DNA from: Butyrivibrio fibrisolvens | GTDB lineage: Bacteria; Bacillota; Clostridia; Lachnospirales; Lachnospiraceae | DNA: 64,000 bases | Direction: 5' to 3' | Assembly: GCF_023206215.1 (NCBI RefSeq) | Contig: NZ_CP065801.1 | Span: forward strand, 62,001 to 126,000 | Shown here: positions 1 to 64,000 of the stretch, one piece after another | Numbering within the stretch: position 1 is the first letter of the stretch | Layout of the letters: each line of letters begins with the position of its first letter | The notes under the pieces: model-generated | The model's database searches: none | The model's input: only the letters and a program-made list of their open reading frames with translations | What the model was told of the DNA's origin: nothing | Made by a program: the position numbers and the translations under genes

Positions 1-626
1 ACATTGTAGAGTGTAATCTTCACCACACTTTTGACAACTACGAAGACACCGAGATAGGCAGGCATATTCATGATAAAGAAGAACTTATTATGAACGGCAG
101 ATCCGTTGTTTGGAACAAGATATACAAAACTTCATGGCTTTTAGAGACTGGAGTCAGATTTCCTAAAGGTCTAATCTATGAAGATGTAAACTTTTACTGT
201 AAGATTGTTCCTTTTCTTAACAGGATTGAATATGTTGAAGACCCCTTTGTCCACTATGTTCAAAGAGGAACTTCCATCAATAACTTTCAGACTTTAAAGA
301 CAATGCAGATATTCGATATTCTTGATGACATATATGCATTTTATAAAGAAAAGGGATTTATGGACGAATATAAGGATGCCTTGGAATTCCTGTATACCAG
401 GATCCTTCTTTGCAGTTCCTTATCAAGGATGTCCAGGATCAAAGATCCATCTGACAGAAAGAAAGCTATTTCAGCTAACTGGGATAAGCTTGTAAGTACT
501 TTTCCAAACTGGAAAAGTGGTAAATATCTCAAACAATACAAAGGGAAAAATGCAGCCTTTATGAAAGCAATGAACCCGCTTACTTATTCGCTTGCAGGTT
601 TCATTCTTCCTATAGTAAAAAAATAG
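1..626 (+). CDS. Glycosyltransferase family 2, C-terminal part (5' end outside window)
   Basis: The frame is open from base 3, so the gene starts left of the window; the ATG at 90 is internal. What remains is the acceptor half of a GT2 enzyme. The stretch VVWNKIYK followed by an IYEDVNFYCKI segment is the W-(N/G)-K-(I/L)-Y and ED pattern seen after the nucleotide-binding domain, and the ED supplies the catalytic-base region. A basic C-terminal tail with a short hydrophobic end may touch the membrane. The nucleotide-binding half with the DxD motif is not visible, so the sugar donor cannot be guessed. The role, sugar transfer onto a surface glycan, is inferred from the family. Confidence 0.8.
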   Translation, partial: IVECNLHHTFDNYEDTEIGRHIHDKEELIMNGRSVVWNKIYKTSWLLETGVRFPKGLIYEDVNFYCKIVPFLNRIEYVEDPFVHYVQRGTSINNFQTLKTMQIFDILDDIYAFYKEKGFMDEYKDALEFLYTRILLCSSLSRMSRIKDPSDRKKAISANWDKLVSTFPNWKSGKYLKQYKGKNAAFMKAMNPLTYSLAGFILPIVKK

Positions 627-663
627 CAGCTATCGATCACTTAGATCGTAGCTGCTGTTTTTT
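625..663 (+). terminator. Intrinsic terminator after the glycosyltransferase
   Basis: AGCAGCTA(T)CGATC pairs with GATCGTAGCTGCT, with one bulged T, and is followed by a T run. It lies between the + strand gene ending at 626 and the - strand gene ending at 662, so it may serve mainly the + strand. Confidence 0.75.
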
Positions 664-1915
664 AGTCATTATTTAATAGTCCAAGTTCATCCATAAGGCT
701 GATCCTTCTATCTCCTACGTCAATCTTCTCTCCTACACTGAAGAATTCATCTTTATGGTCTTTTCTTCTAATAAGATACTTAATAGCTCTATGAACCCAT
801 GCAATTGGAAGGAGTATGGGATGCTTTCTAGCATATAAGTATGTTTTGGGCAGCGCATCAAGGGATGGGAAAACCATAGCAAGCCTTCTTCTGATACCGG
901 CTTTAGGTGCTTTGGCTTCGCCCGTAAAATAAGACTCCATTGCGCCCATTATCTGCCACCCTGCTCTCTTTTCTTTGGATATTCCAACATTAAGAAGGTC
1001 TGTTTTAAGATCTTCTACGCTGTGATCAAGTGTTATTGTATGGTTTTCAAAGACCTTGTCATTCATTTTGAGCTCATCAATACATATCTTGAAAAAAGCT
1101 TCTACAAACTTAGTATATCCAAGCATTTCTATATGTTTCCAGAAAAGATTGAAATCTATATCTTTAAAATACCTGTTTACAAAAAGTGTTGTATCTATAA
1201 GGTATCTGATTCCGATTCCTTCAAGGCTAAAATGCTTGATGATATGAAAAAGCTGATACACAAGATGCTTTTCATGACCAAGGGTATTTACTTCTATACC
1301 ACATGCTGTAATCCTTATATCAGTCTCCGGGCAGCTAAGCTTCATCTTGTCTAGTATATCTATTCTAGGCCCTGTATAGTCCTCCCAAAGCCTTGTATGA
1401 AGCTCTACTGTATGACTTAGTTTCTCATTGTAGTACACCTGAACATGATTTTTTGAATGCTCAAGATTCTTCTCATATCCAGACTCAATCAAAAGCTGTT
1501 CGGCAGCCTCTTTTTGTTCTTCGCTTACAAGAATATCACTATCGGCACTGGTTCTTTCTGCATATTGAGGATAAAGGTCTGCAAGAATGATGCCTTTAAA
1601 GAAAACCAGTCTTATTCCTCTAGACTCAGCTTCTGTACAGAGTTTTTTAATTCCATAGTTTTTGGATAATTCTCTAAACATGACAGCCTGTATGTAGCTG
1701 CCATAATCTGACATCACCTCATCTTGTATGGTCTTTTTCTGATCATTATATTCCTTTAATGGTTTATACAAAAATGCAGATAATGAATTCTCCTGAATCA
1801 TCTTCTTGAGTGTTTCAAAATCAATCTCATCTTCATAGTTCCCACTATCAGGTCTATCTGTACCATACAGGTGAGCTCTGCAAAGCATAAATAGGTTATC
1901 GATTGTTGTTATCAT
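662..1915 (-). CDS. Nucleotidyltransferase-fold protein (NTP_transf_5-like), lasso-peptide associated
   Basis: About 417 residues. It resembles the nucleotidyltransferase family that accompanies lasso-peptide operons and surface-sugar loci. Visible landmarks are GIRLVFFKGIILADLYP, which is a KG-containing strand, then RTSADSDILV with the D-x-D pair expected to bind metal and nucleotide, and further on VELHTRLWEDY. In a few characterised lasso systems a homologue further decorates a phosphorylated peptide; here that role is inferred from the neighbours. The ATG at 1915 is preferred over an upstream TTG at 1933 because GGGG lies 8 bases before it. The gene is divergent from the precursor gene. 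A role on polysaccharide instead of peptide is possible. Confidence 0.7.
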   Translation of the reverse strand: MITTIDNLFMLCRAHLYGTDRPDSGNYEDEIDFETLKKMIQENSLSAFLYKPLKEYNDQKKTIQDEVMSDYGSYIQAVMFRELSKNYGIKKLCTEAESRGIRLVFFKGIILADLYPQYAERTSADSDILVSEEQKEAAEQLLIESGYEKNLEHSKNHVQVYYNEKLSHTVELHTRLWEDYTGPRIDILDKMKLSCPETDIRITACGIEVNTLGHEKHLVYQLFHIIKHFSLEGIGIRYLIDTTLFVNRYFKDIDFNLFWKHIEMLGYTKFVEAFFKICIDELKMNDKVFENHTITLDHSVEDLKTDLLNVGISKEKRAGWQIMGAMESYFTGEAKAPKAGIRRRLAMVFPSLDALPKTYLYARKHPILLPIAWVHRAIKYLIRRKDHKDEFFSVGEKIDVGDRRISLMDELGLLNND

Positions 1916-1958
1916 AAATAATACCCCTAACAAAATTCTTACAATTATGTATGTTTTC

Positions 1959-1987
1959 TTTACTTAGATAAGTAGTTTTAATATACT
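1959..1987 (+). promoter_or_regulatory. Sigma-A-type promoter of the precursor peptide gene
   Basis: TTTACT (1959-1964), a 17-base spacer and TATACT (1982-1987) give a well-spaced promoter about 45 bases before the precursor ATG. It lies in the divergent region shared with the nucleotidyltransferase gene. Confidence 0.6.
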
Positions 1988-2037
1988 TATAAATGTCGAA
2001 CGGAAGTTCACAAATAATACAAAGGAGGACGTATGAA

Positions 2038-2190
2038 ATGAAGGTTTGGAATGCACCAGTTATGGAGTCTCTTGAGATCAATGAGACAGCTAAGGGCGGT
2101 AGGAAAGTTTCTGAGCACGATGGTTTCATTAACTATTCTCACAATGGTTTACCAGCAGAAGAGTATGCTAGCGGCCCAGTTGCTAAATAA
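2038..2190 (+). CDS. Lasso-type RiPP precursor peptide
   Basis: A 50-residue peptide. The start is the ATG at 2038, nine bases after AAAGGAGG (2021-2028); the nearer ATG at 2033 is followed at once by TGA. The leader has W4-x2-P7-x-M9 and T17, matching the Y-x2-P-x-L...T leader pattern of lasso peptides with the same P-to-T spacing as the paeninodin precursor recalled from memory. The rest, from KGGRKVSEHDG to GPVAK, is the likely core with E26 and D28 as candidate ring acceptors. If T17 is at -2 the core begins at K19, which is unusual; cleavage before G20 would give a nine-residue ring to D28. The peptide lacks the C-terminal Ser typical of HPr-kinase-tailored lasso peptides. Class is inferred from leader and neighbours. 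Confidence 0.7.
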   Translation: MKVWNAPVMESLEINETAKGGRKVSEHDGFINYSHNGLPAEEYASGPVAK

Positions 2191-2203
2191 TTCTCGTCAA
2201 GTT

Positions 2204-2233
2204 AAGAAGGAGATTTAATCTCCTTCTTTTTTT
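2204..2233. terminator. Terminator between precursor and cyclase genes
   Basis: An 11-bp perfect stem (2204-2214 with 2218-2228), a 3-base loop and a T run to 2233 follow the precursor. The three loop bases are the stop codon of the convergent cyclase gene, so the structure may stop transcription from both sides. Confidence 0.85.
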
Positions 2234-4129
2234 GCGCTGTACTTACTCAAAAACACACCAAATGAAACAATCTTAGCCTTCCAGTCAATATTATCCTCAT
2301 CGTTCGGTTCATCTATCTCAGCTTTTACTAGATTTAAATCGTAATACTTACCCAGACTATCAGATACCAATTCTGAGAGCTTTTTTACTTTTTTGACTCC
2401 ATACAAGTCTAGTCGAAAAACAGCATCTGCACTTTGCCTTCCTCTAAATCTGGTATTGAGTCTGATCTCATCAGGTACAAAATCTTTTAGATATTCTCTA
2501 ACTAGTCTTCTTTCAACTCCATTCCACGCAAAGCATTTGTACGGCAACGAAAGGCACAGCTCCAACATTCGCTTGTCCATTGAAGGATCTCTCATCACTA
2601 CTCCATAATACAGACCATCTTTAGTATTTACGATTCCTGTCAATTGCAATATTCCGGTTGCAAATACTGAATTTTGATATGCATCTCTTGTCCTTATATT
2701 ACCGGTCATTCCTCTAAAGAGTTTATCCCATTCAGATTCTATATCGTATTTATTAAGATATTCTTTTTTGTATCCTCTTTCATCGAAGATCACCTCTTGT
2801 TTTCTAAAACTCGAAATGAATTCTTTCAAAAAGCGCTTGAAATACCTTTTCTTGATAATTCCCTCTTTCTTAGTAAATGTCATAAACTGCTTGTATGCCT
2901 CGATAAAATGAAAGCCCTTTATAAGCCTTGCAAGTGTATTCTCCATATATCCAAACGATATAGTGTCATTCCCATAAGCACCACTAAGAATAACTTTAAC
3001 GCCTTGCTTCCTGGCCATTATAAAACTGTCGCGAAGCCATACATAATTTATCAATGACTTAAATGGCAATTCCAGATAATCACACAGTTCATCTACATGG
3101 GTCAAACAGTTTTCACCATCACATGATAGAAACTCCGGCTTTATATTTGGAAAATGATTGCAAAACATCATAACATCTTTTGATTCGTCTTCAATCTTAT
3201 AGCCATTGGTTCTGCCATTTTCATCGACATATTTTTTAAGCGGAACCGAAGTATATGAGTAAAGATTCTTGTTTTCTTTTTCAAGATATTTTGCTGCTAC
3301 ACTTCCAACTGCCGTAGAATCCAGACCGCCGCTCAATAATATTCCGCAGTCACCGTCTGTTCTTATCGCATCTCTTACACATTTAAAGAATGTTGTTCTA
3401 AATCCCTCTTTACATTTTTCATCATCGTATTTTTTATTTTCTTTAATCTTCGAAAGAGGGTCATAATATCTGACTTTTTCTACTTCTATGCCTCTTTCAT
3501 TCTTTTTAACAACAATTCCTGTACCATAAGGTAGTATTTTTATACCTTCAAATGGCGTAAGTCCATCAAAAAGAAAACAATAAGCAAGATCCATTGACAA
3601 AGACGTTCTTATCCACTTATCGCAAATGTCTATTTCAGAAACTGCATCCGTTATAGATGACGTCAAAGTTGAGAAGTATACTTTACTCCCACTTTCATAA
3701 TAGTGTATACATCTTGAAGATAAATGATCAGTATATAATCTGAATTCATTTTTTTCTTTTATCATATATTGCAAATGAATAAAGCCCCAAAACATGATCA
3801 CCAAACTTTTCTCCCCACCGTTTCCAGGCGTTGAAAAGAAGTTCACCATCAGACGATGATTCTTGAGACAAAGTCTCCTTGATCAGTTCCTCACGGTTAT
3901 CCAAAAGCACATCTGCTGTAAAAAATATATCGTCCTGTACTATTGGTAGCCTCTCATATTGCGATTCCTTAGTAATGTACTGTAATCCACATGCCATATA
4001 TACATTTTCAAATAGAACGCTTTGGCTCTGATCGATTCTGTATTTTTTTGTACATTCGCTCATTTTATCAGGGATATCTGGATCTACAAAAGTTCCTGAT
4101 AAATCAACGCATCCCCATATAGCCGACAT
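2215..4129 (-). pseudogene. Lasso-peptide macrolactam synthetase (asparagine synthetase-like), frame-broken at an A7 tract
   Basis: The enzyme activates the side-chain acid of the precursor with ATP and closes the isopeptide ring. The gene is read in two pieces. 4129-3746 gives the N-terminal glutaminase-fold domain (MSAIWGCVDLSG... to GLYSFAIYDKRKK) and then hits TGA. The rest, from KNEFRLYTDHLSSR to the end, is in the +1 frame and can be entered from an ATG at 3765. That part holds the PP-loop SGGLDS and the asparagine-synthase domain. Both pieces align end to end with one family protein of about 620 residues. The break is at seven A residues (3749-3755 on the complement); six would restore DKRKNEF. 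This may be a true mutation, slippage or a read error. The start has GGAG 11 bases upstream, and the kinase stop is 14 bases away. Confidence 0.8.
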
Positions 4130-4143
4130 CTTGTTTTACTCCG

Positions 4144-5049
4144 TCACACATTACTCTCTATATAATCAAGTATTTCTTTAATCGTATCCTGAGTTTTGTT
4201 CCTGCAAATTTTATGTACGGCTATCTGGTTGGATAATCCTATGCATCTGAACATATCATCAGGTTCTAACCTGAAAGTATCATTAAATAACCAATTGATG
4301 TAGATACAATCTGTAATAATCTTAAGCTTTTCTGCTCCGGTAATTTCTTCTTTTGTAAGAGCAGAAACATCTTGAACTTCTACTCTGAATAAAGCATCTA
4401 CCTTTGCAGGAATGTCATAAAAATCATCTTTTCTAGATACTTCAAATTTATTAAGATCATATACTACCTGCTTTAAATTGGATGTATCAAGGCCATTTTT
4501 CTCTACCTGATCTTCACAGAGCTTTTGGGCCGGAAAAGCAGGGAAGGAGATAAACTGACCATCTTTTAAAGCTATACCTGTTACGTCATCAGCCATAAGC
4601 AAAGCTCCTCTTTTTATTAGTTCAGTAGTAAGAGTGGATTTGCCAGCTCCGCTATTACCTGCTACTATTACGGTCTTGTCTTTCATCCTAAGGCAGGCAC
4701 CATGTATCATTATCATCTTCCTATACCATAAAAGAACTGCCAGGCACAAACCAGGAAGAAAAACAGCTGCATCATCAATAGTACCCTTGTTATATTCAAT
4801 AAAATTGATCTTATTATTGTCATGAATATAGAATAGACCGGCACTGTTGTAAAACCACATCTCATCTTTTTTGATTCCTTTATAAAAACCTTCATCTATC
4901 TGGGGTTTTATGAAATCCGGTATTCCGCCATAAATAATTTCTATATCAGGTGCCTCAACTTTTTCTTCTAATCTGATAAAGTGTGGAAATTCATAGTCCG
5001 ATGCAAGTGTAAGTCCATATATTTTGTAATAATATTTTTTGTCCATCAT
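4144..5049 (-). CDS. HPr kinase-like lasso-peptide tailoring kinase
   Basis: 301 residues. It has the HPrK-type P-loop VAGNSGAGKST at about residues 129-139 and the following ALLMADDVTGI, equivalent to the ADD motif of HPr kinases. The N-terminal 110 residues are not HPrK-like but match the lasso-associated kinases. Characterised relatives phosphorylate a C-terminal Ser of the core peptide. The local precursor has Ser25, Ser34 and Ser45 but no terminal Ser, so the target here is uncertain. It sits between B2 (16 bases away) and the cyclase in one operon. A polysaccharide-related or serine-kinase role is less likely given the neighbours. Confidence 0.8.
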   Translation of the reverse strand: MMDKKYYYKIYGLTLASDYEFPHFIRLEEKVEAPDIEIIYGGIPDFIKPQIDEGFYKGIKKDEMWFYNSAGLFYIHDNNKINFIEYNKGTIDDAAVFLPGLCLAVLLWYRKMIMIHGACLRMKDKTVIVAGNSGAGKSTLTTELIKRGALLMADDVTGIALKDGQFISFPAFPAQKLCEDQVEKNGLDTSNLKQVVYDLNKFEVSRKDDFYDIPAKVDALFRVEVQDVSALTKEEITGAEKLKIITDCIYINWLFNDTFRLEPDDMFRCIGLSNQIAVHKICRNKTQDTIKEILDYIESNV

Positions 5050-5065
5050 TATAGTCCTTTACTTT

Positions 5066-5497
5066 TTAATAAGTAGCAAACTTAGCTACAGTTGTATATC
5101 CATCGCCGCTTCCACCTGAAGCCCAAAGATTACCGCACCGTAGCCAGGCGTGAGCTTCAAGCTTACCTTCCTGTGTAGTGACGCCAAGGTATATCGTACA
5201 TGGGATATGTTTTTTTATTAAGAATCTCCTTAATGTCATAGCTCTTACAAGGCACTTCTCCTCCCAAGGAAGCCTTTGCGTAATACGATTTATATGAAAA
5301 GCGTATAGCTTGACCATAGAAATCTTTTCCCTGCTTTCTTCAAAAGGAGTCTCTTCGCCTCGTTTTCCAAGTCTTTCTTCAAGTTTTTTGGTCGATGTAT
5401 GTTTAACAATAAAGCGGTAGTAAAAAGAATAAATATACGCCTGTATTGTTACTGTTTTTTCTTTGTTCTCAAATAAAAAAGATCTTACATTTATCAT
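5066..5497 (-). CDS. Lasso-peptide leader peptidase (B2 protein, transglutaminase-like)
   Basis: About 143 residues, the usual B2 length. LPWEEKCLVRAMTLRRFL carries the catalytic Cys82 in the conserved C-L-x-R-(A/S) setting. LEAHAWLR carries His116, and an acidic residue in ASGGSGDGY could complete the triad. It would remove the leader before ring closure. The ATG at 5497 is chosen because AGGTG lies just upstream; a TTG at 5512 also opens the frame. B2 proteins normally need a PqqD-like B1 partner to hold the leader. None is fused here or visible nearby. Confidence 0.85.
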   Translation of the reverse strand: MINVRSFLFENKEKTVTIQAYIYSFYYRFIVKHTSTKKLEERLGKRGEETPFEESREKISMVKLYAFHINRITQRLPWEEKCLVRAMTLRRFLIKKHIPCTIYLGVTTQEGKLEAHAWLRCGNLWASGGSGDGYTTVAKFATY

Positions 5498-5596
5498 ATG
5501 AACACCTATCAATATAATTGAACCAAATCAAATTGTGATAAAAACAGTCTGTAAACTAATCAAATAACAAACTCGCTACTTTTTCACTATAATTGT

Positions 5597-5722
5597 TCAA
5601 TTCATTTTAAATTCAAAATAATTGTCTGTTACACAAGTGGAAAAGGGTTTCTTTAGAATTTCAAGTACCCTGTTAGAAGTTATTATTCCCCCAAAACCAA
5701 TCGCCCCAAATATTGCAGACAT
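5597..5722 (-). pseudogene. Truncated N-terminus of a second lasso cyclase
   Basis: A 41-residue frame begins MSAIFGAIGFGGIITSN and continues ILKKPFSTCVTDNYF. This matches the first 40 residues of asparagine-synthetase-like lasso cyclases, including the local one (MSAIWGCVDLSG). It then stops, and the remaining roughly 570 codons are absent. GGAG lies 8 bases before the ATG, so it is probably still translated. It is the first frame behind the operon promoter. A gene deletion that removed a second cyclase, perhaps with B1 and an exporter, would explain it; that part is inference. Confidence 0.65.
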
Positions 5723-5763
5723 ATTCTTGCTCCAAATAAAAACAATCCTCCAAAAACGGTGTA

Positions 5764-5792
5764 ATTTTAGCATAAATAATATACTCCGTCAA
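5764..5792 (-). promoter_or_regulatory. Promoter of the lasso biosynthesis operon
   Basis: On the - strand TTGACG (5787-5792), 17 bases, then TAAAAT (5764-5769). It reads into the cyclase remnant, B2, kinase and cyclase. Confidence 0.65.
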
Positions 5793-5836
5793 TGAAAGAT
5801 TGTAGTAAACTAGCGTGTTAGAACACGTTTCCTTTT

Positions 5837-7054
5837 TTAGTTTCCATCTTTAAGCGCATCTGCTATTTCAGGAAAATACCACTTAAGGTTTTTCCTATCC
5901 ATTATTGCAAAGTTTTTAATATCAGATGCTTTTTTGGCATTAGATCCGTCATCCCATAAAATAGGGCATGCTCCTATTTCTGCAGCTTTTTTTGCATAAT
6001 CGGAAGTATAAGCAGCTCTGTCAACCTTACTCTGCCCTGATGAGCCAAACTCACTTATAACTATTGCATATCCTCTATCGTATAGTTTCTTTATGGATTC
6101 AAATCCGCTGTCAAGCTTATCATAGCCTATATATCCATGAACACCGACCAAAATTCTGTCTTCCACTGTATCTTTTGGAAGTTCAAAATATTCAATATTC
6201 CTATCGTCACAGGATGCTGCATATGTATTGACCAAGAGGAATCTTGTTGCATTATTGGAACCTGTACTTCTTACAAGATCTACAAATATCTGATTCCAGC
6301 TATTAAATACTTTTAAAGAATCAGCCGGAACATTCTCCCATCTGTTCTTATCATCGACCATTTCATTAAAGCCTTCGAGGATCAGGTGGTCATCGTAGTC
6401 TTTGAAGTAAGTTGCAATCTGCACGATCATATTGGCAACACGCTCATGATTGTCATTATAGCTTTTATTGGAAGCCTTGATCCAGCCGTCATTGCCTGTA
6501 TCATGATGGATATCTATAATACAGTACATATCGTTATCTATTACCATATCGACAACTTCAGATACCCTCCCCAGCCAGTTAGGGTCAACATTACCTTCTG
6601 CATCTATATGATTCATATATGTTACAGGGATTCTGATAGTTCCGTATCCTTCATCGGCAATCATTTTGATAAGGCCTTCTGTAATAGACACATTCCCCCA
6701 GGTTGTTTCATAATTTTCTGCGTCTGATGCAATTTTAAACTTTTTATTCCAATCGCATACATCAAGGGAGTTACCTATGTTAATTCCTACTCCCATTTTT
6801 TCAACGAACTGTCTTGTCTCAGATACTTTTGTAGTATTTTCCTGCTTAGATGTCTGTGTAATATTAGTGCTGCTATTTCTTACAGAACTATAGGTATTAT
6901 CTACTGTATCAGCATTTCTTGTAATTTCTGAAGCCTGAGCTGTCTCAGCAACAACTTTCTGCCAGGGAAAGCCAATATATGCTACTAATATAGCTATAAA
7001 AGCTATACTGATTATAGCTACACATGCCATTACAATTCCAATTTTCTTCTTCAC
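5837..7054 (-). CDS. Membrane-anchored GH5 family glycoside hydrolase (endo-beta-glucanase type)
   Basis: About 405 residues from a GTG at 7054, which has GGGAG six bases upstream; a TTG at 7093 also opens the frame but lacks a ribosome site. It begins with a basic stretch and a 25-residue hydrophobic segment, either an uncleaved anchor or a signal peptide. A Ser/Thr/Asn-rich linker follows, then a (beta/alpha)8 GH5 domain. LEGFNEM carries the acid/base Glu (about 231) and VISEFG the nucleophile Glu (about 335). It would act outside the cell on beta-glycans. Its place beside polysaccharide genes suggests trimming of the cell's own glycan, in the way BcsZ acts on cellulose, but plant-fibre breakdown fits equally. 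Confidence 0.8.
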   Translation of the reverse strand: MKKKIGIVMACVAIISIAFIAILVAYIGFPWQKVVAETAQASEITRNADTVDNTYSSVRNSSTNITQTSKQENTTKVSETRQFVEKMGVGINIGNSLDVCDWNKKFKIASDAENYETTWGNVSITEGLIKMIADEGYGTIRIPVTYMNHIDAEGNVDPNWLGRVSEVVDMVIDNDMYCIIDIHHDTGNDGWIKASNKSYNDNHERVANMIVQIATYFKDYDDHLILEGFNEMVDDKNRWENVPADSLKVFNSWNQIFVDLVRSTGSNNATRFLLVNTYAASCDDRNIEYFELPKDTVEDRILVGVHGYIGYDKLDSGFESIKKLYDRGYAIVISEFGSSGQSKVDRAAYTSDYAKKAAEIGACPILWDDGSNAKKASDIKNFAIMDRKNLKWYFPEIADALKDGN

Positions 7055-7522
7055 GCCATTCTCCCAACTAGTCTTTTTTATTTCAATAGCCAATAAAGCT
7101 TTTGATCTATAGCATTACAGATATACAAGTGTGTACTCGTACATATTTGATCAAATAACAAAGGATATAGATTTATATACATGAACTAAAGTCAAAAAGC
7201 ATTGTAATCATTGTCAAGATTTTATGACAATCCGGATAAATTCATAGGCAAGTAATTTGATCTATATAAATGAGTCAGTATACTAAATATAATCCTTAAG
7301 AATCTATCATCTTTGAAATATAATTATCACATGTCTTATGATATACTTTTCCTTGTTATTCATAAAAACAACCGTTTATATATTATACACAGTTATAATC
7401 ATTTTTTCTACATATATTACAGAATTGTTACTTTAATTCACATATTTGAGTTTCGTTTTTGCTTTATATAGAAAGCTAAAATCCCGACTCTTAATAATCG
7501 TTATCTAATTAGCGGAGAAATT
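7055..7522. other. AT-rich divergent intergenic region
   Basis: It separates the divergent GH5 and pyruvyltransferase genes. An inverted repeat ATTGTCA(N8)TGACAAT at 7210-7231 could be an operator. No further gene or RNA is apparent. Confidence 0.4.
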
Positions 7523-8637
7523 ATGTCAAAAAAATACAAATTCGAGCATACCTCAATAACAATTTCGGAGACGATCTTTTTGTTAAATTGATATGTGACA
7601 GATACCCAAACGAGAAGTTTATCGTGCTTGGAGATTCAGGAAATGATCGCAATCTCAAAGATATAGCCAACCTTAACTATATCAAAACAGATAGTTTATT
7701 TTTTAAGGTTATTAATTCCATTTGTATTAAATGGCAAAAACTCACTAATACTTATAAAGGAAATTATAGAAACCTGTTCTTTATAAATCTTTTCAGCAGA
7801 TTTTGTAAAGATAATATTTTTATAGTAGGTTCATTTTTCGTAGAGACTGATAGATGGGATCACATGTTTGATGAGCCATGGTATAAGTCTCACCCTTACA
7901 TAATAGACTGTAATTTTGGTCCTTATACATCAGAAGAATATTACAAGGAACACAAAAGATGCTTTTCTATGTGCAAACAGGTTTCCTTCAGAGATATTAA
8001 ATCCTATAATCTATTTAGTGATCTGCCTTGTGCCTTATATGCTCCCGATGTTGTATATAACTTAGATTCATCTGATCTGCAGGATGATGGATACTATCTG
8101 ATATCAGTAATGGATTTTGCAAATACTGCAAAGTCCAAGGAAGCAAATTCTTATCATGATTCATACAAAGCCAAACTTCTTGAGGTTGTTTCAAAACTAG
8201 TTGGCATGCAGAAACAAGTTAAGCTCCTTGCTCTTTGCGAAGAACAAGGAGACTATAAAATCGCAAAAGAAATTGAAGACAGCTTGAATTCTCCTTACAT
8301 AGAGAGCATTAATTACAAAGATATAGGGCTAGATGCCACTATAAAACTGTTTAAAAATAGTCACTATATTATCGGTACAAGATTTCATTCAATTGTTCTG
8401 GCTATATTATTCAAGAAAGATTTCTATCCGATAATTTACAGCAATAAAACTGAAAATATGCTTGCTGACATTGAATTTACCGGAAAATCATCACACCTTT
8501 CCCAGGTTAGTAACACGCTTGCTGATGATATGCTTAGTAATAGTTTTAATATACCTTGTGACAAACTTTCTGAATATATTAAGGCTTCCAGTCTTCACTT
8601 TACAAAACTGGATGAAGAGCTCAACCTGATAAAATAA
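7523..8637 (+). pseudogene. Polysaccharide pyruvyl transferase family protein, frame-broken at the fifth codon
   Basis: The natural start is the ATG at 7523, seven bases after GGAG. After MSKK the frame must change to continue into IQIRAYLNNNFGDDLF, the glycine-rich first strand and loop of this family. The junction is an A7 tract (7528-7534); eight A residues would join the frames. From there the frame is open to 8637 with family landmarks FFVETDRWDH and GTRFHSIVLAILF near the end. The family adds ketal pyruvate, or in some members other groups, to sugars. If the tract is real, full-length protein needs slippage; an internal ATG at 7588 would drop the first loop. It is one of few + strand genes in the polysaccharide region. 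Confidence 0.75.
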
Positions 8638-8640
8638 AAC

Positions 8641-8690
8641 ACTAAAACTTCCCACTTGGACGGGACGGCATCCAAGTGGGAAGTTTTAGT
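8641..8690. terminator. Perfect 20-bp stem terminator-like hairpin
   Basis: 8641-8660 pairs without mismatch with 8671-8690 around a 10-base loop. It directly follows the pyruvyltransferase stop. The arm contains AACTTCCCACTT, which recurs near 49926 and in variant form near 55880. Confidence 0.75.
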
Positions 8691-8700
8691 AAAATATTGA

Positions 8701-8746
8701 AAACGGATTCCAATGAAGCTCCTAGCCTCATAAGAATCCGTTTTTT
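8701..8746 (+). terminator. Second terminator hairpin
   Basis: AAACGGATTC (8701-8710) pairs with GAATCCGTTT (8734-8743) and ends in a T run on the + strand. Together with the preceding hairpin it insulates two convergent genes. Confidence 0.7.
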
Positions 8747-8807
8747 GATAATTTCTCTTATGACATACTATCATTATATATTTTCATGATGAGTTAAGAG
8801 GTAGCGT

Positions 8808-10118
8808 TTAGCTACCTTTTTTAATGTGTTTTCTGTAAAAATTAAATGAAGAATCAACCGCAGTATATATTGCCTTATGCCTAGTTATCTTATCGTTCAT
8901 GATATCTAAATACTTTTGGTTCACTACATGTGGCAATTTCCCATTATGATTACTTGGCATATCTATAAAGATATTTTTTTGATTTATATCCTCAACCAGA
9001 TCGCACTTTCGAAGGAAGTTCTCATATTTATCAAATAATTCAGGGAACTTTTGATTAAATCGAGAGTAGTCCAGTTTCTCATATATATCATAAATATCTT
9101 TCTCTCTACTAAGTTCATCATCAGTAATAGTGGGAATGTTATAATACTCTGCTATCTCTCTGGTCCTACAATCACAGATATGTACCATTGCTGGTATTCC
9201 CGATAGAATTGATGTTATATTACCGTGAATACGAGCTCCAAACGAGAAATTATAATCACTATTCTGTAAATACTTTATCCAATTTGGTATATCTGCAAAA
9301 AGAAGAAGCCTTTTATCTGATACCAGTTCAAGCCCTAAAAGCCCTTTATCCTTGATTCTCTTTATCATCTCTTTGGTTGCAAAAGAAGAATTATCAAAAT
9401 AATCAGGCTGATACAGATATCTGTAATAATGATCCTGGTCTATATATATGCTGCCTTTATATTCATCAAATATACTTTTATAAAATTTTGTATTCAAATG
9501 ATAGTTCTGACTATTGACTACTGCTTTGAATTTAGTACGTTCTACTTCTGATTTGTTAACTATAATATTTCTTCCCATCTGATATAATGATGGGCATCCT
9601 GCTACAACAGCCTGAGGAAAACCTAGTTTGTCAAAAAACTCTTTAGTAATATAACCTCTTAAGCAGAACTCTCCACCTGTCTTATAAACAGTATCAATGA
9701 ATCTTGCTGAAACTTTTTGGATTTTGGAGACAAGAGCATCCATGTTCTCCATTTTATCAAGCTGCAAACCACAAGATATGACATATACAGGTACTTTCAG
9801 CTTATCAAACACCTTTGTAAGTCTTACCATCTCATCCATAAATTCAACAGAGAAAATGTTAGCACAAGGCATAAGAACGCCATCAAATCTGTTATTTATT
9901 TCTTCAGGTGTCATTTCTGTGTTTTTAAATTCGTATTCTATATATGGTGTGCTGATTTCGGATACTATTCCCTCAAACCATACCTTATTGCCCCAGTTAG
10001 GGCAATTACCATTTCTCTCCTTCAAAAGAAGGTCATACAGTATAGAATAGTCTGTATTATCAAATATTCCATACTCAATCTCGTTTATATCAACGTATAT
10101 CAATATTTTTCTAGGCAC
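8808..10118 (-). CDS. Polysaccharide pyruvyl transferase family protein
   Basis: 436 residues. The C-terminal half has FSFGARIHGNITSILSGIP, the strongly conserved G-x-R-x-H-(G/S) segment of the family, followed by a VHICDCRTREIAEYY strand. The N-terminal half has the WGNKVWFEG segment, equivalent to the N-x-G-(D/N) loop. It likely decorates a sugar of the exopolysaccharide; the exact group is not readable from sequence. It is followed by the two hairpins at 8.7 kb and preceded by the second GH5 gene with a gap of about 115 bases. Confidence 0.8.
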   Translation of the reverse strand: MPRKILIYVDINEIEYGIFDNTDYSILYDLLLKERNGNCPNWGNKVWFEGIVSEISTPYIEYEFKNTEMTPEEINNRFDGVLMPCANIFSVEFMDEMVRLTKVFDKLKVPVYVISCGLQLDKMENMDALVSKIQKVSARFIDTVYKTGGEFCLRGYITKEFFDKLGFPQAVVAGCPSLYQMGRNIIVNKSEVERTKFKAVVNSQNYHLNTKFYKSIFDEYKGSIYIDQDHYYRYLYQPDYFDNSSFATKEMIKRIKDKGLLGLELVSDKRLLLFADIPNWIKYLQNSDYNFSFGARIHGNITSILSGIPAMVHICDCRTREIAEYYNIPTITDDELSREKDIYDIYEKLDYSRFNQKFPELFDKYENFLRKCDLVEDINQKNIFIDMPSNHNGKLPHVVNQKYLDIMNDKITRHKAIYTAVDSSFNFYRKHIKKGS

Positions 10119-10232
10119 TAAAAATCTCTCCAGTTTCTATCTTTTTTCAAACTTAAACTTCCCTACTTGACTGTTATCATCCCTCATAATAGAACTGCAA
10201 AATATGGTTTTCGTTTTAATAAGACGTGCTAT

Positions 10233-11810
10233 TTAATTGCCGTTTATAATCAGATCAACAAGTTCTTCATTGGGCCATGACAGTGTTTTTCTGTCAAATA
10301 TTGCCATCTCTTTGATATGGCCGTTATCCCACCATATTGCCGGTATCCCCAGAGCTTTCACATACTCCATATACATACTGGCACCTTCAATTCTGTTATC
10401 TCCATCTTTAGAGATCCAAAATGCCCATTCTCCGATTATGACATTATACTTTTTGGTAAAATCTGTCATTACTGCAAAGTTTTGATCCATATTGTCATTG
10501 TTAAAATAGCAGTGAAGTCCAACCAGTATCTTGTTATTCGCAGTATCAGAAGGAAGCACAAATGCATCAAGGACCTTCTTGGTTGGCATTGCAGCATATG
10601 TATTAACAAGAAGATATCTATCTGCATTATTACCTTCTGTAGTTCTAACTGTATCAACAAAGAGCTGATTCCATCTGTTCATAACGCTTAGATCTTTGTC
10701 AGGAATATAGTCATCCCACTGACACTTATCATTGACCATCTCATTGAAACCTTCAAGGATCAGATGATTGTCTTTGTCTTTAAACTTTTCTGCGATCTGT
10801 CTGACCATATATTCAACTTTTGTCTTGTTGTTTTTATAGTTAGACTCGGAAGCTTTGATCCATCCGTCATTACCGGTATCATGCTGAATACTCATGATTA
10901 CATACATATCATACTTTAAAGCCCAGTCAACTACTTCTTCTACCCTGTCAAGAAAGGCGGGATCTATAGTTCCTTCATCAGACATATGGTTAAAATATGT
11001 AACAGGTATTCTTATGGTCTTAAAACCTCTGTCACTGATTGCCTTGATCATATCTTCTGTAGCAACAGGATTGCCCCAATATGTTTCGAGCTTGGATATC
11101 TCTGAACTTACATCATAATAAAAGTCCTCTAGCTTAAGGTCTATCTCAATCTTTCCACCTATGACGTCTCCTGTAGTCTTTACGCCGTCAAATGTTGACA
11201 TAGGCTGATACAAATACTGCGTAACATCATTTTTGATCGTAAGCTGATGAGTTCCTACCAGACTACTCATGGTATATTTGGCACCAGTTGCTGTTGTAAA
11301 GGTTGCATTCGTTATACTGCATGTAAAAGCTTTATTTTGAGCATTACTTTCATGAGATACAATCTGAATTGCAAAGCTATCACAGATAGTGTTGTTCTCT
11401 GAATTAAGCGATTCAATATTCCATACAAAATGGAGTGATCCGTCATATGAAAAATACTGATATGATGATGCATTCCATGTACTGTAGGGATTTGTAGTAT
11501 ATATTGCCGCAGCCTGATAACCTATAGCCTTATTAGAACCTATCGCGTCCCAATCACATACATCCAGATCATTACCAAGGCTCATACCATTGCCCATATC
11601 CTTGTATAATTCTTCTACAGACATATCTTCACTGGCATATACGATGCTGGGATTCTGAGTGGTGGCAACAACCTTATCTGTTTCAGTATTTTCTGTATCT
11701 ACAGTCAGATTGTTAACATTTCTTCCGCAGGCAAGAATAGAGCATGATACTGCTATCATCACCAGCATATATATTCCTTTTGATAAAAAATCTGTTTTGA
11801 TCCTACTCAT
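10233..11810 (-). CDS. GH5 family lipoprotein with a large domain inserted near the start of the barrel
   Basis: 525 residues. Residues 10-27 are a signal segment with the lipobox ILAC and lipidated Cys28. The GH5 fold starts at GNGMSLGNDLDVCDWD (about 73-88), as in the other GH5 here. About 150 extra residues rich in Ser, Thr and aromatics then precede ETYWGNP (about 242), where the barrel resumes. LEGFNEM holds the acid/base Glu357 and VIIGEW the nucleophile Glu461. The insert looks beta-rich and carries YQYFSYDGSLHFVW, so a carbohydrate-binding module is a reasonable guess. The enzyme would sit on the outer face of the membrane. The start follows a CATGAGGT ribosome site. Confidence 0.8.
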   Translation of the reverse strand: MSRIKTDFLSKGIYMLVMIAVSCSILACGRNVNNLTVDTENTETDKVVATTQNPSIVYASEDMSVEELYKDMGNGMSLGNDLDVCDWDAIGSNKAIGYQAAAIYTTNPYSTWNASSYQYFSYDGSLHFVWNIESLNSENNTICDSFAIQIVSHESNAQNKAFTCSITNATFTTATGAKYTMSSLVGTHQLTIKNDVTQYLYQPMSTFDGVKTTGDVIGGKIEIDLKLEDFYYDVSSEISKLETYWGNPVATEDMIKAISDRGFKTIRIPVTYFNHMSDEGTIDPAFLDRVEEVVDWALKYDMYVIMSIQHDTGNDGWIKASESNYKNNKTKVEYMVRQIAEKFKDKDNHLILEGFNEMVNDKCQWDDYIPDKDLSVMNRWNQLFVDTVRTTEGNNADRYLLVNTYAAMPTKKVLDAFVLPSDTANNKILVGLHCYFNNDNMDQNFAVMTDFTKKYNVIIGEWAFWISKDGDNRIEGASMYMEYVKALGIPAIWWDNGHIKEMAIFDRKTLSWPNEELVDLIINGN

Positions 11811-11844
11811 ATTTACCTCATGTCACGAGTCATTACGATATATT

Positions 11845-12840
11845 TTAAAACATTGTATTTCTAAAATGATAAACTAAATGATAGCATCTAAGTTTGAACA
11901 ACATATAAAACATTTTCTGCCTTGGCCGTAAAAGCTTTGTCCTTATTTCTTTTAATGTCTTTACAGCAAAAGGATCTTTACGGATCGCTCTTAGCTCTTT
12001 AACGCATTCTGTTACATTTCCATGTAGATAAGAATTTGTAACAGATACATAAATTGCATAAAATGCTGACGCAATAAGGCGGTCATTATCTTTTATATTA
12101 TGAGTTTTAAAGTACTCTTCAACCATCTGGTGACGCTTTTTAAGCATATCCCACATCCCATTTCTGTATCTTCTTGTAAGAGACTTTACATTATCTCTGT
12201 AGTATACCAGTTTATCCTTAATAAAGACAATTTTATTAACGTTTTCACATACATACATCTGGAAGATATCATCCTCTGTATATACTTCTCTTTCAGAGAC
12301 AAAACATTTATCTGTTATACATTCTCTTTTATAGAGCTTACCCCATACATATCCGGGAAAATTCTCATAACCGGGAGCATATATTTTACCAATGATTGGC
12401 AGAATATAATCGTTCGTAATATTACCATCAAGTATCCTATCAGAAATAGGGTATGTGTTTTCTATAATCTTTCCGTCTTCATCTCTATAATGACCGCAGA
12501 TACTCATATCAGCACCAGCATCTGTAAGTGCCTTAAAGAGCTTTTCTACATAATCCTTCGTTACATAGTCATCACTATCAATAAAAGTGATATATTCTCC
12601 CTTTGAAACATCAAAACCGGCTTTTCTGGCACTTGTTAATCCTCCGTTAGGTTTATGAATAACCTTTACGCGCTTGTCCTTTTTGTATTCATCGCACAAA
12701 GCGGGGCTATTATCGGTAGACCCATCATCAACAATAATACATTCCACATTTCCGTAAGTTCCGGTCAATACCGTGTCTATGCATTTATCTAAATATTTCT
12801 CCTGATTGTATACAGGAATTATCACACTAACAAGTTCCAT
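11845..12840 (-). CDS. Glycosyltransferase family 2
   Basis: 332 residues from MELVSVIIPVYNQEK; an upstream ATG at 12873 adds 11 residues, but family members begin near the inner one. GT-A domain with IIVDDGSTDNS, the metal-binding FIDSDD, and the acceptor part VWGKLYK then EVYTEDDIF supplying the catalytic base. The C-terminus is basic and probably membrane-associated. It would add one sugar to a lipid-linked repeat unit. It is the last gene of the GT run before the GH5 gene. Confidence 0.85.
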   Translation of the reverse strand: MELVSVIIPVYNQEKYLDKCIDTVLTGTYGNVECIIVDDGSTDNSPALCDEYKKDKRVKVIHKPNGGLTSARKAGFDVSKGEYITFIDSDDYVTKDYVEKLFKALTDAGADMSICGHYRDEDGKIIENTYPISDRILDGNITNDYILPIIGKIYAPGYENFPGYVWGKLYKRECITDKCFVSEREVYTEDDIFQMYVCENVNKIVFIKDKLVYYRDNVKSLTRRYRNGMWDMLKKRHQMVEEYFKTHNIKDNDRLIASAFYAIYVSVTNSYLHGNVTECVKELRAIRKDPFAVKTLKEIRTKLLRPRQKMFYMLFKLRCYHLVYHFRNTMF

Positions 12841-12974
12841 ACTAAACCTTTTTATACTCTCCCAATAACGCATGTTATCAATTGCTATTTATGCCGCTTC
12901 TAAGACTTCACCGCGGCAACATGTTCTTAACAATCACAACAACCACTTTTTTGAATTACTAGTATTTATGATCA

Positions 12975-13919
12975 TCACTTTTTTAATAATACATATATGC
13001 TAGGCATATAATAAAAAAATGTGAAGAATTTCTCTTTTTCATACCACGACTTTCTGTATAACTGTCTATATTTAAGATAAAGACTTCTCATTTTCCCACA
13101 AGAGATAAAGCCGCCTGTTTTTTTACAAAGGTCAACAATCCAGTACATATATGTTCGTCTTGGATAATCGCCAAGCTCAGGATGCCTGTCATCGATATAT
13201 TCTATCTCCTTATCCAAAACCCAGAATACATCATCATAGAACTTCTTATTGATACTGTACGTAGAACTTGAAACATTGCCTCTATAATAATAATAAAGCT
13301 TCTCATCGCTAAATACTGAGATTTTCGCCTTATCGTAGATCCTGTACAGAACATGCAGATCTTCACAGATCCTTCCTTCTGGAAACTGTATTCCTTCAAA
13401 AAGCTCTTTTTTGAATAGTTTGCCCCACATGACAACATACAGTTCATCTTTTACCATATGTATATTTTTAATCATGTCAGTATTACTATACGAAAAGATA
13501 TCAGGAGCAGAATCTGCTACTACGTCAGCTTGTTCACCAGTGAATGAACTATAACCGACAAAAGATATATCTGCATCTTTCTCTACTATCAGGCTATATA
13601 ATCTTTCAAGCAGATTATCAGCTACGTAGTCATCCGAATCTATAAAGCAGTAATAATCCCCTGTAGCAATTTTGAGCGCATTATTTCTTGCAGCCGACTG
13701 TCCGGAATTCTTTTGATGGATTACTTTTATTCTATTATCATTACGAGCATATTCATCGCAGATATCTCCTGCATTATCAGGCGAACCATCATCTACAAGA
13801 ATAAGCTCAAAATTCTGATAACTCTGTCCCAAAATGCTTTGTATACACCTATCAATATAATCCTGGGTCTTATATACCGGAACGACTATGCTGATCTTTG
13901 CATTTACTTCTTTTTTCAT
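12975..13919 (-). CDS. Glycosyltransferase family 2
   Basis: 314 residues. KISIVVPVYKTQDY opens the nucleotide-binding domain. LVDDGSPDNAG and CFIDSDDYV give the donor and metal sites, and VMWGKLFKKELF with RICEDLHVLY forms the acceptor and base region. AAAGGGGA lies just before the ATG. It differs from neighbours in its C-terminal part, which usually sets acceptor choice. Confidence 0.85.
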   Translation of the reverse strand: MKKEVNAKISIVVPVYKTQDYIDRCIQSILGQSYQNFELILVDDGSPDNAGDICDEYARNDNRIKVIHQKNSGQSAARNNALKIATGDYYCFIDSDDYVADNLLERLYSLIVEKDADISFVGYSSFTGEQADVVADSAPDIFSYSNTDMIKNIHMVKDELYVVMWGKLFKKELFEGIQFPEGRICEDLHVLYRIYDKAKISVFSDEKLYYYYRGNVSSSTYSINKKFYDDVFWVLDKEIEYIDDRHPELGDYPRRTYMYWIVDLCKKTGGFISCGKMRSLYLKYRQLYRKSWYEKEKFFTFFYYMPSIYVLLKK

Positions 13920-13956
13920 ATCCCCTTTTATCTTTCCTGTATTTACTAATCTTCAC

Positions 13957-14922
13957 TTAATAGTCTGTTTTCAAATATGCTATATAATACATTTTTAATA
14001 GCTTCTTTAATGGATAGTCCTTTGACACCTTTAAATACCTGATCTTATTTCTGAAAATCCTGATATATGTTTTGATCAGTTCTTTATAATCTTTGATACC
14101 TTCCTTTTTCATAATATCTATATTTCTCCAAAGGAAATACAAATATCCGTCTATTGCGATATCCGTAAGCCTCTGTTTACCAAGGCCATGATAAAAATCA
14201 ATTCGATCTATTACTGCGCCCATGGAATCTTCCAGCTCTTTAATCTTAAAACCGCTATTAGTAATAGAATTCTTTCGAAGACGATAATAGTATAAAATAT
14301 CAGATATATATACTACCTTTTGAACTTCATGCAACATGTGGTGATACACATAAGCATCTTCATGGATTTTACCAACAGGGTATTTTATTATGTCAAAAAT
14401 ACATCTTTTATACATCTTATTGATAGGTATAACCATTTTGACAGTATATTCCGCGGCGAAAGCTTCATCTTCCATTTCTTTTTCTGTAATAACCAAAGTT
14501 TCATGAGTTCCATTCCAAATATCTTCCGGAATTACATCCCCGTCATTAAAAGAATAATAATTACAAGCTACAAGATCTGCTCCGCTTTCAATCATTGTTT
14601 CATACAACTTCTGCAGGTAAGTTGGAGCCAGCATGTCATCAGGATCCACAAAGCAGATATAATTCCCCTTTGCAACCGGAATAGCTATATTTCTGGCATC
14701 TGATACACCGCCGTTTTCTTTATGGATTACAGAGATTCTTGAATCTTTCTGAACATATTCATCACATATTGTTCCACTTTCATCTGTTGATCCGTCATCA
14801 ACTAAAATAAGTTCAAAATTCCTGTATGTCTGATTTATTACACTGTCAACACAAGCCGAAATATACTCTTTGACATTGTAAACAGGCATAATTATTGTTA
14901 TAAGTTCATCTCTTTTTCCCAT
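13957..14922 (-). CDS. Glycosyltransferase family 2
   Basis: 321 residues. ITIIMPVYNVKEYIS, LVDDGSTDESG, CFVDPDDML (DPDD rather than DSDD as the metal motif) and KIHEDAYVYH (base) are all visible. An INKMYKR segment replaces the usual WNK(I/L)Y. The start follows CATGAGGTATAT, the ribosome-site leader also found before other genes here. Specificity unknown. Confidence 0.85.
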   Translation of the reverse strand: MGKRDELITIIMPVYNVKEYISACVDSVINQTYRNFELILVDDGSTDESGTICDEYVQKDSRISVIHKENGGVSDARNIAIPVAKGNYICFVDPDDMLAPTYLQKLYETMIESGADLVACNYYSFNDGDVIPEDIWNGTHETLVITEKEMEDEAFAAEYTVKMVIPINKMYKRCIFDIIKYPVGKIHEDAYVYHHMLHEVQKVVYISDILYYYRLRKNSITNSGFKIKELEDSMGAVIDRIDFYHGLGKQRLTDIAIDGYLYFLWRNIDIMKKEGIKDYKELIKTYIRIFRNKIRYLKVSKDYPLKKLLKMYYIAYLKTDY

Positions 14923-15100
14923 ATATACCTCATGTTACAAATAAATCAACTATCGAAGATGTCTTTTGTAAATGCCTTATAACAGTTGTCTTATTCTGAT
15001 ATATCAAGCATTTATCGACTGACTATTTACATTTTCCTAAGTTGTTTACTATAACATATTGTCATATTTTGTTGGTACTTACTGTATCAGTCTTAATTCT

Positions 15101-16081
15101 TTAACCAAGTTTCAGTTTAAGATACAATTTCTGTATATCAGGATTTATTCTATATAGGCAATACTTTAACTTTTGAGTATTACTTATATTTTTATTGTCA
15201 AATACATTTTTGTAGCTCTGTCTATAAAGCTTCCAGACTTTACTCCTAAGATTTTTATATTGTCTTTTGTCGGTTTGCCTCAGAATTCCCAATATTGTAT
15301 TAAGATATGCAATATATGCCATATCCATAAGATCTTTTTCGTTTTTTTCTTTATAAAAATCTATCTTATCTATTTCAGTGTTTAAGCCATCTATTAGTTT
15401 TGTAGTATTTATTCCGCTTCTTGTTACAGAGTTTTCAGAATAGTAATAGTTATATAGTTTTAAATCGGACACTATTACTTTCCCGGCTTTATAGATGACC
15501 TTAAATGTTGTTGCTCCGTCTTCAAAGTAATGATAAGCTTCATTAAATCTAACGTCCTTCCACAAAGAAGACTTAAAAAGCTTGCCCCATACCATAAGAT
15601 ACATTATCCTTAGGTCTTCTCTTAGAAGAAGGTCATGTCCTGTAATAGAGAATATTTTCTCCTTATCACAGTCTATTTCAGGGAAAACAAGTTTTTCTTT
15701 TTCAAAGGTATTATTAACTGAAACCCATGAAAAATCAGCATCACTATCTTTTAATAGATTAACAAGATGCTCAAAATACCTAGGCTCAATATAATCATCA
15801 GCATCAATAAATGCTATATATCCTTGTTTAAGATCAGCATGCTCAAGTCCAACATTTCTAGCATGTGCCGGTCCGGAGTTTTTCAATAGAGATATTACTT
15901 TAAACCTCGCATCTTCCTGTGAAATCTTGCGACAGATTTCAAGGCTATTATCAGGTGATGCATCATTGATCAAATAAACTATAAAATTAGTATATGTCTG
16001 ATTCTTAATACTTATAAGACATCTATACAAAAATTCTTGTGCTTTATAGATCGGTATTATAACTTGTATGAGATCTTTCAT
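15101..16081 (-). CDS. Glycosyltransferase family 2
   Basis: 326 residues. IQVIIPIYKAQEFLYR, LINDASPDNS (N-D in place of D-D), AFIDADDYI and MVWGKLFKSSLW with YHFEDGATTF. GGGAG lies 11 bases before the ATG. The altered IND and DAD motifs set it apart from the other GT2 enzymes of the locus and may reflect another donor. The 177 bases upstream, toward 14922, hold no gene. Confidence 0.85.
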   Translation of the reverse strand: MKDLIQVIIPIYKAQEFLYRCLISIKNQTYTNFIVYLINDASPDNSLEICRKISQEDARFKVISLLKNSGPAHARNVGLEHADLKQGYIAFIDADDYIEPRYFEHLVNLLKDSDADFSWVSVNNTFEKEKLVFPEIDCDKEKIFSITGHDLLLREDLRIMYLMVWGKLFKSSLWKDVRFNEAYHYFEDGATTFKVIYKAGKVIVSDLKLYNYYYSENSVTRSGINTTKLIDGLNTEIDKIDFYKEKNEKDLMDMAYIAYLNTILGILRQTDKRQYKNLRSKVWKLYRQSYKNVFDNKNISNTQKLKYCLYRINPDIQKLYLKLKLG

Positions 16082-16212
16082 AATATAACGATCTCCCTTA
16101 TATAATAAGTAAATCTTTTTGTCTAACAGGCCGAGTGTATCATTATGCCTTGCATGAAGTAAGTATCAATAGTCACTTAAGACATCTACTTCACTATACT
16201 AGTTATTCTGTC

Positions 16213-17754
16213 TCATTTCTTTTTTAGTTTCAATTTTTTTGCTATAACCTCTTTAGCCATAATCCTTTCTGCTTTATTCAAAACAATATAGTAATTAACA
16301 GTATATCCGATCACTCCACAGACAATAGCAGCAACTACAAGCATAAGCCATGAATTAACCGTCATAACATTAAGCACCCCATAAAAAATAACTACTGTTA
16401 TCGCAGATGATAATGCTCCTCTAAAAAGCGGGCCATAGAATGTCCACCATTTTAAGTTAAGAGTATATGACGCATATATAGGCGCGAAGAAAAATACTCT
16501 CGCAGTAAGCAGTACAGAGCTTACTATCTGGATTGCATATACTCCAAGGTCTGTATAAACGCAAAGGAGTATGGAACCAATGATATTGGCAACACCTATT
16601 CCCAGTGATACGAGAACAGGAATCCTAAGTCTGGTAGTAATCTGGTTAACCGTATACAAAGGATATATATATACATCAAATATTGTCTGCGCAAGGATAA
16701 GTATAGACAATATCTGCACTGTCGTAACTTCTCCCGATGTCAGGGTAGGAAGCCATAAATGGAAAAACTTGGTTCCAAAAGTTATAAATCCAAGTATCGG
16801 AACTGAGCATATAAAGCCGCACACTTTTATTGCACTCTTTACATATTTTTCAAAAGCTTTCATATCTCCCTTGCTATACAGAAGAGTCATCTCAGGACCA
16901 AATGATCCGGAAACTATACCAATTATAGACATAAGATAGTTTGGTACAGTCTTGGCAAATCCCATAAGTGTCATAGATGCAGCGTCTATATAAATATTAG
17001 TGATCAGCATGTCACATCCATTAATTAGAATTGTAGAAAGCTGCTGGACTGAATTCCAGATTCCAACTTTTACAAGATCCGCTACAGCCTTAAACTTAAT
17101 TGACAATTTATTAAATCTTAGCTGAGGAACAAGTGTTCTTGTATAGTATATATTGGTCACTATGATCCAGAAACCGCATATAAACTTGGTAAATCCTACA
17201 TACCATACTCTTGGTGCAAATATAGAGAACATGAGTATAAGTGATACTGCTCTTATAATAGTATTCTCAGTATTACGTCTAGCTGCCAGATCAAGTCTGT
17301 TACTTGCATATGTAGCAACGCCATAGCAGTTAGTACAAAGTGACAACAAAAAATCTATCACTATAAACATCCACAGTATCTTAACATCAGTAGTATACTG
17401 CATTGGTATCTGTAGCCATCTGTCCAGATAAAGGATCGCAAATACCGAAGGAATCACAAGAGCAAGTGATATGATAAGATTTGCAACTATTACCGAAGAA
17501 AAATACATATTGGCATTTTTATAATCTTTTTTGCCAAGATTGATCGTTATATATCTTCCTACCATGGCATTAAGCGCTGATGTAAAAATAGTTACATACC
17601 CTGTTGTCTGAAAAGCCAGATTTACAAAACCGTAAACCTCTTTACCAACGTGCTTGGTTATGTATGGTGTTAATACAAAATTGATCGAAACATTTATGAT
17701 AAATGTTATAAACTGTGCGATCATATTTATAGCTATTCTTTTCTTACTACCCAT
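16213..17754 (-). CDS. Wzx-type polysaccharide flippase (MOP superfamily)
   Basis: 513 residues, strongly hydrophobic along its length with roughly 12-14 membrane segments and short basic loops. MGSKKRIAINMIAQFITF and the segment ending VGKEVYGFVNLAFQ resemble the first helices of Wzx/RfbX transporters. It would move the undecaprenyl-linked repeat unit across the membrane, feeding the Wzy-like polymerase at 25.7 kb. The ATG follows AAGAGGTTT. It is 15 bases downstream of a GT2 gene, consistent with one operon. Confidence 0.85.
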   Translation of the reverse strand: MGSKKRIAINMIAQFITFIINVSINFVLTPYITKHVGKEVYGFVNLAFQTTGYVTIFTSALNAMVGRYITINLGKKDYKNANMYFSSVIVANLIISLALVIPSVFAILYLDRWLQIPMQYTTDVKILWMFIVIDFLLSLCTNCYGVATYASNRLDLAARRNTENTIIRAVSLILMFSIFAPRVWYVGFTKFICGFWIIVTNIYYTRTLVPQLRFNKLSIKFKAVADLVKVGIWNSVQQLSTILINGCDMLITNIYIDAASMTLMGFAKTVPNYLMSIIGIVSGSFGPEMTLLYSKGDMKAFEKYVKSAIKVCGFICSVPILGFITFGTKFFHLWLPTLTSGEVTTVQILSILILAQTIFDVYIYPLYTVNQITTRLRIPVLVSLGIGVANIIGSILLCVYTDLGVYAIQIVSSVLLTARVFFFAPIYASYTLNLKWWTFYGPLFRGALSSAITVVIFYGVLNVMTVNSWLMLVVAAIVCGVIGYTVNYYIVLNKAERIMAKEVIAKKLKLKKK

Positions 17755-17769
17755 TGTCTAGCAAACCTC

Positions 17770-18735
17770 TTATAACTTCTTTTCTATATACATATCCGGA
17801 AATAGTGCCAGATAAATGTATCCTAACTTTTTCTTAATACTGATGTTTGTTTTTAAAATATTCTTTAGGACACTTTTCTTGTAAGTCTTAAAGTATTCTT
17901 TTAATATATCTATATCCATTTTTTGCTTTTTAACAGCTTTATAATATCTGACATAGAATATCCTATAAAGAAACAAGTTCTTTTCATACCAATCATATTT
18001 GCCTAAGGACAGATAATGATCCATTCTTTCAGATATTGCATCAAGTCTATGAAGTCTTTTAAGACTAAACTCTTCTCCCATAATACTTGAACTTCGACTG
18101 ACATAATAATAAAGAGGAACATCTATATATGCAATCTTCTTGGCAAGTTCCAAAAGTTTATATGTCGTAAACTCATCTTCATGAATTTTACCTTTTGGAT
18201 ACTTTATTTCTTTAAAAAAAGATGCAGGATATATCTTGTTCCAGGCCACAGTAAATTCTGTATATTTATCACCATAAAAATATGAAAGCCTATCTATGTC
18301 TTCACTAATAAGCTTATAGGATCCTGTATTTATCCTTGAATGATTATCTATTTTGTCATCTTCTTTGACATTTCCGAAACTGCACACAGCTATGTCAGAA
18401 CCTGTAGAAACAACGCCTTCTACCAGGATTTCAATCATACATTCATGTATATAATCATCAGAGTCAATAAATATATAATAACATCCGCTTGCAATGCTTA
18501 TCCCAGCATTCCTGGCATCTGACAGTCCACCGTTTTCTTTATGGATTACTTTGATCCTACTGTCCTTCTTTTTATAGTTTTCGCAGATCTGACCACAACT
18601 ATCCGGTGACCCGTCATCAACAAGTATTATCTCGATATTCTTATATGTTTGGCATATTATGCTATCTATACATTTAGGAAGGTACTTCTCTACATTATAG
18701 ATAGGCACTATTACTGATACCAATATATCATTCAT
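17770..18735 (-). CDS. Glycosyltransferase family 2
   Basis: 321 residues. VSVIVPIYNVEKYLP, LVDDGSPDSCG, IFIDSDDYI, VAWNKIYPASFF and KIHEDEFTTY are the ordered GT2 landmarks. Its closest local relative is the gene at 22389, which has the same VAWNK and EDEFTTYK segments, so the two may share acceptor type or be old duplicates. The ATG follows CATGAGGTTAAAAT, at the border of the repeat at 18741. Confidence 0.85.
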   Translation of the reverse strand: MNDILVSVIVPIYNVEKYLPKCIDSIICQTYKNIEIILVDDGSPDSCGQICENYKKKDSRIKVIHKENGGLSDARNAGISIASGCYYIFIDSDDYIHECMIEILVEGVVSTGSDIAVCSFGNVKEDDKIDNHSRINTGSYKLISEDIDRLSYFYGDKYTEFTVAWNKIYPASFFKEIKYPKGKIHEDEFTTYKLLELAKKIAYIDVPLYYYVSRSSSIMGEEFSLKRLHRLDAISERMDHYLSLGKYDWYEKNLFLYRIFYVRYYKAVKKQKMDIDILKEYFKTYKKSVLKNILKTNISIKKKLGYIYLALFPDMYIEKKL

Positions 18736-18740
18736 ATTTT

Positions 18741-18905
18741 AACCTCATGTCACGAGTAAAGCGAGTGGCTAATAGTTCAAATTGATGGAGCTTGCTTCAT
18801 CAATTTGGGTTTGAAAATGAAACCTTTTCAAGCTTAACATCATGCTGCGAGCAAAGGAAGTAGCTAATAGTTCGCTCCTAATGGAGCTCGCGACACCAAT
18901 TCAAT
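18741..18905. repeat. Two tandem copies of a dispersed hairpin repeat
   Basis: Copy one starts AACCTCATGTCACGAG and contains CAAATTGATG(N10)CATCAATTTG. Copy two, from about 18833, is degenerate (CATGCTGCGAGCAAAG). Related copies lie at 32909 and 40966. The stem differs from the 32.9 kb copy by a paired change, which suggests the folded form matters. Confidence 0.65.
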
Positions 18906-18933
18906 TTTATATTTGTAACAATTTCAAATTATG

Positions 18934-20078
18934 TTATTTAGAAGATTTAAAGCCTTTTAAAAGTCTTTTTAGTCTCTTCTTCATTATCACTTTCTTAATT
19001 CTCTTACCAATGGCGGTTTTGTATGAAGCTTTAATAAAGTCCCCTTTAAACGCTTCTACAAACACATTTCTATCAGCAGGGAAATCAGACGGGTGCGAAA
19101 GCTGCTCGTTATGATCTATAGCCACTTTAAGACTAGCCTGTTCTGTATGGAGATAATCTCCTGCCTTATCAAGAAGTGCTTTTCCCTTAGCTGTATTAAC
19201 AAGTATCTCTGATACCCTTCCCAGATAAGGCTTGTGCAATGAAGACTTATCAAGCCCCCAATAATCTCCTATTGTAAGATCCGAAACACGGTCTATCTTA
19301 GCATATCTACATGAATAGCAATTATCTCTATATGAAACACTTCTCAAAAAGGATTCGTAATACAAATCAAAGTATGATTTTTCATAATAGACTTTCTCAT
19401 TATTACTAGTCGCAGAAAAATAAAACTCATTTTCGCCTCTAAATGAAATATCATCTATTTTGTTTATTCTATATGTCTTTTAAGAAAAGCTATGTATTGC
19501 TTAAGATACTCTATTGGTGGAACTCCATGACAGATTATATCTATGGTATAAAGCTTTTCATATTCTTTTTTCAAAAAGTGAAGGAGTCCATCTATCTGAC
19601 ATGGAGTAGCTATATATAGTACTTCCAGATCCTGTTCCAGATACTCTTTAACCTTTTTATAAGAATCTCCGGTACTGCTTTGGACATATTTAGACTTCTT
19701 GAATCTCTCAATATCATCTAAAGACTCTGCCGGTCTGATAGTCAGATTAAAATCATCGTCAAAATCACATCCAAAAACCTTGCCACCATTTTGAAAGACA
19801 AGCTTAGAAAGTGCTGTCGCTATTCCACCAGAGGAACAAGTCTTCTGGTCCTCTTTATCACAAGTCCAGGCAGCAAGGCATACATCTGCCTTAGAGTATT
19901 TTGACTCATTTAAAACTGGGCACGCCTTCTTGCACATCCCGCAATTTACACATTTTGTATTGTCAATTACCGGAATAGTCTTTAGAAGTTTATCATGTCC
20001 CATAGATATAGCTTCTTTAGGACACGCATTCATACATGCCCTACACCCGGTACATTTATTCGTATCACACAGTTCCAT
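18934..20078 (-). pseudogene. FrhB-like coenzyme F420 hydrogenase/dehydrogenase beta-subunit family protein, frame-broken
   Basis: The N-terminal part (20078-19464) has two ferredoxin clusters, CTGCRACMNACP and CVNCGMCKKACP, then the FrhB-type TCSSGGIATALS and YIATPCQIDGLL. It ends after FLKRHIE. The missing continuation, KIDDISFRGENEF to DNCYSCRYAK and LTIGDYWG, lies in another frame and runs to 18934. One extra A in the A4 tract near 19474 would join them. Such proteins often sit beside pyruvyltransferase genes in surface loci; their reaction there is not well known. AGGAG precedes the ATG. Confidence 0.8.
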
Positions 20079-20136
20079 CTGTTCTCCTATGCAAGTACTA
20101 TATATTCTTGAATATGATATTCAAGGATTCATCTAA

Positions 20137-21264
20137 TTAAGATTCAAGAATACTTTTTAAATAGTTCTTCCCCTTTAATACTTCATTATCTATAGTAGTG
20201 TTAACATTATCATAATCAATTTCTCTATCTAGTATTGATTCAAGATCCCTGGCATTTTGTACAGATCTGTCTGAAAGTCCAAATGTTGCAAGAAGATCAT
20301 TAAGCTTTTCATTATTGCCCGAGGCACCAGTGTTTCTGACAAATGTCGCAAATCTTTTGTTATACTTGATTGAAAACACACTTCCGTGGAATGTGTCTGT
20401 TATCACATAATCAGCATGCTTAACATATGCAAGGATTTCAAATGGCTTTAGCGCTTTGTATCCCTCTATATATTCCTGAGGAGCACACAGACATATTATT
20501 TTTTTGTTGTGTTTTTTTGCAAACCTTATTATATTTGCAGATTCTTTTTGGGAGAATCTTTTAGCATATGCATATACTACGATGTAGTTATCCTCTTCAA
20601 CTTTGATATTGTCTACTTCATCATGGTAATCATATAGAAAAACAGGATCCACATTCTTGCAGATATAGCCATCATACATCTTATTTAAAATATCGTATGT
20701 ATTTTTATCCCTGGCAGATAGTGCATCAAATCTGCCAATCATAGATTTCACTTCATCATAAATACCATAGTCTCTAAGGCCGTCTTCTGTGGTATTCCCA
20801 AACGAAGCAGCATATGTGCAGAGCTTTTGAGCCCTGTTATCATATCCAAACAATTCTTTTGAATATCCTACATCAGGATTGGCCTGAAGACAGTTGAAAA
20901 CTTCATCACTGCCTATAACAAGCGCATCAAGCTCTGGTTTATAATTCTTCTCTTTTGTCACACCAAGAAGAGGTAATACATCACTATAGAATGATGAATC
21001 AAGCTTTTGATAATCTCTCCAATAAGAGTTCATTAACTCATTATTATTTTTTCTTGGAAAAAGCACATGTGATCTTACTTTATTTAGTATTTTACTAAGC
21101 TTCCCATCTTTTCCCTCGTTTTTAGATACCAGAACTTCACCTGGTACATAATCTACAAATGTAGTTTCTGCACCTAAAGCTTCAAAATTCTTCTTTAAAC
21201 TATATGATTGTAAAAACGAACCATAGTTTATGATCCGCTGCATTGACATTATACCGACTTTCAT
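20137..21264 (-). CDS. Polysaccharide pyruvyl transferase family protein
   Basis: 375 residues. The family features are MKVGIMSMQRIINYGSFLQS at the start with the NYGS(F)LQ loop, VIGSDEVFNC in the middle, and VITDTFHGSVFSI near the end, where the H-G-S motif sits. The frame is intact, unlike the FrhB-like gene 58 bases downstream, with which this type is regularly paired. It likely transfers a pyruvyl or related group to a sugar in the repeat unit. Confidence 0.85.
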   Translation of the reverse strand: MKVGIMSMQRIINYGSFLQSYSLKKNFEALGAETTFVDYVPGEVLVSKNEGKDGKLSKILNKVRSHVLFPRKNNNELMNSYWRDYQKLDSSFYSDVLPLLGVTKEKNYKPELDALVIGSDEVFNCLQANPDVGYSKELFGYDNRAQKLCTYAASFGNTTEDGLRDYGIYDEVKSMIGRFDALSARDKNTYDILNKMYDGYICKNVDPVFLYDYHDEVDNIKVEEDNYIVVYAYAKRFSQKESANIIRFAKKHNKKIICLCAPQEYIEGYKALKPFEILAYVKHADYVITDTFHGSVFSIKYNKRFATFVRNTGASGNNEKLNDLLATFGLSDRSVQNARDLESILDREIDYDNVNTTIDNEVLKGKNYLKSILES

Positions 21265-21304
21265 CCTTAACCTCTTGTCCCTCTCCCAATCCGGCTTTGT
21301 ATTT

Positions 21305-22339
21305 TTATTTCATCAATTTCTTCAAAATAATATATCTTACTCTACTACCTTTATAATAGTAACCACTCAATAGATTGTATTTGACACCTCTTAGCAGACC
21401 CATATTTTTTATGTAATCGAGCATTTTAAACCTTGACTTTCCAAGTTGCCCTAACAGAAAAGATCTATCATCAACCTTATCTAATTCTTTTTTCATATCA
21501 AGTAGTTCCATATTCATAAGTTCATGATATAAAAGCAAAACATGAATCATATCATAATTGCGTTCAAAATATTTATTGGAACAATCCTTAACATATTGAT
21601 TAAAAATACGGCTTACCATATTGTACTGATTAATTCTGACAAGGCCTCTGTCAGCTCCCATGGAAGAATCATCTCTGATCAGATAATAGTACAATCTATT
21701 ATTGGTAACTTCTACATTTTGTGCATACATCATATAGAACAGATTAAAGCACAAGTCTTCTGCAATTACCGGCTTATATATTGGAAACCTGATATTATTT
21801 GACTTAATTATTTCTGCCTTATATAGACGGTTCCATACTTCAAAACCGCAGCCATAATTTAATAGTATATTGGTATAAAACTTAAGTCTTTTCTTATCAT
21901 CACTAAGATCATATAGTCCCTTGGCAAAAGCCCTTTCTTCTATATCTCTTCTTTTATTGCTTTTTATATAAGTCTTATAATAATTGAATATATAAAGGTC
22001 TGTGTTTTTTCCTTCAATCCCTTCTACACATGTCCTTATAAGCTGAGGATCCATCTCATCATCACTATCTGCAAAATAGATATATGTTCCATGGCATGCA
22101 GCTATTCCGACATTTCTTGAATCAGACTGACCGGAGTTGTCTTTGTCTATAACAACTATTCTGGAATCCTTCTTTTTATATGCATTGCATATATCAAGGC
22201 TAGAATCAGTTGAACCGTCATTTATCAGGATTATCTCGAGATTTTGATACGACTGATTTATGATACATTCAATTGTACCTTCTAAATATTTAGAAGCATT
22301 GTAAATTGGTATTATTACACTTACCACTTCTTCTTTCAT
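21305..22339 (-). CDS. Glycosyltransferase family 2
   Basis: 344 residues. VSVIIPIYNASKYLEG, LINDGSTDSS (I-N-D variant), YFADSDDEM, VWNRLYKAEII and PVIAEDLCFNLFY are in the expected order. AGG lies just before the ATG. About 40 bases separate it from the pyruvyltransferase gene. Confidence 0.85.
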   Translation of the reverse strand: MKEEVVSVIIPIYNASKYLEGTIECIINQSYQNLEIILINDGSTDSSLDICNAYKKKDSRIVVIDKDNSGQSDSRNVGIAACHGTYIYFADSDDEMDPQLIRTCVEGIEGKNTDLYIFNYYKTYIKSNKRRDIEERAFAKGLYDLSDDKKRLKFYTNILLNYGCGFEVWNRLYKAEIIKSNNIRFPIYKPVIAEDLCFNLFYMMYAQNVEVTNNRLYYYLIRDDSSMGADRGLVRINQYNMVSRIFNQYVKDCSNKYFERNYDMIHVLLLYHELMNMELLDMKKELDKVDDRSFLLGQLGKSRFKMLDYIKNMGLLRGVKYNLLSGYYYKGSRVRYIILKKLMK

Positions 22340-22388
22340 ACATTCCTCAAATTATTACTTCCAGTCAAAGAGAAACTATTCTTTAGTA

Positions 22389-23387
22389 TTAGCTCTTTTT
22401 ATACTTATTCCATACCTGGTAGTACAAACTTGAACTAATTTTGAATAGTCTGATTTCCACTTTCTGGCACTTGCTAAGCTTTTTATATGCAGAACGATTA
22501 TTACGTATCACCTTCAACAGATCTTTTCTGTAAGTTCCAAAAATATCTGCATTCGATGAATCCAATTCTTTATTGCATGACTTCAAATAACATATCATAT
22601 GAAGACAATGCATCACTGCCTTACACCAAAGTTCATCTTCATTTTCTTTATTATAAAATTCAATTCTCTGCAAATATCCATCTACAACTTTGGCATTTCT
22701 TTTGCCATTCATAACCCCGATAATACTATCATTCCTTTGAAGATAATAATACAAAGGAAGGTTAACTAAGCAAATATTCTTGCTTCTATAAAGAGCCTTA
22801 TAAGTTGTAAACTCATCCTCAAATATTTTCCCTTTGGGATAACGTAGATCACTAAATAATTCCTTTTTATAAAGCTTATTCCACGCTACTGTTAACTCCA
22901 GCTTTTTATCATCACTATAATAGCTATACTGCGCCTGAATTCCGGACATTGTTTCTATAGAATAATCTTCTTCATACGTAATATCCTGCTCATCCGGCTT
23001 ACCATCATACACATATTTGTAGGTAGACATGCTTACATCAGAATCTGATTTAATTAATTCTTTCATAAGTATTCTATACATGTCCCTATGTATATAATCA
23101 TCAGAATCTACAAATGCCAAATATTCACCCTTAGCAATATCTATGCCCACATTTCTGGCGTCTGAAAGGCCGCCATTTTCCTTATGGATAACAACTATCC
23201 TGTTGTCTTTCCTGGCATATTCATCGCAGATGTCAGGACATCCATCATCAGAGCCATCATCTACAAGTATTATTTCCAGATTTTTATATGTTTGACCGAT
23301 AATGCTGTCAATACATCTACGAAGATATTGTTCTACATGATAGATTGGAACTATTACACTTATCAGCGGTTCATTTTTTATTGTCAT
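22389..23387 (-). CDS. Glycosyltransferase family 2
   Basis: 332 residues. ISVIVPIYHVEQYLRR, LVDDGSDDGCP, AFVDSDDYI, VAWNKLYKKELF and KIFEDEFTTYK. There are two adjacent ATG codons; the second fits the GGAG spacing better. It is similar over its length to the GT2 at 17770. Only 14 bases separate it from the upstream GT14 gene. Confidence 0.85.
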   Translation of the reverse strand: MTIKNEPLISVIVPIYHVEQYLRRCIDSIIGQTYKNLEIILVDDGSDDGCPDICDEYARKDNRIVVIHKENGGLSDARNVGIDIAKGEYLAFVDSDDYIHRDMYRILMKELIKSDSDVSMSTYKYVYDGKPDEQDITYEEDYSIETMSGIQAQYSYYSDDKKLELTVAWNKLYKKELFSDLRYPKGKIFEDEFTTYKALYRSKNICLVNLPLYYYLQRNDSIIGVMNGKRNAKVVDGYLQRIEFYNKENEDELWCKAVMHCLHMICYLKSCNKELDSSNADIFGTYRKDLLKVIRNNRSAYKKLSKCQKVEIRLFKISSSLYYQVWNKYKKS

Positions 23388-23401
23388 CATGTCTCCAGTT
23401 C

Positions 23402-24325
23402 TTATAAGTTTTCTTTATCTAGCTCATCTAACAGGTCTTTGGATATATCACTTCTTACCTTTCTGCAAAAAAGGTCCGGTACACTAAGCAGCTTCTGGTA
23501 ATCTTTCATCGTCATCACACTGACTTCTTTTGGAAATTCAAAGTATGTAAGATTCCTCCAGTTTACAAGCCACCTTGCAATGGGTTCATCATACTTAAAA
23601 CAACTTGTTTTAAATTTCGAATTATGTACAACAGTATGAAAATATTCTTCATCAGGAAACTGCATTATTTTCATCTTACGGTTAAACTTTGGATGTGTTT
23701 TCTCAAAATTGTCTAAATATCTGGCACATTCATCCGTAACTGCCCACTGGGCACAGCCATAATAAAGATCAAACCTTTGACCTTTTTCATGAATAGTGCC
23801 GTTACAGCTTATTGTTGTAATGCTCATGATCATCTGAGCTATTGTTATTAATAGTTTTATTGGATTAGTATTGGATGCTTTTCCATATGGATTATCCTTC
23901 ATATAGAAAAGTCTGTATTTTCTTGAAAACTCCCAATCGCTTGTCCCTGCAATAGGACATCCCCGTATAAATTCTTTGCCCTTGTTATCTACAAAATACT
24001 TTTTGATTTCATCATTACTTTTTATAGGATAATCAAGGTTCTGCATCATGACATAATAGTCATAATGAACACCACTATTTAAAGCACTTCTAAGAAGTTC
24101 AAAGCTTGCATGAATGGCATTATATCCGCCCCAGTACACTTTATGGCGGTTAGGCGTAAAGTAAACACCGCGTATCCCCTTCAATGCTTCTTTAAATGGC
24201 TCTATATCCTGTTTTGCATCTACATGCACATACATATCAAAATCCGGATCTTTGCAAAGCCTTCGAGCGCACCTTGCAACAAGTTCCGGATCTGTATGGC
24301 ACAGATTTAAAAATGCTATTTTCAT
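23402..24325 (-). CDS. GT14 core-2/I-branching-like glycosyltransferase
   Basis: About 307 residues. MKIAFLNLCHTDPELVARC, MYVHVDAKQD, VYWGGYNAIHASFELL, YYVMMQNLDYP and FRLFYMK-like segments, with DEEYFHTVV, match the branching N-acetylglucosaminyltransferase family found in bacterial capsule loci. The start at 24325 is chosen because GTGGGAA lies about 8 bases before it; an in-frame start at 24352 lacks this. It would make a beta-1,6 branch on the glycan. It is the only non-GT2 sugar transferase seen here. The MITE-like repeat lies just upstream. Confidence 0.8.
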   Translation of the reverse strand: MKIAFLNLCHTDPELVARCARRLCKDPDFDMYVHVDAKQDIEPFKEALKGIRGVYFTPNRHKVYWGGYNAIHASFELLRSALNSGVHYDYYVMMQNLDYPIKSNDEIKKYFVDNKGKEFIRGCPIAGTSDWEFSRKYRLFYMKDNPYGKASNTNPIKLLITIAQMIMSITTISCNGTIHEKGQRFDLYYGCAQWAVTDECARYLDNFEKTHPKFNRKMKIMQFPDEEYFHTVVHNSKFKTSCFKYDEPIARWLVNWRNLTYFEFPKEVSVMTMKDYQKLLSVPDLFCRKVRSDISKDLLDELDKENL

Positions 24326-24366
24326 TTTCAAACTTCCCACTGCTTTTTTCATTAACAGCCAATATT

Positions 24367-24560
24367 ATGACGTAAGGGTCAAAAGTCATTTCGATTCGAG
24401 CTTGCTCGAAATCGAATATGAATTTATGACCCGCCAAACATGAGCAAAGTAGCACGTAGTGCGGATTTGCGAATGTTTGAGGATTGTGAGAGTTTCGAAG
24501 AAACGGAACAATCCGGTAGTCATATGGTGTCAAAAGGAACTTTTGACACCTTCCTCATAT
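24367..24560. mobile_element. MITE-like element, copy A (194 bp)
   Basis: The ends are imperfect terminal inverted repeats: ATGACGTAAGGGTCAAAAG at the left and CTTTTGACACCTTCCTCAT at the right (about 16 of 19 match after inversion). It contains nested hairpins, including GGTGTCAAAAG(GAA)CTTTTGACACC and a TTCGATTCGAGC arm. It is nearly identical, in opposite orientation, to 55473-55666. No transposase frame is inside; small open frames in it recur in both copies only because the DNA does. Confidence 0.75.
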
Positions 24561-24611
24561 TATATAGCGGCTATCATAATAAATGATTTGATAATTACAT
24601 GATTTAGTCCA

Positions 24612-25712
24612 TTATCTCTTAAACTGATATCCGATCATATGTAACATCGTAGTCGCCAAAAACAAAAGTCGAAACCATCTCTTTTTCAAAAAAATAAACG
24701 GTATCCGCTTAACTAATGATCCGTTCTCTATACTAAAATCATTGATCAGTTTAAGTACTCTTGGATCTTCTACAAAACTTTTGTATCCTTCATAGCGCTT
24801 CTTCCTGCTTGCCTTTGCATTCTTGCCGGAAAGCTGAAATGCCATCTCAACTGCGGACATTACAATAGTTCCTGCAAATGTATAGGTTATATCAACACCT
24901 GTACGCTTTTTTACTCTTTCTACAAGCCTCTGCCTTGCATCATTTAACTTTTTCTTACCTTCAAGTTTAGAGAAAGGCTCTCGCTCATATCTGTATATTG
25001 CAGATGTTTCGCGCGTAACCAGATAATAATAACACTTCTGCTGTACGTACACTTTATTGCAGCAGCTAAGGTACTCAGAAATAAAACAAGTATCTTCGCC
25101 AACTTTAAGAGTTTCATCGAATTTAAGGTTATTATCTATGATAATGCTTCTCTTACAAAGAATCCTCCAAAGCGCCGGATTCTCTACATACAATGAATCC
25201 GGAACTCCCTTGATCCAATTATTAACATCTTCATTAGATAATCCGATAAAAGCAGGCATTACATCTTTTATTACTTCTTCACCTTCATATATATCTTTTG
25301 AAAATCTTGGAAGAGAAGTTTCATATACCTTGCCGTCTTCATATCTGTAATAGCCATAAATCACTGCATCAGCGTTCTGATTCTGAATGATATCTACCAG
25401 CTCACTACAGGTATATTTTTCCTGAAAATCATCTCCATCGAAAAAGAAGATATATTCTCCGGTAGAAGCCTTGATTCCATCATTTCTTGCTGCTGAAACA
25501 CCGCCATTTGGCTTATGTATTACTTTAATGTTGCTATTGCATTCTGCGTATCTGTCCAGAACTTCTGCTGTTCCATCTGTAGATCCATCATCAACAACTA
25601 TTATTTCCAGATTTTCTTTGTTATAATCCTGCTCAAGTACACTATTTAAGCTTTTTTCTATATAATCCCTGATATTATAAGCAGGAATTATCACACTAAC
25701 TTTAGCTTTCAT
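24612..25712 (-). CDS. Glycosyltransferase family 2
   Basis: 366 residues from an ATG at 25712 with GGGAAGAG seven bases upstream. VSVIIPAYNIRDYIEKS, VVDDGSTDGT, FFFDGDDFQ (DGDD metal motif), LWRILCKRSII and VGEDTCFISEY. The C-terminal 100 residues are basic and longer than in neighbours. It overlaps the end of the Wzy-like gene by 11 bases, suggesting translational coupling. Confidence 0.85.
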   Translation of the reverse strand: MKAKVSVIIPAYNIRDYIEKSLNSVLEQDYNKENLEIIVVDDGSTDGTAEVLDRYAECNSNIKVIHKPNGGVSAARNDGIKASTGEYIFFFDGDDFQEKYTCSELVDIIQNQNADAVIYGYYRYEDGKVYETSLPRFSKDIYEGEEVIKDVMPAFIGLSNEDVNNWIKGVPDSLYVENPALWRILCKRSIIIDNNLKFDETLKVGEDTCFISEYLSCCNKVYVQQKCYYYLVTRETSAIYRYEREPFSKLEGKKKLNDARQRLVERVKKRTGVDITYTFAGTIVMSAVEMAFQLSGKNAKASRKKRYEGYKSFVEDPRVLKLINDFSIENGSLVKRIPFIFLKKRWFRLLFLATTMLHMIGYQFKR

Positions 25713-26922
25713 TAACAACTCTTCCCTTTAAAAGAATTCTTTTCATACCTGCCGATATTGCCGGCTCCCTTTTCCCGGTAAAATACATTCCCAAAATAAG
25801 TAGTGGAAAGCAAATAGCTGCATTCATAACATATGCTTCCATGATTGTATAAAGTGAATAAAGAATAATAAATATCCTGTCTCTGGTATCCATCCTAGAA
25901 TTAAATACAATTGCACCAAGTGATATCAGAACAAGGTATGCTATTCCATAACTAACCATCATCCAAATATAGCAATTATCAAAGATCATTCCATCAATCC
26001 AATATCCATTCCAGTAAAGTTTTGGATCAAAAGTTACATTTTTTCCAAATATAGAAAGGCCTTTTAGATCATATGCTACAGCACCATACAATAATCTTCC
26101 TGTAAACATCTCATTGAGAGTATCAAACATGCTTGTAAATAGTCCGTTTACAAATCCGATTATGATAGTTACAAAGAAAATCGATAAAAAACCATATAAA
26201 TATTTCGAAAAGAATTTTACGAGTAACTCATAATATTTGATAAAATCTCTCTTTATCAAAGAAATATAAATCAAAATACAAGCTATCGTAACTATGGTCA
26301 GCGCTGTATTAGAATCACAAAAAAGATAGAAGAAATAATTAATAAGCCATAGTAATACCAGCTTAATTGGATTTAATTTCTTGTAGTTGGAATACAGATA
26401 CTCCATAGAAATCCAGCATACATACATTGAAAATGTATTAGCATGTCCCTGATAGAAAGTCATTCGCTGTACGCCATTTCTATATGAATATGGAACACTA
26501 TAAGGGTTTGAAATAAAGTCCTTGGTATAAGTAAACACATGAATAGCTATTAGGAATGCTTTAAATTTCCAAACTATATTAAGCGCCTTCTCAAGATCAA
26601 CATCCTGTATTCCTATAAAGAGAAGCGCTGTAAAGTAAAGATAAAAGTAATAACATTTAATACATGTATATACACACAAACAAAACAAAGCAATTGAAAA
26701 AATAAACTTCGGATATGTGTATCTCTGAGTTATGATCTTTACTCCTATGATACCGGTAAATATTATGATAATGATATTATCTAATAAATCAGTTTTTCTG
26801 ATTATTACCGAAGAGTCTGTTATATTCTTAAAGGCTAGTATCAAAAGAGCACATGTATATAACAACTGTATGAAGTTTTGTCTGTTCTTTATATTTCTTT
26901 CAACCAGTGATACGGAACCCAT
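25702..26922 (-). CDS. Wzy-like polysaccharide polymerase / O-antigen ligase-type membrane protein
   Basis: About 406 residues with around ten hydrophobic segments. A larger loop near the middle holds the Tyr-rich VPYSYRNGVQRMTFYQGHANTF, whose R..G.....GH pattern matches the H-N-x-(F/Y) region of Wzy/WaaL proteins. It would join flipped repeat units into polymer outside the membrane. Sequence identity within the family is always low, so the call rests on topology, this motif and context. The start is the ATG at 26922, after CATGAGGTTATTT. Confidence 0.75.
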   Translation of the reverse strand: MGSVSLVERNIKNRQNFIQLLYTCALLILAFKNITDSSVIIRKTDLLDNIIIIIFTGIIGVKIITQRYTYPKFIFSIALFCLCVYTCIKCYYFYLYFTALLFIGIQDVDLEKALNIVWKFKAFLIAIHVFTYTKDFISNPYSVPYSYRNGVQRMTFYQGHANTFSMYVCWISMEYLYSNYKKLNPIKLVLLWLINYFFYLFCDSNTALTIVTIACILIYISLIKRDFIKYYELLVKFFSKYLYGFLSIFFVTIIIGFVNGLFTSMFDTLNEMFTGRLLYGAVAYDLKGLSIFGKNVTFDPKLYWNGYWIDGMIFDNCYIWMMVSYGIAYLVLISLGAIVFNSRMDTRDRIFIILYSLYTIMEAYVMNAAICFPLLILGMYFTGKREPAISAGMKRILLKGRVVNES

Positions 26923-26989
26923 AAATAACCTCATGTCTCAAAAAGAGACCGCGTTTTGAAAATATATATCAAAACTATATTTTTAACTA

Positions 26990-27982
26990 CTATGCCCTTG
27001 CCTTTAATCCATAATAAAAAGCTGACAAACTTACCATCTTATACTTCATAAGAAGATACTCATGCACTTTATATGTAGGAATCATCTTCAGTTTAAGCTT
27101 CTTCATAATTTTATTTGAAACTTCCGAAGTATAGATTCTCCTTATACTTTCATTTCTACTATTTGATGAGGCAAACTCTCTGCAAAGATTCGTCAGAACT
27201 CTAAAATAATATATATCTGCTTTGTAACTAAGTTCAGAATCATTTATCTTATTTAAATAATCCTGCCCACAGTTATAAAGCATATCTGTAATCTTTATCC
27301 TGTCATCAGTCAGACTTTTTCTCATAGCACTTTCTTCATGCTGTCTGTACATTAAAAGACAACTGTTAACAAGCTCAAAACTATTGCATTTTTCAAAATA
27401 AGAATAGACAAACAAAAGATCTTCACCTATTTTTATTCCCGCCGGGAACCTAAGGCCATACTTATCTATTATTTCCTTTTTATAGATTTTGCCCCAGCAC
27501 TCATTAAAAGAAGATGATGCATACATAAGTTCGTATATAAAGCGCTTATCAGAGCATCTATCTTCTTTAATGTCAAAAAATACATCTTTGATCCTTCCAT
27601 TTGGATATAAGATTTTCTTGGAATATGCCGTAAAATCCGGCATTTCCTCCAAGATATCCTCTAAAAGTTCATCAAAGACTTTATTATCTACAAAGTCATC
27701 AGCATCAAGGAACATGATATATCTGCCTTTTGCGTTATCAAGTCCCATATTTCTAGCGGCAGATACACCACTGTTATTCTGATAGATATATTGTATCCTA
27801 TTGTCCTTACGGACATATTCTTCGATTACATCTTTGGAATTGTCTGAACTCCCGTCATCGATCACAAGCACTTCAATATCATCACAGCCATTTTTTATAA
27901 TACTATCAAGGCATTCCGGTATATACCTCTCTGCATTATATGCAGGGATGATGACTGAAAGGTTAATCTTATTATTTACCAT
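26990..27982 (-). CDS. Glycosyltransferase family 2
   Basis: 330 residues. LSVIIPAYNAERYIPE, VIDDGSSDNS, MFLDADDFV, CWGKIYKKEII and KIGEDLLFVYSY are in order. The start overlaps the end of the Wzz-like gene by 11 bases, and GAGG lies upstream. As the first glycosyltransferase of the operon it may act early in repeat-unit assembly; that is only positional inference. No membrane-bound initiating phosphoglycosyltransferase is seen in this window. Confidence 0.85.
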   Translation of the reverse strand: MVNNKINLSVIIPAYNAERYIPECLDSIIKNGCDDIEVLVIDDGSSDNSKDVIEEYVRKDNRIQYIYQNNSGVSAARNMGLDNAKGRYIMFLDADDFVDNKVFDELLEDILEEMPDFTAYSKKILYPNGRIKDVFFDIKEDRCSDKRFIYELMYASSSFNECWGKIYKKEIIDKYGLRFPAGIKIGEDLLFVYSYFEKCNSFELVNSCLLMYRQHEESAMRKSLTDDRIKITDMLYNCGQDYLNKINDSELSYKADIYYFRVLTNLCREFASSNSRNESIRRIYTSEVSNKIMKKLKLKMIPTYKVHEYLLMKYKMVSLSAFYYGLKARA

Positions 27983-28661
27983 TTTTAGAATCAGCCTCAG
28001 GTATTATTCCAAGGATAAAGTCATTTTCATCAACAGCGAACTGCTCTGCAAGTCTTGCCTTATTTGAGAAAAGTTCTCTTACAAATATTACTCCTGCTAC
28101 AAGAACAAATCCTGCAGCAAAAAAGATTGCACGCTTTTTCCACAGATTTACAAAACCATTGTAAGTTCTTTTTGAATTGCTGGCAGAGTCAAGAATCTGA
28201 ACTGCATTAGAACCAGTAATATTTCTCATCTCTATAACGAATGATTCTGCAACGGCATTTGCCACATCTTCTGCAACGATAGGGTCAATATAAGATGCTT
28301 CTATCGTAATAGCAACCTTATCAGAAGCCGATACCTCAAGAAGGTCTGCTATCTCTGCAGCACTAAATCCGTACTGAGGAAGGGATGATGCAGCTCTTTC
28401 ACACACCTTAGAGCTCTTTACTACATCTGCATAACTGTTCATTACCTCTGTAACGCTATATGACTCTTCAACATTGCCATAACTGTTACTATATATACTT
28501 ACAGTTGATGAATAATAGTTACTAACATCAGCATTCCATGTAAGGATAATACCTATTGCAAACATTAAAAGAGCGCCGGCAATGCAGACTACCTTCTTAC
28601 TCCATACAGTTTTAAAACTAATGATAAAGTCTTCAAACCTTATATCTTCATTTATATTCAT
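27972..28661 (-). CDS. Wzz/YveK-like chain-length and kinase-modulator protein
   Basis: About 229 residues from the ATG at 28661 after GAGGTTTAAT. Two membrane segments, near residues 30-45 and 175-195, enclose an extracellular domain of about 125 residues rich in Ser and Val. This is the layout of CpsC/YveK-type Wzz proteins. The C-terminal cytoplasmic tail would normally bind the BY-kinase, here two genes upstream. It sets polymer length together with the polymerase. Confidence 0.75.
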   Translation of the reverse strand: MNINEDIRFEDFIISFKTVWSKKVVCIAGALLMFAIGIILTWNADVSNYYSSTVSIYSNSYGNVEESYSVTEVMNSYADVVKSSKVCERAASSLPQYGFSAAEIADLLEVSASDKVAITIEASYIDPIVAEDVANAVAESFVIEMRNITGSNAVQILDSASNSKRTYNGFVNLWKKRAIFFAAGFVLVAGVIFVRELFSNKARLAEQFAVDENDFILGIIPEADSKNGK

Positions 28662-28719
28662 ATTAAACCTCATACAATGTAGCGGTTTTTTATAACAAAA
28701 CTGCTACTTAAGTTCGATC

Positions 28720-29664
28720 TTATACTCTTTTACTACTGTTACTCTTTGCTCTGTAGATAAATACAAGAATTCCTGAAATAAGTAATGCTACAACACACAA
28801 AATAATACTACCTATCTGATTGATCCTATAAATATCTGTGACAGATACATTCTCAATTTCATTGGCCTGCGGCGCTGATACATTGAATGTATACGTCTGT
28901 GTTGCTGTCTGATGCTCTATTCCATCTGAATCTACGTATGTAAAATAGAAATCAACACTTTGAGTACCTGCAACTGTGAAGATAAGGTACACATCGGCTG
29001 TTTCTACAGCATTACTTGTAAGTGCACCAAGTTCCTGATACTGAGGAACAATAGTACTTCCTGACATGTGAAGTACTATATCACCAATAGATGTGTTACC
29101 GGAGTTATGGTATGTTACACCGATTCTGTTACCGGAACCTGTTGTAGCCTGTGTTGTAGCATCATAGTTATCAACAACGACAATACCACTATCAGATACA
29201 GGGATCATAACCTGGTTAATACTCTCATTGTGTGTATTAAAAGCATCTGCGTATGTAAGTTTAAGATATGCAAGAACTTCTGTAGCATTTATAGCTTCTG
29301 ATGCTATAAGTCTTATAGATATATGCTTCTCTTCATTTTCTTTAAAATATCCAAGGTATCCAACTCCTGTCTTACCATATTCAACATAGATAAGATCTTC
29401 AGGCTGAGAAAATTCAACGGATGCATTACCTACTCGCTGAGTATAACTAGTATTCTTAACTGTGATATTTAAAGTAAAAACTTCTCCGGGAGTAACATAC
29501 TCTTCTCCGTCTATGCTATATGAAGTTATCACTAATGTAGCATTATCAAGCGGCTCTGGTTCTATTGCCTTAGCATTTACACCTGCTACTGCAAATGAAA
29601 CCACAAAGATCACAACAGCTGTCAGGAAAGTAATTACAGTCTTTTTTAAATCAATTGCCTTCAT
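28720..29664 (-). CDS. Secreted, membrane-anchored protein with CARDB-like beta domains
   Basis: 314 residues. An N-terminal signal segment (ITFLTAVVIFVVSFAVAG) ends near Ala-Lys-Ala. Two beta-rich repeats follow: LVITSYSIDGEEYVTPGEVF to ASVEFSQP, and the RIGVTYHNSGNTSIGDIVLH part. Both have the N-T/N-S-G pattern of CARDB-type modules. A membrane helix (IGSIILCVVALLISGILVFIY) and a basic tail end the protein. It lies between the kinase and Wzz-like genes, overlapping the kinase stop by one base. A scaffold or adhesion role at the export site is inferred; no enzyme motif is visible. Confidence 0.65.
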   Translation of the reverse strand: MKAIDLKKTVITFLTAVVIFVVSFAVAGVNAKAIEPEPLDNATLVITSYSIDGEEYVTPGEVFTLNITVKNTSYTQRVGNASVEFSQPEDLIYVEYGKTGVGYLGYFKENEEKHISIRLIASEAINATEVLAYLKLTYADAFNTHNESINQVMIPVSDSGIVVVDNYDATTQATTGSGNRIGVTYHNSGNTSIGDIVLHMSGSTIVPQYQELGALTSNAVETADVYLIFTVAGTQSVDFYFTYVDSDGIEHQTATQTYTFNVSAPQANEIENVSVTDIYRINQIGSIILCVVALLISGILVFIYRAKSNSSKRV

Positions 29665-30470
29665 TATCTGTTTTCACCTTCCTTTGTTCCATTTTTGTTC
29701 TGAGTAAGAAGATCTATATCATTCTGAGTAAGATTGAAGTTCTTAGGAGTAGACTTGAATTTTCTTCTACGTCTTACTGTCTTTCTAAGATTCTTCTCCT
29801 CAAAGTAGTTATAATCCTTAACATTCTTTCTATACTGATATTTGTCCATTCTGTTGGCAATTATTCCGCCATTCTTATTGGCATAATCGACTAAAGCCAG
29901 CTTTGCATCAAATATCTGCTTCTTAGTAGATATATTGATACCGCCAACAAGAACATATCTGTCTACAGAAGGTATAAGAACCTTTGCATCATTTACAATA
30001 CTTATAGATGGGAGATCATATATGACAAAATCATAAGATGACTTGAAATCATCGCAAAGAGCTTCCATTTTCTCACTGCAAAGAAGTCTTACGGGTGTAT
30101 TATATCTTTCACCTGATGCAATGTAGCTCAGATTCTCATATGTAGTATTACAAATAATATCTGATTCCTTTACATTATCTTCAGTAAGATATGTTGCAAG
30201 ATCCATACCTGCAGGAGCGCTTATTCTTTTGAACTCATTTCCTTTTCTAAAATCGCAATCTACGAAAAGAGTCTTCCAGCCAGCTTCTGATAAAGCTATA
30301 GCTATTCCAAGTGCTACAGTAGTAGTACCTACTCCGCTTCCAATACCTGTAAAAAGAAATGAACTTGCCTTATATTCACGCTTCATCTCATAGATGCCAA
30401 CAACTATACGGTCAATAGCTTCATTTACGGCATAAGTTTCATTCCCGTACAACTCTAAAACTTTTTCTTC
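29664..30470 (-). CDS. CpsD/CapB-like BY-kinase family ATPase with an altered P-loop
   Basis: About 268 residues from the ATG at 30470, preceded by GGGGAAGGAA. The fold is that of bacterial tyrosine kinases: a Walker A region GIGSGVGTTT (43-52), Walker A' LFVDCDFRKG, and a Walker B strand FVIYDLPS. The P-loop Lys expected at residue 50 is Thr, so ordinary phosphate transfer is doubtful. A Tyr cluster lies in KYQYRKNVKDYNYF near the C-terminus. It is the first gene of the exopolysaccharide operon. It may be a regulatory partner of the Wzz-like protein or an inactive homologue. Confidence 0.75.
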   Translation of the reverse strand, partial: EEKVLELYGNETYAVNEAIDRIVVGIYEMKREYKASSFLFTGIGSGVGTTTVALGIAIALSEAGWKTLFVDCDFRKGNEFKRISAPAGMDLATYLTEDNVKESDIICNTTYENLSYIASGERYNTPVRLLCSEKMEALCDDFKSSYDFVIYDLPSISIVNDAKVLIPSVDRYVLVGGINISTKKQIFDAKLALVDYANKNGGIIANRMDKYQYRKNVKDYNYFEEKNLRKTVRRRRKFKSTPKNFNLTQNDIDLLTQNKNGTKEGENR

Positions 30471-30542
30471 CATGCTTTTCCTTCCCCTGTGAGCTAAACG
30501 TTTATAGCCCACAATATTTCCATGTTACAACAAACCTTATCT

Positions 30543-30571
30543 AATATATACAAATCTATTATTATGGTCAA
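30543..30571 (-). promoter_or_regulatory. Promoter of the exopolysaccharide operon
   Basis: On the - strand TTGACC (30566-30571), 17 bases, TATATT (30543-30548), about 70 bases before the kinase-like gene. Confidence 0.65.
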
Positions 30572-30602
30572 GAAATCTTACAATGTTGAAAGCCAATTGA
30601 CC

Positions 30603-30635
30603 AAAAAAATAACCGGCAGAGAAAATCTGCCGGTT
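30603..30635 (-). terminator. Terminator just upstream of the exopolysaccharide promoter
   Basis: AACCGGCAGA(N5)TCTGCCGGTT, a perfect 10-bp stem at 30611-30635, followed on the - strand by a T run. It lies before the promoter and would stop read-through from the IS110 side. Confidence 0.8.
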
Positions 30636-30750
30636 ATACAAAATCAAAATTATTATGATTAAAAAATTCCCAATAAAACCTGCTAACAAATGTCAATAGA
30701 GAAACGGCTTATTTTTAAGTGTTTTCAATTTCACCATTTTAAGCATCACA

Positions 30751-30780
30751 AAAGGGCTGGATGAATAGTCCAGCCTTCTT
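30751..30780 (-). terminator. Terminator-like hairpin behind the IS110 transposase
   Basis: GGCTGGA(N7)TCCAGCC with TTTT on the - strand, starting 16 bases past the transposase stop. The stem is shorter than that of the neighbouring terminator. Confidence 0.6.
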
Positions 30781-30795
30781 ATAACCTGTGGATAC

Positions 30796-31998
30796 TTATT
30801 TGTAGACCGCGGTTACTCTCGCATAATATATACGTAGAAATTTATTCAATCCCGCTATTTTAGCGTGTTTTTTGCACTTTCCCTCATTTTCTTTCTTGAT
30901 TATATAATTATATACAGCAGCATCTTTGGGTGCCGGATGACTCTTAAGTACCCTCATTACTTCATATCCTACTTTTCGTAAAGTTGATGACCCTCTCTTT
31001 GTCATCCTTCGATTTGTGCCCACAAATTGTCCTGACTCGTAAGGTGGTGGATCTATACCGGCACAGGCAATGAGAGCTTTTGCACTATGAAGTTTTCTTA
31101 CATCTCCTATTTCTGCAATTAGTTTTGGTGCTAGCACATCCCCAACACCACCCATTTCTCTAACTGTAGAGTATTCTGGTAAGGACTTAGCAAGAAGCTG
31201 CATTCGTGCTAATATAGTAGCCAAGGAGCTATCTATAGCCCTTAATACTGATACTGCTTCCTGTACTAACATTTTGGTCGATGGGGTACTGGAAGATAGT
31301 GTAGGAATACCACCGGATGCTAATTCATAGACTTCTTCAGCTTTGGATCTGCTCCGGTGATATTTCTTTTCTTTTGCCCAGAGAAGGTACTCATCTGTGA
31401 ACTTTTCAAGACTCATGGAAGTAATTACATCATAATGCCAGAACTTTTCCACAAAATCGCTTAACTTGTCCTTGTTGTTTGATTCGTTCCAGCTATTAAA
31501 CTTTTTCTTGATTCCAGGCATGACATAATCGAGGATATGAGTTAATTCTTGTAAAGCCTTAACATGGAGTTCCATATAGTACCTATATCTGCGCCCTAGC
31601 AGCTTCAACTCAGCATATACCTCTTCGGCACCTTCATACTTTTGGAGCTTAAACCACTTTTCAATTCCATAATTAGCAATCATGATCGAATCAAGTTTGT
31701 CAGTTTTTACACCCCTAAAGTTGTTATCCTTTGCGAATGACTTCATCACAAAAGGATTTACTACAGATACGAAATAGCCTTTCTCTGTAAGATAAGTCAA
31801 TACTGGCAAGTGATAGACGCCCGTTGCTTCCATGACTATACGTATTTCACCATCTAACTTCTGGAGAATACTATCGAGTCCATCTAGCTCCTTCTCTACA
31901 TGTTGCATTTCAAAAGGACTGCACACTATTTCTCCATACGGCTTAAGTATGCAGACAGTGCTTTTTCCTTTTGATACATCAATTCCAACACTAATCAT
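30796..31998 (-). CDS. IS110-family transposase (DEDD recombinase)
   Basis: About 400 residues from the ATG at 31998 with GGAGGAGG upstream. The N-terminal RuvC-like domain shows MISVGIDVSKG (first Asp), MEATGVYH (Glu) and RGVKTDKLDS (Asp pair). The C-terminal Tnp_20 region has REMGGVGDVLAPKLIAEIG, then AGIDPPPYESGQF and KRGSSTLRK, where the catalytic Ser is expected. The gene is full length. Members integrate without classic terminal inverted repeats and, in recent work, use a bridge RNA made from the element's own non-coding end. The element sits between the polysaccharide operon and the dehydrogenase gene. Confidence 0.9.
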   Translation of the reverse strand: MISVGIDVSKGKSTVCILKPYGEIVCSPFEMQHVEKELDGLDSILQKLDGEIRIVMEATGVYHLPVLTYLTEKGYFVSVVNPFVMKSFAKDNNFRGVKTDKLDSIMIANYGIEKWFKLQKYEGAEEVYAELKLLGRRYRYYMELHVKALQELTHILDYVMPGIKKKFNSWNESNNKDKLSDFVEKFWHYDVITSMSLEKFTDEYLLWAKEKKYHRSRSKAEEVYELASGGIPTLSSSTPSTKMLVQEAVSVLRAIDSSLATILARMQLLAKSLPEYSTVREMGGVGDVLAPKLIAEIGDVRKLHSAKALIACAGIDPPPYESGQFVGTNRRMTKRGSSTLRKVGYEVMRVLKSHPAPKDAAVYNYIIKKENEGKCKKHAKIAGLNKFLRIYYARVTAVYK

Positions 31999-32265
31999 TC
32001 TGAACCTCCTCCAACTGTAAATAGTAATTGTTCCAGCCACACTTATTACCATTCAGTTTAGTTGGTTACACGGGTGTTTCTCCCTACCTGCTTAAGCGAA
32101 TGCTTATAATAAGGGGTTGGTTAACGGTTTTATTGACGGATGCAATGATCCAAAAAAGCACACGTCAGACCAATTACTCCCCTTATTATAAAAAAATAAG
32201 TGCAGATGTCAGAGTTAATTACTCTCTAACAACTACACTTTTATGGTACTAAATAAATCCCCTCT
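31999..32265 (-). ncRNA. Candidate IS110 non-coding end / bridge RNA region
   Basis: About 265 bases upstream of the transposase with no gene but strong structure. TTATAATAAGGGG (32104-32116) pairs perfectly with CCCCTTATTATAA (32179-32191). A second imperfect stem runs from AAGTG to CACTT at about 32198-32241. In IS110-group elements the guide RNA comes from this side; element ends are not defined here. It is structure plus position, not an RNA match. Confidence 0.4.
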
Positions 32266-32290
32266 TTAAATGCATAGTGTCTCCCAAACA

Positions 32291-32659
32291 CTACATCTCA
32301 ACAATATGATATCCCTCCGAACTAAATGCAAGCACCAATTCCTGAATAAGCTCATCATCACTTTCATATTTAGCAAGAGCTTTGTTCGACGGAGGATATA
32401 TTTTTTTATTTCTCTTAAAATCATGCAAGCTAAGTAAATGGCTGATAACAAATCTGTCTTTTCTGATATAACGTACAAAAAAATAAATATCATGAGATAT
32501 CAACCATCTGTACATTTCTTCTTTTGTGCTAATTTCCTTTTTGACATTTCTTTCAAAAAAAGCTAACAGCTTCTCATCATCCTCATTACAGAGAATAACG
32601 TTAAATAAGGTGTTACCATATAAATACTTCTTGTTATACGACTCGTTCAATACGCACAC
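32291..32659 (-). CDS. Hypothetical protein, about 122 residues
   Basis: A small soluble protein starting at a GTG (32659), with AGAAAGG close upstream; the start is uncertain. It is rich in charged and aromatic residues with no membrane segment or metal motif. I do not recognise the family. It stands alone between the IS110 element and a long intergenic region, so it may be a remnant of disrupted DNA. Confidence 0.5.
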   Translation of the reverse strand: MCVLNESYNKKYLYGNTLFNVILCNEDDEKLLAFFERNVKKEISTKEEMYRWLISHDIYFFVRYIRKDRFVISHLLSLHDFKRNKKIYPPSNKALAKYESDDELIQELVLAFSSEGYHIVEM

Positions 32660-33479
32660 ACCCTTTCTGCGGGTATTACCACGAATTTTTCTAACGTCCT
32701 TATTTTACCAAAAAAAGCATTTATTAAAAATGTACAAATTAGACAATTTTAAAATATTAATATAGCACAAAAGCCTCTTGATTTTTTAGTTTGAGCATGA
32801 ACGTTATTGCGATTTCTTAAGTATAATGCATGAAAACAGTTATATCTTCAGCATTTATCACTGCTTAGAGCAATTAGCATATTTGCCCACTTTCTTTTGG
32901 TCATTTTTAACCTCATGTCGCGAGCAAAGCGAGTGACTAATGGTTCAAATTGGTGGAGCTCGCGACACCAATTTGGGTTTGAAAGTGGAACACTTTCAAA
33001 CTTAACTTAACGTCATAAGAAAAACAATTTGCCAGTAGTTCCAAATTAATTGAACTCGTGATATCAATTTAGCTTTAAATAAGTATTTTCAAATTCAACC
33101 TCTTGTCACAAGCAAAATATGCGGCTAATAAGTTCCAATTGTAAACAAGCTAAAAATAATATCTGGCCGTGATATGTTATTGCAGATAACATTTATTGTA
33201 TTTTTAAAATTATAATTGCACTTTTTATAATATAATGTTATTGTAAATTATGTAATTTATATCAGCGATTGTTATTTATGATAACATCTGATAAAAATTA
33301 CAAGAATTTTCAAATTTATTATCAAAACTATTGAACAAGTTTAGTGGAGCTAATGTATATTTTAAATCATATGACTTATCTTTGAATAAGTCAGTAACAC
33401 TTATAAGCTCCCCGAATTGGAGTAGCGAGCTCTGCCAATATCAAACAATAAAACACTCGCAGAAAGATGTGAAATAATT
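32660..33479. other. 820-base intergenic region with hairpin repeats
   Basis: No gene seen. 32909-33140 holds the dispersed repeat. Around 33210-33300 is a very AT-rich stretch that could carry the promoter of the dehydrogenase gene, but I cannot choose one. The leader ends with GAAAGATGTGAAATAATT before the ATG. Confidence 0.5.
32909..33140. repeat. Dispersed hairpin repeat, one good and two decayed tandem copies
   Basis: Copy one: AACCTCATGTCGCGAGC, then the stem CAAATTGGTG(N10)CACCAATTTG. Two decayed copies start near 33001 and 33097 (AACCTCTTGTCACAAGC). It is the same family as 18741-18905 and 40966-41005. Confidence 0.65.
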
Positions 33480-34958
33480 ATGAAGAAAATATCACAAGAA
33501 AATCTTGCAAACACAATCATTACCAGCCGTAAGTCACTTAACATGACTCAGGCACAGCTTTCAGAAGCCACAGGCATCAACCGCACAATGCTAAGCCACC
33601 TTGAATCCGGTGAATACATGCCTTCTATACCTCAGCTTGAAGCACTTTCTGAAACACTCAAATTCGATATTACAGATCTTTTCGAAGAAACAGATGACAC
33701 AAACTCTCTTCCAAAAGCATCTCCCAAGAATATCGCAGTTGCAGGAACTGGATATGTAGGCCTTTCACTTGCCACTCTTCTGGCTCAGCACAACCACGTA
33801 ACAGCTGTAGATATCATTCCTGAGAAAGTCGAGATGCTCAACAACAAGAAATCCCCTATCCAGGACGATTATATCGAGAAATATCTTGCAGAAAAAGAGC
33901 TTGATCTTACAGCTACAACAGATGGCGCTGCAGCTTACAAGGATGCTGATTTTGTCATAATCGCAGCACCAACCAACTATGATGCAAAGAAGAACTATTT
34001 TGACACGTCAGCTGTTGAGTCTGTAATCGAACTCGTAATGAGCGTAAATCCTAATGCTGTAATGGTGATCAAATCCACCATTCCTGTTGGTTACACAGTG
34101 TCTGTCAGAAAGAAATACAACACAGATAAGATCATATTCAGCCCTGAGTTCCTTCGTGAATCCAAAGCTTTGTACGATAATCTCTATCCTTCACGTATTA
34201 TCGTAAGTACAGATTCTAATAACGCATCTCTTGATAAGGCAGCCCACGAATTTGCAGCACTCCTTCAGGAAGGCGCTATCAAAAAGAATATCGATACATT
34301 GTTCATGGGCTTTACAGAAGCAGAAGCTGTAAAACTTTTTGCTAATACATATCTTGCACTTAGAGTATCTTATTTCAACGAGCTTGATACCTATGCTGAA
34401 TCCAAGGATCTCAATACAAAACAGATAATAAGCGGCGTATGCCTTGATCCTCGTATCGGAACTCATTATAACAATCCATCCTTTGGCTATGGTGGATATT
34501 GCCTCCCTAAGGATACCAAGCAGCTTCTTGCAAACTATCAGGACGTTCCTGAAAACCTTATAGAAGCTATCGTAGAATCAAACCGCACAAGAAAAGACTT
34601 CATCGCAGACAGAGTTCTCGATATCGCTGGAGCTTATGGTAACTCTGAGTCATTCTCAAAATCAAAAGAACATGAAGTAGTAGTTGGTGTATACAGACTT
34701 ACAATGAAGTCTAATTCTGACAACTTCCGCCAGTCATCTATTCAGGGAATCATGAAGAGAATCAAGGCAAAAGGCGCTAAGGTTGTGATCTACGAACCGA
34801 CTCTTGAAGATGGATCAACATTCTTTGGTAGTGAGGTTGTCAACGATCTTGATAAATTCAAGAAGATAAGCCATTCTATCATCGCTAATCGCTATAACAG
34901 CTGCCTTGATGATGTTAAAGAAAAGGTTTATACAAGAGATTTGTTCCAGAGAGACTGA
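33480..34958 (+). CDS. ugd: UDP-glucose/nucleotide-sugar 6-dehydrogenase with N-terminal XRE-type HTH domain
   Basis: 492 residues. Residues 10-65 form a helix-turn-helix of the Cro/C1 type ([38 protein letters not shown]). A short linker leads to a complete dehydrogenase: [12 protein letters not shown] (NAD site, 86-96), [18 protein letters not shown], and [10 protein letters not shown] with catalytic Cys341. The dehydrogenase oxidises UDP-glucose, or a related sugar nucleotide, to the uronate for polysaccharide synthesis. The HTH suggests it also binds DNA, perhaps its own leader or the nearby operon. Ordinary Ugd proteins start at the Rossmann motif, so the fusion is unusual. The frame is continuous and both parts share codon use. 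A strong terminator follows. Confidence 0.85.
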
Positions 34959-34968
34959 TAATTATCGA

Positions 34969-35003
34969 TAAAAAGCCTTGGCTACGGTAGCCAAGGCTTT
35001 TTA
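34969..35003. terminator. Bidirectional terminator after ugd
   Basis: AAAAAGCCTTGGCTA(CGG)TAGCCAAGGCTTTTT, a 15-bp perfect stem, with A and T runs on both sides. It lies between convergent genes. Confidence 0.9.
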
Positions 35004-35024
35004 TATATACTGCAACATACAAAC

Positions 35025-35783
35025 TTACTTACTTCTCAGATAAAGAGCTATCGACAAAAGTCCTACAGTCTGCAGAGCATGGAATATAACGGATGTCCAT
35101 ACTATCCCCATAGTCCTGCCTGCAAGAGTTATAGTATTCATCTGCATTACTGCAAATGCCAGAACAAATGCTCCCATTAGAACAAGCGCAACTACCTTAA
35201 GATTTCTGTCCTTTATAAATATACCTGTAGCAAATATAGCAATTATTATCGCCATCGTCATACCCATATATTTAAAACCATGTGTTACGTTATAAATAGC
35301 GATAAAATCAGCAGATGCCATATCTAATGTCGATAGGGACAACATAGTGATAAAACGCTGATACATGGCACCGCCCATCTCCTGTAACAGGCTCATTCCA
35401 ACAAGAACAAAAGCCCATATCTGAAGAAGCTGGAATGTTGAATATGATGATAGAATAGATACCCCGCCTGGATTAAACTCTTCTTGAAGCTTGGCCATCT
35501 CCAGATAGTCATCTTTGGAAACAACAGACCTTGCTCTGTTGAGCCTTCCATAAGCATTCGCAAATACAAGAAATGTAAGAAAAATCCTAATGCCTGCAAC
35601 AATATTACCAGAGACAGCTATATCCCTATTTAACATATCCGGAGATCCCACTATCAACTTACCAAGTATAAGCCGTACAATGCCCATTATCAAAGCTTCT
35701 GCAAAATTGACTATCGCAGTCTGTATCAAAGCATCCGTTAAAACATGGTTCTTCTTGCTTATGTACACAGTTATATCCCCCAT
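35025..35783 (-). CDS. Hypothetical integral membrane protein
   Basis: 252 residues with about six hydrophobic segments; a charged region near residues 80-105 (LNRARSVVSKDDYLEMAKLQ) is the main cytosolic loop. I see no transporter or enzyme motif. A monocistronic gene with AAGGAC before the ATG, lying between ugd and the hydrogenase maturation genes. Function unknown. Confidence 0.6.
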   Translation of the reverse strand: MGDITVYISKKNHVLTDALIQTAIVNFAEALIMGIVRLILGKLIVGSPDMLNRDIAVSGNIVAGIRIFLTFLVFANAYGRLNRARSVVSKDDYLEMAKLQEEFNPGGVSILSSYSTFQLLQIWAFVLVGMSLLQEMGGAMYQRFITMLSLSTLDMASADFIAIYNVTHGFKYMGMTMAIIIAIFATGIFIKDRNLKVVALVLMGAFVLAFAVMQMNTITLAGRTMGIVWTSVIFHALQTVGLLSIALYLRSK

Positions 35784-35856
35784 ACGTCCTTATGTCTTAT
35801 AATCTATTATAATACGTTATTATGTCATGAAGAAATCGTTATCCGGTAAAACCACA

Positions 35857-35900
35857 ATAAAAAAATTCATTCCCGAAAATTAATTCAGAAATGAATTTTA
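35857..35900 (-). terminator. Terminator after the ech-hyp operon
   Basis: On the - strand AAAATTCATT pairs with AATGAATTTT (35862-35871 with 35890-35899) and runs into T residues. It lies about 95 bases past the hypE stop. Confidence 0.65.
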
Positions 35901-35994
35901 TCGCCATCACCTTATCCAGTGTACTGTCTCATTCACGTTTAACCAGATTACTGGTCGATGAACTTATCTTCATCGCCAAAATTTTTGACAATGA

Positions 35995-36990
35995 CTAGCA
36001 GATCCTTGGAAGTCCTTCTCCTTGTAAAATGTCTAAAGAACGCTTTCCGCCTATCTTTGTTTTTAATATAACTTGCCCGGGAGCGTCTTCTTTTACTTCA
36101 CCTATGATAGCAGCATCTTGACCGTATTTACTGTTTTTTATAACTTCCAGAGCTCTATCTGCATCCTCTCTATCAACAATAGCGATAAGTTTACCTTCAT
36201 TGCCCATATATATAGGATCAAGTCCAAGAAGACCACAAAAGTCCCTGACAACCTGCTTTACAGGAATATCTTCATCCTTAACATAGAAAGTCTTGCCTGA
36301 TGCAGTTGCAAGCTCCTTCATAACAGTTCCAAGGCCGCCTCTGGTAATATCTCGTAGCGTATGCACTTTAATATTCTCTATCAAAAGATTCCTGACCATC
36401 TCTACTAGTGGAGCATTATCACTGGTGACGTTGGTGTCAATTTCCATTCTTTCTGAAAGTATAGCCGCATGATGATCCCCCATTGTACCGGATACAATAA
36501 TGACATCTCCGTCACATGCGTTAGATGCCTTTATATCAACATTGTCAGAAACAATTCCTACTCCTGCAGTATTAATATAAAACTCTCCATCACCATTGAC
36601 CACCTTGGTATCGCCTGCTACAATCTGTACTCCTGCTTCTCTTGCTGTCTCTGCCATAGAGTGAACAATCCTTTTTAGAAGGTCGATCTTAACTCCTTCT
36701 TCAAGAATAAATCCGCATGTGATGTACTTAGGGACTGCCCCTCTCATGAGAAGATCATTGACAGTTCCGCATATACATAATCTGCCAATATCTCCGCCTT
36801 TAAACTCAGGAGGTGTTACGACAAAGCTGTCAGTAGTAATAGCAATCCTGCCACCCCCAGTCACAACCGCGCTATCTTCCATCTGGTCAAGCGTATCATT
36901 TCTAAATTCACTGGCAAATATTTCATTTATAAGTTCTGAAGTGGCACTTCCGCCGCTTCCATGTACCATTGTGATCACATCCTGTTGCAT
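35995..36990 (-). CDS. hypE: Hydrogenase maturation protein HypE
   Basis: 331 residues, the usual length. HypE dehydrates the carbamoyl group on its C-terminal Cys to make the cyanide ligands of the [NiFe] site. Visible are MVHGSGGSATSELI at the start, AGDTKVVNGDGEF for ATP, and the ending GLPRIC with the essential last Cys. GAGGAAG precedes the ATG. It is the last gene of the ech-hyp operon, about 110 bases after hypD. Confidence 0.95.
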   Translation of the reverse strand: MQQDVITMVHGSGGSATSELINEIFASEFRNDTLDQMEDSAVVTGGGRIAITTDSFVVTPPEFKGGDIGRLCICGTVNDLLMRGAVPKYITCGFILEEGVKIDLLKRIVHSMAETAREAGVQIVAGDTKVVNGDGEFYINTAGVGIVSDNVDIKASNACDGDVIIVSGTMGDHHAAILSERMEIDTNVTSDNAPLVEMVRNLLIENIKVHTLRDITRGGLGTVMKELATASGKTFYVKDEDIPVKQVVRDFCGLLGLDPIYMGNEGKLIAIVDREDADRALEVIKNSKYGQDAAIIGEVKEDAPGQVILKTKIGGKRSLDILQGEGLPRIC

Positions 36991-37098
36991 TTCACTTCCT
37001 CTTTTTTATTTAAAAATTTGACTACTGAATCATTGTCTCACAGAATCTACAGCTAGTGCAGATTTTGGAAGGTACATACAATAAGGCACTACTAATTT

Positions 37099-38142
37099 TC
37101 AGTCATGTCTATTATTAGCATAGTAAGTAAAACATCCACCTTCTGTAGATACCATGCAGGCCCCCTGTGGCGTCATTGGAGTACAAACCTTACCATAAAG
37201 GGGGCATTCGTATGGCTTCTTTAAACCCATGAGTACCTTATCACAGCTGCACGCAGGGTTGATCTTCTTATCACTTACAAGATCATAACTTCCTGCATCA
37301 AAACTCATATACTCTTTTTTTAGAACCATTCCTGAATTCTCAACAATCCCCATTCCGCGCCAGATAGCGTCTTTTTTCTCAAAAAAAGTATTAATAAGTT
37401 CCTGTGCCTTGAGATTCCCTTCTTCCTTAACAACTGACGGATAGAAATTCATGACTTTGCCCTGACCATATGCATTAACAATACCATACAAAGCTATTAG
37501 AATCTGTTCGCCGGAAAAACCTGCAACGCCAAAAGGAATCTGGTATTTAGATGCTATATTTTCAAAACAGTGTATTCCTGTTACGACAGATACATGCCCA
37601 GGTGCCAGAAAACCGTTAATAGGCGCTCCTTTATCACAAAGCCAGGTGATTACTTCCGGCATAGTCTTAAGAGCCGTAAGCAGTTTAACATTATCTATAT
37701 GCTCTTCAATAAGAGTCTGCATTAGAAGTGCATAAACCGGCATAGTCGTTTCAAATCCAACAGCTGCAAATATAAAAGTGGTCTCCGGTTCACTTTGGGC
37801 CATCGCGACAATATCCATGGGACTATATACCATGGCAACTCTCCCGCCCTGTCCCTTGATAACAGACAGACTCTTACTAGATCCCGGAACTCTGATAAGA
37901 TCACCAAATGTTACAACACAGGTACCCGGCTCCATAGCCAGTTCCAATAAACGGTCCACATACGAAGATGGTGTAACACATACAGGGCATCCTGGCCCTG
38001 ATATCAGATGTATATTAGGAGAAAGAAGTCCCGGTATCCCATTTTTGGCAATTGCACCGGTATGGCTTCCGCATACTTCCATGATATTCATTTCAGGCCC
38101 GTCATAGGATCCCAGATAGTCAATAATCTTGTTTAAATCCAT
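37099..38142 (-). CDS. hypD: Hydrogenase maturation protein HypD
   Basis: 347 residues. An iron-sulfur scaffold that with HypC holds the Fe(CN)2CO unit. VCGSHTGAI, ISGPGCPVCVTP, FAAVGFETTMP and the C-terminal CSCDKVLMG...CPLYGKVC cysteine cluster are all present. Two bases separate it from hypC, so the pair is translated together. Confidence 0.95.
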   Translation of the reverse strand: MDLNKIIDYLGSYDGPEMNIMEVCGSHTGAIAKNGIPGLLSPNIHLISGPGCPVCVTPSSYVDRLLELAMEPGTCVVTFGDLIRVPGSSKSLSVIKGQGGRVAMVYSPMDIVAMAQSEPETTFIFAAVGFETTMPVYALLMQTLIEEHIDNVKLLTALKTMPEVITWLCDKGAPINGFLAPGHVSVVTGIHCFENIASKYQIPFGVAGFSGEQILIALYGIVNAYGQGKVMNFYPSVVKEEGNLKAQELINTFFEKKDAIWRGMGIVENSGMVLKKEYMSFDAGSYDLVSDKKINPACSCDKVLMGLKKPYECPLYGKVCTPMTPQGACMVSTEGGCFTYYANNRHD

Positions 38143-38144
38143 GA

Positions 38145-38357
38145 TCAGATAGCTTCCAATTCCTTAAATAATCTCTCTATTTCTTCCGCTTCAGATTCAG
38201 ATACCTTCTGCATTATGCATCCCGCATGAACCAGGACCCTGTCTCCTTTTTGTACATCAACAAGTCCTGTACGGGCATTAACTGTATTTCCATTAAAATC
38301 CACAGTCGCATCTTTATCTCTTACCTCAATTACTGTTCCCGGTAATGCTACGCACAT
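38145..38357 (-). CDS. hypC: Hydrogenase maturation chaperone HypC
   Basis: 70 residues starting MCVALPG, with the conserved Cys2 that binds iron and the large subunit precursor. VDVQKGDRVLVHAGCIMQKV is the standard core beta-barrel region. It lies between hypF and hypD, giving the order F-C-D-E. An acidic helix closes the protein, as in homologues. Confidence 0.95.
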   Translation of the reverse strand: MCVALPGTVIEVRDKDATVDFNGNTVNARTGLVDVQKGDRVLVHAGCIMQKVSESEAEEIERLFKELEAI

Positions 38358-38371
38358 ATATGATCACTCCT

Positions 38372-40939
38372 TTAATCCTTTATTTCCAGCTTGCATCCTG
38401 ATAGATACAGCTGTCCCAAAGCCAGTCCTCCATCGCCTGGCGGTACCAGCGAATTCTGATACAATGTATACTCTTTATCATTGCATATCATCTGTAAATC
38501 CTTATTAAGTATCCTATTTAAAAATGTGCCTCCGCCAATAGCTATATTTTTATTCTCATAGCCGTAAAATCTTCCTATATTCTCTGCTACTTCTACAGCG
38601 GCCTTTGATAACGACTTATGAAACCCAAGAGAAAGATCCATAATATCTTCTCCCTCAAGAAGTTTATTACATATATCAGCTATCAGTCTGACACCATCCA
38701 TGTAGAATATACCATTTTTTATAATATCAATAGAAAGAGGCGTCGCCATCTTAGCACCAGCAGCACATATTTCAAGTTTGGATGCACACTCGCCTTCGTA
38801 GCTATTATAACAGCATACACCAAGAAGAGCACATACCGCATCAAACAAACGCCCCATCGAAGTTGACTCTATAGTATTAATATTATGGTCTAGAGCTGCG
38901 TCCAACAATTTAATATCAGGTGCACGGTGGTCCTTAAATACACTTTCTAGACGTTTGGCTAAGTCATCTATAATACCAGAATCAATATATCCTCTTAACT
39001 TTGCTTCATGAAGATAACAATACAAAGATTTGAGAGCATCTCTTGAACCATCATCGCCGCCTATCATCTTTACTGGAAGCAAGCTTCCTGAATGTCTTAT
39101 TTTTACATTCCGCCTATGATCGCTGCCAGAATCCTTAGTGATATCACACCACCAAAATTCGCTTCCCCATATGCTATTGTCTTCTCCATATCCGGTGCCG
39201 TCAAATGCTATTCCCACAAATCTTCCGGTCATATCATGCTCAGCTGCAACAGCCATAACATGTGACAAGTGATGCTGGTAATGTCTTATTCTATCTTTGT
39301 CACCAGATAACTTAACAGCTTTTTTTGAAGATATATATGCAGGATGCTTGTCACAAACATACATTGTGGGCTTTATATCCAGCAAAGCTTCCATATGACC
39401 AATTGCATGATCATAGGAAGCAGCTGCTTCATAATCATCCAGATCTCCAAAATGTGCTGACAGATATGCTTTATCACCCTTCCCCAGCGCAAATACAGAC
39501 TTAAGATCTCCTCCAGCAGCAAAAGTCTCTTGTCTCAGTTCAAAAGGAAGATCCACCGGCCATGGCACAAGCCCTCTTGCACGCCTGATGATCTGGACTA
39601 CGCCTGAATTGACCTGATATATAGAGTCATCAAGAGGTGTTAATATCTTCCTTTCATGAGTCAGCATAAAATCAGGTCCACCAGTTCCAAGATATGACTT
39701 CATGATATCAGGATCAGTGACTATTGGCTCACCGCCCCTGTTACCGCTTGTCATTACAAGAGGCCCTGTCTCTTGTAGTAAAAGAATCTGAAGAGGACTA
39801 CAAGGAAGCATTGCTCCTACTCTGTCGCTTCCTGCCAGAACTTCGTCAGCAAATTCAGAAATCCCATCACACACCTTTCTTTTATTAAGAAGCACGATCG
39901 GCCTTGGATTAGATTTTAAAAGTTCTTCTTCTTTTGGCGATACTTTGCAGTATTTTTTGATAGAATCAATATCAGGGAACATTACTGCAAATGGCTTAGC
40001 TTCACGGTTCTTCCATATCCTAAGCTTCTTAACCGGTTCCTTTAAAAAAGGTGAAAAAGTAAAATGAAATCCGCCGATATCAAGAACTGCACCAATCTTA
40101 CCTTCTTTGATTCTTTCTATTGCTTTATATATGGCTTTATCATTAGAATATATTTCTTTATAATCAGAATATGTTTCATTATAATTAAAAGACCTCTCTG
40201 ATATACCTTTATGCTTATCATGAAACATACTATTCGAATATAAATCATTACCAATAGTATGATCATAAGATTCTATGTTGCTTTCTAAATCATATTCAAC
40301 ATACTTAAGCTGAGGACCGCACCTATGACAAGATATAGTCTGTGCATGCCTTCTAATATTTCCCTTTTGTGTATACTCATAAGAACAATCCGGGCACATC
40401 CTAAATATATCCATTGTTGTAGTATCTCTGTCATAAGGAACAGTATGCATTATTGAAAATCTAGGGCCGCATGAAGTGCAGCTTATAAATGGATACCTGT
40501 ATCGCCTGTTGTCCGGATCCAGAAGCTCTTTAGTACATGTATCACATATAGCAAGATCCGGCGGAAGAAGTCTTTCTGTGTCTATATGACTCCCGCTATC
40601 AGCGATCCTGAATGAACAATCACCGCTTATATAACCTTTGCACTCTATTTCAAACTCCGCTGCAGACATATCTTCAGTTACTATGCTGCTAATAACTGCA
40701 CCTGCCGGAGCATTTATCTCTATACTTTTAGTAAACATATCTAAGCTATCATTATCAGCACTTGCTACAATGATAACTATACCACCACAGTTTTTTACTA
40801 TACCGCTTATATTAAGTTCTTCTGCGCATTCTGCAATAAATGGTCTAAATCCTATTCCTTGTACAAGGCCCTTTACTGTGATACGTACACATTTTTTTTC
40901 AACCATATCAATTAAAATCATGGGGAATGGCAAGGCCAT
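38372..40939 (-). CDS. hypF: Hydrogenase maturation carbamoyltransferase HypF
   Basis: Up to 855 residues. In order: acylphosphatase domain (VRITVKGLVQGIGFRPFIAE, about 17-36), zinc fingers (CDTCTKELL, CTSCGPRF, CPDCSYEY, CHRCGPQ), YrdC-like domain, and Kae1/TobZ-like domain with HHLSHVMA and FDGTGYG. It makes the carbamoyl-AMP used for cyanide ligands. The start is unclear: ATG at 40939, 40921 and 40906 are possible, none with a good ribosome site, and a hairpin covers the first. About 45 Tyr/Asn/Ser-rich residues after the last zinc finger (about 225-270) are not usual in the family. Confidence 0.93.
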   Translation of the reverse strand: MALPFPMILIDMVEKKCVRITVKGLVQGIGFRPFIAECAEELNISGIVKNCGGIVIIVASADNDSLDMFTKSIEINAPAGAVISSIVTEDMSAAEFEIECKGYISGDCSFRIADSGSHIDTERLLPPDLAICDTCTKELLDPDNRRYRYPFISCTSCGPRFSIMHTVPYDRDTTTMDIFRMCPDCSYEYTQKGNIRRHAQTISCHRCGPQLKYVEYDLESNIESYDHTIGNDLYSNSMFHDKHKGISERSFNYNETYSDYKEIYSNDKAIYKAIERIKEGKIGAVLDIGGFHFTFSPFLKEPVKKLRIWKNREAKPFAVMFPDIDSIKKYCKVSPKEEELLKSNPRPIVLLNKRKVCDGISEFADEVLAGSDRVGAMLPCSPLQILLLQETGPLVMTSGNRGGEPIVTDPDIMKSYLGTGGPDFMLTHERKILTPLDDSIYQVNSGVVQIIRRARGLVPWPVDLPFELRQETFAAGGDLKSVFALGKGDKAYLSAHFGDLDDYEAAASYDHAIGHMEALLDIKPTMYVCDKHPAYISSKKAVKLSGDKDRIRHYQHHLSHVMAVAAEHDMTGRFVGIAFDGTGYGEDNSIWGSEFWWCDITKDSGSDHRRNVKIRHSGSLLPVKMIGGDDGSRDALKSLYCYLHEAKLRGYIDSGIIDDLAKRLESVFKDHRAPDIKLLDAALDHNINTIESTSMGRLFDAVCALLGVCCYNSYEGECASKLEICAAGAKMATPLSIDIIKNGIFYMDGVRLIADICNKLLEGEDIMDLSLGFHKSLSKAAVEVAENIGRFYGYENKNIAIGGGTFLNRILNKDLQMICNDKEYTLYQNSLVPPGDGGLALGQLYLSGCKLEIKD

Positions 40940-40944
40940 TCCCC
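40922..40944. other. Hairpin over the hypF start
   Basis: GGGGAATGG(N5)CCATTCCCC spans the first possible hypF ATG. It could limit translation or transcription between ech and hyp. It lacks a T run, so it is not a typical terminator. Confidence 0.4.
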
Positions 40945-40965
40945 AGTAGTATAATCACATTGTTA

Positions 40966-41005
40966 ACCTCATGTCACGAGCAAAGAAAGTGACTGATTGT
41001 TCACT
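40966..41005. repeat. Partial copy of the dispersed hairpin repeat
   Basis: AACCTCATGTCACGAGCAAAG followed by AGTGACTGATTGTTC, the left half of the family at 18741 and 32909. It overlaps the end of echF. Confidence 0.55.
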
Positions 41006-41399
41006 TTGCAGTATTAGCTGTATTATTAGCTTGTGTAGCTACAACCGGCTTTTCAGGTTCCGGTGGTCTGTCATAATGTGCTACATTTTTCTCAGGTCCG
41101 GGTGTCTGATAACCAGCTTCCATATGGAGACATTTCTTAGGGCACTTCTGAGTACAATATCCGCACTGGATGCAGTCAAATCTGTTGATCTCCCATGTAC
41201 GTGCTACTCTGTCAACCTTTATTGCACCTGAAGGACAGTTGATCGCACACAGTGTACATGATATACACTTCTCGATTTCAATTTCTATATGTCCGCGGCT
41301 TCCTTCCGGATATACCGCAGGCTCAAATGGATACTTGGTAGTAACCGGCTTTTTGAAGAGGTTACTAAGCATCGATTTTTTAAAAGTCATAATACTCAT
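41001..41399 (-). CDS. echF: Ech hydrogenase subunit F, 2[4Fe-4S] ferredoxin-like
   Basis: 132 residues. Two cluster motifs, CISCTLCAINCP and CIQCGYCTQKCP, carry electrons between ferredoxin and the small subunit. The N-terminus resembles NuoI/EchF. The C-terminus has an extra Pro/Ala/Asn tail of about 30 residues. GGAGG lies nine bases before the ATG. The gap to echE is 19 bases. Confidence 0.93.
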   Translation of the reverse strand: MSIMTFKKSMLSNLFKKPVTTKYPFEPAVYPEGSRGHIEIEIEKCISCTLCAINCPSGAIKVDRVARTWEINRFDCIQCGYCTQKCPKKCLHMEAGYQTPGPEKNVAHYDRPPEPEKPVVATQANNTANTAK

Positions 41400-41418
41400 T
41401 ATGTAAATCCTCCTTCAA

Positions 41419-42498
41419 TCAGCGTTCTGTACAAGAGATACATGGATCAATACTTACTACAAGAGGGCCAACATCAGAATAATCTGCGCCCTTAAGCATC
41501 TCACAAAGAGGTGCGATATTAGCAAAGGTGGGGGTGCGGATTCTCATTCGATCAAGAATCTTAGTACCATTACCTTTGACATAATATATTGCCTCTCCTC
41601 TTGGCTGCTCTATTCTCATGAAATATTCGCCCTTAGGGAATCCTACAACCTTTGTTTCAAGCTCTCCCTCAGGAATCTTGGCAAAAGCCTGACGAATTAG
41701 ATCAATACTCTGAAACAGCTCATTTATACGAACTTCAAGTCTTGCATAGCAGTCGCAATCATTGGACACGATAGGCTCAAAATCAAGATCACCATATGCA
41801 CTATATCCTGTAAGACGGATATCATTCTTGATACCGCATGCTCTTGCAAACGGTCCTACTGCACCAAGGTCATGTGCTCTCTGCGTTGTAAGAACACCTA
41901 CGCCCTTTGATCTGGACTGCACCGAATAGTCGTTTAAGAATACTTTTGCTATATTTTTAATTTCTTTTTCAACAACATTCATCTGATCAAGGATGAATTT
42001 CTGCTGATCAGCATTTATGTCACGAAGAACGCCGCCGACCTTATTAACTGAGAAAATAAGTCTTCCGCCACATGTCATCTCATGAATATCAAGGATCTTC
42101 TCACGGATTCTCCATGCTTCATAGAAAAGTGACTCAAATCCAAATGCATCTGCAGCAAGTCCAAGCCATAATAGATGTGAATGAAGTCTCCCAAGCTCTG
42201 CCCATATTGTACGAAGGTACTTAGCCCTTGGCGGAACTTCTACATTCATGATATGTTCTACTGCTTCAACATAACCAAGACCATGTCCAAATGAGCAGAT
42301 ACCGCAGGTACGCTCTGCAATATACATCATTTCATTAAAATCTTTTTTCTCAGCAAGTCCTTCAAGACCTCTGTGAATAAATCCTATATTTGGTATAGCC
42401 TCTTCAACTACTTCATCTTCGATAACAAGATCAAGGTGAAGTGGCTCCGGAAGTACCGGATGCTGGGGGCCAAATGGAACTACACTTTTCTTACCCAT
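41419..42498 (-). CDS. echE: Ech hydrogenase subunit E, [NiFe] catalytic large subunit
   Basis: 359 residues. RTCGICSFGH (Cys65, Cys68) and DPCISC (Cys353, Cys356) supply the four Ni/Fe ligands. The protein ends three residues after the last Cys, so no C-terminal extension would be cut by a maturation protease. This fits group 4 Ech-type enzymes as I recall them. FRG-like IHRGLEGLAE and GVGVLTTQRAHDLGAVGP are family landmarks. It reduces protons or oxidises H2 on the cytosolic side. The start overlaps the echD stop as TAATG. Confidence 0.95.
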   Translation of the reverse strand: MGKKSVVPFGPQHPVLPEPLHLDLVIEDEVVEEAIPNIGFIHRGLEGLAEKKDFNEMMYIAERTCGICSFGHGLGYVEAVEHIMNVEVPPRAKYLRTIWAELGRLHSHLLWLGLAADAFGFESLFYEAWRIREKILDIHEMTCGGRLIFSVNKVGGVLRDINADQQKFILDQMNVVEKEIKNIAKVFLNDYSVQSRSKGVGVLTTQRAHDLGAVGPFARACGIKNDIRLTGYSAYGDLDFEPIVSNDCDCYARLEVRINELFQSIDLIRQAFAKIPEGELETKVVGFPKGEYFMRIEQPRGEAIYYVKGNGTKILDRMRIRTPTFANIAPLCEMLKGADYSDVGPLVVSIDPCISCTER

Positions 42499-43079
42499 TA
42501 TTTCTGACCTCCTTCATTATTATTGGCAGGAGCATTTGCAGCTGCAGCCTTGGCAGCAAGGGCCTTGGCTTTTGCCTCTGCTATTGCTCTTGCTTTAGCT
42601 TCCTCGGCAGCTTTTGCCTCCTCTTCTGCCTTTCTGGCAGCTTCTATGGCAGCTTTTTTCTCTTCTTCTATACGCTTTTTCTCTTCTTCCTCAGCCTTTT
42701 CCTTCTTTTCAAGAGCGCCCGGAGGAAGCATGGGAGCTTCTTTCTCAATACGATAGAACTTACCATGATAATTAACATCGATCATCTCGATATTAACGTC
42801 AAAAAGCTCTGCCATCTCATTTTCATAGAAAACAGCATATGGATAGATCTTACAGATACTTGGTACCTGTTCAAAAACTTCTATAACTACGCGAAGTATT
42901 GAGTACTGATATGTATCATCATCTGCAAAAGTATAGCTAAGCTCATACTTTTCATTAACATAAGCAACACAGATCTGTGACAGACGAAGACCTGCCTCTT
43001 TTTTCTTCATAACCTCGAACAGGAGCTTATCTACAGGGATAGTCTCATGAATCTGTTCTGGATTCATAACATTGATCAT
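42498..43079 (-). CDS. echD: Ech hydrogenase subunit D (NuoC-like) with charged Ala-rich tail
   Basis: 193 residues. Residues 1-120 match the 30-kDa (NuoC/EchD) domain, with AELFDVNIEMIDVNYHGKFYRI near its end. About 70 more residues follow, nearly all Ala, Glu and Lys in heptad-like runs (EKAEEEEKKRIEEEKK), then Asn-rich. This predicts a long exposed helix not usual for the subunit. It could be a spacer, a docking arm or a lineage-specific extension. It overlaps echC by 4 bases. Confidence 0.9.
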   Translation of the reverse strand: MINVMNPEQIHETIPVDKLLFEVMKKKEAGLRLSQICVAYVNEKYELSYTFADDDTYQYSILRVVIEVFEQVPSICKIYPYAVFYENEMAELFDVNIEMIDVNYHGKFYRIEKEAPMLPPGALEKKEKAEEEEKKRIEEEKKAAIEAARKAEEEAKAAEEAKARAIAEAKAKALAAKAAAANAPANNNEGGQK

Positions 43080-43531
43080 ATGTTTGCTCCCTTCTGATTT
43101 TTAACAAGTTCATCATGTTCATCGGAACGCTTCTGGAACAGGGCTACAGCCTGTATGATTCCGTCTATAATAGACTGTGGTCTTGCAGCGCATCCCGGAA
43201 CATAAATATCTACAGGAATAACAGTATCTGCGCCGCCCAGAATATTGTATGTATCTTTGAATACACCACCTGTACATGCACATACACCAACTGCTACGAC
43301 TACCTTAGGTCGTGGCATCTGATCGTAGAGCTGCTTAACAACAGGTGCATTCTGCGCATTAATACCTCCTGTGATAAGGAAAATATCTGCCTGCATAGGA
43401 TCACCTGTATTCACAACACCAAGTCTCTCCGCATCATATACAGGTGTCAGCGAAGCCAGAACTTCTATATCACATCCATTACAGCTCGATCCATCATAGT
43501 GGAGGAGCCAAGGGGATCTTTTTATATTCAT
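43076..43531 (-). CDS. echC: Ech hydrogenase subunit C, [4Fe-4S] small subunit
   Basis: 151 residues. SSCNGCDIEVLA gives two cluster ligands, GVCACTGGVF and YVPGCAARP the others, as in NuoB-type small subunits. It passes electrons from EchF to the Ni-Fe site. The end overlaps the echD start. Confidence 0.93.
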   Translation of the reverse strand: MNIKRSPWLLHYDGSSCNGCDIEVLASLTPVYDAERLGVVNTGDPMQADIFLITGGINAQNAPVVKQLYDQMPRPKVVVAVGVCACTGGVFKDTYNILGGADTVIPVDIYVPGCAARPQSIIDGIIQAVALFQKRSDEHDELVKNQKGANI

Positions 43532-43551
43532 CTCATGTGTCCTTTCTTACA

Positions 43552-44415
43552 TCAGCCGATCAGCATCAGAACCATCAGATTAACGCCACCGGCCAGAAGA
43601 GTTACAAACCAGCTAAGTTTCAACATATCCTGCCACTTCATACGTGCAGACGAATTGTCTATAAGGATCTCAAGAAAATAAGTTGCAAGTATTACTACTA
43701 CAGCTACCAGATAGCTGATAGGATTCTTGTTGATTATAAACAGAGCTTCTACAGACAGCATAAGAATAGTCTCATACCACTCTGTGATCTGGAAGTAGGC
43801 AAGATTCTTAGCACCCATTTCTGTAGTAAGACCCTTAACCAGTTCCTGATGCGGGTGGTGAGATTGTGCGCTGTCAAAAGGGGACTTACGCATCTTAATT
43901 GTAAGAATAAATACAAAAGCCACAAAAAATCCCGGCATTTTAATAATTGCACTAGTATCCTGATTTATAATCTCATCAATCTCGAAAGATCCGGTTGTAA
44001 GATAAAAACCTACAGCTGCAAGGAGAACAGCAGGCTCATATGCCATATCCTGTACAAGCTCGCGAAGACCTCCCATAGTACTCATAGGAGATCCTGTAAC
44101 TGTAGCTGCAAAGTATATAAATATTGCAGCAGACGACAGTACGAAGAAGATCATAAGAAGATCAACACCAGCATAGAACATACAGCCAGTCATTATAGTA
44201 AGAAGAAGATATGACATTATCAAAAATGACTGTGATCTGTCTACAACGATTATCTGCTTTTTGAAAAGCTTGATCACATCAAATAAAGGCTGTCTTATTG
44301 GAGGTCCCACACGTCTTTGCATTCTAGCAGAGATCTTGCGGTCAAATCCTTCAAGGATCGCACCGATAAACGGAGCCACTATTATATAACAAAGAACAGG
44401 TATTATTTTTGTCAT
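43552..44415 (-). CDS. echB: Ech hydrogenase subunit B, NuoH-like membrane protein
   Basis: 287 residues with about eight membrane segments. RMQRRVGPPIRQPLFDVIKLFKK and FAFVFILTIKMRKSPFD are the NuoH/EchB loop motifs. It anchors the soluble arm and links redox to ion movement. It overlaps echA by 4 bases. Confidence 0.93.
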   Translation of the reverse strand: MTKIIPVLCYIIVAPFIGAILEGFDRKISARMQRRVGPPIRQPLFDVIKLFKKQIIVVDRSQSFLIMSYLLLTIMTGCMFYAGVDLLMIFFVLSSAAIFIYFAATVTGSPMSTMGGLRELVQDMAYEPAVLLAAVGFYLTTGSFEIDEIINQDTSAIIKMPGFFVAFVFILTIKMRKSPFDSAQSHHPHQELVKGLTTEMGAKNLAYFQITEWYETILMLSVEALFIINKNPISYLVAVVVILATYFLEILIDNSSARMKWQDMLKLSWFVTLLAGGVNLMVLMLIG

Positions 44416-46355
44416 AAGATTGCACCTCCGAGTGTACGGGAAATTATCATACTAAGCATAATGATAAGCACTGCCGCTGTAATAGCCATACTCGGTATCA
44501 TAAGCTTACGCTGTCCGCATACATTCTTAAAATAAAGATTAGAAAGAACAAGTTCTCTGTCTGCTCCCATAGAACCAACAAATGCATCATTTTTGCCTGT
44601 ATTGATACCATTCATATAAGAAAGCTTTTGATTTGCACGAAGCTTCTTATCATGAATATATGCCAGAATAGGAACTGCAAAGAAAAAGCATATTAATATA
44701 ATAAGTATATAAAGAACATTGTTGCCTATAACCTGTTTGGATTCACCGAACATCTCAACAAGAAGAGGATCCACATATGTTGATGAAAGAAGCGGGAATA
44801 ACACGCAAAGGGCTATCATAAGAATTGCATGTATTGTAAGTGAGATCATCTCATTTTTCTTGGTGATATCTCTTACTACAGGCTTGTTTGTATGTGCTAT
44901 AAGCTTACCAAGCCACTTGGTCCAGTAAAAAGATGTTGTAGCAGAACCAAAGCAGATAAAGAATACCAGCATGATATTTCTTTCATCTACAGATGCCTTA
45001 AGAGCAGCCCATTTGGAGATTAGCATACCAAACGGTGCAAGGAACATACCACATATTCCTATGAACATGAAAACTGCAAGTACAGGAAGTCTGTATAAAA
45101 GACCATGCATATTCTCTACATCACGGCTATGAAGAGAGTTCTCTGTAGCACCTATATCCTGGAACAGAAGTGACTTTGATATAGCATGGAATATCATAAG
45201 AAAGCATCCTGCCCATATAGTCTCAGGTCTTCCTACACCAGCGCAGGCAACCATAAGACCAAGGTTAGAAATTGTAGACATGGCAAGAACCTTCTTACCG
45301 TCACTTTGCGCAATTGCCATTATTGATGCTGAAAGGAATGTAAAACCACCAATAAATGAGATCATAGTTCCTGTCAGTGTTCCTGACATCGCAGGAGCAA
45401 GACGGAAAAGAACATAAATTCCGGCTTTAACCATTGTTGCTGAGTGAAGAAGTGCAGATGAAGGTGTAGGTGCAACCATGGCTCCCAAAAGCCATTTTGA
45501 AAATGGAAGCTGAGCAGCTTTAGTAAGAGCTGCAAACGCAATAAGAGCAACACCTATTATCGCTGCCTTGGAATATGAATCTCCGTGTACCTGCGCAAGC
45601 TCTACCATAGCCTTAAGAGATACAGTATGCTCCTCAATAGCAAAATATATAATTCCAACAGTAAGTGCACATCCACCTAACAGGTTGATCCACAATGCTC
45701 TAAAAGAATTAAATATCGCTTCCTCTTCCTGCGTATATCCAATAAGAAGGAAGGAACATATACTTGTTGTCTCCCAGAACATTTCGATCCACATAAGGCT
45801 TTGTGATAAAACAAATCCAAACATAGCTCCCAAGAAGATAAACAGTATCATAAAGAAATAGTATCTTCTGTCCGGGATATTCGTGTGATAATGCTGATAA
45901 CCATGCATATATCCAACAGCATAGATTATGATTAGTGAACCTATGATTCCGATGATTATACACATAAGGATTGATAGATGATCTACGCGAATATGCGCGA
46001 TTCCATCTACATCAAACTTCGGCCCGAAGAACTCAAGCCATATGATTGCAAATGTCGGAATTATTGACATAAGACTGATCCATGGACGCTTGTACTTAAA
46101 ACTAAGAAAAGTAGCTACGCACATGAGAACCAGATCAGCAGTAAATATCAGCTTGTCAACATCCCTGGTATGTACATAAAATTCCTGCGGTTCAAATCCA
46201 GAAAGCCCCCATTGAACAACAAGAAGTCCTACCGTGATCATTATGATAACGGCACTTACATAGGCAATTGCATTTCTTATCTTATTAATTCTGATACAAT
46301 ACATGAAAACAGAGATAATAAGCGGAAAGCAAATAAGAAATGGTATTTCCCACAT
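44412..46355 (-). CDS. echA: Ech hydrogenase subunit A, NuoL/MrpA-type ion-pumping subunit
   Basis: 647 residues, about 16 membrane segments. WIEMFWETTSICSFLLIGY holds the Glu of the ion path, and ALTKAAQLPFSKWLLGAM the conserved Lys region. With EchB it would move H+ or Na+ when ferredoxin electrons reach protons. It is the first gene of the operon. AGGAGG lies ten bases before the ATG, and a promoter is seen about 115 bases upstream. Confidence 0.93.
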   Translation of the reverse strand: MWEIPFLICFPLIISVFMYCIRINKIRNAIAYVSAVIIMITVGLLVVQWGLSGFEPQEFYVHTRDVDKLIFTADLVLMCVATFLSFKYKRPWISLMSIIPTFAIIWLEFFGPKFDVDGIAHIRVDHLSILMCIIIGIIGSLIIIYAVGYMHGYQHYHTNIPDRRYYFFMILFIFLGAMFGFVLSQSLMWIEMFWETTSICSFLLIGYTQEEEAIFNSFRALWINLLGGCALTVGIIYFAIEEHTVSLKAMVELAQVHGDSYSKAAIIGVALIAFAALTKAAQLPFSKWLLGAMVAPTPSSALLHSATMVKAGIYVLFRLAPAMSGTLTGTMISFIGGFTFLSASIMAIAQSDGKKVLAMSTISNLGLMVACAGVGRPETIWAGCFLMIFHAISKSLLFQDIGATENSLHSRDVENMHGLLYRLPVLAVFMFIGICGMFLAPFGMLISKWAALKASVDERNIMLVFFICFGSATTSFYWTKWLGKLIAHTNKPVVRDITKKNEMISLTIHAILMIALCVLFPLLSSTYVDPLLVEMFGESKQVIGNNVLYILIILICFFFAVPILAYIHDKKLRANQKLSYMNGINTGKNDAFVGSMGADRELVLSNLYFKNVCGQRKLMIPSMAITAAVLIIMLSMIISRTLGGAIL

Positions 46356-46470
46356 ATTTGTAAATTCCTCCTGATATTATGATTGCATAAAAAAAGCGCA
46401 AGAATATAAGTACATATCGGCTGAGCCAATGCCTAAATCGTCTCATAAGCTACGCCTTTAAATAAGCCAC

Positions 46471-46499
46471 ATTATAATATACATCGAAACTCGTTCCAA
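46471..46499 (-). promoter_or_regulatory. Promoter of the ech-hyp operon
   Basis: On the - strand TTGGAA (46494-46499), 17 bases, TATAAT (46471-46476). The predicted leader is about 110 bases. Confidence 0.7.
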
Positions 46500-46613
46500 T
46501 TCTAGTTAAAAGTTTCACAAAATATATGGCAAATCTCTATGATATGTGCTAAAGTTAGTTCGATTATTTAGCTATTTTTACTTAGTCGAATTTACTAATG
46601 TTTTAGGTCGCAA

Positions 46614-46732
46614 GACATCCGGGGGATGTCTGCTTTGCGCCGACCGAAGTGGAACGTAGATGTGAGAGTTTCGAAGAAACAGACAATCCATTAGTCATAA
46701 GGGTCAAAAAGAACTTTTGACACCTACCTCAT
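46614..46732. mobile_element. MITE-like element, diverged partial copy C
   Basis: The right half matches copy A: GTGAGAGTTTCGAAGAAAC, then GGGTCAAAAAGAACTTTTGA and the end CACCTACCTCAT. The left half is replaced by other sequence starting with the hairpin GACATCC(GGG)GGATGTC. It lies between divergent echA and hypA. Confidence 0.6.
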
Positions 46733-46771
46733 TAATATATGGAGCTTTCATACTCCGGAAAGAATACTATC

Positions 46772-47119
46772 ATGCATGAAATGAGTTATATAATGCGCCT
46801 TGCCAAAATGGCGATAGATACTGCTACTAGCAATAATGCTAAATCTGTAGAATCAGTCTCTATACAAGTCGGCGAAATGACAGGCCTTATTCCTGAATAT
46901 CTAAAACGTTATTATCCTAAAGCTGTCCAGGGAACTATACTTGAAGGTTCTATGCTCCAAATAGAGTATCTTCCGGTACTCGTTAGATGCAGAAACTGCA
47001 GTTGTGAATATCATCCAGACAGAAGCAATGAATATCTGTGCCCTTCCTGCCGTGGTAGCGGATGTGATCTTCTAAAAGGCAGAGAATTTCTTATCAAAAA
47101 TATTGTTATAAATGACTAA
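46772..47119 (+). CDS. hypA: Hydrogenase nickel chaperone HypA
   Basis: 115 residues from the ATG at 46772 (MHEMSYIMRLAK), because HypA needs Met-His at its N-terminus to bind nickel. An upstream start at 46739 would add 11 residues that block this. CRNCSC and CPSC form the zinc site. It delivers nickel to EchE. It is divergent from the other hyp genes, and its usual GTPase partner HypB is not encoded in the window. Confidence 0.93.
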   Translation: MHEMSYIMRLAKMAIDTATSNNAKSVESVSIQVGEMTGLIPEYLKRYYPKAVQGTILEGSMLQIEYLPVLVRCRNCSCEYHPDRSNEYLCPSCRGSGCDLLKGREFLIKNIVIND

Positions 47120-47372
47120 ATTAACATGCAGCAATTAATGAGCCTTAAAATATTATATCTAAAGCATTTTCTGCCAACAAACCCATTACAAAATTAATGT
47201 CAATTATTAAAAAAGCATAAATTCACCATATTAACTCCAGCCCTTCAAAGTGCTAAAGTCTATATTATATTTAATCAAAGAAATAGCACAAATATTATAT
47301 ATTTTGGGATAACAGATTCTTAAAAGCATAATATTTCTTATTTATAAATCGTTAGGGTGCAAGGGAGCATAT

Positions 47373-47915
47373 ATGGGAACAAATGCATATCTCGACGAGG
47401 TCTTAAGAAGATATTCAAGTTCTTTTGATCTTTACAGAGATTATTCCATTTACGGCGAAAAGTATCCGGCATACGGATACTTTTTTTCATTAGGAGAAAA
47501 ATACGTTCTGAAAAAAGAGGCTAATCTCTGGTCCATTCGGGCTTATGAGCATGTCCTTTTCTGTCAGACAGATACTCTTACCACAGAATACATAGATCAT
47601 CTTCATAAAGTAATGGAGGATCATATGGAGCCTGAACTTGTAAGAAAAGGCCGGAAATATCCTGAAAAAGATCATATGATCTCATACCTGACAATAGTTG
47701 TGATATCTAAAAACACTCCAGACAAAGAGACTATCAAAAATATAAGAAAGTTTCGTTTTGATAAAGGTTATCTTTTTAATTTCAGGGGCCATAGCGAAGG
47801 CGGTTTTTTATGTGCATGTCTTGATTCCAAAGAAGTATATACCAATTACAGTGGACGAAGACTAAGGAAAATGTTTGAAGACGTTTTTAAATTCCTTGAA
47901 AAAAAGGCTTCCTAA
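47373..47915 (+). CDS. Uncharacterised protein next to hypA
   Basis: 180 residues, soluble and basic, with AAGGGAG before the ATG. The opening NAYLDEVLRRYSSSFDLYRD and the middle YEHVLFCQTDTLT suggest a compact alpha/beta domain. A second part has LVRKGRKYPEKDHMISYLTI and GYLFNFRGHSEGGFLCACLD. I do not recognise the family and see no catalytic motif. The 250 bases to hypA are AT-rich and hold no gene. It may be tied to the hydrogenase only by position. Confidence 0.6.
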   Translation: MGTNAYLDEVLRRYSSSFDLYRDYSIYGEKYPAYGYFFSLGEKYVLKKEANLWSIRAYEHVLFCQTDTLTTEYIDHLHKVMEDHMEPELVRKGRKYPEKDHMISYLTIVVISKNTPDKETIKNIRKFRFDKGYLFNFRGHSEGGFLCACLDSKEVYTNYSGRRLRKMFEDVFKFLEKKAS

Positions 47916-48095
47916 GGCCTACATATCTTTTTTGCATAAAGATGGTCTTATAGCCGGATGGGCCAAAACAGATCATAAACAAAAACAGCTTATTAAACCA
48001 CTCTTACTGCAGACTGGTTTATATACAGTATCAGGTTAGTCTATGATTTCTTCCTGATACCAATTCAATCAAAATCATAAGGAGGAGATAGTATT

Positions 48096-49838
48096 ATGAA
48101 TGCAGCAGTATTATTAATTGTCAGCATAGCTATTCTTGCATGTGGATATGTATTCTACGGCGGATGGCTTGCTAAGCAGTGGGGCGTTGATCCTAAGAGG
48201 AAGACTCCTGCTCACGAATTTGAGGATGGTATGGATTATGTTCCTGCCAAAACCCCGGTTCTTATGGGACATCACTTTTCTTCTATAGCAGGAGCAGGTC
48301 CTATCAACGGACCTATTCAGGCCGCAGTATTTGGCTGGGTTCCTGTTCTTTTATGGGTACTCATCGGAGGTATTTTCTTTGGCGGAGTTCATGATTTCGG
48401 AGCTTTGTTTGCATCCCTTCGAAACAAGGGTCAGTCTATCGGCGAGATCATCGACAACTCTATGGGCAAGAAGTCCAAGAGGCTTTTCCTTACATTTGGA
48501 TATCTTACACTTCTTTTAGTAGTAGCAGCATTTGCTTCTATCGTAGCAAGTACTTTTGGTACAACAACAGCAGCCGGAGCAGCTGTAGAAGGTGCAACTC
48601 TTGCAGCTAATGAATCTACTGCAATGATTTCATTCCTTTTCATCGCTCTTGCAATTGTATTTGGATTCTTCGTTTACAGAAAAAATGCACCAATCGGTAT
48701 CGCATCAGTTTTTGGTGTACTTGGAATAGTAGCTATAGTTGCTATAGGTCTTAAGTTCCATCCTATCGCACTGTCCTACAACACATGGATGATCGTTATC
48801 GGAGCTTATATCCTTGTTGCTTCTGTAACACCTGTATGGATCCTTCTTCAGCCAAGAGATTACCTTAGCTCATTCCTTCTCTACTTCATGATAGCTGCAG
48901 GTGTTGTCGCAGTAATCGGCGCAGTAATTACAGGTAATGGTAATTTCTCAGTTCCTGCATTTGGCGATGCCGCCCTTAAAGGAACAGGCGTATTTACTAC
49001 AGGTACCATGTTCCCTGCACTTTTTGTTACAATCGCCTGCGGTGCTATTTCAGGATTCCATTCACTTGTTTCTTCAGGAACAACAGCCAAGCAGCTTGAT
49101 AATGAAAAAGATGCAAGGCCTGTAGCTTTCGGTTCTATGCTTATTGAATGTGTTGTAGCAGTTATCTCTCTTTGCGCAATAGGTTTTGTATGGGTATCTG
49201 CATCAGATGGTACATATGCATCTCCTACACAGGTATTTGCAGGCGGTCTTTCAGCTATGATCGGATCTTTTGCAGGTGAGGGCGCACAGAATGTTATGTA
49301 TCAGATGCTCATCCTTGCAGTTTCTGTATTCTGCCTTACATCACTTGATACAGCAACAAGACTTGCAAGATATATGCTTCAGGAATTCGTACTTGAAAAC
49401 GGACAGAGCTACAAGGATGCCAAGGGTGTAGGTCGTATCGTTGGTAATCCTATCGTTGCAACAGCTATCACAGTAGTACTTGGCGTAGCACTTGGTCTTA
49501 CAGGATATACCAAGATCTGGCCACTTTTTGGAGCAGCTAACCAGCTTCTTGCAGCACTTGGACTTATCGCAGTATGCACATGGCTTGGACAGGTTGGCAA
49601 GAACAACAAGATGTTCTTTGTACCTATGGTATTCATGCTTGTTGTAACTATCGTATCTCTTGTTCAGACTATCATCGCTAAGATAAATGCATTTTCACAG
49701 ACACAGGATGTTTGGACTATAATCCAGGCTACTATCGCAGTTCTTCTTGTAGTTCTTTCACTGGTACTTGCAAAGACAGCCTTCACAACGCTTATGGCTC
49801 AGAGAAAGAATAAAGCTAAAAAAGATAATGCAGCATGA
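48096..49838 (+). CDS. cstA: CstA-family carbon starvation protein / peptide or pyruvate transporter
   Basis: 580 residues and about 15-16 membrane segments. FGWVPVLLWVLIGGIFFGGVHD and AGAGPINGPIQAA are signature parts of the CstA family, and SGFHSLVSSGTTAKQL follows in the middle. Family members import peptides or pyruvate during carbon shortage. A strong GGAGGAG site precedes the ATG. The leader at about 48032-48060 can form GTATCAGG(N17)CCTGATAC, and a strong terminator follows. Codon use is optimised compared with the glycan genes, suggesting high expression. Confidence 0.9.
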   Translation: MNAAVLLIVSIAILACGYVFYGGWLAKQWGVDPKRKTPAHEFEDGMDYVPAKTPVLMGHHFSSIAGAGPINGPIQAAVFGWVPVLLWVLIGGIFFGGVHDFGALFASLRNKGQSIGEIIDNSMGKKSKRLFLTFGYLTLLLVVAAFASIVASTFGTTTAAGAAVEGATLAANESTAMISFLFIALAIVFGFFVYRKNAPIGIASVFGVLGIVAIVAIGLKFHPIALSYNTWMIVIGAYILVASVTPVWILLQPRDYLSSFLLYFMIAAGVVAVIGAVITGNGNFSVPAFGDAALKGTGVFTTGTMFPALFVTIACGAISGFHSLVSSGTTAKQLDNEKDARPVAFGSMLIECVVAVISLCAIGFVWVSASDGTYASPTQVFAGGLSAMIGSFAGEGAQNVMYQMLILAVSVFCLTSLDTATRLARYMLQEFVLENGQSYKDAKGVGRIVGNPIVATAITVVLGVALGLTGYTKIWPLFGAANQLLAALGLIAVCTWLGQVGKNNKMFFVPMVFMLVVTIVSLVQTIIAKINAFSQTQDVWTIIQATIAVLLVVLSLVLAKTAFTTLMAQRKNKAKKDNAA

Positions 49839-49872
49839 TATATCCGTGTATATAATATGATCCATCCTTAAA

Positions 49873-49916
49873 ATATAAGCCGCCCGTAGTTTATTATAGC
49901 TTCGGGCGGCTTATAT
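49873..49916. terminator. Terminator after cstA
   Basis: ATATAAGCCGCCCG (49873-49886) pairs perfectly with CGGGCGGCTTATAT (49903-49916). Confidence 0.85.
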
Positions 49917-49961
49917 ATTATCTAACAAAACTTCCCACTTTGACGGTTCAGTATGAATTAT

Positions 49962-51662
49962 CTAATCAATCCTTATACACATCATAGTCAGATCATCAAA
50001 TTGCTTTTCATCACCGACAAAGGCATTTACATCTTCTATAACATGTCCGATCAGAGCTTTCGGATCTAGGTTCGGCTCTTTGTTCAATGATTCAAGAAGT
50101 CTTTTGCTTCCAAACATTTTCTTATCTTTATCAGTTGCTTCCACAACTCCGTCTGTATATACAAGGATCGTATCGCCTTTTTCAAGTTCTATCTCATAAT
50201 CCTTATACTTGACGCCTTCCATTCCTCCCAGGATTATTCCATGCGGATCCTTGAATATATCGAATCTGTCACCTTTTTTAATGAAGGGGTATTCATGACC
50301 TGCGCTTGAAGCTACTATCTTTTTTTCTCTAATCGAGAGTATTCCAAACCATACTGTTACGAACATTCCTTCTTTATTATTGGCACATATCTGTTCGTTG
50401 GCCTTCATAAGGGTCTTAGAAGGGCTAAGGCCCGCTATGGCAAGGTTCTTGATTATTATCTTACATGCCATCATGAATAGGGCTGCAGGGACTCCCTTAC
50501 CTGATACATCCGCGATCACAAGTCCCAAGTGATCTTCATCTATAAGGAAGAAATCATAGAAATCACCGCCAACTTCCTTAGCCGCTTTGGCTGATGCATA
50601 TATCTCGAATTCATCTCTGCCTGGGAAAGGATCTGTAGCATCCGGAAGCATCGCTGCCTGTATAGCAGAAGCAGTATCCAGCTCTATCCTTATCCTTTCC
50701 TGCTCTCTTGTTACTGTATCAAGATTTTTAATATAGCTGTTTATTTCTAGCTCCATCTTCTGCATTGACGATAGCAGATCATTGGCTTCTGTAATCCTGG
50801 AACATGGTATATTCCCAAACACAAGCTTTACATTATCTTCATGCTTTAGAGATCTTTCTTCATAGCCTTCTGCGTACTTTTCTGCAAGATCAGATATATG
50901 CATTATGGGCTTTACCATATTTTTTTTGATAAAATATGCTATTAGTAAACATACAACTATAGCCAGAATAATGGCTGCAAGGGTGCTACTTATGATAAAG
51001 CTTATGAACCTGTCATTAATCTTACTTGTCGGAATATCTGCCGTAAGATATGCGTACACCCCGGCAGACTTGTCAGCATATATAAGCACCCCATCTGTTC
51101 GAAGCATACCAAAATATTTCGAACGGGAATAAAAGCCTTTAAACAGTTTGGTCTTTTTGTCAAAATTCTTGGAAGAGACCTCAAACATCTCACCGCAAGG
51201 AATAGCCGTCACATCTCTGGCATCCATGACATAAATTCCGTATTCCCTTTCAGGATACATTATAACAAAGTCAATCTCAGTAGCTTCAGTCCCTTTTCTT
51301 AAATCTTCCAGGAATTTCTGCATCTTGATGTAGTCTTCTTCTTCAGGAACCGCCTTGTAGTGCTTAAGATATGAATCAAGGTCATTGTTGTAAGCATTAA
51401 GCGGGTCATCTACGCTACTTAAGATACTGTCGCATTCATCAACAAACCTCTTTATAAGCTCGGTGTCAAGCTGGGTAGCCGCTTCTCCCGTGATAGCTCT
51501 TGCCACATCATCGTATACCTCTGTGATCTGACGATAAAAAAACAAATAGCTAACTGCAAGGATAAGCCCGCCCAGAATGATAGCGTTAAAAGCTATCATC
51601 TTCACAACAAAATTCGTAAGTCTTACACTTCTTATCTTCTTATCACCCATGTCAGTCTTCAT
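49962..51662 (-). CDS. Membrane sensor PP2C-type (SpoIIE/RsbU) serine phosphatase
   Basis: 566 residues. Membrane helices near 17-39 and 215-245 flank an extracellular Cache-like sensor domain. A HAMP-like linker and coiled coil follow. The PP2C domain begins at AIQAAMLPDATDPFPG and has the metal-binding EVGGDFYDFF, VIADVSGKGVPAALFM and DTILVYTDGVVEATD. Such proteins dephosphorylate anti-anti-sigma factors in response to an outside signal. No sigma or anti-sigma gene is adjacent. The ligand is unknown. Confidence 0.88.
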   Translation of the reverse strand: MKTDMGDKKIRSVRLTNFVVKMIAFNAIILGGLILAVSYLFFYRQITEVYDDVARAITGEAATQLDTELIKRFVDECDSILSSVDDPLNAYNNDLDSYLKHYKAVPEEEDYIKMQKFLEDLRKGTEATEIDFVIMYPEREYGIYVMDARDVTAIPCGEMFEVSSKNFDKKTKLFKGFYSRSKYFGMLRTDGVLIYADKSAGVYAYLTADIPTSKINDRFISFIISSTLAAIILAIVVCLLIAYFIKKNMVKPIMHISDLAEKYAEGYEERSLKHEDNVKLVFGNIPCSRITEANDLLSSMQKMELEINSYIKNLDTVTREQERIRIELDTASAIQAAMLPDATDPFPGRDEFEIYASAKAAKEVGGDFYDFFLIDEDHLGLVIADVSGKGVPAALFMMACKIIIKNLAIAGLSPSKTLMKANEQICANNKEGMFVTVWFGILSIREKKIVASSAGHEYPFIKKGDRFDIFKDPHGIILGGMEGVKYKDYEIELEKGDTILVYTDGVVEATDKDKKMFGSKRLLESLNKEPNLDPKALIGHVIEDVNAFVGDEKQFDDLTMMCIRID

Positions 51663-51751
51663 ATCACCAATAATATCCCTTAAAAGTGATAGGCCACTAG
51701 AACAAGCCTTCCTGTAAATTTTATCACGTTTATATATTATCAGTAAATTAG

Positions 51752-51850
51752 CAAAATAACCCCTGATGACTAAGGCAATGGGTTATTTTGAAAACAATAA
51801 AACTAAAACCTGTAGCAGGTAAGTTAAGGATCATTTGCCCGCTACAGGTT
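51752..51850 (-). terminator. Two hairpins after tldE
   Basis: AACCTGTAGC (51807-51816) with GCTACAGGTT (51841-51850) is followed by T-rich sequence on the - strand. CAAAATAACCC (51752-51762) with GGGTTATTTTG (51780-51790) is a further perfect 11-bp stem. Confidence 0.7.
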
Positions 51851-51870
51851 CATATGTTGGATTTAATATG

Positions 51871-53178
51871 TTATTCTCCGGCGCCGGATACTGTTACATT
51901 TTCAAGTCTTGTGATCTTAGGAAGCTTGTAGTTGTCATACTGAACCTGTTCTTTGGTCATCGACATATTCTTTATAAAATCAGACATATTACCTGATACT
52001 GATCCGCCTGACACAGCAGTTACCTTATCTGTGCCATCTACATCCTCATGCAGATATCCAAGACGGATCTCACCAAAGATATCACCAGTCATAGGATGTA
52101 CCTGAAAATCAGAAAACTCTACAATCTCAAGATACTTACCTTTTCTTATCTCTTCTTCAGTCTTAGTGCCACCTGAAAATTCGCTGTTGGTGATCATGAA
52201 TGTATCCTTCTCATCCAGATAATAACCAAATTTGGTTGATCCCCAGAATGATACAGGAACATCCTCTTTCATAAGTGTCATATCTCTTACGGGAGTTCCT
52301 TCAGCGTCATAGTCGAAATTAGTCGATGAATTCTCAAGGTATTTGACAGCCTTTACTGTAACCTTGTCTCCCTTGATATCCTTAGATATAGGTGTACCTT
52401 TTTGCCACTTACTAGTCTTCCTATAGATGTTTCCCGTGTTAAGGTTACTTATAAAGTATCTGTATATCTCTTTTGAATCACTTGTTGTAAAAAGACATGG
52501 AATCTGAGCAAGGGCAGGTGTCTTAGTTGTACATAGCCTGTCTTTTCCATATTTCATAGCTTTATCAAGAGTATCTTTTATATTCTTTTCGTCACATGTT
52601 CCAAGATTGAAAGCTCTGTAAAGCTCGATTTCATGATCTTTTTCCTTGGTTCTTGCATTAACTACTGCTTCAAGCATTGAAGAAGGATACGTCTGAGTTA
52701 CATCTATTCCCTTACTTGTAATGATCCTCTTTGTGATATGAGAAGTGAATATCTCATAGCTGTTAATATCCTCTGTTTCTGTTTCATTCACAGAATCCAT
52801 CGTTCTTATGAACTCCTTCGATATATCTGCAAGAGGTGCAAGTTCTTTTGAAATAGTCTCATTAGCCTTCTTGGGCACTTTAAGATCGAAATATCTGTCT
52901 TTAACATATTCTGACTGAGCTACAAGATCAGCAACTGTTTTTTTGATATACTCATCTGTCTCGCTTGGATTTATAGTAGCAGCCGCAAGACCTGTGTACT
53001 GATCATTGTCATAATTCTTGTAAACAATGATCTCAATAGTCTTTACATCTGTTACTCTATTTTGGTCAAGCTCATGCTTTATATAATAAAATTCCCAGCC
53101 ATGCTTAACAGTCTCTATTATCTTCCAGTTATCTGCGCCGCTTTCGTTAAGTACTTTCTTAAGTTCTTCTATCTTCAT
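51871..53178 (-). CDS. pmbA: TldE/PmbA-type metalloprotease partner subunit
   Basis: 435 residues. The TldE-like partner lacks the HExxxH site and forms a heterodimer with TldD that degrades unfolded peptides and in some hosts matures RiPPs. The ending VSGGSVSGNMSDFIKNMSMT is the family C-terminal signature. It overlaps the tldD stop by 4 bases. Its presence on a replicon with a lasso-type peptide is suggestive, but the two loci are 48 kb apart. Confidence 0.88.
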   Translation of the reverse strand: MKIEELKKVLNESGADNWKIIETVKHGWEFYYIKHELDQNRVTDVKTIEIIVYKNYDNDQYTGLAAATINPSETDEYIKKTVADLVAQSEYVKDRYFDLKVPKKANETISKELAPLADISKEFIRTMDSVNETETEDINSYEIFTSHITKRIITSKGIDVTQTYPSSMLEAVVNARTKEKDHEIELYRAFNLGTCDEKNIKDTLDKAMKYGKDRLCTTKTPALAQIPCLFTTSDSKEIYRYFISNLNTGNIYRKTSKWQKGTPISKDIKGDKVTVKAVKYLENSSTNFDYDAEGTPVRDMTLMKEDVPVSFWGSTKFGYYLDEKDTFMITNSEFSGGTKTEEEIRKGKYLEIVEFSDFQVHPMTGDIFGEIRLGYLHEDVDGTDKVTAVSGGSVSGNMSDFIKNMSMTKEQVQYDNYKLPKITRLENVTVSGAGE

Positions 53179-54608
53179 CCCAGTATTCCTTTCGTCTTAA
53201 GATATGGGCCGCCATCTGAAACCTTTACCCACTCTTTGTAGCCTTTGCCGCATCCTCCGGCACCAAATGTCTGCCTGTCTTTGGAACACATAGTGATATT
53301 ACCAAGTAGATCAGGAACATAACCTGTCATAATGATAGGGGCAACAACCTTACCGGTAAGCTTACCATCTATGATCTCACGACCTTTGGAAATGATACAC
53401 TGGATTCCCCAATGCTTAGGATCTTCCATACCACTTTCCATTCCCTCAAGAAGATATCCTTTCTTCACAGAAGCTATCATCTCTTCCATGGTATATTCAC
53501 CTGAATCAAATACTGTATTGGTCATACGTGTATATGCCTTGTGAGCAAAATTCTCACGCTTACCATTACCTGTAGGTTTAATGCCAAGACGAAGTGCACT
53601 AAGAGCATCACAGATACCTGTTTTTAAGATACCATGATCGATCTCTATTACATCACCTGCCATAGTTCCTTCATCATCAAAGAAATAACTTGCCACGTCA
53701 TCTGCGCATAAAGCCCCTTCATGCATAGTAACCTGATCAGAGCCTACGCGCTTATCAATATATTCTTTGCCAAGAGCTCTGTTTTTTACAAACATATCCA
53801 TCTCTACGCCATGACCGAATGCTTCATGCGCAATAAGACCTGTAACTTCAGGGCATGTGATGATCTCATATTCACCGGGTACTATAGCTGTAGCATCCAG
53901 AAGCTCTTCCACATTCCTTACTGTAACTTCAAGCTTGTCTTCAAGTCCAGACAGAAGCTCGCATCCACCCATTCCTGAATGAGATGCATATTCCTGCTTG
54001 TTCTTGCCATCACGTGATGCGATAGGCATAATAGCGCCTTCACTGTATACGTAAGCCTGACGCAGATCTCTGTTTTCAGACAGGAACATCTTACATACAT
54101 GAGTACTTTTCCATAATGCATAACATTCGATAAGGTGCTCACCAAGTGACATACCCTTATCAGATATAGCTTTAAGTCTTGTAGCAATATCTTCTACATC
54201 AGCTTCTTCCGGAAGTATCTCTACATCTTTTTGTCCCATGAAGGTAATAGGTTCATCGTCAAGTATAGGAGTACTATAGGTCTTTGCATTAACACTCTTT
54301 AAAAGATCGAGCTGCTCGCCTATTTCCTTTTTTACAAGTTCTGCTATATAAGCAGCATCTTTCATATCATCTGTGTTAAGAGCGTATTCACTGTACTGTC
54401 CATCTTTGTATACTCTGAATACAACTCCTCTTTCCGTCATCATTGTTTCATTAGAAACATGCTTGGTATGCTGCGTTATTGTAACCTCAAGTCCTTTAGA
54501 GTCTGTGCACAGCGCACTGACATAGTCATAGTCCTTTCGAAGAAGCGCTATAACTTCCTTTACGACAGGAGCTATCGACTCAAGGTAGGTTGAAAATGGT
54601 GTTTTCAT
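53175..54608 (-). CDS. tldD: TldD-type zinc metalloprotease
   Basis: 477 residues. HEAFGHGVE at 261-269 is the HExxxH zinc site, with EMDMF following. TFGAGGCGKGYKEW near the C-terminus is a family landmark. It acts with TldE inside the cell on small or unfolded peptides. Promoter not clear; the 200 bases upstream are AT-rich and include the terminator of the next gene. Confidence 0.9.
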   Translation of the reverse strand: MKTPFSTYLESIAPVVKEVIALLRKDYDYVSALCTDSKGLEVTITQHTKHVSNETMMTERGVVFRVYKDGQYSEYALNTDDMKDAAYIAELVKKEIGEQLDLLKSVNAKTYSTPILDDEPITFMGQKDVEILPEEADVEDIATRLKAISDKGMSLGEHLIECYALWKSTHVCKMFLSENRDLRQAYVYSEGAIMPIASRDGKNKQEYASHSGMGGCELLSGLEDKLEVTVRNVEELLDATAIVPGEYEIITCPEVTGLIAHEAFGHGVEMDMFVKNRALGKEYIDKRVGSDQVTMHEGALCADDVASYFFDDEGTMAGDVIEIDHGILKTGICDALSALRLGIKPTGNGKRENFAHKAYTRMTNTVFDSGEYTMEEMIASVKKGYLLEGMESGMEDPKHWGIQCIISKGREIIDGKLTGKVVAPIIMTGYVPDLLGNITMCSKDRQTFGAGGCGKGYKEWVKVSDGGPYLKTKGILG

Positions 54609-54694
54609 GTTCCCCGCCTTTCACTGCTGAATTAACATTATGACCTTAATTCTTGCATAAATGAGATTCTTTTTCAATATTAATATTTCAGGCA

Positions 54695-54744
54695 CAAAAA
54701 AGTCCTCCGGAACTTATGATCATCTCATATGTTCTGAAGGACTT
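54695..54744 (-). terminator. Terminator after the 60-residue gene
   Basis: AAGTCCTCCGGAAC pairs with GTTCTGAAGGACTT with two mismatches, followed by T residues on the - strand. Confidence 0.7.
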
Positions 54745-54828
54745 ATTATTATCTGTTATCTATATAGGCAACTATATCTTTTATATACAGCTACTTATAT
54801 CGCAATAAAATAGTATTCAGGATAAGAC

Positions 54829-55011
54829 TCAATGATTGATGCCCTTGATCAGATCTCTGATATCTCCTATACTCTTTTCCTTAACATACATGGGTGTATA
54901 TGCTCTGAGCCACTTTCCATAAGCGTCAACAGTCATCTTCCTTGGAAGCGATACGCCAAGCTTCTTATGGATCATGATAGCGTCTTTTAACTGATTTGCG
55001 GTTGCCTGCAT
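54829..55011 (-). CDS. Small conserved-looking protein, 60 residues
   Basis: Starts MQATANQLKDAIMIHKKLGV, with AAAAGGAGG five bases before the ATG and a terminator behind, so it is very likely expressed. It is basic and predicted helical (SLPRKMTVDAYGKWLRAY). No motif recognised. Confidence 0.65.
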   Translation of the reverse strand: MQATANQLKDAIMIHKKLGVSLPRKMTVDAYGKWLRAYTPMYVKEKSIGDIRDLIKGINH

Positions 55012-55472
55012 ACGTGCCTCCTTTTCCGGAATTTAAATCCCTAGATACATAGCTGTTAACAAAATTCCCCCACACGCATTTTGTTATTGCCTATTCCCTA
55101 AACTAAAATCTTATTTATAAAAGACTTAAGGGGAGCGTGTGCAAAGATGTTATCGGCAACCATATCAGAAAACTTTATATCTATTTTTTATTTTTTGTAA
55201 AAAAATTCTCAGTATGCTTTTCTAATACCATCCAAAGGTCATTATCTTTATGCACATAGATTGTTCCACACCGTGTAGATCCAAGTTTTTTACCCCACTT
55301 ACGTGACTATGTTATCTTAATGAGTATCTGTCTTGTCCTGTCTTTTTTAATCCATATTCTGTTTATTATTCCATTTATTTGTTATAAAATATAGTTAACT
55401 GATTATCTTAATTAAACATATTTTTTAGATTATGACATAAGGGGCAAAAGAACTTTTTACGCATCCCTTATA
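55012..55472. other. Intergenic region with small TIR-derived hairpin
   Basis: No gene seen. CACACGC (55070) and GCGTGTG (55135) form a distant inverted pair. 55435-55472 reads ATGACATAAGGGGCAAAAG then CATCCCTTATATCAT, a short palindrome built like the ends of the MITE-like element next to it. Confidence 0.45.
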
Positions 55473-55666
55473 TCATGAGGTAGGTGTCAAAAGTTCCTTT
55501 TGACACCTTATGACTAACGGATTGTTCCGTTTCTACGAAACTCTCACAATCCTAAAACATGAGCAAATCCGCACTACGTGCTACTTTGCTCATGTTTTGC
55601 GGGTCATAAATTCATATTCGATTTCGAGCAAGCTCGAATCGAAATGACTTTTGACCCTTACGTCAT
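55473..55666. mobile_element. MITE-like element, copy B (194 bp, inverted relative to copy A)
   Basis: Nearly identical to the complement of 24367-24560, with the same length and ends. It includes GGTGTCAAAAG(TTC)CTTTTGACACC and AACATGAGCAAA...TTTGCTCATGTT. Central arms differ from copy A by changes that keep pairing. Confidence 0.75.
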
Positions 55667-55716
55667 ATCATTAGTATGTTATTATTTCAATAAAAATACC
55701 ATTCAGGGAGGTTACC

Positions 55717-55869
55717 ATGCAAAAAGAAGAATTCAGAAAACATTTAGATCAGCTTATAGCTCAATCAGTAATGAACCAGTCTTCAGATCCTATGCATCGT
55801 AGTGACTGGATCAAGATCAGAGAATCACTTCAAGATGCGCTCAATGCGCTTAACGAACTTGATTCCTAA
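55717..55869 (+). CDS. Small protein, 50 residues
   Basis: ATG at 55717 after GGGAGG with a six-base gap. MQKEEFRKHLDQLIAQSVMN to LQDALNALNELDS is acidic, amphipathic and predicted helical. It lies directly after MITE copy B. No family recognised. Confidence 0.55.
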   Translation: MQKEEFRKHLDQLIAQSVMNQSSDPMHRSDWIKIRESLQDALNALNELDS

Positions 55870-55958
55870 TTCGTTAAACCTTCCCACTTGAACAAGTCGA
55901 CATTCCCAAAGTCTTTACAGGGGCAGGCAATATAATAATCATCGCATAAAAGCTTTAT

Positions 55959-55993
55959 TAAAAAACACCACCGGCTAACCGGTGGTGTTTTTC
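55959..55993. terminator. Terminator after the HU gene
   Basis: AAACACCACCGG(CTAA)CCGGTGGTGTTT, a 12-bp perfect stem with A and T runs on either side. Confidence 0.9.
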
Positions 55994-56002
55994 TATCAAA
56001 AA

Positions 56003-56281
56003 TTATTTCTTGTTAACGGCATCCTTAAGAGCCTTACCAGCCTTGAACTTAGGAGCTACAGAAGCAGGAATCTTGATTGTAGCGCCAGTCTGAGGATTCT
56101 TACCGTTTCTAGCTGCTCTCTTAACTGTCTCAAATGTTCCGAAGCCAACAAGCTGAACCTTGTCCTTCTTCTTCAGAGCCTTTGTTACTGTGTCAACGAA
56201 AGCCTTTACTGCTGCGTCGGAGTCCTTCTTAGAAAGACCAGTTTCCTTTGCAATTGCATCAACTAATTCACTCTTGTTCAT
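56003..56281 (-). CDS. hup: HU-type DNA-binding protein
   Basis: 92 residues from MNKSELVDAIA, with GGAGG eight bases upstream. VGFGTFETVKRAARNGKNPQ and IKIPASVAPKFKAGK are the core and DNA-binding arm of HU. It bends DNA and compacts the nucleoid, and often assists iteron-type origins. Its position about 3 kb from the origin may be relevant. Strong codon bias suggests high expression. Confidence 0.95.
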   Translation of the reverse strand: MNKSELVDAIAKETGLSKKDSDAAVKAFVDTVTKALKKKDKVQLVGFGTFETVKRAARNGKNPQTGATIKIPASVAPKFKAGKALKDAVNKK

Positions 56282-56587
56282 TTTGTTTTCCTCCACTTTT
56301 GGATTTTATTGTATGAACTGTACTTAGTTGGACTTGCCAACAAAGTTATTTTACCGCTATTCTACGTAATTTACAACATAAAAATGCGTTATTTTCTATC
56401 TTTTTTGAATTTTTTTCTCTCAAATCCTCATATTCAGTGATTTTTATAGTTCATGTGGTCTATTTTACTGATTATTATGTACCTTTTTCTTCTATACCTT
56501 ATCATTTCAATACTTTTTTATATTTTAGTAAAACAAGCTTTGTACTTTACATACTAAAGCTTTACAAGCATTTCATTCATTAACTTG

Positions 56588-56625
56588 TGGACAATCAGGG
56601 TGTAGCATGCTGACTTATAGGGTGT
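56588..56625 (+). repeat. Two iteron-like sequences outside the main array
   Basis: TGGAC-AATCA-GGGTGT (56588-56603) and CTGAC-TTATA-GGGTGT (56610-56625) match both iteron types of the origin. The remaining 56297-56587 is AT-rich leader of the HU gene without other clear content. Confidence 0.7.
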
Positions 56626-56653
56626 TATATTTTTGCAAGTGCATATTTTTAAA

Positions 56654-57292
56654 TCAATCATCTTCCAGTTCGTCCTGGAGTATAAAGCATTTTATGGATT
56701 CTATAAGGGATTTTAAATGATACTTTAAGATAAATACCGCATCATTATAATCATGATACTCGTATTTGATGACATCAAGAAGCGGATAGACGTATTCTTC
56801 TGTTTCTTCTATATATTCAATGACCTTCTGTCTTGAAAAAGAACTGGACATCGTAGACACATTATTAACCCTGTCTAAGGCTTTAACTATAGCTGCAGTG
56901 CTATCTTTTGCTATTCCGGCAAAATACTCTTCCTTAGACTGACCTTTACGCTTTGTGAGCGTATCAACACAATCTCTTATTTCCTGAGGAAATGGAAGCT
57001 CCGACGGATCTACATTACAATCTTCACATATATCATGAAGCATTGTTACGGCCAGCACTTTATCATCTTTTATTCCAAGAGCATGAGCCTGACAAGCCAT
57101 CATCAGAGGATGGATGATATAAGGAATCTGCGCCTTTTTATTGAACTTATTCGCCTTTCTCATTTCCCCGCGGTGCTTCTTTATAGAATATTCAAGAGCC
57201 ATATCCAGATTTTCAAGATGCTCTGTTTTGGCCGCCTTTTTAAGACGCTTATACATATTGTTTTCAGAAAAAATCTTATCTTTAACTTCCAT
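56654..57292 (-). CDS. HD-domain protein, (p)ppGpp hydrolase (MESH1)-like
   Basis: About 212 residues from the ATG at 57292, after GAGGAG; a TTG at 57322 also opens the frame. IPYIIHPLMMA, MLHDICED and VKALDRVNNVSTM match the metal-binding H...HD...D order of the RelA/SpoT hydrolase fold. FSRQKVIEYIEETEEYVYPLL is the following helix. No synthetase, TGS or ACT domain is present, so it would be a small stand-alone hydrolase. Another nucleotide or phosphate ester is possible. Confidence 0.75.
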   Translation of the reverse strand: MEVKDKIFSENNMYKRLKKAAKTEHLENLDMALEYSIKKHRGEMRKANKFNKKAQIPYIIHPLMMACQAHALGIKDDKVLAVTMLHDICEDCNVDPSELPFPQEIRDCVDTLTKRKGQSKEEYFAGIAKDSTAAIVKALDRVNNVSTMSSSFSRQKVIEYIEETEEYVYPLLDVIKYEYHDYNDAVFILKYHLKSLIESIKCFILQDELEDD

Positions 57293-57481
57293 ATAAACAC
57301 ATATCTCCTCATTAAGAATCAACTGTGCTCTATTAGTATATCATACATGTTCTTTCTTTCGTCATCTTTCTATATATTATTAATGGTTTTTTCCGATATA
57401 TCTAATGGAGTTTTTTAACGCTTTTTAGTTTTATTCATTCTTGGATCTAAATTACAGTATTCGTCCTTATGAGGCAATATA

Positions 57482-59179
57482 ATGAACCGTAAACAGACCG
57501 ATTTTTTTTCTAGCCGCAAACTTTATATCCTTTTTATCTTTACAACACTCCTTATTACTATTGTTGGACTGTTTATAGATAATTTTAGTTTACGTTTTTT
57601 CACTAAAGATGCACTGATTTTTACTAAAGGCTGGACAGTTACTGTCGACCACAATGCCCCTGTACTTGCCGACCTTAACGATTACAGCTTCGAGTGTTCC
57701 GCCTATAAGACTAATATAAGCTTAAAAAATACAATACCAGCCGGTATTCCAAAATTCTCCACCATCAGTATGCCACTTGATCTTAGCACTATTGATGTTT
57801 ATATTTCTAATAAGCTTGTATATTCTTACGGATCAGAACTATACAACAAAGGTTTGATGGTTGGCAGCGGTCTTCATTTTATAACTCTGCCTACAAACTG
57901 CTCAGGTGAGAATATCCTCATTGTAATACGACCATCCGAAGACGGAGCATTTACAAGGCTCAATAATATCCAGATCATTGATACCAATGACGTATACTCC
58001 CTTTTTATCAAACAACAGATTGCCAGGTTTTTCGTCTCTGTTTTTTTATTTACATTCGGTCTTCTTCTTATTTTAGTAGGAATTAGCATTTCTATTTATG
58101 CAAGAAGATTGAATGTTCTTATTTCTGTTGGTCTGTTATCTGTCTCCATCGGCTTGTGGGCGCTAACTTCTTCAAAGACCAATCAGGTTCTCCAACCGGA
58201 TTTTGCTGTCAATAGTATTATCGAATATATGACCTTATACTTTGCGCCTTTTGCTTTCCTTTTGTATATTACTTCCTTTTATGCTTCTATGAATAAGCCT
58301 CTGAGACTATATTATTTATATTGTGTGATAAGTACGGGAATTTTTAATATCGTTGCTGCGATCCTTCATTTTACCAATATAGTGCACTTGTCAAGAAGTC
58401 TTTATATCTTTTACCTTGTATATATGCCCATAATACCCTTCATCATAATCTTAGCGCTTAAACCAAACAATAGTTCCAATGATAATAACAGAAAGATATT
58501 TTCTATAGGCAGCTCTATCATAATCATTACCTCCATACTTGATATGATAAGACATATCATTATGAAATATATATTTGTAGAATTATCTTATGATGTTGGT
58601 TCTCTTATTCCTTATGGAACATTCTTTTTCCTGATAACACTAATAATTGGTTACGATCTGCAGATATATAAGACCATGTCTATTGAATTTGAAAAAAGAA
58701 CTTTTGAAAAGCTCGCCTATACTGATGCTCTGACACGGCTTGGTAACAGAGCCAAGGCTGACAATGATATCCTCGATTATGAAAAAAGCAATAAGGATTA
58801 CATTATAATATCTTTTGATATGAATGGATTAAAAAAGGTTAATGACACTTTAGGCCATGATCTCGGAGATAAGCTCCTTGTAACATTTGGTGAGATATTA
58901 ACTGAAGTATTTGGTGAAATAGGAAATATTTACCGCTTTGGCGGAGATGAATACATGGTTCTTTTAGATGATACGTATTTTGAGCATATTCCATTATGCA
59001 TTACAAGGCTTATATCCCTTGAAGAATCCAGATCCAAGGATTTCCCGTTCGAAATAGATACATCATATGGAATCGCAAGAAGTAAAGAATTAAAAGACAG
59101 TAGCCAGTCTTCCGTATATAAACTGGCTGATAATAGGATGTATGAAATGAAGATAGCCACTAAAAGGCAAAGAGACTGA
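57482..59179 (+). CDS. Membrane diguanylate cyclase with extracellular sensor (7TM-DISM plus GGDEF)
   Basis: 565 residues. An N-terminal helix is followed by an extracellular beta domain (about 35-175). Seven membrane segments (about 180-400) and a GGDEF domain (about 415-560) follow. The active site reads RFGGDEYMVLL, a GGDEY variant compatible with activity; YTDALTRLGNRAKAD opens the domain. No RxxD inhibitory site stands out. It would make c-di-GMP in response to an outer ligand and could control the exopolysaccharide. GAGG lies seven bases before the ATG. Confidence 0.88.
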   Translation: MNRKQTDFFSSRKLYILFIFTTLLITIVGLFIDNFSLRFFTKDALIFTKGWTVTVDHNAPVLADLNDYSFECSAYKTNISLKNTIPAGIPKFSTISMPLDLSTIDVYISNKLVYSYGSELYNKGLMVGSGLHFITLPTNCSGENILIVIRPSEDGAFTRLNNIQIIDTNDVYSLFIKQQIARFFVSVFLFTFGLLLILVGISISIYARRLNVLISVGLLSVSIGLWALTSSKTNQVLQPDFAVNSIIEYMTLYFAPFAFLLYITSFYASMNKPLRLYYLYCVISTGIFNIVAAILHFTNIVHLSRSLYIFYLVYMPIIPFIIILALKPNNSSNDNNRKIFSIGSSIIIITSILDMIRHIIMKYIFVELSYDVGSLIPYGTFFFLITLIIGYDLQIYKTMSIEFEKRTFEKLAYTDALTRLGNRAKADNDILDYEKSNKDYIIISFDMNGLKKVNDTLGHDLGDKLLVTFGEILTEVFGEIGNIYRFGGDEYMVLLDDTYFEHIPLCITRLISLEESRSKDFPFEIDTSYGIARSKELKDSSQSSVYKLADNRMYEMKIATKRQRD

Positions 59180-59229
59180 TGATTACTATCGACTTTTCGG
59201 GTCAATAACTCAGGTTCCTATTTATTTCT

Positions 59230-60401
59230 ACCCTTTTTGTCCATTAAAAAAGTTATGTTATCATATTTTTGACCCATTTGGTCTATACCCTAAATGTCCA
59301 TCAAATATACTTATGGACATTTAGGGTTCTTCTTTTTAGTTATTCTCAAACCCGCATAAATGCTGCATTCTATATTTACTTATGGACAAAAAGGGTGTCT
59401 TTATTATGGACTTTTTGGGTGTTGCATTTATAAAAATATATAAATAGATCCTTATTTTCTAAAGATTTATCCTACTTTTAATCTACTTCTGGACATTTAG
59501 GGTGTGCATATAAACCTTTTTTATCCAGTATAAATCACTATTTCATCAAACTTATGGACAAAAAGGGTGTTTTATTTAATGGACTTTTTGGGTGTACCCT
59601 TTTTGTCCATATCTTTCACATAACTTTTAAGATAATTTACTTTATAGTGCCTTATCAATATGGTCTTCTATCCGAAAATAGCCACTTTTAGAGGCTTTAA
59701 AGATGTTTTGAACATATAAATAATAGTTATCTATAAAATACTGATCCTGCAAAATTGCAGCTATACTACCTCTTAGTGCTGTAATTATAAACTTTACATT
59801 TTTGTCCATAATAAAGTATTGTTGAGCCATTATAATATGTTTATATAGATAACTTCTGACATTAAGGGTGATATCATACCCCCGAAATGTCAGAAGTTCT
59901 ATAAAGAATTTATTTAATGGACAATTAGGGTGTCCAATAATAAAAGCTAGAACCTTGATTATTACTAGGTTTAAAGAACTTCTGGACTAAATGGGTCTTT
60001 GATTTTTTAACTTCTGGACTATTTGGGTCATCATCAAGGTTGTTGTTTATTTATTTTTTGTTTATAACAACAAGTTATTTTATTAATTAATAACAGCTCT
60101 AAACAGCGTAGTTACTGGATTTCTTATGCTTTATAGTGGACAAAACAGGTGCTATATCTGACTATTAGGGTTTTAGATATGGACGAATAGAGTTTAATTC
60201 ATGGACAAAAAGGGTATGAGATTTACAGCCTTTTTATGGCTGATTTGGGTTTTACTTGTAGCAATAATGGATTTAAGTTGTGGACATTTGGGGTTAAACT
60301 AATTTTTTTCTGACATTTGGGGTGTTATTCTGACAAAATGGGTGTTATAATCATTGTTGGTAAGTCTGACATATAGGGTTTTATTCTGACAAAATGGGTG
60401 T
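59230..60401. repeat. Replication origin: long two-strand iteron array
   Basis: About 19 direct and 3-4 inverted copies of a 16-base unit: TGGAC or CTGAC, five mostly A/T bases, then GGGTGT. Good direct copies start at 59314, 59383, 59407, 59490, 59555, 59580, 59928, 60015, 60202, 60281, 60310, 60330, 60366 and 60386. Inverted copies are at 59230, 59287 and 59596. The four copies nearest rep are in two 20-base-spaced pairs. 60036-60106 is very AT-rich with TTGTTGTTTAT/ATAACAACAA arms, a possible unwinding element. No credible gene is inside. Confidence 0.88.
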
Positions 60402-60425
60402 CGGAAAGATTAAGAGGGGGGTATT

Positions 60426-61661
60426 ATGCCGAACAGTATCGTAAAAAAAGGTGATAACTATAAGAAAAGTAATTTCCTTATAACTTCTAAATACAAATCT
60501 TCTATTCTTGAAAATAAGATCCTGTCTATCGCTCTTGCTAATGCTGATGATATTCATGAAGAAAGTGAAGGTCTTGTTTACGAGATCGCTGTTTCTGATC
60601 TTAAGCGTAAGATGAATATCAGTAAAAGCTATGGTAGCTTTTATGATAAGCTTGATGATGCTGCTAAATCTATGACAGGTCGTACTATTGGTACCAGCAA
60701 TAAAAAGAATCGTACATTTGATTATATATCTGTCGTTACCAGAGCTACCAGTAAAGATGGTATTTTCAGGATTATTTTTAACCCTGCACTTAAAGATAAT
60801 ATTATTGACATTAAAGATAAATTTACTGTTCTAAAGCTTTCAACAATGCTTTCTTTTAAGTCCTCATACTCTCTTCGTCTTTATGAACTTTTGAAAGATG
60901 AGCTCCAGGAGATTAAGTGGCAACAGGATAGAGATGCTATTACTCTTGGCAAAAAAAATACATACAGGCAGGAGAATCTTTTCAAATACGAGACATCAAT
61001 CGGACTTGCAGAGCTAAAACTTGAAATGGGCGTAGTCAATGCTGAACTTGATAAAGTAAAAAGAGTTCTTCAGGGAAAAAATCCTGATTATGAGAAAGCA
61101 GTTGCCAGTTCACCGGAACAGATTTTCAAATCCTGGAGTGATTTTAGAAGACGTGTTCTTGAAAAGGCTACTGAAGAAATAAATGAAAAGACCGATCTAC
61201 ACGTAGATTTTGAAGCTGACAAAGCAGGCCGTGGCGGCAAAGTTGTAGGTGTAACTTTTATAATTACAGATTCTAAGAGCTATAAGAACTCAAGTGCTGG
61301 CATTAAAACCGAATCTTCCGATGTTTTTATGGACGATTTGGGTGATCCATACATTGTTGAAGCAGAAGAACTTGATATCGATGATCTTATAGATAAAGTT
61401 AGGATGATCATCTCTGAAAATCTTAAGACTAAGGAGATTAAATCTATCCTTCAGGCTGCAGATAATGATATCAGCAAGATCAAAGATGCATACGAACTTG
61501 CTTGCAAACAGTCCGAGATTGAAAACCTTGTAGGATGGATGATATCTGCAATAAAAAATGGATATACAGCTACTCCTAAAAGGAAAAATAATACGTATTC
61601 TGACTTTGAACAAAACACTTATGATTATGAATTGTTAGAAGATGAATTGCGTGCAAATTAA
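60426..61661 (+). CDS. Plasmid replication initiator, Rep_3 (RepB) superfamily
   Basis: 411 residues. Two winged-helix domains: NFLITSKYKSSILENKILSIALAN opens the first, and FTVLKLSTMLSFKSSYSLRLYELLK is the strongly conserved helix pair before the second. It would bind the iterons just upstream and load the replisome. A C-terminal region of about 130 acidic residues is longer than in small plasmid Reps. AGAGGGGGG lies four to five bases before the ATG. TGGAC-GATTT-GGGTG occurs inside the gene at 61330. Confidence 0.93.
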   Translation: MPNSIVKKGDNYKKSNFLITSKYKSSILENKILSIALANADDIHEESEGLVYEIAVSDLKRKMNISKSYGSFYDKLDDAAKSMTGRTIGTSNKKNRTFDYISVVTRATSKDGIFRIIFNPALKDNIIDIKDKFTVLKLSTMLSFKSSYSLRLYELLKDELQEIKWQQDRDAITLGKKNTYRQENLFKYETSIGLAELKLEMGVVNAELDKVKRVLQGKNPDYEKAVASSPEQIFKSWSDFRRRVLEKATEEINEKTDLHVDFEADKAGRGGKVVGVTFIITDSKSYKNSSAGIKTESSDVFMDDLGDPYIVEAEELDIDDLIDKVRMIISENLKTKEIKSILQAADNDISKIKDAYELACKQSEIENLVGWMISAIKNGYTATPKRKNNTYSDFEQNTYDYELLEDELRAN

Positions 61662-61893
61662 CGAAATTAAGTAAATATACTATTTAAAAATACACACCCT
61701 CTATTTGCCTCTCAGGCAGGCTTTGCAATAGCTTAATAACTATTTTATCGATAAACATGTTCAAACGGTTATACAGGCATATAGAGCCGATTTAGAGTAT
61801 TGATATATAAAATGCTAAAATATAGCATAAATACGAATACTGCTTCAATCATCTTTTTTGCATATTATTAGCTGAAACTTTTCACATACAAAA
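61662..61893. other. Intergenic region downstream of rep
   Basis: AT-rich, no frame or RNA seen. It leads into the palindromic region at 61894. Confidence 0.4.
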
Positions 61894-61937
61894 CTTACGT
61901 AAGCAATTTAGAATTTTAGATCTAAAATGCTTACGTA
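61894..61937. promoter_or_regulatory. Nested palindromes between rep and parB, possible partition site
   Basis: CTTACGTAAG (61894-61903), ATTTTAGATCTAAAAT (61913-61928) and GCTTACGTA (61929-61937, inverted to TACGTAAGC at 61896) lie within 44 bases. This could be a parS or regulator site; no known consensus is matched. Confidence 0.4.
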
Positions 61938-61964
61938 TAGTTTAGTAAGTGCGAAATTTGAATA

Positions 61965-62005
61965 ATAAAAAAGATCACGGAACATATTGTCCAGTGATCT
62001 TTTTT
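61965..62005. terminator. Bidirectional terminator between rep and parB
   Basis: AAAAAAGATCAC pairs with GTGATCTTTTTT around an inner CC/GG with one bulge. Confidence 0.85.
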
Positions 62006-62023
62006 ATTGTATATTCTTATGTT

Positions 62024-63037
62024 TTATTTTAACATTTTAATAATTCTTGTCAGATGTTCTTTTAATGCAAGTCTTTCATTTTCATCTGTTATCTTTGAGA
62101 TGTTTTTCTCAAACTTGGTGAAGGAAGCTTCGTATTTGTCGTAATAAGATTTTGCTATCTTGTTTTTGGGAGAGGCAGTCTTTTTAGCAGGCTTTACTTC
62201 AATACTATCCTCTTCTACTTCCTGCTCATTATTCTGATCACCAAAAAGATTAACAAAGGCAATTTCACCTAAAAGCTCATTGCGCATATTTTCAAGGTTT
62301 TCATCAGTACTGTCATTCTTTATATTTTTGATATATTCTGTAAGCTCGTTTCTGGAAAATTCTCTTCCGTTTGCTACAGCTTCTTTGATCATATCTATAG
62401 TCTTGTCCTGAACTGATTCTGACAAAGTACTCATAGTGGATGCAATTGAAAGAGGAATAAGACCTTCTGATTCAGCATTTATTACAGCATCAGTACAGTC
62501 GTTTAGACGCATATACCTTTTAACTGTAGTAACAGATGTTCCAAATTCACTAGCGATCTCATTAAGAACATTACCGGTAAATCCCTCTTTTTTAAGTATA
62601 CTTTTTAAAAGATTAATCTGCCTTGTGATATATATACTTTTTCCACTTGCAGCAGCATATATACTTCCACGTGAATGTATATTAAAAGCAAGTAGAAGTC
62701 GCTGCCTATCTGTTTCCTTCTCAGGATAAGGACTTACTGCGCAAGGTACAAGCTTGTTATAGCCAATCTTCTTAAGGGCGCGAACTCTTCTGTGACCTGA
62801 ATATATTTCATATGTTCCGTCACGTTTGTCCCATACATTTATAACTCCGCGAAAACCATCCTTTTTTATACCATTGGCCAGGTTCTGAATGGATTCTTCA
62901 TCTACTCCACCGAATAACTCTTCGTTTTCTTTGTTTTCAACAAGCTTATCAAGTGCTATATCCAGACTCTGAGAATCTTTCTGCTGATATTTAGCTGCTA
63001 TTACATTGCTATTAACGTGCATTGACTGTCTAGGCAT
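62024..63037 (-). CDS. parB: ParB-type partition protein
   Basis: 337 residues. The N-terminal CTP-binding domain has IYSGHRRVRALKKIG, the GERRxRA equivalent. A KorB-like HTH is in NEIASEFGTSVTTVKRYMRL. The middle linker is acidic with a basic C-terminal helix. It binds the partition site and stimulates ParA. The start overlaps the parA stop as TAATG. Confidence 0.92.
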   Translation of the reverse strand: MPRQSMHVNSNVIAAKYQQKDSQSLDIALDKLVENKENEELFGGVDEESIQNLANGIKKDGFRGVINVWDKRDGTYEIYSGHRRVRALKKIGYNKLVPCAVSPYPEKETDRQRLLLAFNIHSRGSIYAAASGKSIYITRQINLLKSILKKEGFTGNVLNEIASEFGTSVTTVKRYMRLNDCTDAVINAESEGLIPLSIASTMSTLSESVQDKTIDMIKEAVANGREFSRNELTEYIKNIKNDSTDENLENMRNELLGEIAFVNLFGDQNNEQEVEEDSIEVKPAKKTASPKNKIAKSYYDKYEASFTKFEKNISKITDENERLALKEHLTRIIKMLK

Positions 63038-63903
63038 TAGTTCTCCTCTTTCTGTTCGATTCTGTATAGTATTTCTTTAGTTAATGCTACATAGTTTTTG
63101 GCAATCTGGCATCCGGGCTCATACCAGCAAAGTGGGATTCCGTTATCCAGTGACCAGTTTGCTTGAGATGCTTCCTTGGTATATGTATCGAAAAGATTAC
63201 TTCCAAGAAGGCCTTCAAGCTCAGCTGTAAGTTCTTTTGCATAAGAGTCATTACCATTAACTCGAACGCTGTAGAAGCCAAGATGCTCAAGGTGATTATT
63301 TACGCTCTTTCTCTCTGAGAAAAATGTGCTAAATGATGGAATACCATCCTTGCTATTAGGATCAACGTGTACAGGAGTTACAACATAATCACTTGATTCA
63401 AGAGACATCTGATTAAGAGGTCCAATTGATGAATCCATGTCTATAAGAACATAATCATAATCTCCAACTTCATTAAGAACTTTGCTAAGTACATCTTTAC
63501 TTATGGATCCTGTACTAATAGTCTGCTCTACGTTAGATAATGTAGTCTCTGACATATCCTTATTTCTTGTACAGATAATGTCTATATTGTGATATGAAGG
63601 CTCTTCACCGTTTTTCGTTGGGAACATACATTTTTGAATGGCATCTTCGACTACAGCTTTTCTCATTCTCTGTGGTGCCAGGAAACAATCTTCTATAGTA
63701 CTGATTCCATCTATCCAGGCATAACTTCCGCCATTTTCGAGAGTTTTATATGACATATATCTCATTGTCAGGTTAGCCTGGGGGTCAGTATCAATAACTA
63801 ATACTTTTGCGCCATAATTTTTCGCGAGAACCGCTGAAATATTGAACACACTGGTAGTTCTTGTAGCCCCACCCTTATTAGAATAAAAAGATATTGTTCG
63901 CAT
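63037..63903 (-). CDS. parA: ParA-type partition ATPase with altered P-loop
   Basis: 288 residues. MRTISFYSNKGGATRTTSV has the deviant Walker A start, but G14 and K15 of the usual KGGVGKTT are Thr and Arg. The signature Lys10 is kept. VLVIDTDPQANLT and YDYVLIDMDSS are the Walker A' and B strands. With ParB it would position replicon copies. GGGAG lies six bases before the ATG, and TATAAT is at 63938-63943 on the - strand. Confidence 0.9.
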   Translation of the reverse strand: MRTISFYSNKGGATRTTSVFNISAVLAKNYGAKVLVIDTDPQANLTMRYMSYKTLENGGSYAWIDGISTIEDCFLAPQRMRKAVVEDAIQKCMFPTKNGEEPSYHNIDIICTRNKDMSETTLSNVEQTISTGSISKDVLSKVLNEVGDYDYVLIDMDSSIGPLNQMSLESSDYVVTPVHVDPNSKDGIPSFSTFFSERKSVNNHLEHLGFYSVRVNGNDSYAKELTAELEGLLGSNLFDTYTKEASQANWSLDNGIPLCWYEPGCQIAKNYVALTKEILYRIEQKEEN

Positions 63904-64000
63904 TTTCTTCTCCCATATATTAAATTTATTCTTTCAAATTATAGCATAAAAAAATGCGATAAAACTATAAATATAAAAATTAGTTAGACTTTTTGTGAAA

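Follow-up and report, generated by a model that had tools for sequence, protein, structure and literature searches.

A UDP-glucose 6-dehydrogenase fused to a Cro/C1-type helix–turn–helix domain: a predicted trigger enzyme with candidate operators in its own leader

Introduction

According to PMC12421817, NadR of Enterobacterales unites a helix–turn–helix (HTH) domain with NMN adenylyltransferase and ribosylnicotinamide kinase and acts as a repressor, the HTH being restricted to some lineages; PutA and BirA are presented, in PMC6978683, as enzyme and repressor in one protein. The gene considered here, located in a 64-kb window (the whole stretch of Butyrivibrio fibrisolvens DNA that was analysed), joins an HTH to a UDP-glucose 6-dehydrogenase (Ugd), and a literature search of titles and abstract openings found, among the matches listed, no description of a fused UDP-sugar dehydrogenase regulator. 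UDP-glucuronate supplies many capsules and exopolysaccharides. It is proposed, with a probability that we would place at roughly 0.76, that the protein is a self-regulating trigger enzyme whose HTH would bind palindromes and repress its own promoter, its own leader being the main or only target.

Results

Architecture of the fused gene

The genome is in two contigs, and the window belongs to the second of them, 337 kb long, so that it is probably part of a large plasmid or chromid; a Rep3-type replication initiator (Pfam Rep3_N, 81.6 bits) is encoded at 60426–61661. Open reading frame and Pfam analyses confirmed what the earlier note had reported at 33480–34958, namely the fusion of a Cro/C1-type HTH to a dehydrogenase in a single frame: HTH_3 (46.5 bits against a cut-off of 23) and all three UDP-sugar dehydrogenase domains scored above their cut-offs. 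The HTH span given in that note (residues 10–65) was roughly right when set beside the Pfam match (residues 17–67), and the complete UDP-sugar 6-dehydrogenase with NAD site and catalytic Cys341 that it described was borne out by Pfam, by alignment and by a check of the relevant positions. The features concerned are as follows.

33480–34958, plus strand: fused HTH–UDP-glucose 6-dehydrogenase gene, 492 aa, one uninterrupted frame with an ATG start
33528–33680, plus strand: HTH_3 (Cro/C1-type) domain, residues 17–67 (Pfam, 46.5 bits)
33576–33605, plus strand: recognition-helix segment, residues 33–42, with a probable DNA-reading role judged from the HTH fold
33687–33728, plus strand: variable linker, residues 70–83, with high column entropy and a pLDDT dip at about 71–80
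33729–34229, plus strand: NAD-binding domain UDPG_MGDP_dh_N, residues 84–250 (Pfam)
34317–34586, plus strand: central domain UDPG_MGDP_dh, residues 280–369 (Pfam)
34500–34502, plus strand: codon of catalytic Cys341, aligned to residue 260 of 1dli and Cys in 71/71 fused proteins
34686–34919, plus strand: UDP-binding domain UDPG_MGDP_dh_C, residues 403–480 (Pfam)
34970–35002, no strand assigned: terminator-like hairpin with a T run, 3' of the fused gene, read from the sequence by eye

Given this hairpin and the convergent orientation of the next gene, which lies on the other strand, the fused gene appears to be monocistronic.

The enzyme half

Residues 84–492 aligned with Klebsiella Ugd (3phl) and with the UDP-glucose dehydrogenase 1dli, structures that we take to be of the Klebsiella and S. 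pyogenes enzymes, respectively; the residue of 1dli that aligns with Cys341 is Ser in 1dlj. The score against TIGR03026 (nucleotide sugar dehydrogenase) was 310.4 bits, above the cut-off of 189.8, and the best family match was the NCBIfam UDP-glucose 6-dehydrogenase equivalog PRK15057, with 582.5 under a cut-off of 757, for which reason UDP-glucose is named only as the probable substrate. T200, E223, E227, K285, N289, C341 and D345, presumably the catalytic positions, were invariant in 71/71 fused proteins, and there is thus no sign at the positions checked that the fused protein has turned into a regulator only. The next enzyme matches in a search of the genome (E ≤ 0.001) were 33% and 24% identical to the fused Ugd; with no other close homologue in the genome, the fused protein presumably serves as the working enzyme, and its C-terminal 410 residues probably constitute a functional UDP-glucose 6-dehydrogenase.

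The HTH half

An AlphaFold2 model built from a 42-row alignment (mean pLDDT 77.6, with residues 296–301, 328–368 and 410–418 below 50) gave block-mean pLDDT values of 82–94 over residues 1–70 and 85–94 over residues 11–60, and placed five HTH helices at residues 6–19, 24–31, 35–42, 50–60 and 64–67; an earlier model from 18 rows was weaker (pLDDT 67). R17, E42, P48, Q52 and L60 were invariant in 71/71 fused proteins and R35 was present in 70/71, the lone exception, L046 (Cys), being also without a site in the 195 bp of leader available for it. Column entropy in the linker of the same proteins was mostly above 2 bits, rising to 3.1–3.5 at residues 71–80. L007, which has an internal stop, was excluded from these residue counts and from the tree, and contributed its leader only; in it, as in L200, a stop codon interrupts the fused dehydrogenase frame, reflecting either an assembly error or a broken gene.

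Comparison with the loci L158 and L159, for which dS is near saturation, returned dN values of 0.10–0.12 for the HTH and 0.033–0.034 for the enzyme, the HTH evolving faster, and dN/dS ratios of about 0.06 and 0.02–0.03, respectively; against L085 the ratios were 0.23 and 0.04. These values indicate that the HTH is under selection.

Predicted operators in the leader of the window gene

The features of the leader are as follows.

33175–33191, no strand assigned: predicted operator O1, TGTTATTGCAGATAACA, 16.5 bits, an exact palindrome with arms conserved in L158/L159
33203–33231, plus strand: alternative promoter-like match TTTAAA-17-TATAAT, between O1 and O2, one of 11 consensus matches in the region where 6.1 were expected
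33216–33221, plus strand: probable -35, TTGCAC, near TTGACT of the aligned L158/L159
33236–33244, plus strand: probable extended -10, TGTTATTGT, with ATAATGTTATTGTA identical in the window, L158 and L159
33270–33286, no strand assigned: predicted operator O2, TGTTATTTATGATAACA, 20.0 bits, an exact palindrome with arms conserved in L158/L159
33290–33479, plus strand: extended leader from O2 to the ATG, exceeding that of L158/L159 by about 170 bp

O1 and O2 lie 95 bp apart, flank the promoter-like stretch, and are the sole exact TGTTAT-N5-ATAACA sites in the window. The same pair recurs 94 bp apart in L158/L159, where the 12 arm bases are kept in full at both sites and the 5-base cores differ; the distance from the end of O2 to the ATG is 193 bp in the window as against 21 bp in those loci. 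A decayed third operator at 33236 was considered and rejected, the stretch being shared with L158/L159 and read as the extended -10.

The suggestion that hairpin repeats in the leader might be targets stood in part: two operator-like palindromes, O1 and O2, are present there, but another of the repeats is a genome-wide element of about 100 bp with distant copies. This REP- or MITE-like interspersed repeat, at 32895–33012, had 49 genome matches (40 of 145 candidates scored), recurs in the window at 18732–18838 and partly at 40958–41003 (blastn of the leader), and may explain part of the 'hairpin repeats'. An IS110-type transposase gene (Pfam; 30796–32052) lies between the polysaccharide operon and the leader of the fused gene.

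A palindrome shared by fused-gene leaders

The leaders of fused genes share a 17-bp palindrome, TGTTAT-N5-ATAACA or variants of it, which was first noticed by eye while reading the 45 leaders of a training set. An unbiased count of dyads was in agreement: 5-base arms with a spacer of 7 occurred in 33/45 of these leaders, where 20 shuffles gave a mean of 17.8 and no more than 23, as against 17/66 others, and TGTTA-N7-TAACA in 15/45 as against 0/66, the 66 controls including L015, itself fused. With L015 moved, exact TGTYR-N7-YRACA was present within 400 bp upstream of 30/45 fused loci and 0/65 others, while a symmetric matrix scored by leave-one-out at a threshold of 12 bits or more recorded 35/47 fused loci and 1/65 others, the lone control match (L032) lying within an upstream coding frame. 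When the 47-locus matrix was applied to a hold-out set that excluded the near-copies L212, L214 and L225, 18/25 fused leaders and 0/48 others passed; moving L227, which is fused and site-less, gave 18/26 fused and 0/47 HTH-less. In 60 dinucleotide shuffles a mean of 0.42 leaders in 72 passed, and never more than 2, against 53/72 observed; for the hold-out leaders the mean was 0.12 in 25 against 18/25. The palindromes are accordingly nearly restricted, among the ugd loci compared, to the leaders of fused genes.

These counts treat L015 and L227 as fused, save in the 66 dyad-count controls; L022 (HTH masked as N, probably fused) remains among the 65 controls and was left out of the tree contrasts. 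When the stretch ahead of each of the 113 control rows was searched for HTH-like sequence, L227 was the sole hit, L022 being masked there. Control counts are unthinned, and thinning at 95% identity reduces the 64 that remain when L022 is set aside to 57, and the 47 to 44. Also excluded were L193, in which the pattern used recovered no enzyme frame, and L200, whose frame is interrupted by a stop codon; three fused rows of the family sample without a locus (G555, G773 and G807) fall outside the operator counts. Related loci are not independent: fusion against site provided two well-supported independent contrasts, too few for significance, of which on average 1.6 were as expected and none or almost none opposite.

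Sites of 10 bits or more were found once or more in 57/72 leaders and twice or more in 36/72. No site reached 12 bits in 19/72, and 14 of those 19 leaders belong to proteins with Gly39. A site begins 25–50 bp before the start codon in 34/72 leaders; taking promoter positions as consensus matches rather than mapped starts, the best promoter-like match falls between two sites in 23 of the 72, and sites lie only downstream of it in 15. Such a layout, with sites near the start codon and flanking the promoter-like match, suits repression by blocking or looping. Spacings across the promoter were mostly 94–161 bp, with no helical phasing seen by eye in the 72 leaders. Tandem upstream operator-like sites 33 bp apart, or about three turns of DNA, were observed in L033, L057, L083, L210 and L211.

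Recognition helix and operator letters

A site was present for 46/51 proteins with Ser39 and 5/19 with Gly39 (Fisher 4e-7, relatedness ignored). Within the 46 Ser39 loci that have a site, residue 36 tracked bases 4–5 of the half-site: Ala36 was associated with TA in 46/56 half-sites and Thr36 in 25/32, Ser36 with TG in 25/54 and TA in 21, and Gly36 with C at base 4 in 13/20, while His40 was accompanied by TA in 33/34. A separate matrix for Gly39 sites (TKCTR-N7-YAGMA; 12 bits or more) matched 13/19 Gly39 and 30/51 Ser39 leaders and, having been seeded from sequences already inspected, is only a lead. The tree offered two contrasts between Gly39 and operator and four between residue 36 and the letters of the half-site (about two of the four with no letter difference), nearly all in the expected direction or without difference, and too few for significance. 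The letters of the predicted operators thus covary with residues 36 and 39, and phylogeny may also be a cause; should independent data confirm the covariation, the sites would belong to the fused HTH and not to another regulator.

Other possible targets

The 4.45-Mb genome (G000) contains four exact TGTTAT-N5-ATAACA sites, two of which are O1 and O2, the others lying within a 799-aa frame and between convergent frames. There was no clear enrichment over a reversed control (exact, 4 against 4; one mismatch, 50 against 34), and a genome-wide regulon defined by exact sites, its count equal to that of the control, was dismissed as unsupported. Among other genomes with the fusion, the only two exact sites present in G008 both precede its fused gene, and so do two of the four in G066, which are spaced 94 bp apart; G025 has two, neither at its fused gene, the leader of which carries a variant site. 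The polysaccharide-operon promoter at 30536–30640, put forward earlier as a target, found no support, the best matrix score within 30500–30800 being 1.4 bits as against 16.5 and 20.0 at O1 and O2. Outside the own leader, sites of 15 bits or more numbered two in 46 other fused loci (484 kb) and two in HTH-less loci (511 kb), no more than background. A weak operator-like pair 72 bp apart, at 7354–7370 (13.4 bits) and 7426–7442 (11.8 bits), precedes a polysaccharide pyruvyl transferase gene (7588–8637) and is perhaps a second target, or chance.

In 14/46 fused loci the next gene, co-oriented and within 120 bp, encodes an NAD-dependent epimerase/dehydratase as judged by its opening residues. Five such neighbours matched dTDP-glucose dehydratase and UDP-glucose 4-epimerase models of NCBIfam below their cut-offs, and one matched Pfam Epimerase, with 5u4q, titled dTDP-glucose 4,6-dehydratase, as its best solved structure; we infer a UDP-glucuronate 4-epimerase. 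A second dehydrogenase follows the fused gene directly in L054 (confirmed by NCBIfam), L057 and L060 and is divergent from it in L010 (these three called by opening residues), such that one fused enzyme might also control an adjacent second UDP-glucose dehydrogenase in these four loci.

Spread and history of the fusion

Of the 7,996 homologues scored, the top 120 all carried an HTH Pfam domain at a query coverage of at least 99%, in a list ranked by score and hence favouring full-length matches. Where named by their source, homologues were called nucleotide sugar dehydrogenase or UDPglucose 6-dehydrogenase, names that mention the enzyme alone and suggest that the regulatory half has been overlooked. 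The fusion was present in 43/80 named loci (L022, with its HTH masked, counted as fused), including Oribacterium, Anaerococcus, Veillonella, Enterococcus italicus and Streptococcus suis (metagenome-bin labels as printed), and in 5/61 genomes of the genus (G000, G008, G025, G066 and G084). Few candidates per genome were scored, so that counts from the genome samples are lower bounds: at least 4/391 genomes of the class were fused, and in the phylum sample the own genome alone among 398 matched at E ≤ 1e-150. The HTH_3 plus UDPG_MGDP_dh architecture, which the earlier note had proposed to seek across Lachnospiraceae, is recurrent there, at least 31/397 family genomes (own genome included; one with an internal stop) yielding a fused match over the full length at E ≤ 1e-215. 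The random, unconserved N-terminal extension that the note had named as the contrary outcome is excluded, the fusion being conserved, if patchily, in Lachnospiraceae and other Bacillota.

In a quick tree of 181 enzyme domains, with 66 of 178 forks open, the fused label changed 8–10 times, at least three of the changes being forced by well-supported branches, and an HTH-less clade of 42 rows (support 96) was nested among fused rows. The pattern suggests to us an ancient fusion followed by several probable losses of the HTH and some transfer, a single origin not being proved. HTH and enzyme distances correlated in the 71 fused proteins (Mantel r 0.45; 0/999 permutations as high), as expected if both halves travel together.

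Discussion

At sequence level, the fused protein displays two attributes of a trigger enzyme, namely intact catalytic positions together with a DNA-binding domain, and a candidate cognate operator at its own gene. The direct feedback on its own gene envisaged in the earlier note is well backed by sequence evidence of two kinds, the conserved HTH and the operator-like palindromes of the leader. From these features we infer that the protein binds DNA, driven by dimerization, and that it represses in preference to activating, with looping; the reading of substrate or NADH state suggested in the earlier note may add control by UDP-sugar or NAD(H). The enzyme body would pair the N-terminal HTH heads, two of which would bind each TGTTAT-N5-ATAACA palindrome; the UDP-glucose dehydrogenase of S. 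pyogenes is a dimer. Since O1 lies upstream of the promoter and O2 just downstream, protein bound at both would most likely block or loop it and so repress the gene, with the own leader as the main or sole target.

The sign of the predicted control bears on the first alternative, that the HTH binds the same sites but activates, or that a ligand switches the sign. The position of O1 upstream of the promoter is the usual one for an activator, and in some fused loci the sites lie solely upstream of the best promoter-like match; activation is nevertheless considered unlikely, given the 34/72 leaders in which a site starts 25–50 bp before the start codon, an arrangement suited to repression. Control of a wider polysaccharide regulon would accommodate the weak pair ahead of the pyruvyl transferase gene, but the low best score at the polysaccharide operon (1.4 bits in 30500–30800), the absence of any site excess in the flanks of fused loci, and the location of the two exact sites elsewhere in the genome, one in a frame and one between convergent frames, make it quite improbable. 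That the palindromes serve another regulator, or are a general feature of ugd promoters, is very unlikely: many XRE-type sites are AT-rich palindromes, and DNA binding by the fused protein is itself a prediction, but sites of 12 bits or more were found in only 1/65 (L032, in a coding frame) and 0/47 control ugd leaders, and the operator letters vary with residues 36 and 39 of the fused HTH.

Little credence can be given to the HTH as a relic or as serving a structural role alone. Its probable repeated loss, seen in the 8–10 label changes of which at least three are forced by well-supported branches, would fit such a view, but R17, E42, P48, Q52 and L60 (71/71) and R35 (70/71) are held next to a linker free to vary, the dN/dS of the HTH is about 0.06 against L158/L159, and cognate sites recur in the hold-out leaders. 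Fainter still is the prospect of a role at the RNA level, with the palindromes serving as attenuator hairpins instead of DNA operators; they are indeed inverted repeats in leader position, but their arms are short and AT-rich, and O1, placed before the probable promoter, would be absent from the transcript of the gene.

Returning to the self-repressing enzyme as the preferred reading, a tentative extension, to which we would give rather less than an even chance, is a one-gene homeostat in which catalysis gates DNA binding. An idle enzyme, whether through low UDP-glucose or high product, would grip both operators by way of its oligomeric body and shut the gene, and a busy enzyme would release them; operator specificity would have evolved in step with residues 36 and 39, with HTH and sites shed jointly in several lineages. 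If the main reading is true, an enzyme bearing its own repressor would represent a new type of metabolic feedback device in the UDP-glucuronate pathway. The predicted operator is directly testable, and the natural pairs of recognition helix and operator could show how such heads choose their DNA.

Of the known systems, the Ugd structures 3phl and 1dli share the enzyme half, the match to their chains beginning at residue 84, so that they lack the HTH. GalR-type repression employs two operators flanking a promoter, and is resembled here by two palindromes about 95–160 bp apart around the promoter; unlike the GalR-type repressor, the body of the present protein is an enzyme rather than a sugar-binding protein fold, and looping is a prediction. 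PutA and BirA are under ligand control, which in the fused protein is only a possibility, and they differ from it in their enzymes and in their DNA-binding parts. In common with them, as presented in PMC6978683, a single protein combines an enzyme and, in this case, a predicted repressor. Like NadR, as described in PMC12421817, the fused protein has an N-terminal HTH on a pathway enzyme, with HTH-less orthologues elsewhere; unlike NadR, it has other enzyme domains and gave no Pfam match to NMN adenylyltransferase or ribosylnicotinamide kinase. The fused protein is consequently no member of the NadR, PutA or BirA families, and what it shares with them is the working principle.
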